The notes under the pieces: generated by a model | Database searches by the model: none | Seen by the model: only the letters and a program-made list of their open reading frames with translations | What the model was told of the DNA's origin: nothing | Position numbers and translations under genes: made by a program | Shown: positions 1-64,000 of the stretch, one piece after another | How the letters are laid out: every line of letters starts with the position of its first letter | Position numbering within the stretch: position 1 is the stretch's first letter | Assembly (NCBI RefSeq): GCF_023806465.1 | Contig: NZ_JAMSLS010000002.1 | Location: forward strand, 496,001-560,000 | Source: Thermomicrobium sp. CFH 73360 | Lineage (GTDB): Bacteria; Chloroflexota; Chloroflexia; Thermomicrobiales; Thermomicrobiaceae | Direction of reading: 5' to 3' | Length of the DNA stretch: 64,000 bases

Positions 1-357
1 GCGGAGATGCGAGAGTGGACGAACCATCGGGATACCAAGTGACCCCTCGATGATCGGCCGATGGCTCGGACCAAGTCCAAGGCGCACACGTCCGGGCGCT
101 AACTGATGCACCGCAAGTGTCTGTTGTGCCGTTACGAAGGGATGTCTCGGGTAGGTCGGAATAATCCCTGTGCCCAGCACAATCCGCTCCGACTGCACCG
201 CTGCTGCCGCGTAGACAGTGAGCGCATCGATCGTCCGACCACCAGTCACTGTCCAGAGAGCTGGGACACCGGCAGCCTCCAGACGACGGACCGCTGATAA
301 CGCTCCAACAGCACTGCTTCGATCAGGCTGATCAATCCCGACACGCGGCCAGGCCAT
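1..357 (-). CDS. Luciferase-like (LLM class) flavin-dependent oxidoreductase, 3' part outside window
   Basis: An open frame reads without a stop from an ATG at 357 leftward to base 1 (119 codons), so only the N-terminus of the protein is inside the window. A GGAGG sits nine bases before the ATG, which fixes the start. The translation carries the early TIM-barrel pattern of the bacterial luciferase family: a stretch reading IVLGTGIIPTYPRHP around residues 62-76, then GRVRLGLGPSHRP near residues 93-105, the usual 'low-energy' strand and GxGxSH-type loop of F420- or FMN-dependent monooxygenases. Members use reduced flavin or F420H2 to oxidise small organic substrates. The substrate cannot be told from this fragment. 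It is divergent from the neighbouring amidohydrolase gene, with 172 bases between the two starts. Confidence 0.8.
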   Translation of the reverse strand, partial: MAWPRVGIDQPDRSSAVGALSAVRRLEAAGVPALWTVTGGRTIDALTVYAAAAVQSERIVLGTGIIPTYPRHPFVTAQQTLAVHQLAPGRVRLGLGPSHRPIIEGSLGIPMVRPLSHLR

Positions 358-529
358 GCTCCAGCGCCTCCTTCCCCGCTTGCGGATCCTCACGCACGTT
401 CTGCCCGCGCCAGTCTAACATGTGCGCTGTGGTGTGGGCGCCAGTGCAGGGATTGCCCGTGCCTTCTCGTTCGGTCATCATCAGAAGCGAGAGGCAGTTA
501 CAACCGACAAAACAAGGAGCACAAAAGAC

Positions 530-1636
530 ATGCGGACAGCGTACTGCTATGACGAGCGATTTCTCCAGCACGAGACTGGCCTCGACGGGCACCGTCTGCC
601 CGACGGTGCCATTCTTGAGCCGATTGAGCACCCATCCAGCGCACGGATCATCCGGCGTACCGCACAGCTCATCGCCAGTTCGGGCCTGCTCACGGACGCA
701 CTCATCGTTCCCGCCCGTCCGGCAACAGAGGCTGAACTCACTGCGTATCACACCCCGGAATACATTGCTCATGTCCAGCGCGTCACTGCTGAGGGTGGTG
801 GCTGGCTCGACCCCGAGACCCCGGTCGCCCCTGGCTCGTGGGATGCTGCGCTGCTGGCGGCTGGGGCAGCCATCGAACTCACCAACGCCGTCCTGGACGA
901 CCACGCACGTCATGCGTTCGGACTTCTCCGCCCTCCGGGACACCACGCGATGCGGGCACAAGGCATGGGCTTCTGCGTCTTCAACAACGTGGTGATCGCG
1001 GTGCGCCATGCCCAGCGCCGAGGTATCCAGCGCGTCATGGTACTCGACTGGGACGTCCATCACGGGAACGGCACGCAGGACGCCTTTTGGGACGACCCAT
1101 CAGTCTTGTTCGTCTCGCTCCATCAAGAGAACTGGTATCCAGAGGGATGGGGCGCGGTCGACCATGTCGGTGGCCCGGGTGCAGAGGGAACAACCGTCAA
1201 CATCCCACTCCCACCCGGCACTGGAAACCGGGGTTATCTCCTCGCGCTGGAGCGTGTTGTCCTACCAATCGCCCGGGAGTTCCGTCCCGAGATGGTCTTC
1301 GTCTCGGCTGGGCAGGACGCGAGCATGGATGACCCGCTGGGACGCATGCTGGTCACGATGAGTGGGTACCGACGGATGAGTGAGCTGGTTCGAGAACTTG
1401 CCGAGTCAGTCTGCGGTGGACGGCTGGTTGTCCTGATGGAGGGTGGGTACTCGCTCCGCTACGTCCCGTACTGCACCCTGGCAATCCTCGAGGGCATCAT
1501 GGGGCAGCAGAGTGGCATCCCTGATCCCCACGAGGGGACAAGTGAATTGGCACAAGCCGAGCGAGAGTTCCGCCCTGACCAAGAGTCAGCCATCGAGACA
1601 GCACGGCAGGTACTCAGCCGTTATTGGGACCTGTAA
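530..1636 (+). CDS. Histone deacetylase-like zinc amidohydrolase (acetoin utilization / acetylpolyamine amidohydrolase family)
   Basis: A 368-residue protein of the arginase/deacetylase fold. Zinc-dependent members remove acetyl groups from acetyl-lysine, acetylpolyamines or related amides. Visible motifs are RPPGHHA near residue 135 (the tandem catalytic histidines), [11 protein letters not shown] near residue 172 (metal-binding Asp-x-His) and SAGQDAS...DDP, which carries the third metal ligand. A late GGY segment precedes the C-terminal helices. The frame is open further upstream, but the ATG at 530 is preceded by AAGGAG and begins with a typical [11 protein letters not shown] strand. The glutamine in AGQDA replaces the aromatic residue of many relatives. 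The gene ends 107 bases before uvrB. The true substrate is unknown; acetylpolyamines or acetylated proteins are the obvious candidates. Confidence 0.88.
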
Positions 1637-1701
1637 ACAACCGAGCACACTCGGCCACAGCGAAACGCGAGCACATCCAGCAGCCCGAGAGCCCGACGGG
1701 G

Positions 1702-1707
1702 TATACT
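1702..1707 (+). promoter_or_regulatory. Possible -10 element upstream of uvrB
   Basis: TATACT lies 36 bases before the uvrB ATG. No convincing -35 hexamer is present at 16-18 bases upstream, and no LexA-like palindrome is obvious, so this is a weak promoter call based on the -10 alone. Confidence 0.35.
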
Positions 1708-1743
1708 CGGTCGCTGCACGACGCGCTGTCGGGACAAGAGAGC

Positions 1744-3750
<2,007 letters not shown>

Positions 3751-4122
3751 GCTACTGGGACACGACGGCGCAGAAGGAGCCGTGCATCACCCACCGTGAT
3801 CAGCCACAGGCTGCACGCTGCGCAATCGAATCCCTGACCTCTCGCCGGTTGCTCGCACCTGCAGCGCGTCCAGCGAACCATGGTCATGGGCGGACATATG
3901 CAGCGTCGTGACGACGTGTTCACCCGTGAGAACGGTTTCGTTGCCGGATCTCTTCCGGAATGCCTGCGCTGGAGCTCGAAGAGGCGAATGCACTCGGAGC
4001 ATACTGCGTGCCCCGGCTTGTGGCGCCTCGAGAAAAACAGCCCACACAGCAGGGGCCGCATCGCCTCCCCGGGCGCAAGAGGGAAACCGCTCCCGAGTAC
4101 GCCAGACATGAGTCTCCATGCA
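3751..4122. other. Intergenic gap between convergent uvrB and the response regulator, nothing recognised
   Basis: Open frames here on both strands look like shadows: low-complexity composition, no ribosome sites and no family motifs. A weak inverted repeat (CCGGA ... TCCGG near 3945-3960) is the only structure I see, and it is too short to call a terminator. Confidence 0.5.
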
Positions 4123-4806
4123 TCAGAAATGCGCTGCGTTCACACGTTCATCGGGCGGGTCATCGTTCGGACGCGCACGGACGAGCCCGGTCCGCAAGGC
4201 ATAGGCAATCACCTGCGCACGGTTCTCAAGGTGGAGCTTCGCCATGATATTTCGAAGATGATACTTCACCGTATTTTCGCTAATAAAGAGTCGATCAGCG
4301 AGTTCTCGGTTCGAAGTGATGCCCTGCACGAGTAGCTCGAGGATGTCACGTTCCCGCTCGGTCAGCGAGAACTCCTCACGTCGTCTCGACTCGCCGCGAC
4401 TCAGCTCTTGCAAGACACGTCGAGCCAAATGCGGGGTCAGCACCGGTTGGCCTGATTGCACCGCTTCAAGAGCCCGGAAGAACTCCTCGGTCTCCAGATT
4501 CTTCAAAAGATACCCATATGCACCGGACTTGATCGCCTCGAAGAGATCAGCCTCGTCATCAGAGGCCGTGAGAATAACAACTTTGACCTCCGGCAGCTCA
4601 GTCGTCAGAATACGCGTCGCGCTGAGTCCATCGACCTCCGGCATCGTCAAATCCATAAGGACGATATCCGGTCGCAATTGCCGAGTGAGTTCCACCGCCT
4701 CGCGGCCATTCCCAGCCTCACCGACAACGGTGACTCCGCGGGCCTCTAAGAGACTCCGCAAACCATCGCGGAACAAGGCGTGATCATCGACAATCAAGAC
4801 GCGCAT
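4123..4806 (-). CDS. NarL/FixJ-family response regulator
   Basis: A 227-residue two-domain regulator. The N-terminal receiver starts MRVLIVDDHALFRDGL (acidic pocket) and has the phospho-acceptor in DIVLMDLTMPEVDG around residues 50-60, plus the conserved lysine in LLKNLETEE. A C-terminal LuxR helix-turn-helix follows (LTERERDILELL ... SENTVKYHLRNIMAKL). Such proteins bind DNA as dimers once phosphorylated. The frame is open upstream, but the ATG at 4806 gives the exact family start. Its first 23 bases overlap the end of the upstream kinase gene, so the two are translationally coupled and almost certainly cognate partners. The regulated process is not evident, since no obvious target gene is adjacent. 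Confidence 0.93.
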   Translation of the reverse strand: MRVLIVDDHALFRDGLRSLLEARGVTVVGEAGNGREAVELTRQLRPDIVLMDLTMPEVDGLSATRILTTELPEVKVVILTASDDEADLFEAIKSGAYGYLLKNLETEEFFRALEAVQSGQPVLTPHLARRVLQELSRGESRRREEFSLTERERDILELLVQGITSNRELADRLFISENTVKYHLRNIMAKLHLENRAQVIAYALRTGLVRARPNDDPPDERVNAAHF

Positions 4807-6205
4807 GCTCTCCCCCGTCAACCCCAGCGGGCACGATCCCAAGTGGAATGGTCGCTTCGATGCTCGTCCCATTCCCAGGCCGAGAACTGATTGTCAAGGA
4901 ACCGCCGACAGCCTCAGCCCGCTCACGCATCGTCGCAAGACCGAAACGCGGGAAATTCGCACGTTCCAGCGCGGTCGGATCAAAGCCGACACCATTGTCC
5001 TCGACCCTGACCTGGAGCACACTGTCGACTCGCGTCATCGTCACCGTAACGTGCGTCGCCCGTGCATGCTTCCGCACGTTCGCAAGCGCCTCTTGAACGA
5101 TGCGCAAGAGCTGGAGCTCTGCCATCGGTTGCAGTCCACGCAGGACCTCGTCGGAAGGCTCAACAACCAGCGTCGCGGCGATCCCACTCTGATCCTGCCA
5201 GCGCTCAAGATACGTCCGGAGTGTCTCTAACAGCGTTCGGTTTGGCGCGAGACCCGTCCGCAGACCCAGGATCGCCTCTCGCACGTCCGCGTACGCGTCC
5301 CGCGCTGCCTGTTCGAGCTGCCGGAGGTGTCGCTCCGCATCGGCAAGCCGCTCTGGTTGACGGAGCAACTCGCGCAGCGCCGACGCCTTGGTGATCACAT
5401 ACCCAAGCACTTGCGCCAGGCTGTCATGCATCTCCCGCGCGATCCGTTCACGCTCCGCAGTGACAGCAAGACTTGTTAGACGTCGGTGCAAGTGCGCATT
5501 TGTGATCACTAGTGCCGCCTGGGTGGCAAACCGCTCAAGTCGAGAGCGATCCTGCTCATCGAACGGGCAACCATCCTCGCGATCAGCGAGGTAAAGACCA
5601 CCGACGATTCCTTCACCCGAACGGATTGGCACACCCAGCAAACTTCGCATCACCACATGATCGCGCGGATACCGTCGCTCGCCTGGATACCGCTCGAGAT
5701 CGGCGATGCAAAGCGTCCGTCCCTCGCACAGCACTTGATCGAGAATCCCGTGACTACTCGTCTCCTCGATCTCACACGCTGCAGTACGGGGATAGCCTGA
5801 GGTGAACAACGTTCGTAGACCGTGGTCATCCCGGAGAATGAGCAATCCGTACCGTGCACCGACCAAGCGACGCGCTTGGTCGACAACACGCTGCAAAACG
5901 ACCGACAAATCGAGATCGGCGGTTATGGCAAGTCCGGCTTCGTGGAGCGCCACCAACTCAGCATGCTGAGCGAGGAGCTGTCGGTGTAACTGGCCAACCA
6001 ACCGAAAGATCCAGTCCGCAAACCCGGCCACGCCGAGCACCGCAAGTGTTCCGGTCAAGACCCAGGTCCACGTCACCCCGAAGATCGGCACCAGTCCATG
6101 CCCGAGGATGACGAGCGCTGCGAGGAAGCCGAGGGGCAGGACTATCCCGAGCCGCTTGAGTCGGCGGAGTGATCGATTGAGTGTCCTCTCCAGCTGACCG
6201 GACAT
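4784..6205 (-). CDS. GAF-domain sensor histidine kinase, NarX/DesK type (HisKA_3)
   Basis: A 473-residue kinase. Two hydrophobic segments near the N-terminus (roughly residues 20-70) are joined by a very short loop, so sensing is probably intramembrane or cytoplasmic. A GAF domain follows (about 110-250; VVDQARRLVGARYGLLIL, then GVPIRSGEGIVGGLYLAD). Next come the HisKA_3 dimerisation helix with phospho-accepting His in REMHDSLAQV and a HATPase_c domain with N box EALANVRKHA and G1 box VEDNGVGFDP. The start is set at the ATG at 6205, six bases after GAGG. An upstream ATG at 6229 is also possible. It precedes and overlaps the NarL-type regulator. The GAF ligand is unknown. Confidence 0.92.
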   Translation of the reverse strand: MSGQLERTLNRSLRRLKRLGIVLPLGFLAALVILGHGLVPIFGVTWTWVLTGTLAVLGVAGFADWIFRLVGQLHRQLLAQHAELVALHEAGLAITADLDLSVVLQRVVDQARRLVGARYGLLILRDDHGLRTLFTSGYPRTAACEIEETSSHGILDQVLCEGRTLCIADLERYPGERRYPRDHVVMRSLLGVPIRSGEGIVGGLYLADREDGCPFDEQDRSRLERFATQAALVITNAHLHRRLTSLAVTAERERIAREMHDSLAQVLGYVITKASALRELLRQPERLADAERHLRQLEQAARDAYADVREAILGLRTGLAPNRTLLETLRTYLERWQDQSGIAATLVVEPSDEVLRGLQPMAELQLLRIVQEALANVRKHARATHVTVTMTRVDSVLQVRVEDNGVGFDPTALERANFPRFGLATMRERAEAVGGSLTISSRPGNGTSIEATIPLGIVPAGVDGGEHARLDCR

Positions 6206-6549
6206 CAATATCCTCGATATGCCTCGCATTCCTACGAATTGAGGATAGCAGGTTTAGGATTCCCGTGACCGCAAGCTTGCTGTCCCTCCACTGATCAGGC
6301 GTGGGCACCTCGTTGCGTTGGCCCGCTGGTCGCGTTCCGCTTCCCTGCTCGCCAACGCCACATCGATATCGGCGGCGTACTGTTGGTTGCCACACGACAC
6401 CTCTGCGGTCCGACGCGTGGCCATTGATGAACGCTCTGCGATAGTAGCCTCGCCAGCACGCTACACTTCTCCTTGACAACTGGGCAGCGTAGGGTAAGAT
6501 CAAAAACAGGACGGTTGTGAAATCGCGCGGCGAAAGTGGAGTGAGGACG
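6206..6549. other. Divergent intergenic region between sensor kinase and iron-sulfur carrier
   Basis: 344 bases separate the divergent starts. The right end holds a good promoter for the iron-sulfur carrier (listed separately). I see no clear -35/-10 pair for the kinase: TATCCT is present on the minus strand near 6250 but lacks a well-spaced partner. The longer reverse-strand frame across this region has no family features. Confidence 0.5.
6473..6500 (+). promoter_or_regulatory. Sigma-70-type promoter of the HesB/IscA-like gene
   Basis: TTGACA at 6473-6478 and TAAGAT at 6495-6500 are separated by 16 bases and lie about 50 bases before the ATG at 6550. The -35 is a perfect consensus, and nothing else nearby could serve the gene. 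Confidence 0.65.
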
Positions 6550-6933
6550 ATGCAGCAGACAACGCTCATCACGATGACGTCTGAGGCGGTGCGCCGCTTG
6601 AAGGAGTTTATGGAAGAGCAGGGGATGCCAGACGCGTATCTCCGCGTTTTTGTCGCGCCCGGTGGCTGCTCCGGCCTGCAGTACGGGATGGCGCTCGAGG
6701 AATCCGCGGAGGAAGACGACTTCACCTTCGAAATCGAAGGTGTTCGCGTGATTGTTGATCCTTTTAGCGCCAGCTATCTGGAAGGCGCCGAGATCGACTA
6801 TGTGAACAGCTTGATGGGCGGCGGATTCACTGTCCACAACCCAAACGCCGTCGCCACCTGTGCTTGTGGTCACAGCTTCGATGCCGGTGGCAACGCGGGC
6901 ACGGCACAAGGCTGCGGCTGTGGCGGCTGGTGA
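6550..6933 (+). CDS. HesB/IscA A-type iron-sulfur cluster carrier with extra C-terminal cysteines
   Basis: A 127-residue A-type carrier, which receives [2Fe-2S] or [4Fe-4S] clusters from a scaffold and hands them to apoproteins. The three conserved cysteines are visible: the first in GGCSGLQYGM near residue 40, and the pair in CACGHSF near residue 104 (family signature C-x-C-G-x-S-F). Unlike most relatives, the chain continues for about 17 residues past this motif into a Gly-rich tail with two more cysteines (GCGCGG). The ATG at 6550 follows a GGAGTGAGG ribosome site; the upstream in-frame ATG at 6517 is not supported. The cysteine desulfurase and Rrf2 regulator of the same pathway are about 7 kb away. 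Confidence 0.92.
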   Translation: MQQTTLITMTSEAVRRLKEFMEEQGMPDAYLRVFVAPGGCSGLQYGMALEESAEEDDFTFEIEGVRVIVDPFSASYLEGAEIDYVNSLMGGGFTVHNPNAVATCACGHSFDAGGNAGTAQGCGCGGW

Positions 6934-6967
6934 CCCCCTCCGCAAGACTGCTGAAAGGGCAACCGAC

Positions 6968-6994
6968 ACGGCAGCCATCAAGCGTGGCTGCCGT
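6968..6994 (+). terminator. Hairpin after the iron-sulfur carrier gene, abutting the tRNA-Leu promoter
   Basis: A perfect 10-bp stem (6968-6977 with 6985-6994) and 7-base loop begin 35 bases after the stop codon. The following bases (TATACTATC) are not a true T-run, so termination efficiency is uncertain. The same bases provide a TATACT -10 element at 6995-7000 for the tRNA. Confidence 0.5.
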
Positions 6995-7000
6995 TATACT
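6995..7000 (+). promoter_or_regulatory. -10 element of the tRNA-Leu gene
   Basis: TATACT lies 21 bases before the mature tRNA 5' end. The position expected for the -35 falls inside the preceding hairpin and is not a good consensus. Confidence 0.45.
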
Positions 7001-7020
7001 ATCTGTGGGCACTGCCCTTC

Positions 7021-7106
7021 GGGGGAATGCCGGAACTGGCAGACGGGCGTGACTTAGGATCACGTGCCGAAGAGGCGTGTGGGTTCGAGTCCCACTTCCC
7101 CCACCA
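7021..7106 (+). tRNA. tRNA-Leu (anticodon UAG)
   Basis: The acceptor strand GGGGGAA (7021-7027) pairs with TTCCCCC (7096-7102), followed by discriminator A and an encoded CCA at 7104-7106. The anticodon arm CGTGA-CTTAGGA-TCACG puts TAG at 7055-7057. A long variable arm is present, as expected for class II leucine tRNAs, and the T arm reads GTGGG-TTCGAGT-CCCAC. All elements fold without mismatch. Confidence 0.96.
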
Positions 7107-7582
7107 CAAGAAAGAAGCTCAGTTCTGGCGCACAGCGCTGAGCAACGGGCACACAGCTTTGGCTCGGTACCAGGGCGCTTCCGCGCACGTTGTAGTGTTG
7201 CTCACTTTCAACGCCTGAGGACAGAGCACGGCAAACCCTGCCTACGCTGGAGTGACAGTCGATGCACGCGTCACTCCTCGTCCGTGCCGCGCACGCATCT
7301 TTCATCCTCATTCGTTACAGCACACCTGTCCGGCGGCTGCAGTGTTCCACATGGCGCCGCTTCGGATGCGTCCCCTTAGCCGAGTCAAGAGAACTCTCCG
7401 CTCACCAATCGAGACGGCGATAACAGATACGAACTGAACAGCGTTAATGACGCGCGCCGTCCGACGATCGCCATGCAGATCGGGGGGCGGGCTCGCAAAA
7501 CGTCGGCTGGACGGCCCATTCGCACTCTCGAGCAGAAACGAGCAAGAAGAACGTGGATTCTTGCGGCATTGCAAAGATGAGC
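7107..7582. other. Intergenic region between tRNA-Leu and the dnaK terminator, nothing recognised
   Basis: About 475 bases with several short overlapping open frames on both strands, none with a ribosome site, a plausible protein composition or a family motif. No repeat or clear promoter was found. Confidence 0.5.
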
Positions 7583-7612
7583 GAGCCGACCGGTGCATAC
7601 ACCGGTCGGCTC
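7583..7612 (-). terminator. Strong hairpin downstream of dnaK
   Basis: A perfect 13-bp stem with a CATA loop lies 29 bases past the dnaK stop codon (7583-7595 pairs with 7600-7612). On the minus strand it is followed by GCTCATCTTTGC, only weakly T-rich. Position and stability make it the likely end of the hrcA-grpE-dnaK transcript. Confidence 0.7.
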
Positions 7613-7640
7613 ATCCCGTGTTGCGCAGGTGAGCACCGCC

Positions 7641-9545
<1,905 letters not shown>

Positions 9546-9547
9546 GG

Positions 9548-10192
9548 TTACTCCTCACCTCGCTTTCGCTCGTTCGTTGGTGTCTCGCTTTCCGGTGCGG
9601 TCCCCCGACGCTCAACCCGTACGAGCGCAGGGCGCAGAACACGTCCACGCAGGCGATAACCGCGCCGGATTTCTTCGATGACGACGTGATGCGGCCCTTC
9701 GCCGCTCACCGCAACGGCCTCATGTTCCTCCGGTGTGAAGGGCTTCCCAACCACCTCGATCGGCGCAACACCCTCGCTTTCTAGGACGGCCCAGAGCTTC
9801 CGCTCAATCAGGAGCAGCCCCTGCACCCATGGACTGTCCTTCGCCTCTTCTGGCAAGTGAGCGATCGCCAGGTGGAAGTCATCCAGCACCGGCAGGAGCT
9901 TCCGAATAAGTTCCATATGCGCTAGGTGCTTGAACTCCTCCAGCTCTTGTTCGACCCGGCGCTTGTAGTTCAGGAATTCAGCTCTGGCTCGTCGCGCCTG
10001 ATCGAGATACTCCTCAGCGAGCTGCTTAAGGTGCTCGTTCTCCAGACGCAACGCCTCGAGCTCATCAGTGGGAACCGGCGGTGGTTGGATCTCTTCCGGC
10101 GTCGCAATCTCGCTTGGCACCGGAACCGGCTCTTCCACTGAATGTGCCCCCCCTGCCTGCTCGACGTGTTCTGGCTGCTCGTTCACTGTCAT
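9548..10192 (-). CDS. grpE: Nucleotide exchange factor GrpE
   Basis: A 214-residue cochaperone that drives ADP release from DnaK. An acidic, proline-rich, probably disordered N-terminus (about 1-45) is followed by a long coiled-coil ([15 protein letters not shown] ... [12 protein letters not shown]), a four-helix region ([15 protein letters not shown]) and the C-terminal beta-wing ([20 protein letters not shown]). The ATG at 10192 overlaps the hrcA stop codon in an ATGA junction, which decides the start against an ATG five codons upstream and implies translational coupling to hrcA. Confidence 0.96.
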
Positions 10193-11238
10193 CGCACTCC
10201 CTCCCACTCCGGCTCACCGGAGAGTTCGCCCATCAACTCGGAGATGACCGAGGATAAGAAACGAACCGCCGCGATCGCCCGCGCGTAGGCCATCCGTTGT
10301 GGTCCGAGGACTCCCAGCCAGCCCGTGACGTCTGCTCCCGAGCGATAGGACGAAAGGACAAGGCTGAAAGGCCGGAGTTCGCGCAAAGCCAGATCCGAAC
10401 CGATCAGCACCCGAACACCTTCACTCGGGTCAAGCCGAGGCAGCAGCCAGGTCAATAGCATGCCGCCTCGCAGCACCTCGAGCAGCACGTGCGCGAGCTG
10501 GGCCTGAGCGAACTCTGGTTGCCGGACGACGTATTCTAAGCCTTCCGCGTAGAGTTCCGAACGCTGTTGCTGTTCGATGAAGCGCAGCGCCTCCGCAATG
10601 CGACGCAATACCAGCGCTGCCAGCGGTTCGGCACCACTTGCCCGCCGCTCGATCGCCTGACGATCCAGCCAGCGCAGCTCTGGGTTCAGCACGCGACTCA
10701 GCGCGCTCAATCGCTCTTGCTCGAGCGGTTCAGCGAGATCGAGCAGCGACTGGTGAATCGCTCCTGACTGCGTCACCAGGACGAGCAGCACGACACGCGG
10801 GCGCAGGCTAATCAACTCGAAATGCCGCAACCGCTCCACGCGCGCCCGCGGTGGCGTCACCAGCCCGACGTTTCCGCTCGTATCCGCCAGGACCGAGGCA
10901 GCCAACTTGAGCCAACTCGGCACCTGCTGCTCCACCTGCCGGAACTGGTGCCGAATCGTGAGCTGCTCTTCCGGCGTGAGCTCGCCTTCCTCCATGAGAT
11001 ACTGCACGTAGAAGCGCAGTCCGTGCTCGGTCGGCACCCGTCCGGCTGACGTATGTGGCTGCCTCAGGAAGTCGAGCGCCTCGAGCACGCTCATGTCGTT
11101 CCGGACAGTCGCTGGGCTCACGCCTAAGGAAACCCGCTCCAGCAACGCCTTCGAACCAACCGCTCGCCCGGAGCGAAGGTACTCCTCCACCACGTGACGC
11201 AAGATTTGGCGCTGTCGCTCTGTCAACTGCACGCTCAT
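10189..11238 (-). CDS. hrcA: Heat-inducible transcription repressor HrcA
   Basis: A 349-residue repressor of class I heat-shock genes. The N-terminal winged helix is clear (LTERQRQILRHVVEEYL, then VSPATVRNDMSVLEALDFLRQPHTSAGRVPTE split by a short loop), followed by the GAF-like dimerisation and inserted domains. HrcA binds CIRCE operators and is kept active by GroEL in characterised species. Its own gene heads the operon and has a CIRCE 13 bases upstream of the ATG, so it is autoregulated. GGGGA, about eight bases from the ATG, is the likely ribosome site. Confidence 0.96.
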   Translation of the reverse strand: MSVQLTERQRQILRHVVEEYLRSGRAVGSKALLERVSLGVSPATVRNDMSVLEALDFLRQPHTSAGRVPTEHGLRFYVQYLMEEGELTPEEQLTIRHQFRQVEQQVPSWLKLAASVLADTSGNVGLVTPPRARVERLRHFELISLRPRVVLLVLVTQSGAIHQSLLDLAEPLEQERLSALSRVLNPELRWLDRQAIERRASGAEPLAALVLRRIAEALRFIEQQQRSELYAEGLEYVVRQPEFAQAQLAHVLLEVLRGGMLLTWLLPRLDPSEGVRVLIGSDLALRELRPFSLVLSSYRSGADVTGWLGVLGPQRMAYARAIAAVRFLSSVISELMGELSGEPEWEGVR

Positions 11239-11251
11239 CGTATCCCCGTGC

Positions 11252-11278
11252 TTAGCACTCGTCCTCCTCGAGTGCTAG
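11252..11278 (-). promoter_or_regulatory. CIRCE operator (HrcA binding site)
   Basis: TTAGCACTC at 11252-11260 and GAGTGCTAG at 11270-11278 are perfect inverted repeats with the canonical nine-base spacer. The element sits immediately downstream of the -10 box, where bound HrcA would block transcription of hrcA-grpE-dnaK. The spacer on the coding strand reads GAGGAGGAC. Confidence 0.97.
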
Positions 11279-11287
11279 CCTACGGCA

Positions 11288-11316
11288 AGGATAGGCCTTG
11301 CTACAGCTCATGTCAA
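11288..11316 (-). promoter_or_regulatory. Vegetative promoter of hrcA-grpE-dnaK
   Basis: On the minus strand a perfect TTGACA (11316-11311) and TATCCT (11293-11288) are spaced by 17 bases. The predicted start of transcription falls at the edge of the CIRCE, consistent with repression by HrcA. Confidence 0.8.
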
Positions 11317-11329
11317 GGTTCTGGTGAAC

Positions 11330-11748
11330 CACAGGAATCTCACACGCATCGCTCGCTGCCAAAGACGACGGCACTATCACTGCGCACTTCCATCGAGCGA
11401 CGCGCCGCGGCATGGACGAGGCTCTTGGTGGATAAGCCGGACGGGAAGGTGACGCGTGCCGTGCCTCGAAAGGCCACAGCAGCTGCACGAAGAGACACTG
11501 CGCAAGCCCACCCGCCATCGGACGCGGCGCGAGTCTGCCGCATGAGCCAGCGCGGCAAGGATGGTATCGCTCTCGAGAAGCCTTCTCCCACTCATAACCG
11601 CCAGAAGCCGTACCCCTCGACCAGGATGAACAGCATGCTACTCGCTCTCCCTCGTCTGCGAAACGTTACTCGCCCTCCTCTCCCACGCACCAGGAAGAGC
11701 ACGAGCCGCATCAGGAGTGGCCATCCGAACGCAGAGTCGCTTGGGGTA
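11330..11748. other. Intergenic region between hrcA promoter and the protease-like gene, nothing recognised
   Basis: About 420 bases. Short open frames on both strands lack ribosome sites and family features. I see no terminator with a T-run for the gene ending at 11749. Confidence 0.45.
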
Positions 11749-12918
11749 TCACCAGCTTCCCCGACTACCACGCCAGAGCGCGACAACCGCTGCCAGTGCA
11801 GCTACGCCCAGGACAATAGCCGCTGCCGCCCGGCTCCCTTGCTGCGTGGCGGCACGTTCGGCGAGCCACGCTTTCCACGATTGATCGAGCTCATCGACGC
11901 CGAGTCCAAGGCTCCGCTCCAGTGCTTCGTCGTCCGTCACCCCCTCGCGATAGGCAGCGAGGAGACGCGCAACTCCCTCCTCGCCGTACGTCGCGACAAG
12001 GTATTCCACGACGCTCCGGCTCGCTGCGTAGCCGAGAAGTGCCGTTTCTGGATCGGCGCCGAAACCGGAGCCAAGTGCCCGCAGGGAAGGGAGCTTACCC
12101 GAGCGACGAGCTTGCTCGAGCACTGCATCCAAGCGCGGATCATCCGCCATCTGATACCTAGTCGCCAGTCCTTCATCGAGCCAGGCTGGTGGGGTCGTGA
12201 ACGGATTGTCAGTCGCCCGCGCGATGACGAGATGAAGAACCTCGTGGCTTAAGATGCGCGCAAGTTCCTCCTCTGCCCCGATCCCAGGCGCAATGCCAGC
12301 CAAGACGAGCCAGTACTCGGGAAGTGCGAGACCCCCGATCCACTCCTCGCTCTGCAGCGGTAAGGCACTCCGGAGTGCCTCCGGAGAAGGGTACAGGAGC
12401 ACACGAACTGGCCTCTCCAGCTCGACCCCAAACCGTTGGCTGAAGTCAGTGATCGAGCCAGTGGTGATCGTCAGCGCCTGCTCAAGATACCGTTCATCGG
12501 TAACAGCACTGTAGAGCTCCACCGGACCACTCACGCGCTGCACCCACTGGTACCGATCGTCCAGATAGCGCAACGTGCGAGCAGGCGAGTCAACCCAACT
12601 CCCGTCGGCGAATACCACGCGCCAGCGATAGGTAAGGTCGATTCCCGGCGGGAGATAGTTCACGCGCATATCGCGCTCATAGCGTACAGAGAGCGCTGGA
12701 GCAGGCGTGATGTGTGGCCGGGCGACGAAGGTTACGGCACCGAGCAGAGGGCGATAACGGAGTTCGACCCGTTGGATGGGCTGAGTCGCCTGGACCTCGA
12801 GGGTAAAAACAATGCGCTCGGGAAAGTCGACGGCCGCAGCGAGGTCGTGGAACTGGACACTCGCTGCGGCCTGAGTCGGCTGCACCGGGAAGACTGTGAG
12901 CACGAGCAACGCGAGCAC
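11749..12918 (-). CDS. Secreted or membrane-anchored HExxH peptidase-like protein (peptidase MA family)
   Basis: A 389-residue protein whose start I place at a GTG (12918), five bases after the prfB stop codon. That choice yields a clean signal segment (LALLVLTVFPVQPTQAA), whereas the longer frame is a shadow of prfB. A beta-rich domain follows, then a gluzincin domain with HEVLHLV (HExxH) near residue 242 and the downstream PAWLDEGLATRYQ, the usual third-ligand Glu region of peptidase MA-like and M1-like proteins. The C-terminus is a hydrophobic helix (AAAIVLGVAALAAVVALW) followed by Arg, so the enzyme is probably tethered outside the membrane. Substrate is unknown. The tight coupling to prfB looks positional, not functional. 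Confidence 0.8.
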   Translation of the reverse strand: MLALLVLTVFPVQPTQAAASVQFHDLAAAVDFPERIVFTLEVQATQPIQRVELRYRPLLGAVTFVARPHITPAPALSVRYERDMRVNYLPPGIDLTYRWRVVFADGSWVDSPARTLRYLDDRYQWVQRVSGPVELYSAVTDERYLEQALTITTGSITDFSQRFGVELERPVRVLLYPSPEALRSALPLQSEEWIGGLALPEYWLVLAGIAPGIGAEEELARILSHEVLHLVIARATDNPFTTPPAWLDEGLATRYQMADDPRLDAVLEQARRSGKLPSLRALGSGFGADPETALLGYAASRSVVEYLVATYGEEGVARLLAAYREGVTDDEALERSLGLGVDELDQSWKAWLAERAATQQGSRAAAAIVLGVAALAAVVALWRGSRGSW

Positions 12919-12922
12919 GAGC

Positions 12923-14048
12923 TTAGTTGCCGCTCGCGTTACCTGTTTCCTCGCTCTCGGCAGCCTGCTGGTGCAGGTATGCCTCGATGAACGAATCGAT
13001 TTCACCTTCCAGTACCGCCTGGATATTCGGCGTGCTGACCTCCGTCCGGTGGTCGGTAACCATTGTATACGGGTGCAGCACATAGGATCGGATGCGATTA
13101 CCCCAGCCTGTAACAACCGGCTTCCCCTTGAGGCGGGCTTGCTCCTCCTGACGCTGACGGATCTTCAGCTCGAGAAGGCGCGCCTTCAGAATTTTCATCG
13201 CCGTCTCGCGGTTCTGGATCTGCGATCGCTCGTTCTGACATGTCACGACAATACCAGTCGGCAGGTGTGTGATACGCACCGCAGACTCCGTCTTGTTGAC
13301 ATGCTGCCCACCGTGGCCAGAGGCACGGAAGGTATCGATCCGGATGTCCTCGTCGCGAATCTCAACGTCATCGTCCTCTTCGACGAGCGGCAAGACCTCC
13401 ACGAGGGCAAACGACGTATGGCGCCGGTGCGCAGCATCGAAGGGCGACAGGCGCACCAGTCGGTGCGTCCCAGCCTCACCTTTCAAGTACCCATACGCGT
13501 ATGGCCCGCGCACCTCGACCGTCGCGCTCTTGATCCCGGCCTCTTCCCCTTCAAGCAGGTCAACAACCTCTGCGGCGAATCCGGCCCGCTGCGCCCAACG
13601 AAGGTACATCCGCAAGAGCATCTCTGCCCAGTCCTGGGCGTCCACGCCACCAGTACCGGCATGGATTGCGAGGATAGCGTCATGTCCATCATACTGGCCG
13701 TTCAAGAGCAGACGAAGTTCAAGCTGCCGGACGCGCTCTGCAAGCTCCGCGGCCTCACGTTCGACTTCGCTCGCCAGCTCGAGATCTTCGCTGGCAAGGG
13801 GACGGAACTCCAGGAGCTCGCGCGCTTGCTGTGAGAGCGTCTCCCATTCCGTAACCAGTTCACGCAGCTGACTCAGACGACGCAGAAGCTGCTGTGCACG
13901 CGGCGGATCCTGCCAGAGTTCGGGATCGGCAGTCTCGTGCTCAAGCTGTTCGATCTGCTGGCGCTTGCCGGGCAGGTCAAAGACGCACCCCAATTCGGTC
14001 AAGTCGCTCGACCAGCTCTTCCAAATCGATAAGCATCGGCTGTACCAT
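12923..14048 (-). CDS. prfB: Peptide chain release factor 2, expressed by programmed +1 frameshift
   Basis: RF2 reads UAA and UGA stops. The gene begins in one frame (ATG at 14048 after a strong GGGAGGTGG; 23 codons ending ...IGVRL) and meets an in-frame UGA at 13979-13977 within CTTTGAC. It continues in the +1 frame from GAC at 13978 to the stop at 12923, giving 374 residues, the family length. The slippery CTT-TGA-C and the GGGGTG just upstream match the classic RF2 autoregulatory site. Downstream motifs confirm identity: the stop-codon recognition tripeptide SPF in RLSPFDAAHRRHTS and the catalytic GGQ at residues 246-248. Annotators that ignore the shift will truncate the protein or misplace its start at 14065. 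Confidence 0.97.
13976..13998 (-). promoter_or_regulatory. RF2 programmed frameshift site
   Basis: On the coding strand the bases read GGGGTGCGTCTTTGACC. The internal Shine-Dalgarno-like GGGG lies a few bases before CTT, and the zero-frame codon after CTT is the RF2-specific stop TGA followed by C. When RF2 is scarce the ribosome slips one base forward and makes full-length RF2. Confidence 0.93.
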
Positions 14049-14067
14049 CGTCCACCACCTCCCACGG

Positions 14068-14094
14068 AAAAAGCGGCTGACCCTGCGGTCAGCC
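14068..14094 (-). terminator. Hairpin plus T5 in the prfB leader, possible attenuator
   Basis: On the minus strand an 8-bp perfect stem (GGCTGACC with GGTCAGCC, four-base loop) is followed by GC and five T residues, then the prfB ribosome site. It has the form of an intrinsic terminator but lies between the likely -10 box and the gene. It could be an attenuator or simply a leader hairpin. Confidence 0.5.
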
Positions 14095-14102
14095 TCCGCT
14101 AC

Positions 14103-14108
14103 AGTATA
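14103..14108 (-). promoter_or_regulatory. -10 element of prfB
   Basis: TATACT on the minus strand, about 55 bases before the prfB ATG. The hexamer 17 bases upstream (CGTCAA) is a poor -35. Confidence 0.45.
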
Positions 14109-14125
14109 GCAGAAACACCTTCCAG

Positions 14126-14154
14126 TTGACGAATCCCGATCGCTGCGGTAAGGT
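14126..14154 (+). promoter_or_regulatory. Promoter of the Rrf2 regulator and cysteine desulfurase
   Basis: TTGACG at 14126-14131 and TAAGGT at 14149-14154 with exactly 17 bases between them, about 80 bases upstream of the Rrf2 ATG. The leader between them and the gene is where autoregulation by an Rrf2 protein would be expected, but I cannot define an operator. Confidence 0.55.
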
Positions 14155-14236
14155 AAAGGCGCGGGGCGAGAATGATTCTCAGCTGCGAGCAAGTTGCAGA
14201 TCGTCCCCGCCTTTCGCCAGCGATAGGACACGAACC

Positions 14237-14677
14237 ATGAAGGTCTCAACGCGCGGTGAGTACGGGCTCCGAGCGATGGTCTCGCTGGCACGGATGTACG
14301 GGCGCGGGCCAATGCCTTTGAGTGTGATCGCACAAGACTCGGCTGTCCCACTCGCATACCTCGAGCAGCTGATGCTGCCGCTGCGCCGAGCGGGACTGGT
14401 TATCTCCACTCGCGGCGCACATGGTGGCTATCAGCTCGCAAGACCACCGGAACAGGTGAAAGTGGGCGAGATCTACCGGGTCATGGAAGGACCAATCGCA
14501 CCGATGGACTGCGTCCGCGAGGACGCCGACGAGGACACGTGCCCAATGATCGATGGCTGTGCCACCCGAGTCGTCTGGCTGAAGCTCCGCGATAGCATCA
14601 TCGAGGTACTCGATTCGACTACCCTTGCGGATCTCATCGCCCAAGCGCCACGGCCGCGTGCCGAGCAGCCGGCGTGA
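14237..14677 (+). CDS. Rrf2-family transcriptional regulator, IscR-like
   Basis: A 146-residue winged-helix regulator. The N-terminal MKVSTRGEYGLRAMVSLA and the wing around STRGAHGGYQLARPPEQV are diagnostic of the Rrf2 family. Three cysteines in the segment MDCVREDADEDTCPMIDGC have C-x9-C-x5-C spacing, compatible with a [2Fe-2S] cluster though wider than the classical IscR arrangement. The ATG at 14237 gives the exact family start and is preceded by an AGGA. The cysteine desulfurase begins 37 bases downstream on the same strand, so this protein probably represses or tunes iron-sulfur cluster assembly according to cluster availability. Confidence 0.92.
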   Translation: MKVSTRGEYGLRAMVSLARMYGRGPMPLSVIAQDSAVPLAYLEQLMLPLRRAGLVISTRGAHGGYQLARPPEQVKVGEIYRVMEGPIAPMDCVREDADEDTCPMIDGCATRVVWLKLRDSIIEVLDSTTLADLIAQAPRPRAEQPA

Positions 14678-14714
14678 CCCGCTCGCTCGGTCGTCTTGCA
14701 CGACGGAGGAACGA

Positions 14715-15887
14715 GTGAATCGAACGGAGATCTATCTCGACCACGCTGCGACGACGCCGGTCGATCCACGCGTGCTCGAGGCGATGTTGCCGTATTTCAG
14801 CGACCGCTACGGCAATCCCTCGAGCATCTATGCGCTTGGCCGTGAGGCGCGCGCAGCGCTTGACCAGGCGCGTGCCCGAATCTCGCGGCTCCTCAACTGC
14901 CAGGCACGCGAAATTATCTTCACGAGCGGAGGAACTGAAAGCGACAATCTCGCCCTCAAGGGCGTCGCATTCTGGCATCTTCTGCATGGGCGTGGACGCC
15001 ATATCGTCACGACAGCATTCGAGCACCACGCGGTGCTCCACAGCGCCGAGTATTTGGAGCGATTCGGCTTTGAGGTCACCTACGTCCGACCAGACCGGCA
15101 CGGGATTGTTCACCCGGAGTTCATCGAGGCAGCGTTGCGACCAGATACGATCCTCGTCTCGGTCATGTATGCCAACAACGAAATCGGCACCATCCAGCCG
15201 ATCGCTGAGATCGCCCGGCTGTGTCGGGAACGCGGCATTACCTTCCACACTGACGCGGTGCAAGCTGCCGGCACCCTGCCGCTGGATGTTGAGGCACTGG
15301 GAGTTGATCTTCTTTCTGTGAGTGCGCACAAGTTCTACGGGCCGAAGGGGGTTGGGTTCCTCTATGTCCGCACCGGAACACCAATCCTCTGGCAACAGCA
15401 TGGTGGTGCGCAGGAGAGCAACCGGCGAGCCGGTACCGAGAACGTCCCCGGCATCGTTGGGATGGCACGTGCCCTTGAACTGGCATCCGAGGAGCTCGAA
15501 GAACGAAACGCGCACATCCTGGCGCTACGCGAGCAACTCATTGATGGCATCCTGAGCCGAATTCCCGGTGCACAGCTCAACGGCCATCGGGAGCAGCGCC
15601 TTTCGAACAATGTCAACGTGACCTTTGAGGGTGTTGACGGGGAAACTTTGCTCCTCAACCTCGACCTGCATGGAATCGCCGCCTCCTCCGGTTCCGCTTG
15701 CACCACCGGCTCGACCGAACCGAGTCATGTCTTGCTTGCGATTGGGCTCACACCAGAGCAGGCGCGGAGCAGTGTCCGCCTAACCCTCGGCAAGGACAAC
15801 ACAGCCAGCGAGATCGAACGCACACTCGACGTCCTCGAGGAGACAGTCACTCACCTACGCAAGCTTGCCCGAACTCGCGCTCGTTAA
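14715..15887 (+). CDS. iscS: Cysteine desulfurase (IscS/NifS family)
   Basis: A 390-residue PLP enzyme that strips sulfur from cysteine as an enzyme-bound persulfide for iron-sulfur clusters or tRNA thiolation. It opens with YLDHAATTPVDPRVLEAM, typical of the family. The PLP lysine is K206 in SAHKFYGPKG, and the catalytic cysteine is C329 in the loop SSGSACTTGSTEPSHVL. The start is a GTG at 14715 with GGAGG six bases upstream; longer in-frame starts overlap the Rrf2 gene. No scaffold (iscU) or mnmA is adjacent. The stop codon overlaps that of convergent scpB by three bases. Confidence 0.94.
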   Translation: MNRTEIYLDHAATTPVDPRVLEAMLPYFSDRYGNPSSIYALGREARAALDQARARISRLLNCQAREIIFTSGGTESDNLALKGVAFWHLLHGRGRHIVTTAFEHHAVLHSAEYLERFGFEVTYVRPDRHGIVHPEFIEAALRPDTILVSVMYANNEIGTIQPIAEIARLCRERGITFHTDAVQAAGTLPLDVEALGVDLLSVSAHKFYGPKGVGFLYVRTGTPILWQQHGGAQESNRRAGTENVPGIVGMARALELASEELEERNAHILALREQLIDGILSRIPGAQLNGHREQRLSNNVNVTFEGVDGETLLLNLDLHGIAASSGSACTTGSTEPSHVLLAIGLTPEQARSSVRLTLGKDNTASEIERTLDVLEETVTHLRKLARTRAR

Positions 15888-16423
15888 TGTGTGCTCTGTT
15901 TGGCCAGGAGGAGTTCACGGAGTTCAGCCGGCAGCGGCGGCAAGGCGGCCAGATTGGCAAGGCCGAACCGTTCAAGAAAGAATGTCGTCGTCCCATACTC
16001 GACCGGTTGGCCAGGCCCTGATCGCCGTCCGATCGGCTCGGCCAGTCCGTGCGCGAGCAAGGTTTGGAGCGCTGTGCTGCAGTCAACACCGCGGATCGCC
16101 TCGATCTCGGCACGTGTCACCGGCTGAAGATAGGCAATGATGGCGAGCGTCTCGAGTGCAGCTGCTGAGAGGCGACTTGACTCATTCCCGAGGAAGCGAG
16201 TGATCAGCGGCCCGACTTCTGGGAGCGTCGCAAGTTGCACCTGATCCCCATGCCGGAGGAGGATGAGCCCAATAGTCCGTGCACGGCGCTCGAGTTCTCC
16301 AAGGAGTGGCTCCAATTCCTCTGGCGTAATCTCCAAGAGTGCAGCCAGCCGCTCGCGCGCCACTGGCCCACCCGCCGCAAAGAGCACTGCACCAAGCGCG
16401 GCGATCCGATCACGCTCAACCAT
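15884..16423 (-). CDS. scpB: Segregation and condensation protein B
   Basis: A 179-residue kleisin-associated subunit of the bacterial SMC condensin. Two winged-helix domains are visible: the first around LAALLEITPEELEPLLGELE, the second around ETLAIIAYLQPVTRAEIEAIRGVD, the most conserved ScpB stretch, then FGTTxxFLERFGL-type sequence near the C-terminus. The ATG at 16423 overlaps the end of scpA by eight bases (ATGGTTGA), which sets the start and implies coupling. A longer frame extends 22 codons upstream into scpA. No smc gene is in the window. Confidence 0.93.
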   Translation of the reverse strand: MVERDRIAALGAVLFAAGGPVARERLAALLEITPEELEPLLGELERRARTIGLILLRHGDQVQLATLPEVGPLITRFLGNESSRLSAAALETLAIIAYLQPVTRAEIEAIRGVDCSTALQTLLAHGLAEPIGRRSGPGQPVEYGTTTFFLERFGLANLAALPPLPAELRELLLAKQSTH

Positions 16424-17138
16424 TCGGCGCGCGCTCCTTCCGCCATACCCAAATCTCGCCGAACGGCTCACGTTGCTCGAGCTCGACAAGTCGCCGGCGG
16501 ACGAGCGTCAAAAGCGCCAACACGCCAACAACGACCTCGCTTCGCGTCGGTCGTTCACCAAGCAGTGTGCGGAAGGCGCAACGTCCCACGAGGCGTGCCC
16601 GCAATCGTTCGATCATTGTCGTCAGTGAGACTACCGCTCTCCAGCGCACTGTGGCGACAGGGCGCTGCCGTCGCACCCAGCGCTGCAAGGCTTGCAGAAG
16701 TTTTTCAGGGCATCCTTCAGGAACAGCTGCCCGCACACGGGGCTGCGGCGGACGAGACCAGGAACGGAGGCCTGCTTCATCGCGCGCCCGTAGCCAGTTC
16801 GCGACCTCACGGAATACCTGGTACCGCTGGAGATCCCGAACCAGCGGGTCCTCCACATCCTCCGGCGAGTCCGGTCGAGGCAAGAGTGCGCGTGCCTTCA
16901 GTGCAGCCAGGCGACTTGCAACGACCAAGAAATCAGCGAGCAATTCCGGCTGTGCCTCTTCAAGCGGTTCCAACGCCGCGAGGAACTGTTCCGTCACCGC
17001 ACGAAGTGAGACCGTGGTAATGGGAAGCTGCCGTGCTTCGACCAGTTGGAGTAAGAGATCAAGCGGTCCGGAAAACTCTCCCACGGTGACGGGTACGTTG
17101 CGCAGGCAAGTGGAGAGGACTATTGCGCGCATGTCCAC
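16416..17138 (-). CDS. scpA: Segregation and condensation protein A (kleisin)
   Basis: A 240-residue kleisin that bridges SMC heads. The N-terminal GEFSGPLDLLLQLVE is the diagnostic SMC-binding helix, followed by LADFLVVASRLAALKARALLP. The C-terminal winged helix ends near REPFGEIWVWR. The basic middle region is expected linker. Starts at a GTG (17138) or the ATG two codons later (17132); both are within a few bases of the upstream protease stop, so the three genes appear to be one transcript with scpB last. Confidence 0.9.
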   Translation of the reverse strand: MDMRAIVLSTCLRNVPVTVGEFSGPLDLLLQLVEARQLPITTVSLRAVTEQFLAALEPLEEAQPELLADFLVVASRLAALKARALLPRPDSPEDVEDPLVRDLQRYQVFREVANWLRARDEAGLRSWSRPPQPRVRAAVPEGCPEKLLQALQRWVRRQRPVATVRWRAVVSLTTMIERLRARLVGRCAFRTLLGERPTRSEVVVGVLALLTLVRRRLVELEQREPFGEIWVWRKERAPNG

Positions 17139-17141
17139 GGC

Positions 17142-17786
17142 CTAGAGCGGCGATTCTCCAACGATCAGGCGAAAGAGGAGACGATAGACCGGCACATACA
17201 TCGCCGCGAGAATGCTTCCACCCAGGCTACCAAACACGATCAGTACAAGGAGAATCCCTACTCCGTACCGCTCCAGCGGTGCTAAGACCGGGTACCAGAA
17301 CGCCGGCAAGATCCCGAGGAGGATCTTGAGCCCATCCAATGGCGGGATCGGGATCAAGTTAAAGGCAGCGAGTAGGAGATTCACGAGCACGAGTCGTTGG
17401 ACGAATGTTGTCACCACCTCAGGAGCAGCCGGTAGTCCAAGCCGGTACGGCAGCGCAAAAGCAAGTGCCACGATCACATTCGAGAGGGGGCCGGCCAACG
17501 CAGTGAGTGCCATCCCCCGGTGCCCCCAGCGGAGCCGGTTTGGATTCACCGGCACCGGCCTCCCCCAGCCAATCCCGAAGCCTAAGAAGACAATCATAAG
17601 GAGGCCAATCGACCCGATCGGGTCAAGGTGTGCGAGAGGGTTCAGTGTCACCCGGCCGAGCCGCGCAGCTGTATCGTCACCCAGTCGCAGCGCCGTCCAG
17701 GCATGCGCGAACTCGTGGATCGTTATGGCAACCACGAAGGCGAGGAGCGTGGCCAGAATGGTTTCCGCATCGAATCGTCCAAGCAC
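17142..17786 (-). CDS. Site-2-type membrane metalloprotease (M50 family)
   Basis: A 214-residue integral membrane protein with about five to six hydrophobic segments. Zinc ligands are in ITIHEFAHAWTAL (HExxH near residues 24-28), and the distal Asp is in NLIPIPPLDGLKIL near residue 145. The family is the short 'YwhC/Rip2-like' group without PDZ or CBS domains. Such enzymes cut transmembrane substrates, often anti-sigma factors, but many are uncharacterised. It precedes scpA by three bases, a neighbourhood seen repeatedly for this family in bacteria (protease, scpA, scpB). It follows oppF by six bases on the same strand. Confidence 0.92.
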   Translation of the reverse strand: MLGRFDAETILATLLAFVVAITIHEFAHAWTALRLGDDTAARLGRVTLNPLAHLDPIGSIGLLMIVFLGFGIGWGRPVPVNPNRLRWGHRGMALTALAGPLSNVIVALAFALPYRLGLPAAPEVVTTFVQRLVLVNLLLAAFNLIPIPPLDGLKILLGILPAFWYPVLAPLERYGVGILLVLIVFGSLGGSILAAMYVPVYRLLFRLIVGESPL

Positions 17787-17792
17787 GGCAGG

Positions 17793-18827
17793 TTACGGCG
17801 TGCAGCCGGGATAGAGGTGGCAGGCCACATAGTGCCCGCCGCCCTGATCGACGAAACGCGGCTCGACCTTGGCACACACATCCATCGCGTATGGGCAACG
17901 CGTGTGGAAGCGGCAACCAGCCGGTGGGTTGATCGGACTGGGCACATCCCCCGTCAGGATGATCCGTTCGCGCTTCTTCTCAATCTTCGGATCGGGGATT
18001 GGCACGGCACTCAAGAGTGCCTTCGTGTAGGGATGGAGCGGATCATCGTACAGTGCGTTGCGATCGGCCAGCTCAACAATCTTGCCGAGATACATCACAG
18101 CCACACGGTCAGAGATGTGGCGCACCACACTGAGGTCGTGCGCGATGAAGAGGTAAGTCAAGTGGAACTTCTCTTGGAGTTCCTCCAGGAGATTGATGAT
18201 CTGAGCCTGAATCGAAACATCGAGTGCGGACACCGGCTCGTCAGCGACAATGAATTCCGGGTTTGCCGCGAGCGCGCGGGCGATTCCGATCCGCTGCCGC
18301 TGCCCGCCAGAGAACTCGTGCGGATAGCGGTTGGCAAAGTACGGGTTGAGACCGACAACCTCAAGGAGTTCCTGCACCCGCTGGTTCCGCTGTTCCTTGG
18401 GCACCAGCTTGTGAATCTGCATGGGCTCCGCGATGATACTCCCAACCGTCATACGTGGGTTCAGCGATGCATAGGGATCCTGGAAGATCATCTGCATATG
18501 CCGCCGCATCTTGCGCATCTCACCCGGCGGCAGCTTCGTGAGATCGACCCCGTTGAAGAGCACCTGTCCAGCGGTCGGCTTATAGAGCTGCAGGATCGCC
18601 CGCCCGGTCGTGCTCTTCCCACAACCGCTCTCACCCACGAGACCAAGGGTCTCGCCCCGGTAGATCCGGAAAGAGATATCGTCAACCGCTTTCACCCAGC
18701 CCACACGCCGTTGCAAGATGATGCCCCGGGTAAGCGGGAAATACATCTTGAGGTTACGGACGTCGAGCAGCACTTCCCGCTGCTGCGGACCAGTCGTCGT
18801 CGTTGCTGGCCGGAGTTCAGTTGCCAT
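17793..18827 (-). CDS. oppF: Oligopeptide/dipeptide ABC transporter ATPase, OppF/DppF type
   Basis: A 344-residue ABC ATPase powering peptide uptake. Walker A is GESGCGKST near residue 69, the signature is [17 protein letters not shown], and Walker B is [18 protein letters not shown]. The C-terminal oligo_HPY region has the cysteine cluster [14 protein letters not shown] plus a later Cys, which in relatives can hold an iron-sulfur cluster. It overlaps the end of oppD by 11 bases. The matching permease genes are not in this window, so the complex must be completed by a locus elsewhere. Confidence 0.92.
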
Positions 18828-19842
18828 CGTCAGCCCTCACCTCTCCATAGCGCCGTGGGCCGGCGAGCGAGACCTCGTCCCAGTACCAGCAGGCAGAACG
18901 GTGAACCGGATTCACCTCGAAAAGTGGGGGATTCTTCTCACTGCACTTTTCACGCGCAAAGTCGCACCTGGGGACGAACGGACACATGTCTGGCAAGTCA
19001 ATCAGATCCGGCGGGAGCCCGCGGATCGGATTGAGCCGCTCCTTCCGCGGCGCATCGAGACGCGGGATAGAGTTCAGCAGCCCGACGGTATAGGGGTGCT
19101 TCGGATTCTCGAACAGCTCCTCAGTCGGCGCTGTCTCCACGATATGCCCCGCGTACATCACGTGGATCCGGTCGGTCATTCCCGCGACCACCCCAAGATC
19201 ATGGGTAATGAGGATCAGCGCCGTGTTGTGCTCCCGCTGGAGGGTTCGGATAAGGTCGAGGATCTGCGCCTGAATCGTCACGTCGAGCGCTGTCGTCGGC
19301 TCGTCGGCGATCAGGAGCGAGGGGTTGCAAGAAAGTGCCATCGCGATCATCACTCGTTGGCGCATCCCACCGGAGAACTGATGCGGGTACTGATCGACCC
19401 GTTGCTCGGCGTTCGGGATCCCAACCATCTTCAGAAGCTCGATGGCCCGCTGTCGCGCTTGCTGCTTGCTCATCCCAAGATGGAGCTCGAGCGCCTCACT
19501 GATCTGCCGGTTGATCGTCAGCACCGGATTGAGCGATGTCATTGGATCCTGGAAGATCATCGCGATCTTCCGGCCACGGATCGAGCGAACCTCATCGTCG
19601 CTCATTTTCAAGATATCGTCACCCTCGAACAAGATCTCGCCGCTGACAATCTTCCCCGGTGGGCTTGGGATGAGCCGCATGATCGAGAGCGCGGTAATAC
19701 TCTTCCCGCACCCACTCTCACCCACCAACCCAAGCGTCTCTCCCGGCATCAAATGGAAGGAGACCCCATCGACCGCCTTCACGACACCATCTTGCGTAAA
19801 GAACTGGGTGCGGAGATCACGCACCTCGAGCAGCGGTTCCAT
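18817..19842 (-). CDS. oppD: Oligopeptide/dipeptide ABC transporter ATPase, OppD/DppD type
   Basis: A 341-residue ABC ATPase, partner of the adjacent OppF-like protein. Walker [11 protein letters not shown] near residue 40, signature [16 protein letters not shown], Walker [19 protein letters not shown] and the H-loop [14 protein letters not shown] are intact. A C-terminal cysteine cluster ([14 protein letters not shown] with one Cys later) matches the OppD type. It lies 298 bases downstream of a peptide-binding lipoprotein gene on the same strand, which supports joint function in peptide import. Confidence 0.93.
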
Positions 19843-20140
19843 TGCGCCTCCTTCATCCCCTTCGCCCGCTGGTCGACCACATGCTGGGATCCCGCTCTCC
19901 GCGGCTACGCGCTCAGTCTAGCGGCTTTGCTCGACACCGTCAACCGGCCCCGTACAACTCGGCTCTCACTCATCGTCAGGCTCGATTCTCGACTGATCAA
20001 CGAGTTTCACCCTCGTTCACCGGCCACCCGAGTGTCGTCCACATGATCCTCCTCGCCGCCGCGGTGTCCACCCGGTGACATCGGAGATGTGACGTTCCAG
20101 ATGGGGACGGCCTCGAGCGCGGGGCCACCATCTTTCTGAG
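19843..20140. other. Gap between peptide-binding lipoprotein and oppD
   Basis: 298 bases without a gene, where OppB/OppC permeases would normally be encoded. The only structure I see is a small palindrome ACATC-GGA-GATGT near 20078-20090. No remnant of a permease reading frame was recognised. Confidence 0.45.
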
Positions 20141-21883
20141 TCACTCCTTGCCCGCCCGCACCTGCCACTGCTCAACCCCAGCTCGAGTCCGCACGACGAG
20201 CGCATTCATCGCTGGTACCTGAAGCCGTTCGGACCGCACCACAATCACGTCGGGGAAGGCGATCGGGAACACTGGGAGGTCGCTGAGGACCTGCTGCTCG
20301 ATCGCCCGGTAGAGCTCAATGCGCCGTGCCCGGTCGGTCGTCCCTACCGCCTCGACCAAGAGACGATCGACATCTGGGTTCAGGTAGTGACCGAAGTTGA
20401 GTCCGTCGAAAAAGGAGTCACTCGACCAGACCGAGGACTGGTCCGGATCAACGTCCCAGAGCACACCAATAAGCAGGGCGTCAAAGTCCCGCTCCTGCGT
20501 CGCCCGACGGCGCACCTCGCCCCAGGACGCCAAGTCGAGCTGGACATCAACCCCGAGCGCACGCCACTGTTGTTGCAAGAGCTCCGCGACGGCACGCCGG
20601 CTCGGATCGCTCCCCGTCGCCAAGAGCCTGAACTGCAGGCGTTGCCCTTGGCGGACACGCACGCCATCGTCCCCCAAGACCCAGCCGGCCTCCTCCAGCA
20701 AGCGCTGTGCTTCCGCTGGGTCATACGGATAGCGCACTGACGGCTCACCGACAGCCCAGGACGCTGGCGGCTGGAAGGTCTCCGCAACACGAGCCCACTC
20801 ACCCCACACTTTCTCGACGATCGCCGCCCGGTCGATTCCAAGGAGCAGCGCCTTGCGAACACGGAGATCGGTGAACAGCTTGCTCTTGGCTGGATCAAGC
20901 TGCAGCGCGACGAGCACGAGCTCATAGCCCGGATAGCGCTCGACGGTAACCCCGTCGAGCGCCGGAAGCTGTCTGACCTGAGCCGGGTCAAGCGTCGCCC
21001 AATCAATCGTCCCGTCCTGCAAGCCACGCGCGAGTTCATCCAGTGTACTGACAACACGGTAGGTATAGTGGGGAATGGTCAGTGCACCTCGGTAATAGTC
21101 CGGGTTGGCACGGAAGGTGAGCGAAACACCGCGCAGCCATTGGGTGAGAATAAATGGTCCCGTTCCCACCGCGGAAGAGAGCCCAAAGGGGTCGGTCACC
21201 AGCTGCTGCGGGAGCACCGTCCCGAGCACATGCTCGGGAACAATTCCAATCGTCGCAAGGGTAGACAAGAAAGAGGCATCAGGGCGAATCAGCGTGATCT
21301 GCACCGTCTGGCTGTCGATGATGTCCACCGATTTGACGCGCTCGGCGAGCCGCGAATAGCGAGGCGAGCGGACGTCAGGATCAAGGAGCCGTGTATAGGT
21401 AAATGCAACGTCGCTTGCGGTGAAGAGTTGGCCATCATGCCAGCGGACATTCTCGCGGAGGTGGAACGTGTAGGTCGTCCCGTCATCACTGACGTCCCAG
21501 GACGTGGCAAGCGCTGGCACTGGCTCACCGCTGGTGGGATCGAGTGAAACCAAACCGTCGAAGACGAGGCGGCTGAGAGCATCGGAGAGCGGATCAGCGA
21601 CGAACAGTGGATTGAGTGTGCGTGGCTCCTCAAACCCCGCCTCGACGATCCCACGCTCGACCGAGGGGCTAGTCGCTGGTATTGCCGGTATCACCACCCG
21701 CGGGGAAGGGCTCTGTGCTGCGCTGCCAGGCATTTCCGGAGCTGCTGTCACCACTGGCGCAGAAGCAGCAGGGGTCGATGGAACAACCGCTGGTGTCGCG
21801 ACCTCCGTCGCTGGGGCACGACGGCAGGCGTACACGACCACGAGTACAAGAAGGATCCAAAGAACAGACGAACGCCGACGCAC
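20141..21883 (-). CDS. Family 5 extracellular solute-binding lipoprotein (peptide ABC transporter)
   Basis: A 580-residue lipoprotein. The N-terminal signal ends at a lipobox (VVVYAC), so it is anchored outside by a diacylglyceryl cysteine. A Thr/Pro/Ala/Val-rich linker of about 50 residues follows, then a family 5 binding domain: ALSRLVFDGLVSLDPTSGE, ALATSWDVSDDGTTYTFHLR and VRWHDGQLFTASDVAFTY are the usual DppA/OppA landmarks. It would capture oligopeptides or other small ligands and pass them to the permease. The two downstream ATPase genes fit as its motor. Ligand identity is unknown. Confidence 0.93.
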   Translation of the reverse strand: MRRRSSVLWILLVLVVVYACRRAPATEVATPAVVPSTPAASAPVVTAAPEMPGSAAQSPSPRVVIPAIPATSPSVERGIVEAGFEEPRTLNPLFVADPLSDALSRLVFDGLVSLDPTSGEPVPALATSWDVSDDGTTYTFHLRENVRWHDGQLFTASDVAFTYTRLLDPDVRSPRYSRLAERVKSVDIIDSQTVQITLIRPDASFLSTLATIGIVPEHVLGTVLPQQLVTDPFGLSSAVGTGPFILTQWLRGVSLTFRANPDYYRGALTIPHYTYRVVSTLDELARGLQDGTIDWATLDPAQVRQLPALDGVTVERYPGYELVLVALQLDPAKSKLFTDLRVRKALLLGIDRAAIVEKVWGEWARVAETFQPPASWAVGEPSVRYPYDPAEAQRLLEEAGWVLGDDGVRVRQGQRLQFRLLATGSDPSRRAVAELLQQQWRALGVDVQLDLASWGEVRRRATQERDFDALLIGVLWDVDPDQSSVWSSDSFFDGLNFGHYLNPDVDRLLVEAVGTTDRARRIELYRAIEQQVLSDLPVFPIAFPDVIVVRSERLQVPAMNALVVRTRAGVEQWQVRAGKE

Positions 21884-21959
21884 TCCTCGCTCCTGGCACC
21901 GCCATGCAGCTCCCAGCCCGGCATACGTTAGCTGGGCCGGTCAAGGGTACCACGGGCGC

Positions 21960-22910
21960 TTACCGTGCCTCCGCCTCCCGCGCAACGGTTACCCGCGTCA
22001 GGTAGTGCCGGTACGGCGTGTCTTCACCGCGTACCACCGAGAGGTAGAGCTGCTGGAGGCGCGCCGTGATCGGGCCAATCTGCCCAGTTCCCACCGTCCG
22101 ACCATCGATATTCCCGATCGGCGAGATCTGCACTCCTGTCCCACAGAGGAACGCCTCGTCGCAGATGTAGAGCTCACTGCGGTCAATCTCCCGCACCTCG
22201 ACTGGAATACCGAGGTCGTGAGCAAACTCGATGATCGTGCGGCGTGTAATGCCCTCCAGGATATCCGCCGTGACCGGTGTTGTGATCAATGTCCCATTGC
22301 GGACGATGAAGAGGTTCGCAGCGCTTCCCTCAGCCACCTTCCCATGGTGGTTGAGCATGATCGCATCGTCAAACCCGCACTCCATCGCTTGGTCCTTGGC
22401 GAAGGCCGAGTTCACGTAGGCACCACAGACTTTGGCACGGCTCGGGATCACAACATCGACCGTCCGCAGCCAGGAACTCGTCATGAGTCGGATCGGATGG
22501 GTTATTGGAAGATACTCCTGCATCGGGAGCATGTAGATTGCGAGCTCGTCACGCACCCCTTTGAGCTTCGGTCCAATCTCCAGATCCGCCTTGTAGACAA
22601 AGGGGCGGATATACACGTCGGTCCGCGGCGCATTCTGCCGCACCAATTCGACGATCAAACTACCCAGCTGCTCAGCATCATAGGGGAGCTCAGCCCGCAA
22701 GAGGCGTGCCGATTGCAGGAGCCGCCTCGTGTGGTCAGAAAGCCGGAAGATATTGATCGTCTGCCCGTCTCGATCAAGATAACCCCGCACCCCGGCGAAG
22801 ACACCGGTACCGTACTGCAGCGCGTGTGTCGCGATACTGACCTTTGCCTCCTGGATCGGCACAAAGCGTCCTTCAAAGAAGGCGATCGGAAACAGTTCGG
22901 TGCCAGCCAT
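21960..22910 (-). CDS. ilvE: Branched-chain amino acid aminotransferase (class IV PLP fold), paralogue 1
   Basis: A 316-residue fold-type IV aminotransferase, transferring amino groups between glutamate and branched-chain 2-oxoacids. Features: HALQYGTGVFAGVRGYL near the N-terminus, the PLP lysine in SRAKVCGAYVNSAFAK, and LNHHGKVAEGSAANLFIV, the segment that binds the cofactor phosphate and normally reads EGSGENIF. The ATG at 22910 lies eight bases after GGAGG; the earlier in-frame ATG overlaps that ribosome site and is rejected. It sits between the aldolase and the peptide-binding gene on one strand. A second paralogue is at 39594. Confidence 0.9.
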   Translation of the reverse strand: MAGTELFPIAFFEGRFVPIQEAKVSIATHALQYGTGVFAGVRGYLDRDGQTINIFRLSDHTRRLLQSARLLRAELPYDAEQLGSLIVELVRQNAPRTDVYIRPFVYKADLEIGPKLKGVRDELAIYMLPMQEYLPITHPIRLMTSSWLRTVDVVIPSRAKVCGAYVNSAFAKDQAMECGFDDAIMLNHHGKVAEGSAANLFIVRNGTLITTPVTADILEGITRRTIIEFAHDLGIPVEVREIDRSELYICDEAFLCGTGVQISPIGNIDGRTVGTGQIGPITARLQQLYLSVVRGEDTPYRHYLTRVTVAREAEAR

Positions 22911-22946
22911 CGCTCGATCCTCCATTCACATCCACGACCTTACCTG

Positions 22947-23714
22947 TCACTGTCTCTTCGCTGCAACCGCACCGAGCAGGCCGCGTGCTCCTGCGGTGAG
23001 CAGCGCGGTCGTATTTGCCGCCAACATGAGAAAACCGCGCTCTCGTTGCCGTTGCGCCAATTCCGGTGTCGGCGCCGTTGTGCCCAGCGGTATGCGCCCG
23101 GCGACACGCCGCACAATGTCGTCGATCACCACCTGCACCTCAGGATGGAGCGGCTGCCCAGGATACCCCATCGACTGAGCCAGATCATTCGGCCCCACGA
23201 ACAGCACATCGATCCCCGGAATCGCCAAGTACTCTTCCAGTCGTTCGACCGCCGCGATATTTTCGATCTGCACGATGACCAACGTCTCCGCGTTCGCCTC
23301 CTGCACATACTCGCTGAGCGGTTTAGTGAGCCCGAACTCTGCTGCTCGCACCCCCGCAACTCCACGCCGCCCATTCGGGTGGTAGCGACAGGCCTCGACG
23401 ACTGCAACTGCTTCCTCGGGCGTGTTGACCTGCGGAACCATAACACCTGCAGCGCCCAGATCCAGATAGCGCAAAATTACCTGCCGGTGACCGAACGGCA
23501 CGCGGACGATGGGCGTCGCACCAGCCACCTCAGCCGCCAGCACCATGTGGTACGCTGACTCCTCGGTGATACGGCCGTGCTCGGCGTCGATCAGGACAAA
23601 GTCGAAACCGAGATATCCGCAGATCTCCGCTAACTCTGGAGATGGGTAAGGAATGAAGCAGCCCACGACGACTTCGCCTGCTCGGAGGCGCCGCTTGACT
23701 CGATTCTCGCGCAT
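22947..23714 (-). CDS. HpcH/HpaI aldolase family protein (2,4-dihydroxyhept-2-ene-1,7-dioate aldolase-like)
   Basis: A 255-residue class II pyruvate aldolase of the TIM-barrel type. Landmarks are FVLIDAEHG near residue 45 (active-site Asp-Glu-His), VPQVNTPEEA, the Mg-binding glutamate in VIVQIENIAAVE near residue 155, and FVGPNDLAQSMG near residue 180 with its conserved Asp. Relatives cleave 4-hydroxy-2-oxoacids to pyruvate plus an aldehyde in aromatic or sugar-acid breakdown. No partner catabolic gene is nearby, so substrate is open. I use the ATG at 23714 (MRENRVKRRL); a GTG two codons earlier is possible. Confidence 0.88.
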   Translation of the reverse strand: MRENRVKRRLRAGEVVVGCFIPYPSPELAEICGYLGFDFVLIDAEHGRITEESAYHMVLAAEVAGATPIVRVPFGHRQVILRYLDLGAAGVMVPQVNTPEEAVAVVEACRYHPNGRRGVAGVRAAEFGLTKPLSEYVQEANAETLVIVQIENIAAVERLEEYLAIPGIDVLFVGPNDLAQSMGYPGQPLHPEVQVVIDDIVRRVAGRIPLGTTAPTPELAQRQRERGFLMLAANTTALLTAGARGLLGAVAAKRQ

Positions 23715-23788
23715 CCGCACGCTCCCCACGTCCCAGCCAGCCCGCGCGGGCATTCTACCGCGGGAAGCGCCGTCGGCGATAGGGCAGT

Positions 23789-23817
23789 TTGTCGACCAGG
23801 ATGGCACAGGTTACACT
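23789..23817 (+). promoter_or_regulatory. Promoter of the yceD-rpmF-fab cluster
   Basis: TTGTCG at 23789-23794 and TACACT at 23812-23817 with 17 bases between, about 44 bases upstream of the first gene of the plus-strand cluster. Confidence 0.55.
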
Positions 23818-23861
23818 TAGGGAGTTGCGCACCCCCAGGAGCGCAGCCGGAGGACAGCCCC

Positions 23862-24386
23862 ATGCGCACGAGACACCTCGAGAATGACACGATTATCAAT
23901 GTCGCTCAGCTCCTCAAGGCCCCTGTCGGCACCGAACGGTTCTTCACTGTCCATCTTGATCGCTTGACGCTTGACAGCGATCTTGAGGCTCGCGATGTCA
24001 ACGCTTCGGTCCGTCTGTTGCGCACTTCGAGCGGCATCTTGGCGACTGGCGAACTCCACGTGTCAGCCCATCTCACCTGTGTCCGCTGCCTCACCGAGTT
24101 CGACAGTCGGTACAGCGAAACCTTCGAGGCTGAGTACTGGCCGACGATCGACGTCTTGACCGGATTGCCACTTCCACCGCCCGAGGACGAGGATATTTTC
24201 ACGATTGATCAGAATCACCATCTTGATCTTCACGAACTGCTTCGGCAGTTCGCGATCCTCGCCCTCCCGTCCTATCCGGTCTGCGGTCCACAGTGTCCAG
24301 GGCCGGAATCGCTCTGGCGGCAGGAGGAAGAGATCGTCGACGCTCGGCTGGCCGTTCTCCAAGCGCTCCTTGACGAACGGTCTTGA
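23862..24386 (+). CDS. YceD-like DUF177 protein
   Basis: A 174-residue member of the DUF177/YceD family, whose best-known members sit next to rpmF and affect 23S rRNA maturation in bacteria and plastids. It shows the family core: a beta-rich N-terminal half, CVRCLTEFDSRYSETFEAEY near residue 70 and an acidic stretch, then LDLHELLRQFAILALPSYPVCGPQCPG near residue 130. The two C-x2-4-C pairs suggest metal binding. It is first in the yceD, rpmF, fabH, fabD, fabG order, which is the main support for its assignment along with the cysteine pattern. Confidence 0.88.
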   Translation: MRTRHLENDTIINVAQLLKAPVGTERFFTVHLDRLTLDSDLEARDVNASVRLLRTSSGILATGELHVSAHLTCVRCLTEFDSRYSETFEAEYWPTIDVLTGLPLPPPEDEDIFTIDQNHHLDLHELLRQFAILALPSYPVCGPQCPGPESLWRQEEEIVDARLAVLQALLDERS

Positions 24387-24483
24387 CTATGCGACAACTA
24401 CTTCTCAGCATGGAGTAGCCTCCGGCTGGAGGCCAGAGTGGTCTGTGTGACGCAAACGACGAACTGTTGAAAGGATTCCTCTG

Positions 24484-24693
24484 ATGGGCGCTGTCCCGAA
24501 GCATAAAGTGAGCAAGCGACGGCAGGGCTTCCGTACGGCACATCAGTACATCGAGGTCCCGCCCTTGACGACCTGCCCGAATTGTGGACAGAAGCACCGC
24601 ACACACTATGTCTGCCCGCATTGCGGCCACTACCGTGGTCGCCTCGTCCTCGACGTCCGTCGGCAGAAACGGCAGCGGCGCCCCGAGGCGTAA
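24484..24693 (+). CDS. rpmF: 50S ribosomal protein L32
   Basis: A 69-residue basic ribosomal protein. It starts MGAVPKHKVSKRRQGFRTAH, the L32 signature region, and has a zinc ribbon with CPNC (residues 31-34) and CPHC (residues 44-47). The metal-binding cysteines are retained, so this is the zinc-dependent form. It lies 97 bases after the DUF177 gene and 30 bases before fabH. Confidence 0.96.
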   Translation: MGAVPKHKVSKRRQGFRTAHQYIEVPPLTTCPNCGQKHRTHYVCPHCGHYRGRLVLDVRRQKRQRRPEA

Positions 24694-24723
24694 CGGTCGT
24701 GAGATCAGGCAGGGGACGTCGCC

Positions 24724-25731
24724 ATGGTGCAGCGTGCCGCGATCACCGGATGGGGAGCCTACGTCCCAGCTCGCGTACTCACAAATGCTGATCTTGAGCG
24801 GATGGTCGCGACGTCCGACGAGTGGATTGTGACGCGCACTGGTATCCGTGAGCGCCGTATCGCAAGTCCCGAAGAGACGACGCTCTCCATGGCGACGGAA
24901 GCAGCCCGACAAGCAGTGGCGACGGCTGGTCTTGATCCTGCCCAACTCGATCTGGTCATCGTCGCAACGACGACTCCCGACTACCTGATGCCCGCGACCG
25001 CGTCACTCCTCCAGGCTGCCATCGGTGCATCCCGAGCCGGTGCGTTCGACCTGGTGGCAGCCTGTTCCGGCTTCGTCTACGCCTTGAGCGTCGGTGCGCA
25101 GTTCATTATGGCCGGCACGGCCCGCGCCGTCCTTGTGGTCGGCGTCGACGCTTTGACGCGTTGGCTCGACTTCACTGACCGCTCAACATGTGTCCTCTTT
25201 GGTGACGGGGCAGGGGCGGTCGTCCTGGAAGCCAGTACCGAAGACGAAGGGGTCCTCTCAACTGTCCTGGGGTCGGACGGCAGCGGTGCAATGCACTTGT
25301 ATCTCGATGGCTTTCCCGAACTCCTCCTTGCTAACGGCTCGCTTCCCCCAAAGCGTCCAGTCATGCGGATGGACGGGCGAGAGGTCTTCCGCTTTTCGGT
25401 GCGCATCATTGGTGAAGCAGCAGCCGAGGCGGTCGCCCGCGCTGGACTCACGCTTGACGAGGTGGATCTCCTGATCCCGCACCAAGCGAACCTGCGCATC
25501 ATCGATGCGGCCGTCAAGCGCCTTGGTCTACCGTGGGAAAAGGTCTGGGTCAATCTCGATCGTTACGGCAACACTTCTGCTGCTTCGGTACCACTCGGAA
25601 TTGCTGAAGCTGCCAAACAGGGGGTCCTTCGGCCCGGGATGAACGTTGTCCTTGTCGCCTTCGGGGCAGGGCTCGCCTGGGCTGCCAGCGTCGTCCGCTG
25701 GGGTGCTCGTGGTGTCCAACGTGGGGGATGA
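24724..25731 (+). CDS. fabH: Beta-ketoacyl-ACP synthase III
   Basis: A 335-residue condensing enzyme that starts fatty acid synthesis by joining an acyl-CoA primer to malonyl-ACP. The catalytic triad is intact: C114 in AACSGF, H253 in IPHQANLRI and N283 in YGNTSAAS. The N-terminal AAITGWGAYVPARVLTN and the TGIRERR box near residue 40 are typical. Start at the ATG at 24724 follows GGGGACGTCGCC, a modest ribosome site. It is four bases upstream of fabD. The usual plsX partner is missing between rpmF and fabH. Confidence 0.96.
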   Translation: MVQRAAITGWGAYVPARVLTNADLERMVATSDEWIVTRTGIRERRIASPEETTLSMATEAARQAVATAGLDPAQLDLVIVATTTPDYLMPATASLLQAAIGASRAGAFDLVAACSGFVYALSVGAQFIMAGTARAVLVVGVDALTRWLDFTDRSTCVLFGDGAGAVVLEASTEDEGVLSTVLGSDGSGAMHLYLDGFPELLLANGSLPPKRPVMRMDGREVFRFSVRIIGEAAAEAVARAGLTLDEVDLLIPHQANLRIIDAAVKRLGLPWEKVWVNLDRYGNTSAASVPLGIAEAAKQGVLRPGMNVVLVAFGAGLAWAASVVRWGARGVQRGG

Positions 25732-25734
25732 GGC

Positions 25735-26667
25735 ATGGGACACGCGTGGGTCTTCCCTGGGCAAGGATCCCAGTCGGTCGGCATGGGCCGCGAACTCGCA
25801 GAGTGCGAGCCGCTTGCGCGCACTGTCTTCGAGGAAATGGACGCCGTCCTCGGATTCCCCCTCTCGCGTATCGTCTTTGAGGGGCCCGAAGAAGAACTCG
25901 TCGCCACACGCAATCAGCAACCTGCTCTCCTCGCCACGTGCATCGCCTATCTCCGTGTCCTCGAGGCACGAGGCGAGCTCCCTGAACCGACTGTCGTTGC
26001 TGGACATTCGCTGGGCGAGTACACCGCGCTCGTCGCGGTCGGTAGCCTCGAACTTGCTGACGCACTGCGGATCGTCCGACGACGCGGTGAACTCATGGAG
26101 ATGTACGGTGAAGGCGGCATGCTGGCCGTGATCGGGCTCGAGCGCGAACGACTCGCAGCAATCGCTGCCGAAGCTGGTGTGGAACTGGCCAACGAGAACG
26201 CCCCCAACCAGCTGACGCTGAGCGGGCGAAACGAGGCGCTCGACTACGCTGCAAACCTGGCCCGGGCAGCTGGCGCCAAGCGCGTTGTTCACCTCCCGGT
26301 CAATGCAGCCTTTCATTCCTCGCTCATGCGGCCAGTCGCCGAGGCGCTGGCACGTGACCTAGCGACCGTTCCGATCCGTCCGCCACGCGCCCCGCTGATT
26401 GCCTGCTCTGACGCACGCATTTTGGCCGATCCAGAAGAGCTTCGGCGCGAACTCGTTGTCCAGATCCCTACACCGGTCCGATGGGTAGACGTTGTGCGCC
26501 GAGCAACGGATCTTGGCATCAGGACATTTTGGGAAATCGGCCCTGGTCAGGTGCTCAGTGGACTGATTCGGCGCATTGCACCTGAGGCCACAACCTATAC
26601 GGCCGAACAACTCGTCCAGAATCGAGCGCGCTCAGTAGCCAGCGTCGACCACACGAAGGGGGACTGA
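25735..26667 (+). CDS. fabD: Malonyl-CoA:ACP transacylase
   Basis: A 310-residue transacylase loading malonate onto ACP. The nucleophile is S92 in the elbow GHSLGEYTALV; the paired histidine is H194 in NAAFHSSLM; the oxyanion glutamine lies in the N-terminal FPGQGSQSVGMG. Family length is normal. Its stop codon overlaps the fabG start by one base (TGATG), so the two are coupled. Confidence 0.96.
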   Translation: MGHAWVFPGQGSQSVGMGRELAECEPLARTVFEEMDAVLGFPLSRIVFEGPEEELVATRNQQPALLATCIAYLRVLEARGELPEPTVVAGHSLGEYTALVAVGSLELADALRIVRRRGELMEMYGEGGMLAVIGLERERLAAIAAEAGVELANENAPNQLTLSGRNEALDYAANLARAAGAKRVVHLPVNAAFHSSLMRPVAEALARDLATVPIRPPRAPLIACSDARILADPEELRRELVVQIPTPVRWVDVVRRATDLGIRTFWEIGPGQVLSGLIRRIAPEATTYTAEQLVQNRARSVASVDHTKGD

Positions 26668-27422
26668 TGGAGACGACCAGCGAGCGCGGAGCCGCGATCG
26701 TCACTGGCGCTGTCCGCGGCATCGGCCGCGCGACCGCGCTGCGGTTGGCACGCGACGGGTTTAAGGTCGTCGTGAACTACCGCGGCGAGGGAGAGCTGGC
26801 CAATGCCCTGGTCGAGGAGATCACGGCCGCCGGAGGTACAGCAATGGCCTACCGGGCGGACGTCACCGATCCCGAGCAGGTTGGCGCGATGATCCAGGCA
26901 GCCATCGATCAGTTCGGTCGACTCGATGCCCTCGTCAACAATGCCGGGATTACGCGCGATACGCTCCTGCTGCGTATGCGCGATGAGGACTGGCACGCCG
27001 TATTGGAGACGAACCTTACGAGCGTCTTCTACTGCTGTCGCGCTGCGCTGCGACCGATGCTGCGCCAGCGCTACGGTCGGATCGTCAACGTCTCCTCTGT
27101 CGTCGGACTCGTTGGGAACGTGGGGCAGGCCAACTATGCCGCCGCGAAGGCAGGTATCATCGGCTTCACCAAGGCGCTCGCCCGTGAGGTGGCGAGTCGT
27201 GGGATCACGGCCAACGTGGTCGCCCCAGGCTTCATTCAGACTCGCTTGACCGAAGTCTTGCCCACCGAACTCCAGCAGAAGATTCTGGAACAGATCCCCG
27301 TCGGCTATTACGGAACGCCGGAAGACGTCGCCGAGGCGATTGCGTTCCTCGTCTCGCCCGCGGCACGCTACATCACTGGCGCTGTCCTCGCCGTCGACGG
27401 TGGACTCTTCATGGCCTCGTGA
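26667..27422 (+). CDS. fabG: 3-oxoacyl-ACP reductase
   Basis: A 251-residue short-chain dehydrogenase. The NADPH-binding TGAVRGIGRA is near residue 13, LVNNAGITRD near residue 92 and the catalytic YxxxK is Y157/K161 in NYAAAKAGI; the serine lies in VNVSSVVG. The context between fabD and accC places it in the first reduction step of fatty acid elongation, not in another SDR role. Confidence 0.95.
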   Translation: METTSERGAAIVTGAVRGIGRATALRLARDGFKVVVNYRGEGELANALVEEITAAGGTAMAYRADVTDPEQVGAMIQAAIDQFGRLDALVNNAGITRDTLLLRMRDEDWHAVLETNLTSVFYCCRAALRPMLRQRYGRIVNVSSVVGLVGNVGQANYAAAKAGIIGFTKALAREVASRGITANVVAPGFIQTRLTEVLPTELQQKILEQIPVGYYGTPEDVAEAIAFLVSPAARYITGAVLAVDGGLFMAS

Positions 27423-27428
27423 GCAGCG

Positions 27429-28781
27429 ATGATTCGGAAGGTCCTCATCGCGAATCGCGGCGAGATCGCCCTCCGTGTTCTGCGCGCGTGTCGGGAACTC
27501 GGTATCCCGGCCGTCGTCGCGTACTCCGAAGCTGATCGTGATTCGCTGCCGGTACAACTCGCCGACGAGGCGATCTGCATCGGCCCTGCTCCTGCTGAAC
27601 GAAGCTACAACCACATTCCGACTATCATCAGCGCAGCAGTGGTGACCGGCTGTGATGCCATTCACCCCGGTTACGGCTTCCTCGCCGAGAATGCGCTCTT
27701 GGCAGAAATTTGCGAAGAGTGCGGGATTACTTTTATAGGACCGCGCCCGGCAACACTCCGCGCACTGGGCGATAAGGCGGAGGCACGGCGCGTGATGCAG
27801 CGCGCGGGTCTCCCGATTGTTCCGGGCAGTGAGGAACCGGTGCGCGATGCGAGTGAAGCACGGCGGATCGCACGGCGCCTCGGCTATCCACTGCTTGTCA
27901 AAGCAGCGGCCGGTGGTGGTGGCCGCGGCATGCGGATCGTACGGGATGAGCGGGAACTCGTGACTGCGCTTTCGGTTGCTCAGCGAGAGGCCCAGGCGGC
28001 CTTTGGTGATCCATCAGTCTACCTCGAGCGCTATCTGGAACAGCCGCGGCACATTGAGGTGCAGATCTTGGCCGACCAGCACGGCAACGTCTACGCCATC
28101 GGCGAGCGTGACTGCTCCATTCAGCGGCGCTACCAGAAGCTCATCGAAGAGGCGCCCGCGCCAGCACTCCCCTCAAAAGTACGAAAGGCGCTCCACGAGG
28201 CAGCCGTCCGCGGAGCACGGGCTGTCGGATACGTGGGGGCGGGAACCTTTGAGTTTCTCCTCGACCGAGAGGGGCTCTTTTACTTTACCGAGGCCAACGC
28301 CCGAATCCAGGTCGAGCATCCGGTGACCGAGGTTGTTACCGGCCTCGACCTCGTTCAGTGGCAGCTTGCTCTCGCCGCGGGAGAACGCTTGGAACTCCAC
28401 GAGCGTGACCTCGAACCGCGCGGTCACGCCATCGAAGTTCGTATTACTGCCGAAGATGCCGAGCGCGACTTCTCCCCGCGTGCCGGGCGCATCGAGCACC
28501 TGGTCTGGCCGGGTGGGCCGGGCATCCGAGTCGATTCGCACGTCTACGCCGGGTACGTCGTTCCTCCCCACTACGACTCGCTCCTTGGCAAGATCATTGC
28601 CTGGGGTATCGACCGCTCGCAGGCGATTGAACGACTCGACCGTGCGCTGCGCGAGACAATTGTTCGTGGTGTTCCGACTCCGATCCCTGTCTTACGCCGC
28701 GTCCTCCACCATCCTGATTTCCGCGCTGTACGGCACAGTACGACTTTCCTGACCGAGCTCCTCTCCGGTCAGCGTCCCTGA
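27429..28781 (+). CDS. accC: Biotin carboxylase subunit of acetyl-CoA carboxylase
   Basis: A 450-residue ATP-grasp enzyme that carboxylates the biotin of the carrier protein. N-terminal MIRKVLIANRGEIALRVLRA is diagnostic. The ATP-binding glycine loop is KAAAGGGGRGMRIV near residue 160, the catalytic region is ERDCSIQRRYQKLIEEAPAP near residue 235, and NARIQVEHPVTEVVTGLD near residue 290 completes the active site. It is six bases after fabG. No biotin carrier gene (accB) or carboxyltransferase gene is adjacent. A homologous subunit of propionyl-CoA carboxylase cannot be excluded by sequence alone, but the fab context favours AccC. Confidence 0.92.
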   Translation: MIRKVLIANRGEIALRVLRACRELGIPAVVAYSEADRDSLPVQLADEAICIGPAPAERSYNHIPTIISAAVVTGCDAIHPGYGFLAENALLAEICEECGITFIGPRPATLRALGDKAEARRVMQRAGLPIVPGSEEPVRDASEARRIARRLGYPLLVKAAAGGGGRGMRIVRDERELVTALSVAQREAQAAFGDPSVYLERYLEQPRHIEVQILADQHGNVYAIGERDCSIQRRYQKLIEEAPAPALPSKVRKALHEAAVRGARAVGYVGAGTFEFLLDREGLFYFTEANARIQVEHPVTEVVTGLDLVQWQLALAAGERLELHERDLEPRGHAIEVRITAEDAERDFSPRAGRIEHLVWPGGPGIRVDSHVYAGYVVPPHYDSLLGKIIAWGIDRSQAIERLDRALRETIVRGVPTPIPVLRRVLHHPDFRAVRHSTTFLTELLSGQRP

Positions 28782-28788
28782 GCAGGGG

Positions 28789-28794
28789 TACAAT
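28789..28794 (+). promoter_or_regulatory. Possible -10 element upstream of nusB
   Basis: TACAAT preceded by GGGG, about 150 bases before nusB. No good -35 partner, so only tentative. Confidence 0.35.
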
Positions 28795-28946
28795 CGAAAC
28801 GCAGGGCCGCGCATCGCCCTGAGGGATCGAGGACGGCTCTGCTCGCTGTGTCGATTCGTCCCCCACAGCTCGCGTACTCACCGCGACCACGCCGACGGTG
28901 ACAACGAGCGTCCGGCAGACAGCGAGGGGGCCGGGAGGAACCAATA

Positions 28947-29372
28947 ATGACGCTCAGTCGCATCCGACGCCAGGCACGTATTCTGGCGCTCCAGATTCTC
29001 TACGAGGTCGACGTCGCCGGACACCGGCTGGAGGACGTCCTCGAACGTTACCAGAGCGATCCCCAGTACCCCCAGCCGGTGCGCCGCTACGCCGAGCGGC
29101 TGGTGACCGGCGTCTGGGCCGACCGGGAGCGGATCGACCGGATGATCGGTGAGGCAGCACCTGCCTTCCCGGTCGAGCAGCTCCCGCCGGTCGACCGGAA
29201 TATCTTGCGTATCGCGATCTACGAGCTCCTGCACGAGGCAGACGTGCCGCTCAAGGCAGCGATCAACGAGGCAGTCGAGATCGCCAAGCAGTATGGGGGA
29301 GAGAGTTCCAGTCGCTTTGTCAACGGTGTGCTGGGAACCATTGCCGCCAACCTCGCATCGTCGGGAGGCTAA
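28947..29372 (+). CDS. nusB: Transcription antitermination factor NusB
   Basis: A 141-residue all-helical protein that, with NusE (S10), assembles on boxA RNA to prevent premature termination of rRNA operons. Typical segments are RRQARILALQILYEVD at the N-terminus, PVDRNILRIAIYELLH near residue 80 and NEAVEIAKQYGGESSSRFVNGVLG near residue 110. A GGGAGGAACC ribosome site precedes the ATG at 28947. It follows accC by 165 bases, an accC/nusB adjacency known from Firmicutes. Confidence 0.95.
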   Translation: MTLSRIRRQARILALQILYEVDVAGHRLEDVLERYQSDPQYPQPVRRYAERLVTGVWADRERIDRMIGEAAPAFPVEQLPPVDRNILRIAIYELLHEADVPLKAAINEAVEIAKQYGGESSSRFVNGVLGTIAANLASSGG

Positions 29373-30157
29373 ACGCGGTCAGCACTGCGGTTGATTGAAC
29401 TCGCCACTGGGAGCTGGTGTGCGTCCTAAAACGGGTGCACCTCCTGTATCGGAGCTGGCCACCGACTCATGCTTCTCGTTCTCGTTGAACAAGATCGCGG
29501 GCGCAAAGTCGAGGACACGAGACTCATCTACGACCTCAGGTTGCGCCCTCAGATGGCCCTACAGCACTCTCTATCTTTTTGCAGTGCTTGCCAGCCTCGT
29601 GCTTGCTGGACATCGCGCCTGCTTCCAGCGACGCCGTGCGGTACAGTACGGGAGTTCGCTCGGCCGCCGTGGAACCTTGGGCCCCATGCAGTCGGCAACT
29701 CGTCCCGAGCCCTGCACCGTCCCAATCTGCCCTCCAGGCCGGGCCACCATACCTTGCCCCAGGCGGAAGGCATTTTGCCGCCATTCCTCCTTTCCTGAGC
29801 CCCTCATTGTGCTTCGTGGCCGGCGAACAAGAGACGCGTAATGCACAGCAACCGGGACATCGCTCCCGCTGTCAGGCAGCTGAACCCCGCATCCGAGTGG
29901 GTGAGAGCATCATCCTCTTCCACCTGCAGTAGAGAAGCGTAGACGGAATAGATGCTCGGCACACTCCGCGTTCCGACGCTCGATGGCTGACGACACCATA
30001 TCAGCTCGTAACATCGCCGTGGAGTCGCCCCGGCGTTCCCCTGACTAGGGCCGAAGGAACGTAGGCAACGTAAAGTCGCACTGTCTCCTACTGATCATCG
30101 ATTGATTACTGCTCCGAGACGTCGACAAGACTGCGCAGACGGTCGCATCTGCAGGGC
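29373..30157. other. Long gap downstream of nusB, nothing recognised
   Basis: Several frames are open for 80-150 codons but lack ribosome sites and have compositions typical of high-GC shadows (Arg, Ser and Pro rich, with no hydrophobic pattern). I searched for the conserved cores of RNase P RNA, SRP RNA and tmRNA by eye and saw none. Confidence 0.45.
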
Positions 30158-30176
30158 ACATCACGAAACGTGATGT
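30158..30176. promoter_or_regulatory. Perfect palindrome next to the acpP promoter
   Basis: ACATCACG-AAA-CGTGATGT is a perfect 8-bp inverted repeat with a 3-base centre that ends three bases before the -35 of the likely acpP promoter. It looks like an operator for a dimeric regulator. The regulator is unknown. Confidence 0.5.
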
Positions 30177-30178
30177 AT

Positions 30179-30208
30179 TTGAGGAAAGGCGGAGAGTATC
30201 GATAATAC
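30179..30208 (+). promoter_or_regulatory. Likely promoter of acpP
   Basis: TTGAGG at 30179-30184 and TAATAC at 30203-30208 with an 18-base spacer. It would give a leader of about 180 bases before the acpP GTG. Confidence 0.45.
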
Positions 30209-30395
30209 GGGCTTTCGGCTCAGAGCGCTCTCCATGAGACTTCAGTCAACCAGCAAGGATGCCATTGCGAGGTACAGGTAACGTCGGTGCTTCCTCTCCG
30301 GTTACCGCTTGCAGAAGCAGCCTCGCTCAGTCATACTACCGGAGAAAGTGGGACGCCCTCGGATGCAGGATCCGTTCGCTGGGGAGGTGGTTCGC

Positions 30396-30641
30396 GTGTC
30401 CTCGTCGATTCTGGAGCGGGTACAGGCCGTCGTCGCCGAGCAGTTGGGTGTTGATCCAAGCGAGGTGACGCTGGACGCCGAGTTCGTCAAAGACCTCAAC
30501 GCTGACTCGCTTGATCTCGTCGAGCTGATCATGCAGCTTGAGGAGGAGTTCGGCATCGAGATCTCTGACGAAGAGGCGGCCAATATCGTCACCGTGCGTG
30601 ACGCGATCAATTTCATTGAGGAGCACCTCAACAAGCAGTAA
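30396..30641 (+). CDS. acpP: Acyl carrier protein
   Basis: An 81-residue acidic four-helix carrier. The 4'-phosphopantetheine attachment serine lies in [10 protein letters not shown] (DSL motif), near residue 40. The start is a GTG at 30396, eight bases after GGGAGG; this gives the standard ACP length, whereas the longer frame from 30309 adds an unsupported basic leader. It serves the FabH, FabD and FabG enzymes 3-6 kb upstream, from which it is separated by accC, nusB and a 1 kb gap. A strong terminator follows. Confidence 0.95.
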
Positions 30642-30659
30642 GGTGAGACCGACGGAGCT

Positions 30660-30708
30660 GTAACACGGAGCGGGCGCGGGACTCGTCGTTCCCGCGCCCG
30701 TCTGTTAC
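30660..30708 (+). terminator. Hairpin terminator after acpP
   Basis: An 11-bp GC stem (30671-30681 with 30690-30700) is extended below by GTAACA pairing with TGTTAC after a small internal loop. It begins 19 bases after the acpP stop. A T-run is lacking, but TTGTTGA follows shortly. Confidence 0.65.
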
Positions 30709-30752
30709 GCTTGTTGACGAGATAAAGCGCACCTTGGAGCTGCGGGGAGACC

Positions 30753-31529
30753 ATGGTTAGCATTCTCGATCGCGTCCGCGGGCAGTCGGCACCGCAACCG
30801 AACGAGCCCGAACCAGAGCCGGAAGAGTTCTACAAGGAGATGACCCTCCAGGAGCACCTGGAGGAGTTGCGGCAGCGTCTGATCTTTTCTCTTCTTGCTG
30901 TTGCCGTTGGGTTCGTCATCGGGCTTGCCTTAGCCTTCCCGACTATGCGGCTGATTGTCCGCATGTCTGGGATCGAGCGCCTCTATGCTATCACCCCCAC
31001 TGAGTCGTTCATCACCTACACGAAGGTTGCCCTGTATCTCGGCATCGGCTTCGCGATGCCGGTGATTGTCTACCAAATCGTGCGCTTTCTCGCTCCTGGA
31101 CTCACGCGCAAGGAGCGGCGGTATCTCTTCCGTGCGCTCCCCTTCGTTTCGGTCATGTTCGTCTCAGGTGTCGCTTTTGCTTTCTTTGTCCTCGTACCCC
31201 GCGCACTGACTTTTCTCTCCCACTTTGGTGGAAGTGTCTTCGAGGCCCAATTCCGTGCTGAAGAAGTACTCTCCTTCTACATGACGCTTTTGCTCTGGGT
31301 CGGTATCGTCTTCGAGCTGCCGATCGTCATCTTCATCCTGGCGAAGCTCAACATCGTCACTGCCAAGCGCTTGGCATCGCTTCGCAAGTTTGCAGTTCTC
31401 GTCATCGCGACTGCCGCAGCGATGATCACCCCGACACCCGACCCCTTCAACATGTTCCTGGTCGCAGCACCGATGTATCTACTGTACGAGTTGGGCGTCT
31501 TGCTTGCCCGATTCGCCAAGCCGGTATAG
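30753..31529 (+). CDS. tatC: Sec-independent protein translocase TatC
   Basis: A 258-residue six-span membrane protein that recognises twin-arginine signal peptides. The N-terminal cytoplasmic QEHLEELRQRLIFSL near residue 35 is the TatC signature with its conserved glutamate; later hydrophobic spans include YLGIGFAMPVIVYQIVRFLAPGL (split by the usual FxxPGL) and LLLWVGIVFELPIV. An acidic Pro/Glu-rich stretch of about 20 residues precedes the signature. No tatA or tatB is nearby. Confidence 0.96.
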   Translation: MVSILDRVRGQSAPQPNEPEPEPEEFYKEMTLQEHLEELRQRLIFSLLAVAVGFVIGLALAFPTMRLIVRMSGIERLYAITPTESFITYTKVALYLGIGFAMPVIVYQIVRFLAPGLTRKERRYLFRALPFVSVMFVSGVAFAFFVLVPRALTFLSHFGGSVFEAQFRAEEVLSFYMTLLLWVGIVFELPIVIFILAKLNIVTAKRLASLRKFAVLVIATAAAMITPTPDPFNMFLVAAPMYLLYELGVLLARFAKPV

Positions 31530-31533
31530 TGGC

Positions 31534-33300
31534 TCACCCCTCCAGCAGACCGAGTTCTTCGGGGCTGCGCGGGCGCACGTGAAGCGTCCGCTCGTTGCGA
31601 TAACGCACCAGTCCTGGGGCTGCTCCAGGGATACGCCGCACGTCACGCCGTCGCGTCACGTCGACCGCAACGTGCGTTCCCTCACGCCCCTCGCTGTACC
31701 AAGCTGCGAGCGCCGCCGCTCGCTCCAGCACCTGCGGATCTTCGGAACCTGCCCATTGGATGATGACATGCGCCCCAGCCAGGCCGCGCGCGTGTAGCCA
31801 GGTGTCGTCCGGACGAGCAACCGAGAATGTGATCCAATCGTTTTCCCTCGCATTTCGTCCGACCACGATTCGGTCGCCGCGCAACGTGCGCCAGATGCGG
31901 AGCTTGCGCTGTGTGCTGCGCTTCGGTGCACGGATTGCACTCGCTCCCCCTTCGGCAAAACCGAGCTCTTGCCGCAGCACCTCGAGCGTCTCAGCCGAAT
32001 CCGCAACGATCGCCAACGCTTCGAGCTGCCGCAAGAATTCGAGTTCTAAGCGGGTCGCTTCCAGTCGCGCCGGAACCTGCTCGGCAGCGGCCTTCGCCTT
32101 CCGGTAGCGCTCGAAGTAGGTCTGTGCATTCTCGATAGGGGACCGCGCTGGGTCAAGTGGGATCTGGAGATCGTCAACCACAAGTTCGCGTTGGCCCGGA
32201 ACAAGTTCTCCAAGGGCCGCGAGAATCGCCTCACCCATTCGCCGCCACTGGTCTGCTTCGGCCGCACGGGCCTGCTCCTGCTCGAGCGCGCGGAGACGCG
32301 CCTCGACGCGTAGGCGCTCACGCTCGATGGCCTCAAGGAGCTTCCTTCGCCGTTGGGCGTACCGATCGCTCGCGAACTCTTCCGCCTGGGGACGCTCGGC
32401 AAAGAAACGTTCGATTGCAAGTGAGATGGTGGGGAACGTCTCCACCTCCAGCCCCTGGAGATACTGCAGTCGCACAGCAGCGAAGGCAACCGGCACACCT
32501 CCGCTCCGGTAGAGCGTCGGCTCGAAGCACCGGGATTCCAGCGGCTCAAGGACGCTCGCCACAGCAGTGGCCAAGCGCTCGGGCAGCGTCGTATCGGCTC
32601 GGGCCTCGGCCACGGTCAGTGTGGAGACCCCGGTGGCACGGAAAACCGCCTCCCGGGCCATCTGAGGACTGAAGCCAGCCAGGTGCTGGACAAGCACGGC
32701 TGGGAGCTCTGTATCCGGACGGACTTCCATGAGGAGCGATGCCACCGCCTCTGGTGTGAGACGCCGCGGGTCACGCTTCAGTTGCGGTGGTGGTTCCTGG
32801 TAGGGACGGCCGGGCAAGACTGGCCGAGCCGCGCTCATCGTCAGCGTGACGCGCTTCAGCGCATCGAGGATGCGCCCATCGGCACCGACCAGAATTGCGT
32901 TGCTGTGGCGGCCCATCAGCTCAATCACGAGCTCGGTCTCGACTGGGACACGCTCCACACTCGTGCGGCGTTCTTCCACGAGCACGGTCGCGAAGCGGAG
33001 CCGTAAGATCCGCTCCAGCGGCACTTGCTCAACCGCTTCCAGGCGCGCACCACGGACGTATTTGCGCAACAACAGCAGGAACGGCGTGACCTGTTCCGGG
33101 TCTCCTGCGGGAACCATACGCGAGAGGAAGAGACGCGGTTCTTGTGGACTTACGTCAATAACCACCCCCCAGCGCTGACCCGCGTAGAGCTCTAGTGCTA
33201 CCCCGAGCGGTGCCGTCTGCACAACCTTTTGGACTCGCCCACGAACCAGCGTGCGACGTAGTTCGTCGGTCAGTGCAGCGATCGTTAGGATATCGAACAC
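31534..33300 (-). CDS. rqcH: NFACT family protein, ribosome quality control factor RqcH
   Basis: A 588-residue protein of the Rqc2/NEMF/FbpA family. In Bacillus the homologue binds stalled 50S subunits and recruits tRNA-Ala to add alanine tails to incomplete proteins. The N-terminal NFACT-N domain starts MFDILTIAALTDELRRTL and has ELVIELMGRHSNAILV near residue 130, the E-[ILM]-[MI]-GR motif needed for tailing. A central coiled coil (EAIERERLRVEARLRALEQEQ) and C-terminal NFACT-R (DUF814) domain with DDTWLHARGLAGAHVII follow. It is divergent from gmk. In older annotation the family is called fibronectin-binding protein A. Confidence 0.92.
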   Translation of the reverse strand: MFDILTIAALTDELRRTLVRGRVQKVVQTAPLGVALELYAGQRWGVVIDVSPQEPRLFLSRMVPAGDPEQVTPFLLLLRKYVRGARLEAVEQVPLERILRLRFATVLVEERRTSVERVPVETELVIELMGRHSNAILVGADGRILDALKRVTLTMSAARPVLPGRPYQEPPPQLKRDPRRLTPEAVASLLMEVRPDTELPAVLVQHLAGFSPQMAREAVFRATGVSTLTVAEARADTTLPERLATAVASVLEPLESRCFEPTLYRSGGVPVAFAAVRLQYLQGLEVETFPTISLAIERFFAERPQAEEFASDRYAQRRRKLLEAIERERLRVEARLRALEQEQARAAEADQWRRMGEAILAALGELVPGQRELVVDDLQIPLDPARSPIENAQTYFERYRKAKAAAEQVPARLEATRLELEFLRQLEALAIVADSAETLEVLRQELGFAEGGASAIRAPKRSTQRKLRIWRTLRGDRIVVGRNARENDWITFSVARPDDTWLHARGLAGAHVIIQWAGSEDPQVLERAAALAAWYSEGREGTHVAVDVTRRRDVRRIPGAAPGLVRYRNERTLHVRPRSPEELGLLEG

Positions 33301-33412
33301 ATTCGTGCCTCCGCATTCTGCTCCGACAGTCAGCGAAAACTATGGCACAATCACCGTGAGCGACCAGGTGGTCGCGACAGGGTGGGAGCGGACGGCACGG
33401 GAGGTCGCGTCA

Positions 33413-34066
33413 GTGGCGGACGACCTCGGATTCAATACGCAGGCTGACGAACTTCTCGACGAACTCAGGCAGCGCGTCCGTCCCAAATTGATCGTCATCT
33501 CCGGTCCATCGGGCGTTGGTAAGGATACGGTCATCGAGCGGATGCGCCAGGCGTATCCTGACTTTTATTTCGCCGTCACTGCGACGACACGTCCACGACG
33601 TCCCGGCGAGATCGACGGCGTGCACTACATCTTTATGAACCGCGAGGAGTTCCTCGCGGCCCGCGAGCGCGGGGAGTTCCTCGAATCGGCCGAAGTGTAC
33701 GGCCATCTCTACGGCGTCCCGAAAGAGCGGGTGCGGCGGGCACTGCGGAGCGGCAAGACCGTCGTCGTCAAGGTCGACGTCCAGGGCGCCGCCTCGATCC
33801 GCCGGATCATTCCGCAAGCGATCCTGATCTTCCTCGCCCCGCCCTCAATGGCCGAACTGATGCAGCGCTTGCGTGCTCGCAAGACCGATGACCCGGCGAC
33901 CCTGATGGAGCGGATCGCAACCGCCTCGCGTGAACTCGCCCAGGTCTACGAGTTCGACTACGTCGTCTTTAACGAGACAGACCAACTCGACCAGACACTG
34001 GCGACGATCGACGCCATCCTCATCGCCGAACAGAGCCGCGTCCACCAGGCCGAAATCGTCCTCTAG
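33413..34066 (+). CDS. gmk: Guanylate kinase
   Basis: A 217-residue enzyme converting GMP to GDP. The P-loop is SGPSGVGKDT near residue 32; the GMP-binding region has TTRPRRPGEIDGVHY and LESAEVYGHLYGVPK; VDVQGAASIRR follows near residue 125. The frame is open 54 codons further upstream, but the GTG at 33413 has GGGAGG eight bases before it. The product still carries about 25 extra residues ahead of the usual start, a mild N-terminal extension. It is convergent with def (four bases between the genes). Confidence 0.94.
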   Translation: MADDLGFNTQADELLDELRQRVRPKLIVISGPSGVGKDTVIERMRQAYPDFYFAVTATTRPRRPGEIDGVHYIFMNREEFLAARERGEFLESAEVYGHLYGVPKERVRRALRSGKTVVVKVDVQGAASIRRIIPQAILIFLAPPSMAELMQRLRARKTDDPATLMERIATASRELAQVYEFDYVVFNETDQLDQTLATIDAILIAEQSRVHQAEIVL

Positions 34067-34070
34067 CAGC

Positions 34071-34601
34071 TCAAGAGGCAGCAGCCGTCACCGATTCCTC
34101 TTCTTCCTCGTCCGGGATGTACCGGAGCGTCGACCGATCCTCGATCCGGTCGATGAAGAGGATCCCATCCAGATGGTCAATCTCGTGCTGAAGCACCCGT
34201 GCCAAAAGCCCGCTGCCCTTGATCCGCACTTCGCGACCGTCAAGATCCAGGGCTTTCACGGTTACGTGCATGAAGCGCGGCACCTCACCGTACCAACCAG
34301 GAATACTCAGGCAGCCCTCAAGCCCGACTTGCCGGCCGCTCGCGCGCACGATCTCCGGATTGATCAGTGTGAGCTCGACCCCCGGATCTCCTTCCTCAAC
34401 GTAGTCCGGAGGGATGGAAACAACGATAATCCGGCGCAGCACACCGATCTGGGGCGCCGCCAGCCCGAGTCCGCGTGCCGCCCGCACTGTGTCCCAGAGA
34501 TCCTGCGCCAGTCGCCGTACCTCGTCGTCAACCGTTCTCATCCGTAGCGACTTCTGCCGGAGCCGTGGATCGCCTTCGGTGATGATTGTTCGCACTGCCA
34601 T
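34071..34601 (-). CDS. def: Peptide deformylase
   Basis: A 176-residue metalloenzyme removing the formyl group from nascent N-termini. All three motifs are intact: GLGLAAPQIG near residue 44, EGCLSIPG near residue 95 (metal Cys) and QHEIDHLDG near residue 138 (metal histidines). The C-terminus is an acidic run. I take the ATG at 34601 (MAVRTIITEGDPRLRQ), matching family starts, over one six codons upstream. It is the last gene of the PLP enzyme, priA, def run. Confidence 0.96.
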   Translation of the reverse strand: MAVRTIITEGDPRLRQKSLRMRTVDDEVRRLAQDLWDTVRAARGLGLAAPQIGVLRRIIVVSIPPDYVEEGDPGVELTLINPEIVRASGRQVGLEGCLSIPGWYGEVPRFMHVTVKALDLDGREVRIKGSGLLARVLQHEIDHLDGILFIDRIEDRSTLRYIPDEEEEESVTAAAS

Positions 34602-34646
34602 ACGTTCCCGTTTCCTCACACCTCACTGTGAAGAAAGTATAGCCGC

Positions 34647-37082
34647 TCAGAGCAAGCTGACCGGATCAACGTCGACAATCCAGCCACCGTGCAGGGAAAC
34701 TCCAGCAACGACCCGCGGGCCATCCGCTCCGCGGATCAAGAGCTGCCACTGGTAGAAACCGCGAATCCGACTCACAAAGGCGGGCGTCGGCCCAAGGACT
34801 TCAATGTCCTGCGCAGCGCACCGTCGCGCCTCCGCGCGCAGGCGTTCGGCGACCTCTTCAGCAGCCAGCCGCCCTGCTACCTCGTCGCGGTGGCGAAGGA
34901 GGAGTCGCACCAGCCGTCGGAACGGCGGATAACCGTGTCGTTCCCGGAAGGCGAGCTCCTCCTCATAAAAGGCCTCGTAGTCCTGTCGGCTCGCTGCGCG
35001 GATCGCGTAGTGCTCCGGCGTGTAGGACTGGATAATGACATACCCACGCGGAAGATGGCGACCAGCTCGACCAGCCACCTGCGTAAGAAGCTGGAATGCT
35101 CGTTCAGCTGACCTATAGTCCGGGAGATAAATGGCACTATCAGCGTGGACGATCCCAACCACAGTCACCGCTGGGAAGTCGAACCCCTTCGCGATCATCT
35201 GGGTGCCAACAATAACGTCGACCTCGCGCCGCAGCACAGCCTGCAGCAGTCGCTGCGGGTCGGCACCTTGGCGGACCACATCTTGATCCCAGCGGAGTAC
35301 CCGTGCGGTGGGAAAGTGTTGCCGCACTTCCCGCTCAATTCGCTGCGTCCCTGCCCCATAGTAGCCAAGTGTCGGTCGCCCACAAGCCGGACACGTTGCG
35401 CTTGGTAGACGCCGGAGATCACAGCGGTGGCAGATGAGCTGGCGCCGATCGGCATGGAACACCAGCGGCACATCACAGAGCGGACAACTCTCCACGTGCC
35501 CACACGAGCGACATTGGACAAGCGTCGCCAGTCCCCGCCGGTTCATGAGGAGGAGCACCTGTTCACCGCTCCGCAACGCCTCGGCAATCGCCCGTAAGAG
35601 CGCCCGACTGAAAAGACCCGGATTGCCGAGTTGATGCTCGAGTCGCATGTCGACGACTGCAACCCGCGGCAGGGCAAGGCGTACTCGCTCCACCTGCCCC
35701 TGCCGACCAAGTACCGCGGGACCAACCCGTTCCCGCAGACGCACAAGACGCAGCCGATTACTTGCGGCCTGGTACATCGTCACCACGTCTGGTGTTGCGC
35801 TTCCCAACACGAGCAGCGCGCGAGTGAGTTCAGCGAGCCGCTGCGCCACTGCTCGCGCGTGGTAACGTGGCGCCGGCTCTTGCTGCTTGTAGGCCGCTTC
35901 GTGCTCTTCATCCACGACAATCAGCCCGACATCGCGTAGCGGCGCAAAGAGCGCTGAACGGGGACCAACAACGACATCGGCTCGCCCTTCTCGGATCGCT
36001 TCCCAGCTCGCCACCCGGTCCGCCTCGCGCAAGCCGCTGTGCAGGAGCACCGTCCGACCAGGAAACCGTGCCGCAACCCGCTGGACGACCTGGGTTGCTA
36101 GCGCAATTTCCGGCACTAGCACGATCGCTTGCCGGCCACGTCGGAGGCACTCACCGATCGCCCGCAAATAGAGTTCTGTCTTCCCGCTGCCGGTCACGCC
36201 ATGCAGGAGCACTGCCTGAGGAGGATCGCAGTCGAACGCCGCTCGGATCTCTTCCCAGGCACGCTGCTGTTCGGACGTGAGCGTCAGTGGTCGGTCCACC
36301 TCGTCGCTCATGGGTGCCAGCGCACTGCGGGGGAACTCGACCACTTCGATCACTCCGCGCCTGACCAATGCACGCACCATCGCTGGCGACAGCCCAAGTC
36401 GTCGCAGCTGTGCCTGGGGCAACAAAGCCCCCTCGTGTTCCGCTTGCCAGCGCACGATCGCTTCGTAGGCTGCACGCATGGACTTATCCAACAAGGCCGG
36501 GGCGGGACGGACGCGCAGGAACCGCTCGTGGGCAACACGCTGCACTGGTCGCACAACTGGGATCCGCTCGATCGTCCCTGCCTCGATCGCTCGTTCGACA
36601 ACGTGCGCCAGCGATCGTCCGAGCGCGCGCCGCGCCTGCTCGAGGGTCAGCGGTCCTCGTCGAGCCAGGAGATCGAGTAGCTGCCGGTGTACGGGTGAGG
36701 TGCGCCCAGCCGGAACGATCCCGGTCGGCCGTAGCACGTACTCGACCCGCTGGGTCAGCCTCGGCGGCAGGAAAAGCGCGACCGCCTCCCAGAGCGTGCA
36801 GAGCGTCTCCTTGGCTAGCCACTCGGCGAGTGCCCACTGCGCCGGCGTCAGGGCGTACGCCGGTTCGACAACGCCCACGAGTGGGCGAACAGTGAACGGG
36901 GGACACTCATTGTGGAGCCGAGCCACGACGCCAAGCTGGACAGTGTCCCGCAGCGGCACCCATACTGCCTGGTAGAGCTGGGTCTGCTCAACCAGGCCGG
37001 GTGGGACGAGGTAGGTGAGTACCGGGCGGCGCTCCCCCGGTTCCAACTCAAGGACGACGTCGGCGTACAGCTCCTTGCTCAC
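34647..37082 (-). CDS. priA: Primosomal protein N' (replication restart helicase PriA)
   Basis: An 811-residue superfamily 2 helicase that reloads the replisome at collapsed forks. The N-terminal 3'-DNA-binding domain is followed by Walker [18 protein letters not shown] near residue 300, DEEH in LIVVDEEHEAAYKQQ, and a zinc region with paired cysteines (CRSCGHVESCPLCDV, CHRCDL, CPACG) near residues 545-585. The late helicase motif VAGRAGR is present. It starts with an ATG that overlaps the end of the upstream PLP enzyme gene (ATGA). Confidence 0.96.
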   Translation of the reverse strand: MSKELYADVVLELEPGERRPVLTYLVPPGLVEQTQLYQAVWVPLRDTVQLGVVARLHNECPPFTVRPLVGVVEPAYALTPAQWALAEWLAKETLCTLWEAVALFLPPRLTQRVEYVLRPTGIVPAGRTSPVHRQLLDLLARRGPLTLEQARRALGRSLAHVVERAIEAGTIERIPVVRPVQRVAHERFLRVRPAPALLDKSMRAAYEAIVRWQAEHEGALLPQAQLRRLGLSPAMVRALVRRGVIEVVEFPRSALAPMSDEVDRPLTLTSEQQRAWEEIRAAFDCDPPQAVLLHGVTGSGKTELYLRAIGECLRRGRQAIVLVPEIALATQVVQRVAARFPGRTVLLHSGLREADRVASWEAIREGRADVVVGPRSALFAPLRDVGLIVVDEEHEAAYKQQEPAPRYHARAVAQRLAELTRALLVLGSATPDVVTMYQAASNRLRLVRLRERVGPAVLGRQGQVERVRLALPRVAVVDMRLEHQLGNPGLFSRALLRAIAEALRSGEQVLLLMNRRGLATLVQCRSCGHVESCPLCDVPLVFHADRRQLICHRCDLRRLPSATCPACGRPTLGYYGAGTQRIEREVRQHFPTARVLRWDQDVVRQGADPQRLLQAVLRREVDVIVGTQMIAKGFDFPAVTVVGIVHADSAIYLPDYRSAERAFQLLTQVAGRAGRHLPRGYVIIQSYTPEHYAIRAASRQDYEAFYEEELAFRERHGYPPFRRLVRLLLRHRDEVAGRLAAEEVAERLRAEARRCAAQDIEVLGPTPAFVSRIRGFYQWQLLIRGADGPRVVAGVSLHGGWIVDVDPVSLL

Positions 37083-38098
37083 TGTGCTCCCGTCGGCCCA
37101 CTAAGGAGGACTGTTGCCAGGTGGTCGGCTTGAGCAAAAAGGGCTGGACTTCCGCCAGTGTGAAGAAAGACGAGTGTTTCACCCGGAGTAACCTCTCCGC
37201 GACGGACTTGCCCGACCAGCCCTGCCATCGCCTTGCCAGTGTACACGGGATCCAGCACAAGCCCCTCGGTTCGTGCCGCAACAAGAATCGCTTCCAGCGT
37301 CTCGGAGCTCGGCACACCGTAGCCCGGCCCAACCGAGCGGTCGTCGACGACGATCTCCTCCGGCACGATCCTGACGTCGAGACCAAGGAGCGCCGCGGTC
37401 TCGCTGGCAAGCGTGGTAACCCGCTCACGGATCGCCAGCGCATCGTCTTCGACTGCCACACCGACGACATGAAAGGGCGAACCGAGGAGCTTGGCACCCA
37501 GCGCGAGCCCCGCGTGCGTCCCACCCGACGTCGAGGTCGCAAGATACACCCGTGATGCCTGGATCCCCCGCTCGACCAGCTGTTCAGCGAGCTCCAGCGC
37601 AGCGCGCACGTAGGCTGCCGCACCAACCGGGGTCGAGCCACCCGTAGGAATAACGTATGGTCGCTCATGACGCTGCTCAAGCTCATGAGCCAGGCGTTCG
37701 AGCACTGCTCGGCGCGCGGGACGCTCAGCGACCAGATGCACCTCAGCACCAAAGAGATAGTCAAGCAAAAGGTTTCCCTGCAGAGGCGGATCAGGTTCCA
37801 AACTGTTCAGAACCAAGAGACAGCGCAGGCCAGCCCGTGCCGCAGCCGCAGCAGTCTGCCGACAGTGGTTAGACTGTGCTGGCCCCTCAGTCAGGACGAC
37901 AGTCGCTCCACGGGCTCGTGCATCGCCGATGAGGTACTCCAGCTTCCGTGTCTTGTTCCCGCCGAGCGCGAGTCCTGTGAGGTCGTCACGTTTGACAAGG
38001 ACACGCACATCCCCGAGGACTCTGCTCAGGCTTGGTGCTTCCTCGAGCGGCGTGGGAAGTTGAGCGAGCGGGAAACGTGGCAGTGCAGCAAGACGCAT
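37079..38098 (-). CDS. PLP-dependent D-cysteine desulfhydrase / ACC deaminase family enzyme
   Basis: A 339-residue fold-type II PLP enzyme. LTGLALGGNKTRKLEYLIGDA near residue 45 carries the PLP lysine in the GGNKxRKLE motif; EGPAQSNHCRQTAAAAA near residue 73 binds the cofactor and substrate; STSGGTHAGLALG near residue 190 is the phosphate-binding loop. Members deaminate 1-aminocyclopropane-1-carboxylate, D-cysteine or L-cysteate, and sequence alone cannot separate these here. The start at 38098 follows AGGAGGTGA; 52 upstream codons of open frame are unsupported. It overlaps priA by four bases (ATGA), so priA is coupled to it. Confidence 0.87.
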   Translation of the reverse strand: MRLAALPRFPLAQLPTPLEEAPSLSRVLGDVRVLVKRDDLTGLALGGNKTRKLEYLIGDARARGATVVLTEGPAQSNHCRQTAAAAARAGLRCLLVLNSLEPDPPLQGNLLLDYLFGAEVHLVAERPARRAVLERLAHELEQRHERPYVIPTGGSTPVGAAAYVRAALELAEQLVERGIQASRVYLATSTSGGTHAGLALGAKLLGSPFHVVGVAVEDDALAIRERVTTLASETAALLGLDVRIVPEEIVVDDRSVGPGYGVPSSETLEAILVAARTEGLVLDPVYTGKAMAGLVGQVRRGEVTPGETLVFLHTGGSPALFAQADHLATVLLSGPTGAQ

Positions 38099-38201
38099 CC
38101 ATTCACCTCCTCTTTCTGGTGATCGCCTCGCTTGGAAAGACGAGCCAGCGTGGCCGATAATCGCCTGCGGTGAGCCGAGAGCGCTTGAAGGAGGCAGGAC
38201 G

Positions 38202-39581
38202 ATGGCTCGGCGGACACTGACGATTGAAGAAGAGTATCGCGCCAAGCACCCCACCTCACAGGCCCGCTACGAACGGGCTCTCCGCGACTTCCCCAGCGGC
38301 GTCACCCATGACGTCCGCTACCAGAAACCGTTCCCCCTCTATGTCGCGCACGCAAGCGGCTCCCGCAAGTGGGACGTCGACGGGAACGAGTTGATCGACT
38401 ACACCATGGGGCATGGTGCGCTCCTCCTCGGTCACGCTCATCCCGCGATTGTGGAAGCCGTCCAGGAGCAGATTCGCCGTGGTACCCACTATGGTGCCGG
38501 TCATGACCTCGAACTCGAGTGGGCTGAGCGGATTCGCCTGCTCAAGCCCTCCTGCGAGCGGGTCAAGTTCACCGCCTCCGGCACTGAAGCAACCCTCCTT
38601 GCGCTCCGGCTCGCCCGCGCCTACACCGGTCGGGAGAAGATCCTCAAGTTTGCTGGGCACTTCCACGGATGGCAGGATTACGCCTTACCCGGCGAAAAGC
38701 CACCCTTCACGGAGACAGCGATCCCGGGAGTTCCACGGGCCGTCCTCGACACGGTCGTCGTTGCTCCGGTCAACGATCTCGACTTCGTCGAGCGCCGATT
38801 GGCCGAGAAAGACATCGCTGCTGTGATCCTGGAGCCGAGCGGTGCCTCCTGGGCCTCGATCCCTCTTCCGGAAGGCTTCCTGCATCGGCTGCGTGAAGTC
38901 ACCGAGCGCACCGGGACACTCCTCATCTTCGATGAGGTCATCACTGGGTTCCGCTGGTCGCCAGGCGGAGTGCAAGGCCTCCTCGGCATCCGCCCCGACC
39001 TCACGACGATGGCGAAGATCGTCGCCGGAGGGCTACCAGGCGGTGCTGTCGGTGGCCGTGCCGATATCATGGCACTGCTCGAGTTCCGTGACGATCCAGA
39101 GTGGAATCGGCGACGCGTTGCGCACCCAGGGACGTTCAACGCGAACCCGCTGTCGGCAGCTGCCGGTTGTGCCTGCCTCCAGTTCGTCGCAGACCCAGCC
39201 GTTCAACGGCACGCCGATGCCATGGCGGCACGCCTCCGCCGTGGCATGAACCAGGTACTTGTCACCCATGGCATTCCGGGCTTCGTGTGGGGCGAAAGCT
39301 CTGTCTTCCACATCGCGCTCGGCCATACCTGCACCAACCAGCGCGGAGAGGACATCCGCATGCCGGAGGGGGTCTCTCCGATCGTGCTCAAGACCGGAAT
39401 GTCACCGGCGCTCGCCACGACGCTCTACCAGGCGATGGTCAACGAGGGCATTGACCTCTTTCACGGTGGCGGGCTCCTCAGCGTCGCCCATACGCCCGAC
39501 GATATTGACCGGACGGTCGAGGCATTCGAGCGCGCCGTCCTCCGCATGCGCGACGAGGGTTGGTTCAACTACACGTTGTGA
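38202..39581 (+). CDS. Class III aminotransferase, glutamate-1-semialdehyde 2,1-aminomutase-like
   Basis: A 459-residue fold-type I PLP enzyme. It has VTHDVRYQKPFPLYV and the WDVDGNELIDYTMGHGALLLGH block of GSA aminomutases, TASGTEATLLALRLAR near residue 128, FDEVITGFRW near residue 247 and the PLP lysine in TTMAKIVAGGLPGGAVGG near residue 270. True HemL is usually about 430 residues and starts differently, and no heme genes are nearby. A role as a general aminotransferase of amino acids or amines is therefore just as likely. AAGGAGG precedes the ATG. It is divergent from the D-cysteine desulfhydrase-like gene, 103 bases apart. Confidence 0.85.
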   Translation: MARRTLTIEEEYRAKHPTSQARYERALRDFPSGVTHDVRYQKPFPLYVAHASGSRKWDVDGNELIDYTMGHGALLLGHAHPAIVEAVQEQIRRGTHYGAGHDLELEWAERIRLLKPSCERVKFTASGTEATLLALRLARAYTGREKILKFAGHFHGWQDYALPGEKPPFTETAIPGVPRAVLDTVVVAPVNDLDFVERRLAEKDIAAVILEPSGASWASIPLPEGFLHRLREVTERTGTLLIFDEVITGFRWSPGGVQGLLGIRPDLTTMAKIVAGGLPGGAVGGRADIMALLEFRDDPEWNRRRVAHPGTFNANPLSAAAGCACLQFVADPAVQRHADAMAARLRRGMNQVLVTHGIPGFVWGESSVFHIALGHTCTNQRGEDIRMPEGVSPIVLKTGMSPALATTLYQAMVNEGIDLFHGGGLLSVAHTPDDIDRTVEAFERAVLRMRDEGWFNYTL

Positions 39582-39593
39582 GGAGCCCACTCC

Positions 39594-40556
39594 TCAGCCA
39601 CTCGTCCGGCGTGCCATTGCGAGCTGCGCGAGCCCGACTGGCGTCCGCCAGTCGGGCCGGCGCGGATCGATTCCACGCACGATATCGTGGTAGAGTCGCT
39701 CCAACGCGCGCGTCACCGCCCCTGGTTTGCCATCGCCGATCACATAGTGATCGATTTCGCCCACGACCGTGATCTCAGCCGCCGTCCCACAAAGGAAGAC
39801 TTCTTCGGCGATGTAAAGCTCAGTGCGGTCGACCGGTCGTTCCTCAATGGTGAGCCCAAGTTCCTCACGGGCAAGCCGCAAGAGTGCATCACGAGTGATG
39901 CTTTCCAAAATACTCTGGGTAATATCAGGGGTGATCAGCTTCCCGTCGCGGACCAGCATGATGCAGGCCCCTGGCGCCTCAGCTACTTTCCCCTCCGTAT
40001 TGAGAAGAATCGCCTGGTCATATCCGTCTAGAACCGCCTCCATCGCAGCTAACTGCCCATTGCGGTAGTTCGAAATGTTCTTCACTCGCGGGGGCATCAC
40101 GTCGTCACTGATCCGTCGCCAGGAGCTGACCTTGGCACGAACGACTTTCCCAGAAAGCAGATGCGAGGGCATCGGACGTGTCGTGATGTACAGACCTGAC
40201 TCTTCAGAGAACCCGCTCAGTGTCTTCGGCCCGGCTGCTCGATAGGCAACTGGCTGAATGTATGTGTCCTCGCAACACTCGTTCGCTCGCAGAAGCTGCA
40301 GGATCGCCTCACTCAGCTCACCAATGCTCCAGCGCCGTGCGAGCCGTACCAGGCGCATCGAACGAAGCAGACGCTCCAAATGCTCGCGGAGCCGAAACAC
40401 ATACGCTTCGCCCGTCTCGGCATTCCAGTACGCACGGATTCCCTCGAAGACCGCACCGACTGTCGACCAGCCAAGTTCCGTCACATGGACGGTCGCCTCT
40501 TCCCACTGCATCTGCCGACCATTCCACCAGAGGAAGCGGGGATGGATCTCACTCAC
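39594..40556 (-). CDS. ilvE: Branched-chain amino acid aminotransferase, paralogue 2
   Basis: A 320-residue class IV aminotransferase. It shows VGAVFEGIRAYWN near residue 35, the PLP lysine in PPRVKNISNYRNGQLA near residue 160, LNTEGKVAEAPGACIMLV in place of the usual EGSGENIF loop, and ELYIAEEVFLCGTAAEITVV near the C-terminus. The start is a GTG at 40556 after GAGGAGG. The altered cofactor-loop sequence relative to paralogue 1 at 21960 suggests that the two have different substrate ranges. It ends 12 bases from the convergent class III aminotransferase. Confidence 0.9.
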   Translation of the reverse strand: MSEIHPRFLWWNGRQMQWEEATVHVTELGWSTVGAVFEGIRAYWNAETGEAYVFRLREHLERLLRSMRLVRLARRWSIGELSEAILQLLRANECCEDTYIQPVAYRAAGPKTLSGFSEESGLYITTRPMPSHLLSGKVVRAKVSSWRRISDDVMPPRVKNISNYRNGQLAAMEAVLDGYDQAILLNTEGKVAEAPGACIMLVRDGKLITPDITQSILESITRDALLRLAREELGLTIEERPVDRTELYIAEEVFLCGTAAEITVVGEIDHYVIGDGKPGAVTRALERLYHDIVRGIDPRRPDWRTPVGLAQLAMARRTSG

Positions 40557-41417
40557 TGCATCCTCCTCTTCCGAACCTCAATCGCCCAAAAGTCAACGTA
40601 ACTGCGCTCCGTGACACTCCTTCGCGCAGGATCGTCGGCCATCATAGCATGGGCAGAAGGCCATCAGGAGGGTGGAATCCTTGCAGTCTGGTAAGATCGA
40701 GCCACCATTCCACCACGCGGTAGACGGAAATCGATGAGCACGCTCCTGAGAAGCTCACGACCGTCACTGTCCCAGGTGGGTTGCTCATTCCCCTCACGCT
40801 CGGAGAGGGGGCATGCCTCACGCATCGTTTGCCGGGACGATGCATCACCCAGGCCCCGGAGGAGAGTGACACACGACGTTCACCGGCTCAGGGAGCGAAA
40901 AATTGGTGGATGGAGATCCGGTAGCGGCAGTCCTTGTTCACAGCACCATCCTCGGAAGGATAGCCGCCTTATCTAAGGCGTGTGGCACAAACAGCCACCA
41001 CCCACCTTTCCTCGCCGAAAGAGAGACTCGCTACTCGCCTCTGCCCGTTACTCTCTGACACTTGATCCTCTCGGCATTGTGGTCACGACGACACACCGCT
41101 GATCAACCGTCGAGAAGACGGCACCTTGGCCACAGGCGAGCACCTACTCAGAGTCCTCTTGAGATCCGCCAGTACACCGTTCGATCAGGGAAACGGAATC
41201 TTCCGGGCCATAGATGTGTGACCGTCGCTTGGCGGGAGAACTCAAAGGGGCACGCGAGATCCAGCATGTTGTGGGCCGCTATCGATGTCCGTCGCATCGC
41301 GTTCGGCGACGCTGTTGCTCCCTCCACAGCAGAGATGGCCTTGCAAGGACGACTGTATCCGCATGGGAGCGAAGAGCGATCCGGCCCGAATGGACTAGCA
41401 GACCACACCAAAATCAG
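40557..41417. other. Long gap between ilvE paralogue 2 and the second peptide-binding gene
   Basis: 861 bases. The frames present are short and lack ribosome sites. A perfect palindrome CGCCTTA-TC-TAAGGCG lies at 40965-40980. GGGTGGAATCC near 40672 recalls part of a T-box but lacks the rest of that motif. No RNA gene recognised. Confidence 0.45.
40965..40980. repeat. Palindrome in the gap
   Basis: A perfect 7-bp inverted repeat with a two-base centre. It has the size of a binding site for a dimeric regulator, but it is more than 400 bases from either neighbouring gene, so its role is unknown. Confidence 0.4.
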
Positions 41418-43196
41418 CTAGCTTGAGTGTTGACGGACCACGACGTTACTCAGGAAACGACTGAAGAGTGCGCCAGGACCGACCAGCATCCCGTCTCGCG
41501 CACGCGGCAAGCTCACCACCCATGGCTGGACGAGAAAGCTCGCAGTAGGATGAACGACAGGAATCACAACACTGTCCCCTTGAATCACGAACTCACACTG
41601 CCGGTAAGCACCAAGCCGCCGCGAGAGTTCCGTCTCACCGCGGGCCAGCGCGAAGAATCGCTCCAGTTCATCGCTCGACCAGCGCAGTCCCTGTAGCGCC
41701 TTCCGCTCACGGGAGAAGAGCCACTCATAGAGCGCCGCACCGTCGGGAAACGGTAACGGCCAGCGCCACCAGAGGAGCTGAAAGGTTCCGTCATTGACCG
41801 CGCGCATCCACGCCTGCCCCTCCAGGCGCTCGAGCTCCACTCCAACGCCTAAATTCGCCGCGAGTTGAGCAACGACGTCCTGCAGAACGGCCTCTTCCAC
41901 GGGTGAACTTGACGGGGGAGCGGTGAACCGGAGCACAGGCGCTTCACGTTCACGGAGCGGGCCCCATCTTTGCCAGGCCTCGAGCGGTGCAAAGCGGTGC
42001 ATTTCCTGCAGGCTAGCGTCCTGTACAAACCCCGGCACCCCTGGTGGGACAAGCGTCACAGCTGGCTCGACTGCGCCGTAGAGAAGCTGACGGAGTCGCT
42101 CTCGATCAATTGCTCGGCTGAGCGTCCGGCGGAACTCCACTTGGTCCAACGGAGGGACGTCAGGTTGCACGACCAGGAACCAGGTCTCCGGCAAGATACT
42201 TCGTTGCAGCCGTTCGAGTAGGCTTTCGTCGCTCGTGACCTCCGGTAAGAACTCCTGCGGAACGGCTGCAAAATCCACTCGCCCCTGAAAGAAGGGGAGG
42301 AGCGGCTCGTTGGGCTGTGCCACCATGACCATACAGCTGTCGAGAGCGAGGGCAGAACGGTTCCAGTAGTATGGATTCGGCGAAAGCACGTACCCCGAAC
42401 CACGCTCCCACGAGATGAGCCAAAACGGACCATTGGAGACGCAGCGACCAGCCTCAGTCCAGCTGTTCCCCCAACGTTCGACAGACGGACGATGTGCGGG
42501 GAGAAACCGAGGGGTGCCGAGAATCCACAGGAAGTAGCCAGCGGGACGTTCCAACTCTACCTCAAGTGTCCAGTCATCCAGAGCGTGGACGGCGAGTGCC
42601 TCCGGGGGCAGCAGGCCCTGGCGCACAGCGCGTGCGTTGCCGACGACATCAAGGAACTCCGCCTGCGGCGCGGGTTGCGCCGGATCCAGCATGCGTTGCC
42701 AGGACCAGACGAAGTCTGATGCCCGCACTGGATCGCCATTCGACCAGCCAGCGCTCATGCGTCGGAGTGTGAACACCCAGCGCGTGCCATCGGCTGAGAT
42801 GTCCCAACGTTCTGCCCAGTCTGGTCGCACGTCATAATCTGGCGTCAAACGGACGAGTCCAGCAAAGAGCTCCGGTTCCCCGCCACAAGCGGGATCGGCG
42901 TTGAAGTCATGACTCCGTGGTTCGTTGAGTTGCAGACGGACGAAGATCCGAGCGGACGGCGGCGTTGATGTCGCACGTGGTGTCGGTGTCAGACGGGGTG
43001 TCGGCGTCAACACCGCGGTCGGGACTGGTGTCGGACGAGTTGACGGTGTTGGCGTCACCGCAGGAAGGGTGGTTGGAGTCGGAACTGGCTCGTTCCGACG
43101 ACAGGTGGCGAGCAGCAGACCGGTGCCAAACAGAGCGAGCTGGCGCCGGGTCAGCCGCAGCGAAGGCCATCGCGTATTGGTGGGCCGGTCGCCCAC
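41418..43196 (-). CDS. Family 5 extracellular solute-binding lipoprotein, second copy
   Basis: A 592-residue exported lipoprotein. The signal region contains RRQLALFGTGLLLATC, a lipobox ending in Cys near residue 31, with a double Arg and Gln that resembles a twin-arginine motif. A repetitive linker of alternating Thr, Pro, Val and Ala runs to about residue 80. The binding domain then shows ELFAGLVRLTPDYDVRPDWAERWDISADGTRWVFTLR and WSNGDPVRASDFVWSWQRMLDP. It differs strongly from the copy at 20141. No permease or ATPase is adjacent. It follows the ROK kinase gene on the same strand. Ligand unknown. Confidence 0.9.
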   Translation of the reverse strand: MGDRPTNTRWPSLRLTRRQLALFGTGLLLATCRRNEPVPTPTTLPAVTPTPSTRPTPVPTAVLTPTPRLTPTPRATSTPPSARIFVRLQLNEPRSHDFNADPACGGEPELFAGLVRLTPDYDVRPDWAERWDISADGTRWVFTLRRMSAGWSNGDPVRASDFVWSWQRMLDPAQPAPQAEFLDVVGNARAVRQGLLPPEALAVHALDDWTLEVELERPAGYFLWILGTPRFLPAHRPSVERWGNSWTEAGRCVSNGPFWLISWERGSGYVLSPNPYYWNRSALALDSCMVMVAQPNEPLLPFFQGRVDFAAVPQEFLPEVTSDESLLERLQRSILPETWFLVVQPDVPPLDQVEFRRTLSRAIDRERLRQLLYGAVEPAVTLVPPGVPGFVQDASLQEMHRFAPLEAWQRWGPLREREAPVLRFTAPPSSSPVEEAVLQDVVAQLAANLGVGVELERLEGQAWMRAVNDGTFQLLWWRWPLPFPDGAALYEWLFSRERKALQGLRWSSDELERFFALARGETELSRRLGAYRQCEFVIQGDSVVIPVVHPTASFLVQPWVVSLPRARDGMLVGPGALFSRFLSNVVVRQHSS

Positions 43197-43217
43197 GAAG
43201 CTCGTCCTCCCGATGGC

Positions 43218-44195
43218 TCAGGGCAGGCGAATCTCCGCGCCTGCCCCCTCGCCAGCGAGGAAGGCACGGGCTGCGGCGCCGTAGAGTCCGGTATCGTCCC
43301 CAAGCGCCGAGCGCCGCACCTCCACATGTTCAGCGATATAGTGGATCGCATAGACCGGCAACCAACGGCGGAGGGGCTCCAGCAGGAGATCACCAGCTCG
43401 CGCCACCCCACCGCCAATGACGATCAGCTGCGGATTGAACACATTCACCAGTCCGGCTAGCCCAGCGGCAAGCGCTCGGGCTGCACCTTCGAGGATCGCG
43501 CGCGCTCCTGCATCACCGTGCTGCGCAGCCTCGACCACATGCGCCGCCGTCACTGGCCCATCGCCAGCCAGCTCTCGGAGGAACTCCGAGCGGCCGGAGC
43601 TGATCAGGGCTTCGCCATCGCGCGCCAGCGCCCACCCACCGATGTACGCCTCGATACAACCAACGCCGCCACAGTGACAGCGAGGGCCATTGGGATCGAC
43701 CGGCACATGCCCAACCTCGGTGCCAAGTCCATGGACCCCTTCGACCAGCTGACCGTGCGAGATGATTCCGCCTCCGACCCCCGTCCCCAGCATGATGTGG
43801 ATCAGGTGACGGCATCCTTTGGCAGCACCGAACAGTGCCTCACCCAGCGCCGCACCATTTCCATCGTTCCCGAGCACGACCCGCCGCCCAAGTCGCTCTT
43901 CCAGCAACTGCCGCAACGGTACGTGCTGCCAACCCACCAGGTTCGGCGCGAACAACACCACACCGCTCGCTGGCTCCAGCGGCCCGGGGGCAACCACCCC
44001 TACTGGCACCGAGCGCTCGACTCCCGCCTCTCGTGCGACTTGGTCGACCAACCGCACAATTCGCTCCACGACCGCGAGAACTCCGTCACGCGCCCCGGTC
44101 GGAGTCATGTGATGATGGACGAGTGTCCCATCACGATGGACCAGCGCTGCGCGCAGGTTTGTCGCGCCAAAGTCGACTGCGATGACCGCGTCCAT
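43218..44195 (-). CDS. ROK-family sugar kinase (probable glucokinase)
   Basis: A 325-residue ROK protein. The ATP-binding start is VIAVDFGATNLRAALV; the catalytic aspartate is in LGNDGNGAALGEALFG; HIMLGTGVGGGIISHG binds phosphate. The ROK zinc motif CHCGGVGCIEAY near residue 180 and the preceding GTEVGH complete the signature. There is no N-terminal helix-turn-helix, so it is an enzyme and not a repressor. Glucose or a related hexose is the most likely substrate. The neighbouring glycosyltransferase and manC point to sugar activation for surface glycans, which is an inference from context. Confidence 0.9.
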   Translation of the reverse strand: MDAVIAVDFGATNLRAALVHRDGTLVHHHMTPTGARDGVLAVVERIVRLVDQVAREAGVERSVPVGVVAPGPLEPASGVVLFAPNLVGWQHVPLRQLLEERLGRRVVLGNDGNGAALGEALFGAAKGCRHLIHIMLGTGVGGGIISHGQLVEGVHGLGTEVGHVPVDPNGPRCHCGGVGCIEAYIGGWALARDGEALISSGRSEFLRELAGDGPVTAAHVVEAAQHGDAGARAILEGAARALAAGLAGLVNVFNPQLIVIGGGVARAGDLLLEPLRRWLPVYAIHYIAEHVEVRRSALGDDTGLYGAAARAFLAGEGAGAEIRLP

Positions 44196-44215
44196 GCAGT
44201 CCTCCGCCCCGCTAC

Positions 44216-44926
44216 TCAGTCGAACAGCCGGTAGCGGACGAGGGTCGCCAACACAGTCAGGCCGTCACGCCAGGTGATCTTCTTCCCTTCCCAATACTCG
44301 CGACCATTGTAGGAGATCGGCACTTCGTAGATTCGATAACCGCGCTTGAGGATCTGGGCCGTGATCTCCGGGTCGAACCCCCAGCGGTCGCTGCGCAGCC
44401 GGAGCTGCCGGGCTACCTCGGCGGTGAAGACTTTATATCCTGTCTCCATATCGGTCAGTGTAGTGTCGTAGAGCACGTTCGCGACGAAGGTCAGGAACCG
44501 GTTCCCGACCCAGTGCCAGAAGTACATCGCCTTGTGCTCCCCGAGGAAACGCGATCCATACACCACCTGGCTACGCCCCTCCACGATCGGGCGGAGAAGC
44601 TGCGGATAGTCGCGTGGATCGTATTCCAAATCGGCGTCCTGAACGATCAGGACATCACCTGTTGCAGCTTGGAGGGCCGAGCGGATCGCTGCACCTTTTC
44701 CGCGATTGACCGGATGGAGGATGAGGATCAGGTCGCGCGAGTGTGCCGCTTCTTCTTGCAAGTACTCGCGTGTGCCGTCGGTTGAGCCATCGTCGACCAC
44801 CACCAACTCGCGCTCGTAGGGGAGCTCCACCGCCCGAACGCGCCGCAGAACTTCCCCGATCGTCCGCACCTCGTTGTACACCGGGATCAAGACCGAGAGG
44901 CGACGGATCGACCGGGGCGCACTCAT
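44216..44926 (-). CDS. Family 2 glycosyltransferase, dolichol-phosphate mannose synthase-like
   Basis: A 236-residue GT-A enzyme. LSVLIPVYNEVRTIGEVLRRV opens the nucleotide-binding fold, VVDDGSTDGTREYLQ follows, and VQDADLEYDPRDYPQLL near residue 95 holds the metal-binding D-x-D. There is no C-terminal membrane domain, so it resembles the soluble polyprenyl-phosphate glycosyltransferases that supply lipid-linked sugar for membrane or surface glycans. The ATG at 44926 follows GGAGG; the GTG 12 bases upstream is part of that ribosome site. It begins 17 bases after hslU. Confidence 0.9.
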   Translation of the reverse strand: MSAPRSIRRLSVLIPVYNEVRTIGEVLRRVRAVELPYERELVVVDDGSTDGTREYLQEEAAHSRDLILILHPVNRGKGAAIRSALQAATGDVLIVQDADLEYDPRDYPQLLRPIVEGRSQVVYGSRFLGEHKAMYFWHWVGNRFLTFVANVLYDTTLTDMETGYKVFTAEVARQLRLRSDRWGFDPEITAQILKRGYRIYEVPISYNGREYWEGKKITWRDGLTVLATLVRYRLFD

Positions 44927-44942
44927 TGCGTCCTCCACTTCT

Positions 44943-46379
44943 TTAGAGGATGAATTTGCTCAGGTCCTCATCCGCGACGATCTGGCCGACGCGCTGTCGC
45001 ACAGACTCGGCATCAATTCGTACCGTCTGACCGGCCAGCTCCGGTGCCCGGAAACTCAGGTCCTCGATGACCTTCTCCATGATCGTCGCCAGACGCCGGG
45101 CACCAATGTCCTCCGCTCGGCTATTGACCAGGGCAGCAAGCCGGGCAATCTCGCGCAGTCCGTCGTCCGTGAACTCGAGTTCCACCCCCTCGACCCGGAG
45201 GAGTTCGCGGTATTGCCGCGTGAGGGCATTCTCCGGAACCGTGAGGATGCAGTAGAGGTCATTCTCTGTCAAGCGGCGGAGCTCAACCCGAATGGGAAAC
45301 CGTCCCTGGAGCTCCGGGATCAGGTCCGACGGGCTCGCATTGTGGAAGGCACCGGCGGCGATGAACAGAATGTGGTCAGTGCGCACTGGCCCGTACCGTG
45401 TCATGACCACCGATCCCTCCACAATTGGCAAGAGATCTCGCTGCACCCCCTCGCCCGAGACATCCGGCCCGTATTCACCGTCCTTGGTGATCAACTTGTC
45501 GATCTCATCAATGAAGACGATCCCACTCTCCTCGGCCCGCTTGATCGCCGCCTCGACAACCGCATCGAAGTCGACCAGCCGTTGTGCTTCCTGCTGCGTC
45601 AGGATGCGACGCGCTTCGCGGATCGAGACACGTCGCGTCCGGCGTCGTGTCTGGAGCGACTCGAGGAGTTCCGCGACCGTGTCTTGGAATTCGTCGAGAT
45701 CGACCCCACCATTCTCCGCGTACGGCGTGACGAAGAGATCGAACTCCGTCTCGAGGTCGAGCTCGATGGTTTCGTCTTCGAGTCCATCGCGGGCAAGCAG
45801 ATCAAGCAAGCGCCGCCGCTCGCGAGCCATCCGCCGCTCGCGCTTGCGCCGCTCCTCCGGAGGCTCGCTTTGGCTGTCGGATTCGTCTTCGTGCCCATTC
45901 CGCTTCGCGCGCCGCCGTTCGCGCTGTTCGACGAGCAGATCGACGAGCCGCTGCAGAGCAGCCCGCGAGGCTTCCTCACGAACCGCCTCCAGGCGCTCGC
46001 CATGGAGCATGCTGATGCTCACTTCGACAAGCTCGCGGATGATCGACTCCACATCACGCCCAACGTAACCAACCTCGGTGAACTTCGTCGCCTCTACCTT
46101 GACAAACGGTGCATCGACCAGCTTGGCGACCCGCCGGGCGATCTCGGTCTTGCCGACACCAGTCGGACCTATCATCAGAATGTTCTTCGGCACAATGTCG
46201 CGCCGGAGTTCCTCCGGCAGCTGCTGCCAGCGCCAGCGGTTGCGAATCGCGATCGCAACTGCGCGCTTGGCCTCCTCCTGGCCCACGATGTACCGATCAA
46301 GCTCGGCGACAATCTCGGCTGGTGTCAATGGAATAGTGCCCCGTTCAGGGCGAACGATCGATGTCATCAACGTGTTCAT
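44943..46379 (-). CDS. hslU: ATP-dependent protease ATPase subunit HslU
   Basis: A 478-residue AAA+ unfoldase that feeds proteins to HslV. It shows [22 protein letters not shown] at the N-terminus, Walker [30 protein letters not shown] (pore loop GYVG) and Walker [11 protein letters not shown] near residue 270. The inserted I domain is rich in Arg and Glu, and the C-terminus ends DEDLSKFIL as in the family, the tail that docks into HslV. The start is uncertain: ATGs at 46379 and 46367 or a GTG at 46388 are possible. I prefer 46379, just after GAGG. It overlaps the end of hslV. Confidence 0.95.
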
Positions 46380-46938
46380 CAGCCTCACGCTCTGGTGGTG
46401 CGGTGAGAAGAGTCACCGCGTGATTGGTATAGACACAGAGGTCGGCGGCCACCTCCATCGCCGCGCGCGCAATCTCCGCCGCGCTCATTCGCGTGTGTCG
46501 CAATAAGGCACGGGCTGCAGCCGCAGCGTAGGGCCCACCTGTCCCAATCGCGGCGATTCCGTCGTCCGGTTCGATCACATCACCGTCACCCGAGATCATT
46601 AGGAGCTGGCGGGGATCAGCCACGAGCAGCTGGGCCTCCAGCCGCCGCAGGTAGCGGTCTGCCCGCCATTCTTTTGCCAGCTCCACTGCGGCACGGCGGA
46701 GATCCCCATCACAAGCACGGAGGTGCTGTTCGAACTTCTCAAACAGCGTCAATGCGTCCGCGACTGCACCGGCGAATCCCGCGAGCACTTGCCCACCAGC
46801 GAGGGCACGAATCTTCCGTGCGTGGCGCTTGAGCACCACGTCACCTGCCGTCACTTGGCCATCTCCGGCGACGGCAACCTGTCCATCCCGGAGGACACCC
46901 AGGATGGTCGTCCCGTGCCAGACTTCGCCCTCGCGCAC
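46345..46938 (-). CDS. hslV: ATP-dependent protease subunit HslV with short propeptide
   Basis: A 197-residue proteasome-like peptidase. The nucleophile is a threonine in HGTTILGV, here T10, preceded by nine residues. [26 protein letters not shown] is the diagnostic stretch. The start is a GTG at 46938 with GGGAGG eight bases before it, so the nine residues are translated and must be cut off to free the threonine. Most enterobacterial HslV lose only Met. The C-terminus extends about 20 residues past the core into an acidic tail whose codons overlap hslU. Confidence 0.94.
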
Positions 46939-46992
46939 GCTCCGTGCCTCCCGCGGCCGGGGTGGCCGTCAACCCTTCAAGTATACCCCCAC

Positions 46993-49221
46993 TCACGCCT
47001 CAACCGGTGCCGCTGCTTCGGCTGGTTGGTAGCTACACGAGTTGCAGCGGATTGTCTCCTGCCCACGCCGCATGGTCACCACCAGCACGCCACCGCACTG
47101 CGGACACCGCTCACCAGTGGGGCGTTCCCAGCTCACAAAGCTGCAGTCCGGGTAACGGCTACAGCCGTAAAACGTGCGGCCCTTCTTACTGCGACGAACG
47201 ACGATCTCTCCCTCACCACACTGCGGACACTGTACCCCGACCTTCTCAAGTAGTGGCCGCTTGTTCTTGCACTCCGGGAAGCCAGAGCAGGATAGAAAAC
47301 GGCCGAATCGGCTCTCCTTAATCACCATCGGCCGTCCACACAGTTCACATATCTCGTCAGTCGGTTCACCGGCAACACGCACCCGTTCCATCGTGCGCTC
47401 CGCCTCTTCCACCTGACGATGGAACGGCTCGTAAAACTGCCGCACCACCGGCACCCACTGCCGCTCTCCAGAGGCGATCTCGTCCAGCTCCTCCTCCAGA
47501 CGAGAGGTGAACCCGATATCGACCACGTCGGGGAAGTGCTGCACTAAGAGATCGGTGACAAGGATCCCCAACTCGGTCGGCACGAGTTTGCGGTCTTCGA
47601 CAACGACGTAGCGTCGCTGTTTGAGCGTCTCGATCGTCGGCGCATAGGTACTTGGCCGCCCGATCCCGAGTTCCTCGAGCGTCTTGACGAGTGTCGCTTC
47701 GGTATACCGCGGCGGCGGTTGCGTAAAGTGCTGCTCCGGTCGCACTGTGAGTAACTGCAGTACCTCTCTCTCGCGGAGCGGTGGCAACGGCCGCTGGTCA
47801 AGTTCGTCGCTCTCCTCTTCGTCCCGCCCCTCACGGTAAACCGCGAGGAAGCCTGGGAAGCGGATGACCGAGCCACTTGCACGGAGGAGATAGGGCGCGT
47901 CCGCTGCACCCAACTCCGGTCCAGCACCGATTTCGACCGTCACCGTGTCGTAGACCGCGTTCGCCATCTGGCTGGCGATGAAGCGCTCCCAGATGAGCCG
48001 GTAGAGCTGGTACTGCTGCGGCGTGAGATACGGCCGCACTGACTCCGGATCGCGTGCTGGGTCGGTCGGGCGGATTGCCTCGTGCGCCTCTTGCGCACCC
48101 TTTGCCTTCTTGGTGTAGACCGGCGGCCGCTCGGGCAAAAACTCCCTGCCCCAGCGTGCCGCGATCACCTCGCGTGCCCGCTGTTGTGCTGAAGCAGCAA
48201 CCTGTGTCGAGTCGGTGCGCATGTAGGTGATGAGACCGACGCTGCCCGCTGGCCCGAGCTCCACCCCTTCGTAGAGCTGCTGGGCCAACTGCATCGTCAG
48301 GCTCACCGGGAAGCGCAACTTACGACCTGCCTCCTGCTGGAGCGTGCTAGTGATGAAAGGCGGCGCAGGGCGTCGCTGCTTCTGCCGCTCCTTCACCGAG
48401 ACGACCCAGTAGTGCGCCTTCTCCAGCTCGCGCGCTACCGCTCGAGCCACCTCTTCATTGGGAAGTTCCGGCTTCTCACCGCGCACTCGGGCTAGCACGG
48501 CAGTAAAGCTCGAGGACTCATGACGCCCGTTCGCTTGAGGCAACAGATCGACCTCGATCGTCCAGTATTCCTGTGGGACAAATGCTTGAATCTCACGCTC
48601 ACGCTCCACGATGAGCCGCAGAGCGACCGACTGGACACGCCCAGCCGAGAGTCCACTCTTCACCTTGCGCCAGAGAAGCGGACTGATCTCATATCCGACC
48701 AGCCGATCGAGCACACGCCGCGCCTGCTGCGCATTGACCAGCCGCATGTCGATCCCACGCGGATGCGCCAGCGCCTCGCGGATCGCCTCTTCGGTGATTT
48801 CGTGGAACACGATGCGCCGAATCGGCTTGCCGTGTGCCTGTATCGCCTCGATCAGATGCCAGGCAATTGCCTCCCCTTCACGATCAGGGTCGGTGGCCAG
48901 GATTAACTCCCGAGAGCGTTGGACACTCTCCCGGAGTTCTTTGACAACTGGCAACTTCTCCTTGAGGATCGTGTAGGTTGGCTGGAAGTCCTGCGCAACA
49001 TCGACGCCGAGCTTGCTCTTCGGCAAGTCACGCACGTGCCCCATCGAGGCCTTGACAGCGAACTCTGGCCCAAGGAACCGGCTAATAGTTCGCGCCTTGG
49101 CCGGCGACTCAACGATGACCAGCGTCTTACCATCGACACGTGTCGCCCGATCTGCGCTGCGTGCTGCTGGCTTTGTCGCCTGCCCCTTCTTCGTTGTCTT
49201 CCGTGTCGTCTTGGTCGCCAT
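46993..49221 (-). CDS. topA: DNA topoisomerase I
   Basis: A 742-residue type IA topoisomerase that relaxes negative supercoils. A Lys/Thr/Ala-rich N-terminus of about 30 residues precedes the TOPRIM domain (KTLVIVESPAKARTISRFLG, then ILATDPDREGEAIAWHL with its acidic triad). The catalytic tyrosine is Y333 in GLITYMRTDST. The C-terminus has zinc ribbons with CELC, CPQCGEGE, CPQCGG and CNSC. GAGGGGGAC precedes the ATG at 49221; 43 upstream codons of open frame are rejected. It lies between manC and hslV, part of a dprA, topA, hslVU order shared with Firmicutes. Confidence 0.96.
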   Translation of the reverse strand: MATKTTRKTTKKGQATKPAARSADRATRVDGKTLVIVESPAKARTISRFLGPEFAVKASMGHVRDLPKSKLGVDVAQDFQPTYTILKEKLPVVKELRESVQRSRELILATDPDREGEAIAWHLIEAIQAHGKPIRRIVFHEITEEAIREALAHPRGIDMRLVNAQQARRVLDRLVGYEISPLLWRKVKSGLSAGRVQSVALRLIVEREREIQAFVPQEYWTIEVDLLPQANGRHESSSFTAVLARVRGEKPELPNEEVARAVARELEKAHYWVVSVKERQKQRRPAPPFITSTLQQEAGRKLRFPVSLTMQLAQQLYEGVELGPAGSVGLITYMRTDSTQVAASAQQRAREVIAARWGREFLPERPPVYTKKAKGAQEAHEAIRPTDPARDPESVRPYLTPQQYQLYRLIWERFIASQMANAVYDTVTVEIGAGPELGAADAPYLLRASGSVIRFPGFLAVYREGRDEEESDELDQRPLPPLREREVLQLLTVRPEQHFTQPPPRYTEATLVKTLEELGIGRPSTYAPTIETLKQRRYVVVEDRKLVPTELGILVTDLLVQHFPDVVDIGFTSRLEEELDEIASGERQWVPVVRQFYEPFHRQVEEAERTMERVRVAGEPTDEICELCGRPMVIKESRFGRFLSCSGFPECKNKRPLLEKVGVQCPQCGEGEIVVRRSKKGRTFYGCSRYPDCSFVSWERPTGERCPQCGGVLVVTMRRGQETIRCNSCSYQPAEAAAPVEA

Positions 49222-49267
49222 TGTCCCCCTCTGAGATTGTTCGGCAGCCAGGATACTCACTGTGAGA

Positions 49268-50341
49268 TCACAAGAGATCGTGCCGCCCGAGTTGTTCGAG
49301 TTGACGCACAATCTCCCGCACCTCTTGTGCACGAGAGCGATGCGCGACAAGCAGCACGTCGTCGGTGTCGACGACCACCAGGTCCTCGACGCCCAGCGTC
49401 ACCACCAATCGACGGCCGCCATAAATGAGCGTAGCACGCGTGTCCAGTCCAAGGTGCTCACAACCAAGCACGACCGAATCATCAGCGTCATCTGCAAGGA
49501 GTTCCGCGAGGCCGTGCCAGTCACCGAGATCGGCCCACCCGAACTCGGCCGGCACAACCGCCACCTCGCTCGCGCGCTCCATGATGCCATGGTCAATCGT
49601 TACCTCGGGTACAGTCGGCCAGAGTTCCTCAAGGCACCGCTGTCCCTCTGGTGTGCCCCAGCACGCCGCAATCGCAGCAAGCGGAGCATGCACGTCCGGA
49701 AGCAGCTCTCGCAGCGCTTCGAGGAACACATCTACCCGCCACAGGAACATGCTCGCGTTCCAACAGTACTCACCCGACCGGACATACGCTTCAGCTGTCT
49801 TCCGGTCCGGTTTTTCCTTAAACTGGCTCACGCGGTGGACAGTCAAATCCTCTGCCGTGAAGAGCGGCTCGCCGATGCGGATGTATCCGTACCCGGTCTC
49901 CGGATAGCGGGCCGGAACACCAATGGTCACCAGGTAGCCCTCGCTCGCGGCTCGCAGCCCAGCACGCACCGCACGCCGGAAAGCCTCCGGTTCGGCGACA
50001 AAATGGTCGGCCGCGAAGGAGCCCATGAGCGCCTGCGGTGCATGCCGCGCCACGAGGAACGCCGCCAATCCGATAGCTGGTCCGGTACCGCGCGGCACAG
50101 GCTCGGCGATCACCCGCTCGGCCGGGAGCTCGCAGAGCTGCTCGCGGACTGCCGCCGCATGCGTCGCTCCCGTCACGACGAAACAGTGTTGCGGGGCAAC
50201 GAGCGGCCGCAAACGCTCCCACGTTGCCTGTAACATCGACTGCGGCCCAGGAAGTGGCAAGAGAAACTTCGGCCGGTTCCGTCGACTCGCCGGCCACAGA
50301 CGTGTCCCGCTCCCGCCGGCTGGAATGACCGCCCACATCAT
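49268..50341 (-). CDS. manC: Mannose-1-phosphate guanylyltransferase
   Basis: A 357-residue nucleotidyltransferase making GDP-mannose from mannose-1-phosphate and GTP. The N-terminal VIPAGGSGTRLWPASRRNRPK is diagnostic, and VSQFKEKPDRKTAEAYV near residue 170 is the sugar-phosphate site. There is no C-terminal isomerase domain, so it is the monofunctional type. Its first bases overlap the dprA stop codon. It probably supplies mannosyl donors for the glycosyltransferases in this window. Its place between dprA and topA is unusual. Confidence 0.92.
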   Translation of the reverse strand: MMWAVIPAGGSGTRLWPASRRNRPKFLLPLPGPQSMLQATWERLRPLVAPQHCFVVTGATHAAAVREQLCELPAERVIAEPVPRGTGPAIGLAAFLVARHAPQALMGSFAADHFVAEPEAFRRAVRAGLRAASEGYLVTIGVPARYPETGYGYIRIGEPLFTAEDLTVHRVSQFKEKPDRKTAEAYVRSGEYCWNASMFLWRVDVFLEALRELLPDVHAPLAAIAACWGTPEGQRCLEELWPTVPEVTIDHGIMERASEVAVVPAEFGWADLGDWHGLAELLADDADDSVVLGCEHLGLDTRATLIYGGRRLVVTLGVEDLVVVDTDDVLLVAHRSRAQEVREIVRQLEQLGRHDLL

Positions 50342-51441
50342 CGCTTTCCCCCTCCCGCCAGTACGGACCCAGTGAGCGCATAGTGTTGAGCCCCCAGATC
50401 CGTCACGAGTCCTTCAAGCTGCAGCTCCAGCAACAAGGCACTCAGCTGGGCGATCCCAAGCCCGAGCTCAGCTGCCAACTCATCGATATGCTTTGCTTCC
50501 CTTCCGAGCGCCGCCATGACTGGCCGGGCCGCTTCGGGAACACGCGCGGCAATCGGCAAGGCCATTTGTCGTGTCTCGAGCTGCAGATCCTCCAGTACGT
50601 CCCGCGCAGTCCCGACCGGCGTTGCTCCCTCGCGGAGCAGCCGCAGGATGCCGGACGTTCCAGCCGAGAAGATTGGTCCAGGGACGGCGTAGACCGCACG
50701 GTTCTGATCGAGCGCGAAGTTGGCCGTGATCAATGCCCCACTGCGCGCTGGTGCTTCCACAACGACCACGCCAAGCGACAAACCACTGATGATCCGGTTG
50801 CGCACGGGGAAGTTCCCCGCGTGCGGCGGCGTGCCCGGCAAGAACTCTGTCACCAGCGCCCCCTGCTCGACAATTCGCTGGGCCAGCCCTCGATGTCCGG
50901 CCGGATAGACAACATCAATTCCCGTCCCTAACACTGCAATCGTTCGTCCCCCTGCCTCAAGCGTCGCTTCGTGCGCAGCCCGGTCAATTCCCCGCGCCAG
51001 CCCGCTCACCACGGTCACCCCAGCCTGCGCAAACTCCGCAGCAAACGCTCGCGCCACCTGAACGCCGTAGTTCGAGGCCTCACGCGTCCCAACCAGCGCA
51101 ACTGCGCGCAGATCACGTGGCTCGAGTGTGCCGCGGACAAAGAGCGCCAGCGGTGGGCTGGCGATTTCACGCAGGAGCGGCGGATACTCTTCATCTGGAT
51201 AGATAAGTACCTGAGCACCGGCCTGAGCTGCCTGTTTTAGCACCTTCTCTGGTAAGCCGCTCCGACGAGCTGCGAGTAACCGCGCGAGTGGCCCCTCGGG
51301 AAGACCAAGCGCGCGCAGCTCTGCCTCGGGTGCCTGCCACGCTGCCAGCGCGCTGCCGTACTGCTCGAGCAGGCGCTCGAGCCTCCGTAGACTCACTCCC
51401 TCGATGGCATGAAACCCGATCCAGGCTGTCCGTTCGTCCAC
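50338..51441 (-). CDS. dprA: DNA processing protein DprA
   Basis: A 367-residue protein that protects incoming single-stranded DNA and loads RecA during natural transformation. The N-terminal helix-hairpin region is followed by the Rossmann-like core with LVGTREASNYGVQVARAFA, VSGLARGIDRAAHEATL, GGRTIAVLGTGIDVVYPAGH and ARSGALITANFALDQNRAVYAVPG. A C-terminal winged helix (HIDELAAELGLGIAQLSALLLELQLEG) is retained. It heads a minus-strand run through manC, topA and hslVU and is divergent from the response regulator at 51546. Confidence 0.95.
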   Translation of the reverse strand: MDERTAWIGFHAIEGVSLRRLERLLEQYGSALAAWQAPEAELRALGLPEGPLARLLAARRSGLPEKVLKQAAQAGAQVLIYPDEEYPPLLREIASPPLALFVRGTLEPRDLRAVALVGTREASNYGVQVARAFAAEFAQAGVTVVSGLARGIDRAAHEATLEAGGRTIAVLGTGIDVVYPAGHRGLAQRIVEQGALVTEFLPGTPPHAGNFPVRNRIISGLSLGVVVVEAPARSGALITANFALDQNRAVYAVPGPIFSAGTSGILRLLREGATPVGTARDVLEDLQLETRQMALPIAARVPEAARPVMAALGREAKHIDELAAELGLGIAQLSALLLELQLEGLVTDLGAQHYALTGSVLAGGGKR

Positions 51442-51519
51442 CGCGCCCCTCCGGACGTGTGTCGAATCCTACCAGTAGCCAGATTGCCGCGTCGACGCCG
51501 GAAGTTGCTCTTCCCTTGG

Positions 51520-51525
51520 TACACT
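51520..51525 (+). promoter_or_regulatory. Possible -10 of the PhoB-like regulator
   Basis: TACACT about 20 bases before the GTG at 51546. No consensus -35 at the right distance, as often seen for activator-dependent promoters. Confidence 0.35.
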
Positions 51526-51545
51526 TCTGTTCCGGGAGGAATAGC

Positions 51546-52268
51546 GTGACACGTATCTTGCTCGTCGAAGACGACGAGACGCTCCAGGTGGCTGTCCGTT
51601 ACAACCTTGAGCGAGCTGGCTATGAGGTCACCGTCGCAGGGGACGGTGAGACCGCGCTCGAGACTGCGAGCACGCTCCGTCCCGATGCGGTCATTCTCGA
51701 TATCATGCTGCCGGGCCTCGACGGGTTTGAGGTCTGCCGGCGCCTGCGGGCACAAAGCGCGGTACCCATCCTTATCCTCACCGCGCGTGACGACGAGTTC
51801 AATCGTGTTCTCGGGCTTGAACTCGGAGCGGACGACTATCTCACTAAACCATTCTCCATGCGCGAGCTCGTGGCCCGGGTGAAGGCACTCCTGCGACGAC
51901 GCGAACTCCTCGCTCGGGAGCTGGCAGGCGAACCCTCTGCCAGCGACGTGCTGACGCTTGGTCCACTCCGGATCGACTTTGCCGCTCGCCGAGTGTGGCG
52001 AGAGACCCGCGAGGTAACACTCAAGCCTCGGGAGTTCGAGCTCTTGGCATACCTGGCGCGTCACCGCGACCGAGTCTGCCGCTCGGAGGAACTCCTTCGC
52101 GCTGTCTGGGGCTATGAAACGTTCGGCGACTATCGAACGCTCGCAGTTCACATCCATGGACTCCGCGAGAAGCTCGAGGATGATCCACGTCACCCACGCC
52201 TCATCGAAACGGTACGGGGGGTAGGGTACCGACTCACCACAAGCCACCTCAAGCCAAGCCGATGCTAA
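51546..52268 (+). CDS. PhoB/OmpR-family response regulator
   Basis: A 240-residue regulator. The receiver starts VTRILLVEDDETL and has the phospho-acceptor D52 in VILDIMLPGLDG and the conserved Lys in DDYLTKPFSMREL. The C-terminal winged helix (LTLGPLRIDFAARRVW ... LKPREFELLAYLARHRDRVCSREELL-like ... TLAVHIHGLREKLEDDP ... VRGVGYRL) is a full Trans_reg_C domain. GGGAGG lies six bases before the GTG start; the longer upstream frame overlaps dprA. The kinase follows after a 66-base gap that contains a tandem repeat suitable for binding of this type of regulator. Confidence 0.93.
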   Translation: MTRILLVEDDETLQVAVRYNLERAGYEVTVAGDGETALETASTLRPDAVILDIMLPGLDGFEVCRRLRAQSAVPILILTARDDEFNRVLGLELGADDYLTKPFSMRELVARVKALLRRRELLARELAGEPSASDVLTLGPLRIDFAARRVWRETREVTLKPREFELLAYLARHRDRVCRSEELLRAVWGYETFGDYRTLAVHIHGLREKLEDDPRHPRLIETVRGVGYRLTTSHLKPSRC

Positions 52269-52272
52269 CGAT

Positions 52273-52288
52273 GTCACGATCTCGTCAC
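52273..52288 (+). promoter_or_regulatory. Tandem GTCAC box upstream of the sensor kinase
   Basis: GTCAC at 52273-52277 and 52284-52288, repeated with an 11-bp period (GTCACGATCTCGTCAC). PhoB/PhoP-type regulators bind head-to-tail at direct repeats of this period. A closely similar box lies just after the kinase gene. Confidence 0.5.
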
Positions 52289-52334
52289 CACATTCGCTCC
52301 GGAATCAGTTACGCTTCCCGATAGGTACAGAGCG

Positions 52335-53600
52335 ATGCTGACCGTCCTGCTCGCAACAATCATCGGTTTGCTGGTCGGTGCCGTCCTCGCCCGGCTCTGG
52401 CAGCGACGGGTGCTCCGAGCACGGCTTGAGGCGGCTCTTCGTGCGTTGCGTCTCCGTCACCCGACCGCAACGCCGTTGCAGCGCCCTCTGCTGGGCGAGG
52501 ATCCTCTCGCATCACTCCTCACACAGCTGGATGAGGCACTCCATGGACTCGAACAGATGCTAGAGCAAGCGCGCGCTCGCCAGACACAACTTGCCGCACT
52601 TTTCGATCATCTGAACGATGGCGTGGTCCTTGTCGATCCGGAAGGAAGCGTTGTCGGACTGAATCGGGCCGCCCGTAGCCTGCTTGCTGGCAGTCGGGAT
52701 GGCGCAATCGGTCGACCATATGCAGAAGTTCTGCGTGACTACGAACTGAACGAACTGGTCAGCCAAGCGCTCCGTGAGCAGTCGCCGCCACCCGGCCGCT
52801 TTGTGGAACTCGGCCGACCCCGGCGTACTGTCCAGGCACAGGCTTCCGTCCTCCACGGCGCTGACCGTCCCCTGGTCACACTGGTTCTTCGTGATATCAC
52901 GGAACTCCGCCGCACCGAGACAATTCGACGTGACTTCGTCGCCAACGTCTCCCATGATCTGCGCACGCCGCTCGCCGCGCTGCAGGCGCTGGTTGACACG
53001 CTGCTCGACGGAGCACTCGCTGACCGGGAAGTGGCTGAGGACTTCTTGCGACGGATTGCGACCGAGGTTGAACACCTGACGCGTCTGGTGAACCAGCTGC
53101 TGGAATTGACCAAAGCCGAGAGTGGCCAACTGCAACTTGCTCGGGTACCAACTGACCTCGCCGAGTTGGCACGCGCGACGCTTCGACGGTTCGAGCCTCG
53201 TGCCACAGCGAAGGCGATTGCCCTCGACCTCCACGCCCCACCTGATCTCCCACTTGTCTCGTGCGATCCTGACCGCATTGGGCAAGTGTTCTCGAACCTC
53301 TTGGACAACGCGCTCAAGTTCACGCCGGAGGGCGGCCGCATCACTGTCGAGCTCTCGCGCCAGGAGAACGAGCTCGCCGTCCGTGTTCGGGATACTGGCC
53401 CAGGAATTCCCATCGAAGAACTTGATCGCATCTTCGAGCGTTTCTTTAAGGGCGACCGTGCACGGACAAGTGCTGGAAGTGGGCTTGGACTTGCTATTGT
53501 GAAGCATCTGGTGCAGCTCCACGGTGGACGCGTTTGGGCCGAAAGCCCACAGGGCGGCGGCGCGGTGGTCGGCTTCACCTTGCCACTCAACACACCGTGA
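52335..53600 (+). CDS. Sensor histidine kinase, PhoR-like, single membrane span
   Basis: A 421-residue kinase. One N-terminal hydrophobic helix (LTVLLATIIGLLVGAVLARLW) is followed at once by cytoplasmic sequence, so there is no external sensor domain. A PAS domain (LFDHLNDGVVLVDPEGSVVGLNRAARSLL) lies around residues 85-190. The HisKA domain has phospho-accepting H207 in VANVSHDLRTPLAAL, and HATPase_c has the N box QVFSNLLDNALKFTPEGG, DTGPGIPIEEL and GSGLGLAIVKHLV. This layout is that of PhoR, which senses phosphate transport through PhoU and Pst, but no pst or phoU gene is present in the window. Confidence 0.93.
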   Translation: MLTVLLATIIGLLVGAVLARLWQRRVLRARLEAALRALRLRHPTATPLQRPLLGEDPLASLLTQLDEALHGLEQMLEQARARQTQLAALFDHLNDGVVLVDPEGSVVGLNRAARSLLAGSRDGAIGRPYAEVLRDYELNELVSQALREQSPPPGRFVELGRPRRTVQAQASVLHGADRPLVTLVLRDITELRRTETIRRDFVANVSHDLRTPLAALQALVDTLLDGALADREVAEDFLRRIATEVEHLTRLVNQLLELTKAESGQLQLARVPTDLAELARATLRRFEPRATAKAIALDLHAPPDLPLVSCDPDRIGQVFSNLLDNALKFTPEGGRITVELSRQENELAVRVRDTGPGIPIEELDRIFERFFKGDRARTSAGSGLGLAIVKHLVQLHGGRVWAESPQGGGAVVGFTLPLNTP

Positions 53601-53604
53601 GATC

Positions 53605-53620
53605 GTCACGAGATTGTCAC
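53605..53620 (+). promoter_or_regulatory. Tandem GTCAC box downstream of the kinase, next to a -10 element
   Basis: GTCAC at 53605-53609 and 53616-53620 with an 11-bp period (GTCACGAGATTGTCAC), then TATCCT at 53641-53646. The box ends about 20 bases before the -10, where an activator replacing the -35 would bind. Confidence 0.5.
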
Positions 53621-53640
53621 ATCTAAGGCGACATCCACAC

Positions 53641-53646
53641 TATCCT
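53641..53646 (+). promoter_or_regulatory. -10 element beside the GTCAC box
   Basis: TATCCT with no -35 consensus upstream. Transcription would start near 53653 and read into the hairpin region and on to the large secreted protein gene. Confidence 0.4.
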
Positions 53647-53652
53647 AGTAAG

Positions 53653-53953
53653 CGAAACCAGTTGAATACCCACGCGCAGCCCCGTACTCCTCCTCACGAC
53701 CGGGCGGTGCCGAGCCCCCACCGGTACCGCCCGCTTCTATCTCGACCCTCGGCACGTCAACCTGACCGTCAGCCCGTGAAACCGTGGGGCTCTTCCGTGC
53801 GTCATATTGTCGGAGACAAGGCCACTGTGGTACGGCCTACCAGGCAGAGTCAACGTGCATGGCTACCGTACGAGCGGAAGAGTGTCAGTCTGACATCGAT
53901 CGGCTAGACTGAGAACGATGCCGAAACGGTCGGACGAACGGAAGGAGGTCACG
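53653..53953 (+). other. Candidate leader or small RNA with two competing hairpins
   Basis: Hairpin 1 pairs 53701-53712 with 53722-53733 (12 bp, one G-T), followed by CTTCTATCT, a weak terminator tail. Hairpin 2 pairs 53708-53714 (TGCCGAG) with 53748-53754 (CTCGGCA), a perfect 7-bp stem that would break hairpin 1. The two cannot form together. The region could be a small RNA ending near 53742 or an attenuator-type leader of the secreted protein gene. A second -10-like TAGACT lies at 53905-53910. Confidence 0.35.
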
Positions 53954-56449
53954 ATGCAAACCGGACGACGACCGTCGAGGCTAAGGCGGGTACTGCTCGC
54001 CTGGGTGCTCGCAACCAGCAGCCTTGTTGCGGGAATTCCCATCATGCAGGCTGCCAGCCCACTCAGCGAGCAGCAGTCACGGGTCACATTTGCTGCTGTC
54101 TACAATGGCGAGACGTTACCGGGGAACGTCGGGCCGATCTGGAGCACCGTTGTGGTGCAGAACCTGGAGGCACTGCCGATTGAGATTCGACTGCGCAACC
54201 AGCGGGTCGGCGGAACGATCCGTGGCCCGTTCACGCTCGCGCCACGTGCCACCCGCGCATTTACGGCTGCGGAACTCGGAGGACTCGGACTGGTGCCCTC
54301 CGGTGGCAGCGCTGGCCTGGTGATCGAGGCGTCCTTCCCCGACACAAGCCAAGCAATTCTCACTGAACTCGGCATCTGCACGATCATCTGTAGCCCAGCA
54401 ATCGCCGCTATTGAGAAGCACGGCGGGCCCATGGCACTCGGGAACGATCTCCGCACCTCGAGCACCTTCCAGAGCGTCTCCAGTACGACCGGCATCCGTG
54501 ACGATGACTGGGAAGCTGCAAGCCTGGGACGCACCTGGGTGCTTCCGGTTGTCCAGACCAACAACGGCTGGAACACCATCATTAAGGTCGCCAATCTTCG
54601 CAACCAGCAAAACCAGGTAACGATCACCCTGCAGCGTTCGCGCGGCGTGGCGGTTGGCAACCCCACCTATACGCTGACCCAGCCCCTGAATGCTGGCCAG
54701 ACCTGGACGATCGATCTTTCTGGCGTTGTACCCGCTGAATGGGTCGGGGCTGCCTTCATCGACGCTCAGCTCGCCGGGGTTGCGGTCGTTGCTGAACGCT
54801 ACAAGCCGAGCTGGCGCATGCTGTTGACGAATGAAGGAGTGCCACGCACGACGGCGACAACCCGTTACGCTCCGATCGTCTTCCGCGACTACAACAACTG
54901 GAATACAGGCATCACACTGGTCAACCTGGACAGGAACAACACGAATACGCTGACGCTGACCTATTACGACCGGAACGGGATCGCCCAGGTCGTACCACCG
55001 GAACTGGCTGTCATCACGTTGCAACCTAATGAGAGTGCGTTCATCTACCGACCGGACATCGCGGTAGTCCCCAGTCTTGACCCCGCGCGGGTCAACGCGG
55101 TCGTGATCAACGGCCAGCGACCCTTTGCCGCAGCTGTGGATGAGGTGAAGTATCTTGCCGGGCCGGGCCAGGGGCAGGCGATGAGCTACATCGCGCCCTC
55201 CGCTCCGGACTTAGCCGGCACGAAGCAGAGCTGGTCAGCGGCCGAGACACAGGCACGCACAGCCGGACAGGTCACGGGCCGAGCCTGGTTCACGCACACG
55301 CTCGCGCTCCCGCTCTTCCAGGTCGGCGATGCCACCGGCCAGGGTGACATAAGCGGTTTTACGCTCTTCAACCCGACGGGTCGGCAGCAGCTTGCCAATG
55401 TGCAGCTCCTGGGCACAAATGGAACCCCAGTCACACCGAGCCAGGTCGGGACAAGCGAGAACCCGGTGCTGGTCGCGGTACCGGCTGGTGGCTACACGGT
55501 GATTTACCCATACGCAACCGATTTCGGCACAACCTTCACCGGCGCACCGCGGAACTTCACAGGCATGGCCCTGGTCGGCGTGACCGACGGCGCCGGCAGC
55601 GGGACCGGTTTCCTGGTGGGAGTTTCCAATGTCGTCAACTATCAAGTGCAGGGCGATGGCTCCGGTGTCTTCGTCCTGACGCCTACTCGCCACCCTGCCC
55701 TGACTCTGACCAACTTCCAGCTTGTCCTGCAACCCAGCACCACCTTGGCGACGGTCGGCGAGAATGTCCCGTTTATCGCCACGTTGACCAGCGGTGGTAC
55801 TCCACTCCCCAGTCGCACTCTGGCCTTCCGCGTGAGCAACGAGGGCACACCAACGCTCACGCCAACAACCGCAACGACCGACGGGAACGGTCAGGTGACG
55901 GTGACCCTCTCAAACAGCCAAGCGGTCACGAATACGCTGACCGTCTGGTGGGACCTGAACGGCAATGGCCAGCAGGACGCCACTGAACCGTCTGATACGA
56001 GCCAGATCACCTGGGTCCCGTTGGGACAGCTCTCCGGCCAGCTGTCAATCACGCGCAACAACAACCCAATTACGACCGTTCCGGCAGGAGACCTAGCCGG
56101 CAACAGCACGGTCACGGTGCAGGTGACATGTGACCTCTCTCCGAACACACCGACCGGCGTCCCGATTCTCCTGGAGTTCACGACCACCGACCACAATACT
56201 GGGCCGAACAATGTCCAACCGCGAGCCCGCTGGGCGAGCCAGCCGACACCGGCCGCCTCAGGTATCACTAGTCTCATAACTGGTAGCGGGAATGCCGCTT
56301 CGGCGAACCTGATTTTGGTGGACGGTGACGCGGACGCCGTCGGCAACGACGGGTTCACGATCGCCTGCTACCTGGACTATGGCCTGACAGGGGTGAAGGA
56401 GCCGACTGACCCGCTGCTCGCGACGTCCACCATCACTGTGGTGCCATAG
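53954..56449 (+). CDS. Large secreted beta-rich protein of no recognised family, with a late Ig-like (Big_1-like) segment
   Basis: An 831-residue exported protein. A basic N-terminus and hydrophobic segment (RRVLLAWVLATSSLVAGIP) ending near AAS at about residue 34 form a Sec signal peptide. The mature part is rich in Thr, Asn, Val and Gly. It contains repeated beta-sandwich-like stretches of similar design (WNTIIKVANLRNQQNQVTITL; WNTGITLVNLDRNNTNTLTL; ISGFTLFNPTGRQQLANVQL), each describing a strand followed by a repeat of polar turns. Residues about 600-690 resemble a bacterial Ig-like domain. No sortase, S-layer or membrane anchor is seen. GAAGGAGG precedes the ATG at 53954. A strong terminator follows, so it is transcribed alone. 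Function unknown; a cell-surface or matrix protein is plausible. Confidence 0.82.
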   Translation: MQTGRRPSRLRRVLLAWVLATSSLVAGIPIMQAASPLSEQQSRVTFAAVYNGETLPGNVGPIWSTVVVQNLEALPIEIRLRNQRVGGTIRGPFTLAPRATRAFTAAELGGLGLVPSGGSAGLVIEASFPDTSQAILTELGICTIICSPAIAAIEKHGGPMALGNDLRTSSTFQSVSSTTGIRDDDWEAASLGRTWVLPVVQTNNGWNTIIKVANLRNQQNQVTITLQRSRGVAVGNPTYTLTQPLNAGQTWTIDLSGVVPAEWVGAAFIDAQLAGVAVVAERYKPSWRMLLTNEGVPRTTATTRYAPIVFRDYNNWNTGITLVNLDRNNTNTLTLTYYDRNGIAQVVPPELAVITLQPNESAFIYRPDIAVVPSLDPARVNAVVINGQRPFAAAVDEVKYLAGPGQGQAMSYIAPSAPDLAGTKQSWSAAETQARTAGQVTGRAWFTHTLALPLFQVGDATGQGDISGFTLFNPTGRQQLANVQLLGTNGTPVTPSQVGTSENPVLVAVPAGGYTVIYPYATDFGTTFTGAPRNFTGMALVGVTDGAGSGTGFLVGVSNVVNYQVQGDGSGVFVLTPTRHPALTLTNFQLVLQPSTTLATVGENVPFIATLTSGGTPLPSRTLAFRVSNEGTPTLTPTTATTDGNGQVTVTLSNSQAVTNTLTVWWDLNGNGQQDATEPSDTSQITWVPLGQLSGQLSITRNNNPITTVPAGDLAGNSTVTVQVTCDLSPNTPTGVPILLEFTTTDHNTGPNNVQPRARWASQPTPAASGITSLITGSGNAASANLILVDGDADAVGNDGFTIACYLDYGLTGVKEPTDPLLATSTITVVP

Positions 56450-56471
56450 CAACGTCGCATCGCGAGAGGAG

Positions 56472-56513
56472 AACCTGCCCCCAGGGTACCGCCCTTGGGG
56501 CGGGTTGCTTTTT
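56472..56513 (+). terminator. Intrinsic terminator of the large secreted protein gene
   Basis: A 15-bp stem with one mismatch (56472-56486 with 56492-56506, five-base loop) is followed by GC and TTTTT. This is the clearest rho-independent terminator in the window. Confidence 0.9.
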
Positions 56514-56532
56514 AGAGCCGCTTGGCTACAAT
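56505..56532 (+). promoter_or_regulatory. Promoter of the SPW-repeat gene
   Basis: TTGCTT at 56505-56510 and TACAAT at 56527-56532, 16 bases apart, overlapping the T-tract of the preceding terminator. It lies about 70 bases upstream of the gene. Confidence 0.5.
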
Positions 56533-56601
56533 CGGCCAGGAGCACCACGTGGGCTCGTGCGCTAGGACGTGACAGGTGGGAAGGGAGAGGAGACAGGAGA
56601 G

Positions 56602-56964
56602 ATGGCTACTGCGCAGCGCCAAACGTCAGCCTTCTGGGACTACGTCGCCGCCTTCGTCATGGTCATTGGCCTGTGGCTGGCCGCATCCCCCTACGTCATC
56701 CCCGATGCTTGGCTCTACGATGTCACGCGTCTCAGCGCCACTTTCTTCGGCGGCTGCATTGTCATGTTCGCTATCGCTGAACTCGCGCTCTCACCCGGAC
56801 TCCGGTGGGTTGGTCTTGCGAATGTGCCGATCGGTCTCTGGATCGCGGCCGCACCGTTTGTGAGCGGTGAGACGGCCGTCGGAGCCATGGTCGCCAGTAT
56901 GGTAGTCTCCGGTCTTGTCGTTGCCGTCCTCAGCCTGGCGAGCGTTTTTCTCGGCCGACGGTAA
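56602..56964 (+). CDS. SPW-repeat integral membrane protein
   Basis: A 120-residue protein with four predicted membrane helices arranged as two similar halves. Each half carries the SPW-type motif: GLWLAASPYVIP near residue 27 and GLWIAAAPFVSG near residue 83. The ATG at 56602 is preceded by GGAGACAGGAGAG. The family is widespread in Actinobacteria and Chloroflexota but has no assigned function. It stands alone between a promoter and a hairpin. Confidence 0.8.
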   Translation: MATAQRQTSAFWDYVAAFVMVIGLWLAASPYVIPDAWLYDVTRLSATFFGGCIVMFAIAELALSPGLRWVGLANVPIGLWIAAAPFVSGETAVGAMVASMVVSGLVVAVLSLASVFLGRR

Positions 56965-56996
56965 ACCGCCCAGACACCCGCTTTCGTGTCCTGCGA

Positions 56997-57020
56997 GCCG
57001 CCGCAGTTGATTGCGGCGGC
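56997..57020. terminator. Hairpin between convergent SPW-repeat and DUF1015 genes
   Basis: A perfect 9-bp GC-rich stem with a six-base loop (56997-57005 with 57012-57020), 32 bases past the SPW gene stop. No T-run on either strand. Confidence 0.5.
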
Positions 57021-57149
57021 CGCATCGTCTCAGGACGGGCTACCGGAGAGCAGCCCTCTCGACCGCCAGCGATGCGTATCTCGTCCAACCGGCAATGCGA
57101 AGGACGTCTGCGACGAGCTCCGTCTGAAGTGCCGTGCCACGGCACTCTG

Positions 57150-58448
57150 TCAACTCAGCGTGAGCGAATCAGCAAGGTCGAAGAACACGAGACCTTGCGG
57201 CAATTTGGGGAAGAAATACGTTGTCTTGGGCGGGAGTAGCTGGCCACGTTCCGCCCAAGCAAGGACCGTCTTCAACGGTGTTGGTCGAAGCAGGATTGCA
57301 AGAGCCGCCCGTCCCGATCGCACCGCAAGTGCCGCTTCGACGACATCCGGCGTGTACTCAACCACCTGTTCGAGCTCAGCCTGATCGAACGCACAGACGT
57401 GCCGAAGGACAAGCGTGTCAACAAGCAGGGCATCAGGCTTCGCAACGTCATCCCCCGGCAGCACGACTTCAAGGCTTTCCTCAGCATGGACAACGAGTGC
57501 GTGCGGCACAACCCGAGCAGCAAGCGTCTCGGTGGCGCGAATCAGCATGTCCGGACTCGGAGCTCGGATTACCTGCACAATCTTCGCATGGTCCACCAGG
57601 TGGCTGCGGATCGCATCCCAGTCACAGGGAAGCCAGCGCAGTAGCCGGTGGATCGGCCGGACAACAAGTGCAGGGTCAGCGGCATCCACCACATGGACTG
57701 GTACCCACGCAGCGGGATGACTGCTCGAGCCTGCAGGAACGTATCGCTGGGCATAGCGTTTCGCTGCCTCGAGGCGATGATGCCCATCGGCAACAACCAG
57801 CGGACGCGAGGCGATCAGTGCGGCCAGTTCAGCAGCCTGACTCCCATGGACAGCCCAGAGCGTGTGCCATTCCCCAGAGCGTTCGATTCGCCACAGAGGA
57901 CGCTCCTGCGCAGTGATCGCCTCAAGCATCTGGCGCAAGGTCCCTTCTCCGTCCCAAATGGCATAGACCGCACCAGCGTGCACCTGCACCGCCTCGAGCT
58001 GTCGCTCTCGTCGCTCGACCAGCTCCTGCGTTGTTCCTTCATGCGGGAGGAGACGAGCTCCACGGTGCGGGTCGAGCGAGGCAGCGAGGAAAACGCCGAA
58101 TCGTTCACGGGGTTGCCCCTCAAACACAAAGCGGTGTGCATAGACATAACAGGCCGGCGCCGCATCTGGCTGGACGATCCCTTGAGCGCGCCAGGCGCGA
58201 AACACGCGTGCGGCCGTCTGGAACGAGCGGCCATCCGGATCCGGGACCTCCAGGTGCAAGCAGTGGTGCGGGTGTTGCGCAGCCAGTGCTGCAGCCTGCT
58301 CGGCTGTCGGCACGTCGTCGGCCGGGCCAAGGACGGCAGCAAGATCACCAACGTGCTCCGCGACGTAGCGGAGTGCGCGAAACGGGCGGAGCGGTGGCGA
58401 TACCGTCGCCCGATCGTCCACGCGATCTGCTTGCGGCTCCGCGGTCAC
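57150..58448 (-). CDS. DUF1015 family protein
   Basis: A 432-residue cytoplasmic protein of the DUF1015 family. The hallmark VVADGHHRLEAAKRYAQ is near residue 210, preceded by LPHEGTTQELVERRERQLEAV near residue 130 (HE-T) and by PFRALRYVAEHVGDLAAVLGPADDV at the N-terminus. Members occur across bacteria, often near serine or one-carbon metabolism genes, and some relatives have been linked to kinase-like chemistry, but I cannot assign an activity here. An unknown 130-residue gene lies 20 bases upstream on the same strand. Confidence 0.87.
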   Translation of the reverse strand: MTAEPQADRVDDRATVSPPLRPFRALRYVAEHVGDLAAVLGPADDVPTAEQAAALAAQHPHHCLHLEVPDPDGRSFQTAARVFRAWRAQGIVQPDAAPACYVYAHRFVFEGQPRERFGVFLAASLDPHRGARLLPHEGTTQELVERRERQLEAVQVHAGAVYAIWDGEGTLRQMLEAITAQERPLWRIERSGEWHTLWAVHGSQAAELAALIASRPLVVADGHHRLEAAKRYAQRYVPAGSSSHPAAWVPVHVVDAADPALVVRPIHRLLRWLPCDWDAIRSHLVDHAKIVQVIRAPSPDMLIRATETLAARVVPHALVVHAEESLEVVLPGDDVAKPDALLVDTLVLRHVCAFDQAELEQVVEYTPDVVEAALAVRSGRAALAILLRPTPLKTVLAWAERGQLLPPKTTYFFPKLPQGLVFFDLADSLTLS

Positions 58449-58468
58449 GGCCGTACCATCATCGTGGT

Positions 58469-58861
58469 TCAGGAGCGCTGAGTCTGCAGGTTGGTCAGCT
58501 GAGCAAGGACCGGCTCGTCGTCCTCTTCCGCCCCGAGCAACACCAAGACAACCGCCTCAGGGGCGGGTTCTGTCTCGGCGAGTGCCTCTTCAGGAGAAGG
58601 CACATAGCGGTCGTCACTCCACTGACCGGGTCGTTCAGGATGGTAGGTCTCGACAAGCCAGGTGCGAGAGACGATGGCGTTGCTCCCGAGCTTGCGCCGC
58701 GCCCGCTCCTGATAGCGGTCGATCCGACCATCCGGATGCAGGACGAACAGCTCGACGACCCGTCGCCCCTCGTGGCGCCCACGATGCAGGATCTGCTGTC
58801 CGGTTACCTCGTCCAGCTCCCGCGCTGGCTGACCACGTTCTGTCTTCAGAAAGTACCGCAC
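58469..58861 (-). CDS. Hypothetical protein, partner of the DUF1015 gene
   Basis: A 130-residue protein I do not recognise. The start is a GTG at 58861 after AGGAGGAG; the extra 21 codons upstream are unsupported. It is highly charged and soluble, with a central part reading like a small beta domain (RRVVELFVLHPDGRIDRYQER, split by polar turns), then an acidic tail (about residues 85-115, rich in Glu, Pro and Ala). No cysteines or membrane segments. Twenty bases separate it from DUF1015, so the two are probably cotranscribed. Confidence 0.7.
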   Translation of the reverse strand: MRYFLKTERGQPARELDEVTGQQILHRGRHEGRRVVELFVLHPDGRIDRYQERARRKLGSNAIVSRTWLVETYHPERPGQWSDDRYVPSPEEALAETEPAPEAVVLVLLGAEEDDEPVLAQLTNLQTQRS

Positions 58862-59038
58862 GGTCTCTCCTCCTGGCGCTGGCCTTGACTGCAGCGTCAC
58901 ACGAAGGGTCGCTGCAGAACACAAGTGTACCGCGTCGTCTCGCGGATGCCGGCACCAAGTTCTCTGTCCTCTCCAGGACTCCTGAGACGTTATCCGGTGT
59001 GAGGAGGTGCCACACTCGGGTCAGGCGGGGAGGTGACG

Positions 59039-59596
59039 ATGTTGACCGAAACCGACAAACAGCCAGCAGAACTGGAGGACGAGGCAGTCCTCCTCGCTGC
59101 TGCCAGAGAAGACCCGAACGCCTTCGCCGAGCTCTATCTCCGCTACCTTGGACCGGTCTACCGCTATCTCCTCGCTTGGACGGGCTCCCCGGCCGATGCC
59201 GAGGACCTTGCCCAAGAAACATTCCTCAGAGCCTATCGGACACTTGACACCTACCGCCCGCGCGGGTCACCTTTCCTGTTCTGGCTTCTCCGGATCGCAC
59301 GGAACGTGGCCATCGACGCGAGTCGTCGTCGGACGGTCGAGCGAGCCAGGAACTCCGCCATCCGTCCACTACTGTCACTGAGCCACGAACACTTTGATGA
59401 TCGGCTCCTCTTGGAGCAACTCCTGCGTCAGCTGACGCCGGGAAAGCAGGAGCTGCTCGCGCTCCGCTTCGCAGCAGGACTCTCCACGAGGGGGATTGCC
59501 CGACTCCTCGGGAAGCGGGAAGGCGCCGTCCGCAAACAGTTGTTCCGGATCATCCGAGAACTCCGGGAGGCCTACGATGCAGCGACCACCGAATGA
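59039..59596 (+). CDS. ECF-type RNA polymerase sigma factor
   Basis: A 185-residue extracytoplasmic-function sigma factor. Sigma region 2 is clear (FAELYLRYLGPVYRYLLAW, AEDLAQETFLRAYRTLDTY, with FLFWLLRIARNVAID), and region 4 has KQELLALRFAAGLSTRGIARLLGKREGAVRKQLFRIIREL, a helix-turn-helix for the -35 box. The ATG at 59039 follows GGGGAGG by five bases; the GTG at 59033 overlaps that site. Its 3' end overlaps the next gene by 20 bases, the usual sigma/anti-sigma arrangement. I could not find a convincing autoregulated ECF promoter upstream. Confidence 0.94.
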   Translation: MLTETDKQPAELEDEAVLLAAAREDPNAFAELYLRYLGPVYRYLLAWTGSPADAEDLAQETFLRAYRTLDTYRPRGSPFLFWLLRIARNVAIDASRRRTVERARNSAIRPLLSLSHEHFDDRLLLEQLLRQLTPGKQELLALRFAAGLSTRGIARLLGKREGAVRKQLFRIIRELREAYDAATTE

Positions 59597-61205
59597 CGAA
59601 CGTGCACACCACATTGCTGACTTCCTTCCACCGGACGCTGATCTCAAGGAACGGATGCTTGTGGCAAAGTTGCATCGCCTGCTGGGTGCAACAGAGCCTC
59701 CACCGACGCTCTCGGTTCGCATCCGGACGCTCGCACAAAGTATGGCACGCCAGTCCCCCCACCGGAAGGGCATCCAGGCACACCGTTTGCACGTCCTCCA
59801 GCCTATGCCGTCCCCTTCGACAGCGTCAGCGCCCATCCCTTCGCGGCGCAATCCGCTCCGTGTTATCGCTGGCACACTCGCGGCCTTGCTCGTCGTCGGA
59901 CTCTTGGCCATGACCTACCTCATGGTGCTTTCTACGCTGGACAACCAGCATCGGAACTCGCCGGGTGAGAGTGGACTTCCAGCATCGCAACCGTCGAGCG
60001 GCGGGTCCCCTGCCATCGGCCGACTCGCTCTCGCACTCGGCAATCGCATCGTGGTCGATGGAGCCGTGTGGATCGAGGACGGCGGAGTGAGTAGCCCGTC
60101 CTGGTCCTCGTCTGGACGCTGGCTCGCCTACCGAAAGGATTCACGCGAGGGAACGACCATTGTCATTCGCGACACACAAAGCGATCGCCGCACCGAGTTC
60201 GGCGTCGTAGCCAGCACCCCACCTGTCCCCTCAGCAGGGGCACTGCCCCCTGAACCACTGTTCGCCTGGTCACCAGTGGCGGACCTGCTGCTCCTTCGTT
60301 CAGTCAATGGTGGACTCTTTCTGCACGATCCAGTGGGGACAGGTCCCGATACTCCAGTCGCCCACGGTCCCGTCGAGTCGTTTGCTTGGGCGCCGGACGG
60401 GCGGCAAATCGCCCTCGTCCGCTCCCGCAGTGCGACCAGTGTCCCGGAGGGCGAGCTCGTTCTCCTCTCCTTGGAGGACTACCAGGAGCGCACTGTCTAT
60501 CAAGCGAAGGGAACCACCCTCCACATCGCCGCTTGGTGGCCTGACGGTCAAGGGCTCCTCATCTGGGAGCTCCCGCTCGCCTCGATGAGCCTCGCTACCG
60601 ATGGCGCCCCGCTCCGCTCGGTCGACCTCGCAACCGGTACCGTTGCGACCCTCGCGACGATGCAACCGGAGCACAGCCTCCTCACCTGGGGGCCACCGAC
60701 GGCCGAGTCTCCAACGGTGTTCCTCATCGCGGGTGAGGGGCGCGAGTACTGGAGCTCCACCAAAGCGCTGCTTCGCTGTGCTGTCCGCCTCGCTCAATGC
60801 ACACCGGTCGAACTACCTCGAGCCGACGTCGTCCCCGTTTCCCTGAGTTGGTCCCCTAACACGGGACGGCTGGTATTGGTCGTAGCACCGGCTCTGGAAC
60901 CCGCGTCCTGGGCGACGTGGGTCGCTGCGCATCAGCTTCTCATCCTGGATGCCGAAGGCACGCCATCCGACCCAGTACCGCACGAGCTGCAGGATGGAGT
61001 CCTGCAGGCAGCGTGGGCTACGCCAGACACCCTCCTCGTCCTCCAGGCGTTGCCCGAGGGCCACCTCCGTCTCACCAAGTTCGATACCGGGAACGGGAAG
61101 CTGCACGCGCTTGCCGATCTCACCGGTTACGGCCCCGAGACGCCGATAGACGGTCACGGTGCCCCGGCGCTCCGGCTGAAATGGATAGCCGCTTGGCACG
61201 CCTAA
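59577..61205 (+). CDS. One-pass membrane protein with external beta-propeller, putative anti-sigma factor
   Basis: A 542-residue protein. Residues 1-93 are cytoplasmic and helical at the start (ADLKERMLVAKLHRLL), then Pro/Ser-rich. One membrane helix spans about 94-120 (LRVIAGTLAALLVVGLLAM). The remaining 420 residues form TolB/WD40-like blades with repeated SPxxx-GRWLAYR, FAWAPDGRQIALVR, LSWSPNTGRLVLVV patterns, so the outside part is probably a six- or seven-bladed propeller. The cytoplasmic part lacks a zinc HxxxCxxC anti-sigma motif. The 20-base overlap with the ECF gene and the topology support a role in holding and releasing the sigma factor. This is an inference, not a known family. 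Confidence 0.78.
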   Translation: MQRPPNDERAHHIADFLPPDADLKERMLVAKLHRLLGATEPPPTLSVRIRTLAQSMARQSPHRKGIQAHRLHVLQPMPSPSTASAPIPSRRNPLRVIAGTLAALLVVGLLAMTYLMVLSTLDNQHRNSPGESGLPASQPSSGGSPAIGRLALALGNRIVVDGAVWIEDGGVSSPSWSSSGRWLAYRKDSREGTTIVIRDTQSDRRTEFGVVASTPPVPSAGALPPEPLFAWSPVADLLLLRSVNGGLFLHDPVGTGPDTPVAHGPVESFAWAPDGRQIALVRSRSATSVPEGELVLLSLEDYQERTVYQAKGTTLHIAAWWPDGQGLLIWELPLASMSLATDGAPLRSVDLATGTVATLATMQPEHSLLTWGPPTAESPTVFLIAGEGREYWSSTKALLRCAVRLAQCTPVELPRADVVPVSLSWSPNTGRLVLVVAPALEPASWATWVAAHQLLILDAEGTPSDPVPHELQDGVLQAAWATPDTLLVLQALPEGHLRLTKFDTGNGKLHALADLTGYGPETPIDGHGAPALRLKWIAAWHA

Positions 61206-62338
61206 CGTCCTTCGGTCAGTAGGGTACGGTAGAGGGCATCGTGGGCAGCAGCGATGTCATGCCAGGAAAAGCTGCGCGTGATGTCACGCGCCGCGCGTCG
61301 CAGGCGCTCGCGCACCACAGCGTCGCTCAGCAACTCGGAGAGCGCCTGTGCCAGGGCTCTCGGATTGTCCGGTGGAACAAGTCGTAGGTGCTCGCCATCG
61401 CGGAGCGGTGCGAGGACGGTCGGATCGCGCGGCTGCGTGGAAATGACAGCGGCACCACACGCCAGGGCGGCGACGAGCGTCCCGTTGCGCAGACTCGCGC
61501 CGTGGCGGAACGGGAGGACAACCACATCGACGGCCGCCAAAAGATCGGCCACCTCCTGCGCCGGGCGATAGCCGAGGTCAACGATCGGCCCTGAGCCCGC
61601 CACCCCGAGTGACCTCGCTCCCGCGTCCCGCGCCCCGTGCACATCTGGCTGCGCTCCGCCGATTAGCAGCAGCACGGGACGCGGTTCAGGTAACGCTTCG
61701 AGTGCTACCAGTAAGGTCTCCAGGCCCTTCTCCGGATGGCGGAAGCCGAAGAAGGCAACGAGCGCACGGCCCGCCGGTAGGCCGAGTCCCGCCCGCACCG
61801 CCGTCGGGTCGCGAGGCTCCGGTAGGTTCGAGCCGATTGGGATCCGGACAAGTCGCTCCGGCCTTACCCCCCAGCGGCGAAGCTCCCACTCGTCCTCCCG
61901 ATTGGTCGTGACAACCCGAGCAGAGGTTCGGGCCAAGATCCGCAATGATGCTCGACGGAGCAAACTGGCTTTGGGGAACAGGTAGGGGGCACGCAGATCG
62001 TGGAATGTGGTGACGACCGGCAGCGGACGCGCCAAGACGGGCAGGAGCACGATCCGCCCCTGGAGATCAAACGCCCCCGCCTGGTACTGGAGATGCACGA
62101 CGCCGTGCCACCCGCTCTCCCGGAGGGAGCGCAGCACACTCCAGAGTGGACGTCCCCATCCCGCAAGCTGCCAGCGCACGAGCGGTCCATCCGGTGCTGG
62201 CCCCGGGAGACGCCGCGTCGCGACCTCGACCGTCCAGCCCGTCGCGGACAGTGCGCACCCGAGCTGCCAGGTATAGTCGCCAACGCCGCCCCGAAGCGGC
62301 GGATACTCCCCGGTGACAAAGAGCACGCGTCTAGCCAT
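61202..62338 (-). CDS. Family 4 glycosyltransferase
   Basis: A 378-residue GT-B enzyme. VLFVTGEYPPLRGGVGDYTWQLGCAL (in two parts) at the N-terminus is the acceptor domain; the donor domain has ALVAFFGFRHPEKGLETLLVALEAL near residue 195 and the E-x7-E type region LLAAVDVVVLPFRHGASLRNGTLVAALACGAAVIS near residue 285. It would transfer an activated hexose to a glycan or lipid. The start at 62338 matches family beginnings; 39 upstream codons are unsupported. It begins 10 bases after the two-domain glycosyltransferase, and its stop overlaps the convergent propeller gene by three bases. Confidence 0.92.
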   Translation of the reverse strand: MARRVLFVTGEYPPLRGGVGDYTWQLGCALSATGWTVEVATRRLPGPAPDGPLVRWQLAGWGRPLWSVLRSLRESGWHGVVHLQYQAGAFDLQGRIVLLPVLARPLPVVTTFHDLRAPYLFPKASLLRRASLRILARTSARVVTTNREDEWELRRWGVRPERLVRIPIGSNLPEPRDPTAVRAGLGLPAGRALVAFFGFRHPEKGLETLLVALEALPEPRPVLLLIGGAQPDVHGARDAGARSLGVAGSGPIVDLGYRPAQEVADLLAAVDVVVLPFRHGASLRNGTLVAALACGAAVISTQPRDPTVLAPLRDGEHLRLVPPDNPRALAQALSELLSDAVVRERLRRAARDITRSFSWHDIAAAHDALYRTLLTEGR

Positions 62339-62348
62339 CACGAACCGC

Positions 62349-64000
62349 TCACCCCTGCCGGGCAAGGAGGCGCACCACCTGGGGACGCAGGAGGGAACGG
62401 AGTACGCACCAATCACGCACAAGACGCCGCCAGCGAAGCGCTCGCTTGTGCCCAATCAGCCACTTGGCACCCTCGCGGCCCAGGCGCAGGACATAGGTCA
62501 GGAGCAGAAAAGCCCGCAAGAGCTCTGCAGCGAGCGGCCCATAGAGGATATGGTAGAGCTGCACTTTCGCCGTATCAAAGGCGATCTGACGGAACGCTGA
62601 CTCCGGCTCACTCGAGGCGCCCTCACTATGGACAACCTCAGCATCCGGTAGATAGTACACGCGCCAGCCAGCACGACGGAGTCGCCAGAACCACTCGACC
62701 TCTTCCGAGTACAGGAAGAACCGTTCATCCAAGAGCCCAACGGTCGCTAGCGCCTCTCTCCGTATTGCCAGGCACGCTCCGACGAGCCAATCGACTTCTT
62801 GCAACTCGTCGTCGCTTCGATCCGCCACATAGTACTGCCGAAGTACTCGGTTGTTCCGCCAATAGTCCTGGATAAGCGTGCTCTCAAGAAATCCGGTCAG
62901 TAGCGTCGGAAAACGTCGCCGTGACGGTTGTGTTCGTCCGTCCGGATAGCGCAAGCGTGGTCCAACCGCCCCGACTGTCGGGTGTCTCGCCAGGAAGCGC
63001 ACGAGCCGTCCGAGCGCGTCGCCAACCGGTCGCGCATCCGGATTCAGCAGGACAATGACCCGCCCGCGTGCTTGCCGCATTCCTTGGTTTGCTGCAGCGG
63101 CGAATCCCTGGTTCACCTCGTTCACAATCAAGCGCACCCAGGGGTACCGCTCGGCCACAAGCGCGGCTGTGTCATCGGGCGAGGCGTTGTCGATGACAAT
63201 CACCTCACCAATGAGATCGCACGCCTCAAGGCTTGCACGAACGGCATCTAAGCACCCTGGTAGGTAGTCGCGACTCCGGTAACTGACAACAACCACCGAA
63301 ACGTCGAGTGTGGGGCTTTGCGCGAGTTCAGCAACCCGCCGACGCTCCTGTATCACACGCCGGCGCCACCCACGCGCCACGAGCACCCAGGTGACGAATG
63401 TCGTGACCGCCATCGTGCTTGCGAGGAACAGCCCATCGAGCCGATCACGATACCCACGCAAGACGACAAAGCGTCGCCAGAACTCGCGAAGTGGCTGGCC
63501 GACGAACGTCCGGCGGCGTGGGCGCTTCCCTTGTGCCATCAGCGAACGCGCTGCAAGGTGGGCATAGCGCAGTTGTTTCTGCACGAACTCACGCCGCGAG
63601 TCATAGTTGAGGTGCACAAGAGGAGCTGTGAGGCGGCCAGCGTTCCCCTCAAGCTCGACGACCTCGTGGACGGCGATGTCCGCTCGATACCGTGCCCGAC
63701 CAACCCGCAGCAGCCGGAGGTGCTCGTCCGGCCACCATCCACCACCACGAATCCACTTTCCCCACATCCAGTTCTGTGTCGGAATCCAGAAACCAGCTAC
63801 CGAGTCATCAACAGTGGTCAGGGCAAGGCGGATTTCCCTCGCCAGTTCCGGGCTGACCCGTTCGTCGGCATCGACAAAGAGCACCCAGGGTTCACGAGCC
63901 AGCTCGAGCGCGGCATTCCGTTGCGATGGGAAGTCGACAAAGCGCCGCGTCACGACCTCGGCACCGGCCGCTCGTGCGATCTCGACCGTCCGATCGGTCG
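62349..64000 (-). CDS. Two-domain family 2 glycosyltransferase, 5' end outside window
   Basis: An open frame of 550 codons that runs off the right edge, so the N-terminus is missing. The part before the first internal GTG reads STDRTVEIARAAGAEV-like sequence (TDRTVEIARAAGAEVV visible), the end of a GT-A motif, so 63953 is not the start. Domain 1 resembles WaaE/KdtX-type transferases (WVLFVDADERVSPEL with D-x-D, a hydrophobic segment near LASTMAVTTFVTWVL). Domain 2 is a second complete GT2 unit like rhamnosyltransferases (VSVVVVSYRSRDYLPGCLDAV, VIDNASPDD, VLLNPDARP, FFLYSEEVEWFWRLRRAGW). One protein may add two sugars in succession. Confidence 0.9.
   Translation of the reverse strand, partial: TDRTVEIARAAGAEVVTRRFVDFPSQRNAALELAREPWVLFVDADERVSPELAREIRLALTTVDDSVAGFWIPTQNWMWGKWIRGGGWWPDEHLRLLRVGRARYRADIAVHEVVELEGNAGRLTAPLVHLNYDSRREFVQKQLRYAHLAARSLMAQGKRPRRRTFVGQPLREFWRRFVVLRGYRDRLDGLFLASTMAVTTFVTWVLVARGWRRRVIQERRRVAELAQSPTLDVSVVVVSYRSRDYLPGCLDAVRASLEACDLIGEVIVIDNASPDDTAALVAERYPWVRLIVNEVNQGFAAAANQGMRQARGRVIVLLNPDARPVGDALGRLVRFLARHPTVGAVGPRLRYPDGRTQPSRRRFPTLLTGFLESTLIQDYWRNNRVLRQYYVADRSDDELQEVDWLVGACLAIRREALATVGLLDERFFLYSEEVEWFWRLRRAGWRVYYLPDAEVVHSEGASSEPESAFRQIAFDTAKVQLYHILYGPLAAELLRAFLLLTYVLRLGREGAKWLIGHKRALRWRRLVRDWCVLRSLLRPQVVRLLARQG

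Follow-up and report, generated by a model that had tools for sequence, protein, structure and literature searches.

Overlapping genes for a sigma factor and a membrane-anchored propeller

The window, a 64,000-nucleotide stretch of contig C12 in a 3.06 Mb genome of 38 contigs, carries on its plus strand a gene for a BldN-like ECF sigma factor of 185 amino acids (59039–59596, ATG at 59039, stop codon at 59594–59596). A Shine-Dalgarno-like GGGGAGG, read directly from the sequence, precedes it at 59027–59033. The protein matches Sigma70_r2 (2.8e-21) and Sigma70_r4_2 (6.9e-10) in Pfam, both above the cut-off, and consists of regions 2 and 4 only, joined by a short linker, as is the rule for ECF factors. 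The BldN family (TIGR02952) is its top NCBIfam model at 2.5e-31, with a score of 108.8 bits that does not reach the equivalog cut-off of 206.45, and the nearest solved structure is the sigma factor of the RsbN–BldN complex (6dxo_A, 1.4e-22).

A second gene on the same strand (59577–61205, ATG at 59577, stop codon at 61203–61205) begins within the first. The two reading frames share 20 bp (59577–59596), and a Shine-Dalgarno-like GGGAGG lies inside the sigma gene at 59565–59570. The overlap of an ECF gene by a membrane-protein gene, described in a first-pass annotation of this DNA, can thus be read directly. The product, hereafter the partner, is a propeller-bearing membrane protein of 542 amino acids and the presumed anti-sigma factor. 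Hydropathy analysis finds a single strong hydrophobic segment at about residues 95–118 (59859–59930; best 19-residue Kyte–Doolittle mean 2.38), taken as a transmembrane helix. The protein has 14 K/R and 7 D/E on its N-terminal side, against 28 K/R and 43 D/E on the C-terminal side. Because positive charge sits on the N side of this helix, the N-terminus is placed inside the cell: residues 1–94 (59577–59858) would form a cytoplasmic part and the presumed sigma-binding end, leaving about 424 residues outside. These sizes agree with those given at first pass, as does the absence of the zinc anti-sigma motif HxxxCxxC from the protein. The partner has only two cysteines, C401 and C408, both external.

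Several lines of evidence identify the bulk of the external portion, about residues 147–542 (60015–61202), as a beta-propeller. In a single-protein search of Pfam the partner has one PD40 match, just above the cut-off (2.9e-4), and it matches the NCBIfam TolB model (TIGR02800) at 1.3e-4 with 21 bits, short of the equivalog cut-off of 343. A profile built from five orthologues matches TolB structures at 1e-7. The AlphaFold model, made from an 8-row alignment with a mean pLDDT of 66 and many core blocks at 80–94, has an all-beta domain with blades from residue 151 on. Its best PDB matches in Foldseek are propellers of the S9/DPPIV and TolB types, and with another aligner Z reaches 20. Profile, model and structure matches therefore agree on the external TolB/WD40-like propeller proposed earlier. 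Seven W-x-P-like motifs (W176, W231, W271, W320/321, W371, W425 and W480), spaced 40–55 residues apart, suggest that it has seven blades. A peptidase domain C-terminal to the propeller is absent.

Two minus-strand genes are divergent from the sigma gene: one encodes a 151-aa protein with no Pfam family (58469–58924), the other a DUF1015 protein (57150–58448). On the plus strand, 53918–56449 encodes a secreted protein of 843 amino acids whose match to Big_1 is weak and falls below the cut-off; the protein is also found near the pair in the related genome G006. At the other end, two glycosyltransferase genes (GT4-like and GT2-like, minus strand, 61202–63998) converge on the partner gene; they lie outside the conserved unit, since G006 has a metal P-type ATPase gene downstream instead. 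In an alignment of three genomes upstream of the sigma gene some blocks are conserved, yet none of them makes a convincing -35/-10 pair. The same region yielded no conserved promoter of the sigma factor's own type, no sigma-70-like site and, by eye, no instance of the pattern tGTTAC-N16-CGTC of Tt-RpoE1, a sigma factor considered below.

Conservation of the gene pair and of the partner N-terminus

The orthologous pair is found overlapping and in the same order in G004 and G006, of the same genus, and in G013 and G016, of the sister genus. With one decayed copy counted, the other genomes that have the pair number two in the genus and three in the sister genus. Among the orthologues, identities to the window proteins are 46–70% for the sigma factor and 31–44% for the partner. 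The search for the same pair in other genomes, which the first-pass annotation had proposed as a check, thus returned a conserved unit, and the retention of overlap and gene order in relatives supports its view of the arrangement as one of the sigma/anti-sigma type. Both genes are missing from G001 and G002, two near-complete genomes of the genus. In G008 (L026, 6785–8885) the two genes have decayed jointly: a nonsense codon (TAG) interrupts the sigma gene ahead of region 4, and most propeller blades are missing from the partner through an in-frame loss that seems to run from one WSPDG repeat to another. A single-protein scan of the genome contigs found no relative, nor were any found on plasmids.

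The orthologous partners carry about 130–200 extra residues between the membrane helix and the propeller, which are absent from the window protein. We considered DUF4367 as a name for this extra domain, which resembles that family by eye, but it has no match in Pfam. Two other arrangements were also recorded. Directly upstream of the conserved pair in G013 lies a second, different ECF gene (L014, 11605–12859), and G010 contains a pair of ECF and membrane-propeller genes (L015, 11882–14302) of another ECF type within the same family, whose partner bears a PD40 propeller behind an N-terminus of unrelated sequence.

The cytoplasmic N-terminus is conserved over about 60 residues in the orthologues. 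Its core, ...LxxLLAxxEPPAELxxxIxxLA..., recurs in the partner of an ECF factor in G015, whose gene is interrupted in the assembly by a frameshift and whose external domain is different (a weak DUF4179 match). The occurrence of the same N-terminus before another external domain is the pattern of exchanged sensors. Two helices are predicted in residues 1–94 (23–36 and 43–57/59), with a Pro-rich linker between them; folding from the single sequence likewise gives two helices at low confidence (pLDDT 61, pTM 0.28), and across models two to four short helices are predicted, also at low confidence; a zinc-free anti-sigma domain of class I would comprise a bundle of three helices and a fourth that binds sigma region 2. 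The N-terminus has no family match in Pfam, NCBIfam or the PDB, and comparison with zinc anti-sigma domains by hhalign gives no detectable likeness (probability 1.3%). Judged by these profile comparisons, the N-terminus is a candidate for a sigma-binding module of an undescribed kind.

The same genome provides a comparison for the pair. In it, four other ECF genes are followed, in the same gene order, by membrane proteins with HxxxCxxC. The overlapping sigma/propeller pair is the zinc-free exception beside them. One membrane anti-sigma factor encoded elsewhere in it (L165, G000:C1, 1203–2669) combines zf-HC2, a membrane helix, a Big_5 domain and a long Pro/Thr-rich stretch, and contains no propeller.

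The propeller subfamily and the proposed function

A profile search at 1e-20 recovered the propeller subfamily in 38 of 400 Chloroflexota genomes, and it is also encoded on two Acidimicrobiaceae contigs. Most members are stand-alone lipoproteins or secreted proteins, and most of the Chloroflexota genomes that encode the propeller have no ECF neighbour within the flank fetched; the primary role of the subfamily need not be sigma control. The propeller gene lies directly behind an ECF gene in about 6 of 24 lineages (our own rough count), where far fewer than one would be expected. The ECF factors associated with propellers are spread over the ECF tree and fall into more than one group in its best version, although a single origin is not contradicted by well-supported branches.

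The forms that the subfamily takes are varied. In G230 and G180 a single protein contains zf-HC2 (2.8e-12 and 7.8e-11, respectively), one membrane helix and then the propeller, and its gene shares 4 bp with the ECF gene that precedes it. G425 (L108, 1495–3102) and G401 (L114, 1450–3162) encode a LuxR/GerE DNA-binding domain followed by one membrane helix and the propeller; these proteins are possible membrane-bound transcription factors with a ToxR/CadC-like layout. The membrane-helix form of the propeller stands behind an ECF gene in G143, G145 and G483. In G117 (L093, 8217–10250) the gene 15 bp downstream of an ECF gene encodes a lipoprotein propeller that has no cytoplasmic part. Judged by domain matches, propellers of this one subfamily occur with three or more kinds of output domain in the cytoplasm.

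This suggests a division of labour within the partner. Because the same propeller is joined to different known cytoplasmic regulatory domains, input is most likely the task of the propeller, and output that of the N-terminus; the fusions to zf-HC2 and LuxR/GerE domains make the sensing role once guessed for the propeller the most likely one. Since the ECF gene overlaps upstream, the output in the window pair would most likely be sequestration of the sigma factor. We consider it highly probable that the partner is the cognate anti-sigma factor of the ECF sigma factor, anchored in the membrane and free of zinc. Its short N-terminus in the cytoplasm would hold the sigma factor at the membrane, and the external seven-bladed propeller would bind a ligand or an envelope protein. 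Binding would change the partner and free the sigma factor, through either regulated proteolysis or a conformational change. M50 (site-2-type) proteases are encoded in the genome; such proteases are nearly universal, and their presence is not specific evidence for regulated proteolysis.

Other explanations of the gene pair were weighed against this one. Gene overlaps are frequent in compact genomes, and two unrelated genes might share 20 bp by chance. Conservation of the pair in other genomes refutes this: overlap, order and both sequences are kept across two genera, and the association with ECF genes recurs lineage by lineage. The partner could instead be an envelope protein, a co-transcribed target or accessory of the sigma factor rather than its inhibitor, with a propeller that binds, for example, glycans or proteins. 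The predominance of stand-alone lipoproteins and secreted proteins in the subfamily speaks for such a role, as does the lipoprotein behind the ECF gene of G117. We nevertheless regard it as unlikely, because an envelope protein would have no need of the conserved cytoplasmic N-terminus of about 60 residues, and because relatives bear bona fide anti-sigma or DNA-binding domains in its place.

The sign of the interaction is a separate question, as the evidence from the genes settles the partnership and not whether the partner inhibits or assists. A membrane co-activator or chaperone, whose N-terminus binds the sigma factor and is required for its activity, would fit the same gene arrangement. 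It is made very improbable by the inhibitory action of the tested analogue, Tt-TolB, and by the fusion of the same propeller to zinc anti-sigma domains. An inhibitory, membrane-anchored anti-sigma factor thus remains the preferred reading of the partner. A broader proposal is speculative and, in our estimate, rather doubtful as a whole: the propeller subfamily may be a plug-in receptor of Chloroflexota, used in lipoproteins, in zinc and zinc-free anti-sigma factors and in LuxR-type regulators for one kind of envelope signal, with the N-terminus of about 60 residues as a minimal two-helix sigma-binding domain of an undescribed class.

Relation to known sigma regulators

Class I zinc anti-sigma factors (zf-HC2/RsiW) resemble the partner in gene order, in the single membrane helix and in having an external sensor. 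They are characterised by HxxxCxxC, whereas the partner has neither this motif nor a zf-HC2 match in Pfam or any detectable profile similarity, which places it outside the zinc type. The missing motif is in itself ordinary, since it is absent from about 44% of the anti-sigma domains in class I (PMC7406223). The Streptomyces pair BldN/RsbN (PDB 6dxo) contains the nearest solved relative of the window sigma factor. RsbN is membrane-anchored like the partner, and its class III anti-sigma domain is a structural class apart from ASD I and II. A profile search of the window N-terminus against the PDB revealed no sequence relation between the two; the RsbN chain was not returned up to E = 10. The zinc-free N-terminus is of interest as a candidate undescribed sigma-binding module.

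The fold of the external domain is common to TolB and to the propellers of DPPIV/S9 peptidases. The partner differs from these proteins in being anchored by a membrane helix and in having neither a peptidase domain nor the N-terminal TolB domain. The input part can be recognised by sequence, which allows its signal to be sought by comparing systems.

In the open-licence literature we found no paper on PD40 and anti-sigma factors as a system, and where a review refers to WD40-like repeats, it does so solely for the C-terminal extensions that ECF57 sigma factors carry; propeller anti-sigmas may be listed in the main ECF classification paper. The design has, however, been established by experiment once, by Liu et al. 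in 2012. In Thermoanaerobacter tengcongensis the gene for Tt-TolB (TTE0322) lies 2 bp after the ECF gene Tt-RpoE1 (TTE0323), and the 645-residue protein has an N-terminus of 39 residues, a single membrane segment and a TolB domain (PMC3397946). Experiments by yeast two-hybrid, by EMSA and by in vitro transcription showed that this N-terminus binds Tt-RpoE1 and that the full protein inhibits it (PMC3397946). The suggestion that a propeller regulator is an uncommon design therefore holds, while its novelty does not, given Tt-TolB and the further examples in Chloroflexota.

The window pair and the T. tengcongensis pair are alike by architecture: the ECF gene is directly upstream on the same strand, and the partner crosses the membrane once, between a short cytoplasmic N-terminus and a large, TolB-like external part. 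They differ in that the window genes overlap by 20 bp where those of T. tengcongensis are 2 bp apart, and in the length of the cytoplasmic part, about 94 residues against 39 in Tt-TolB. The window pair would thus extend the single tested propeller anti-sigma design to another phylum.
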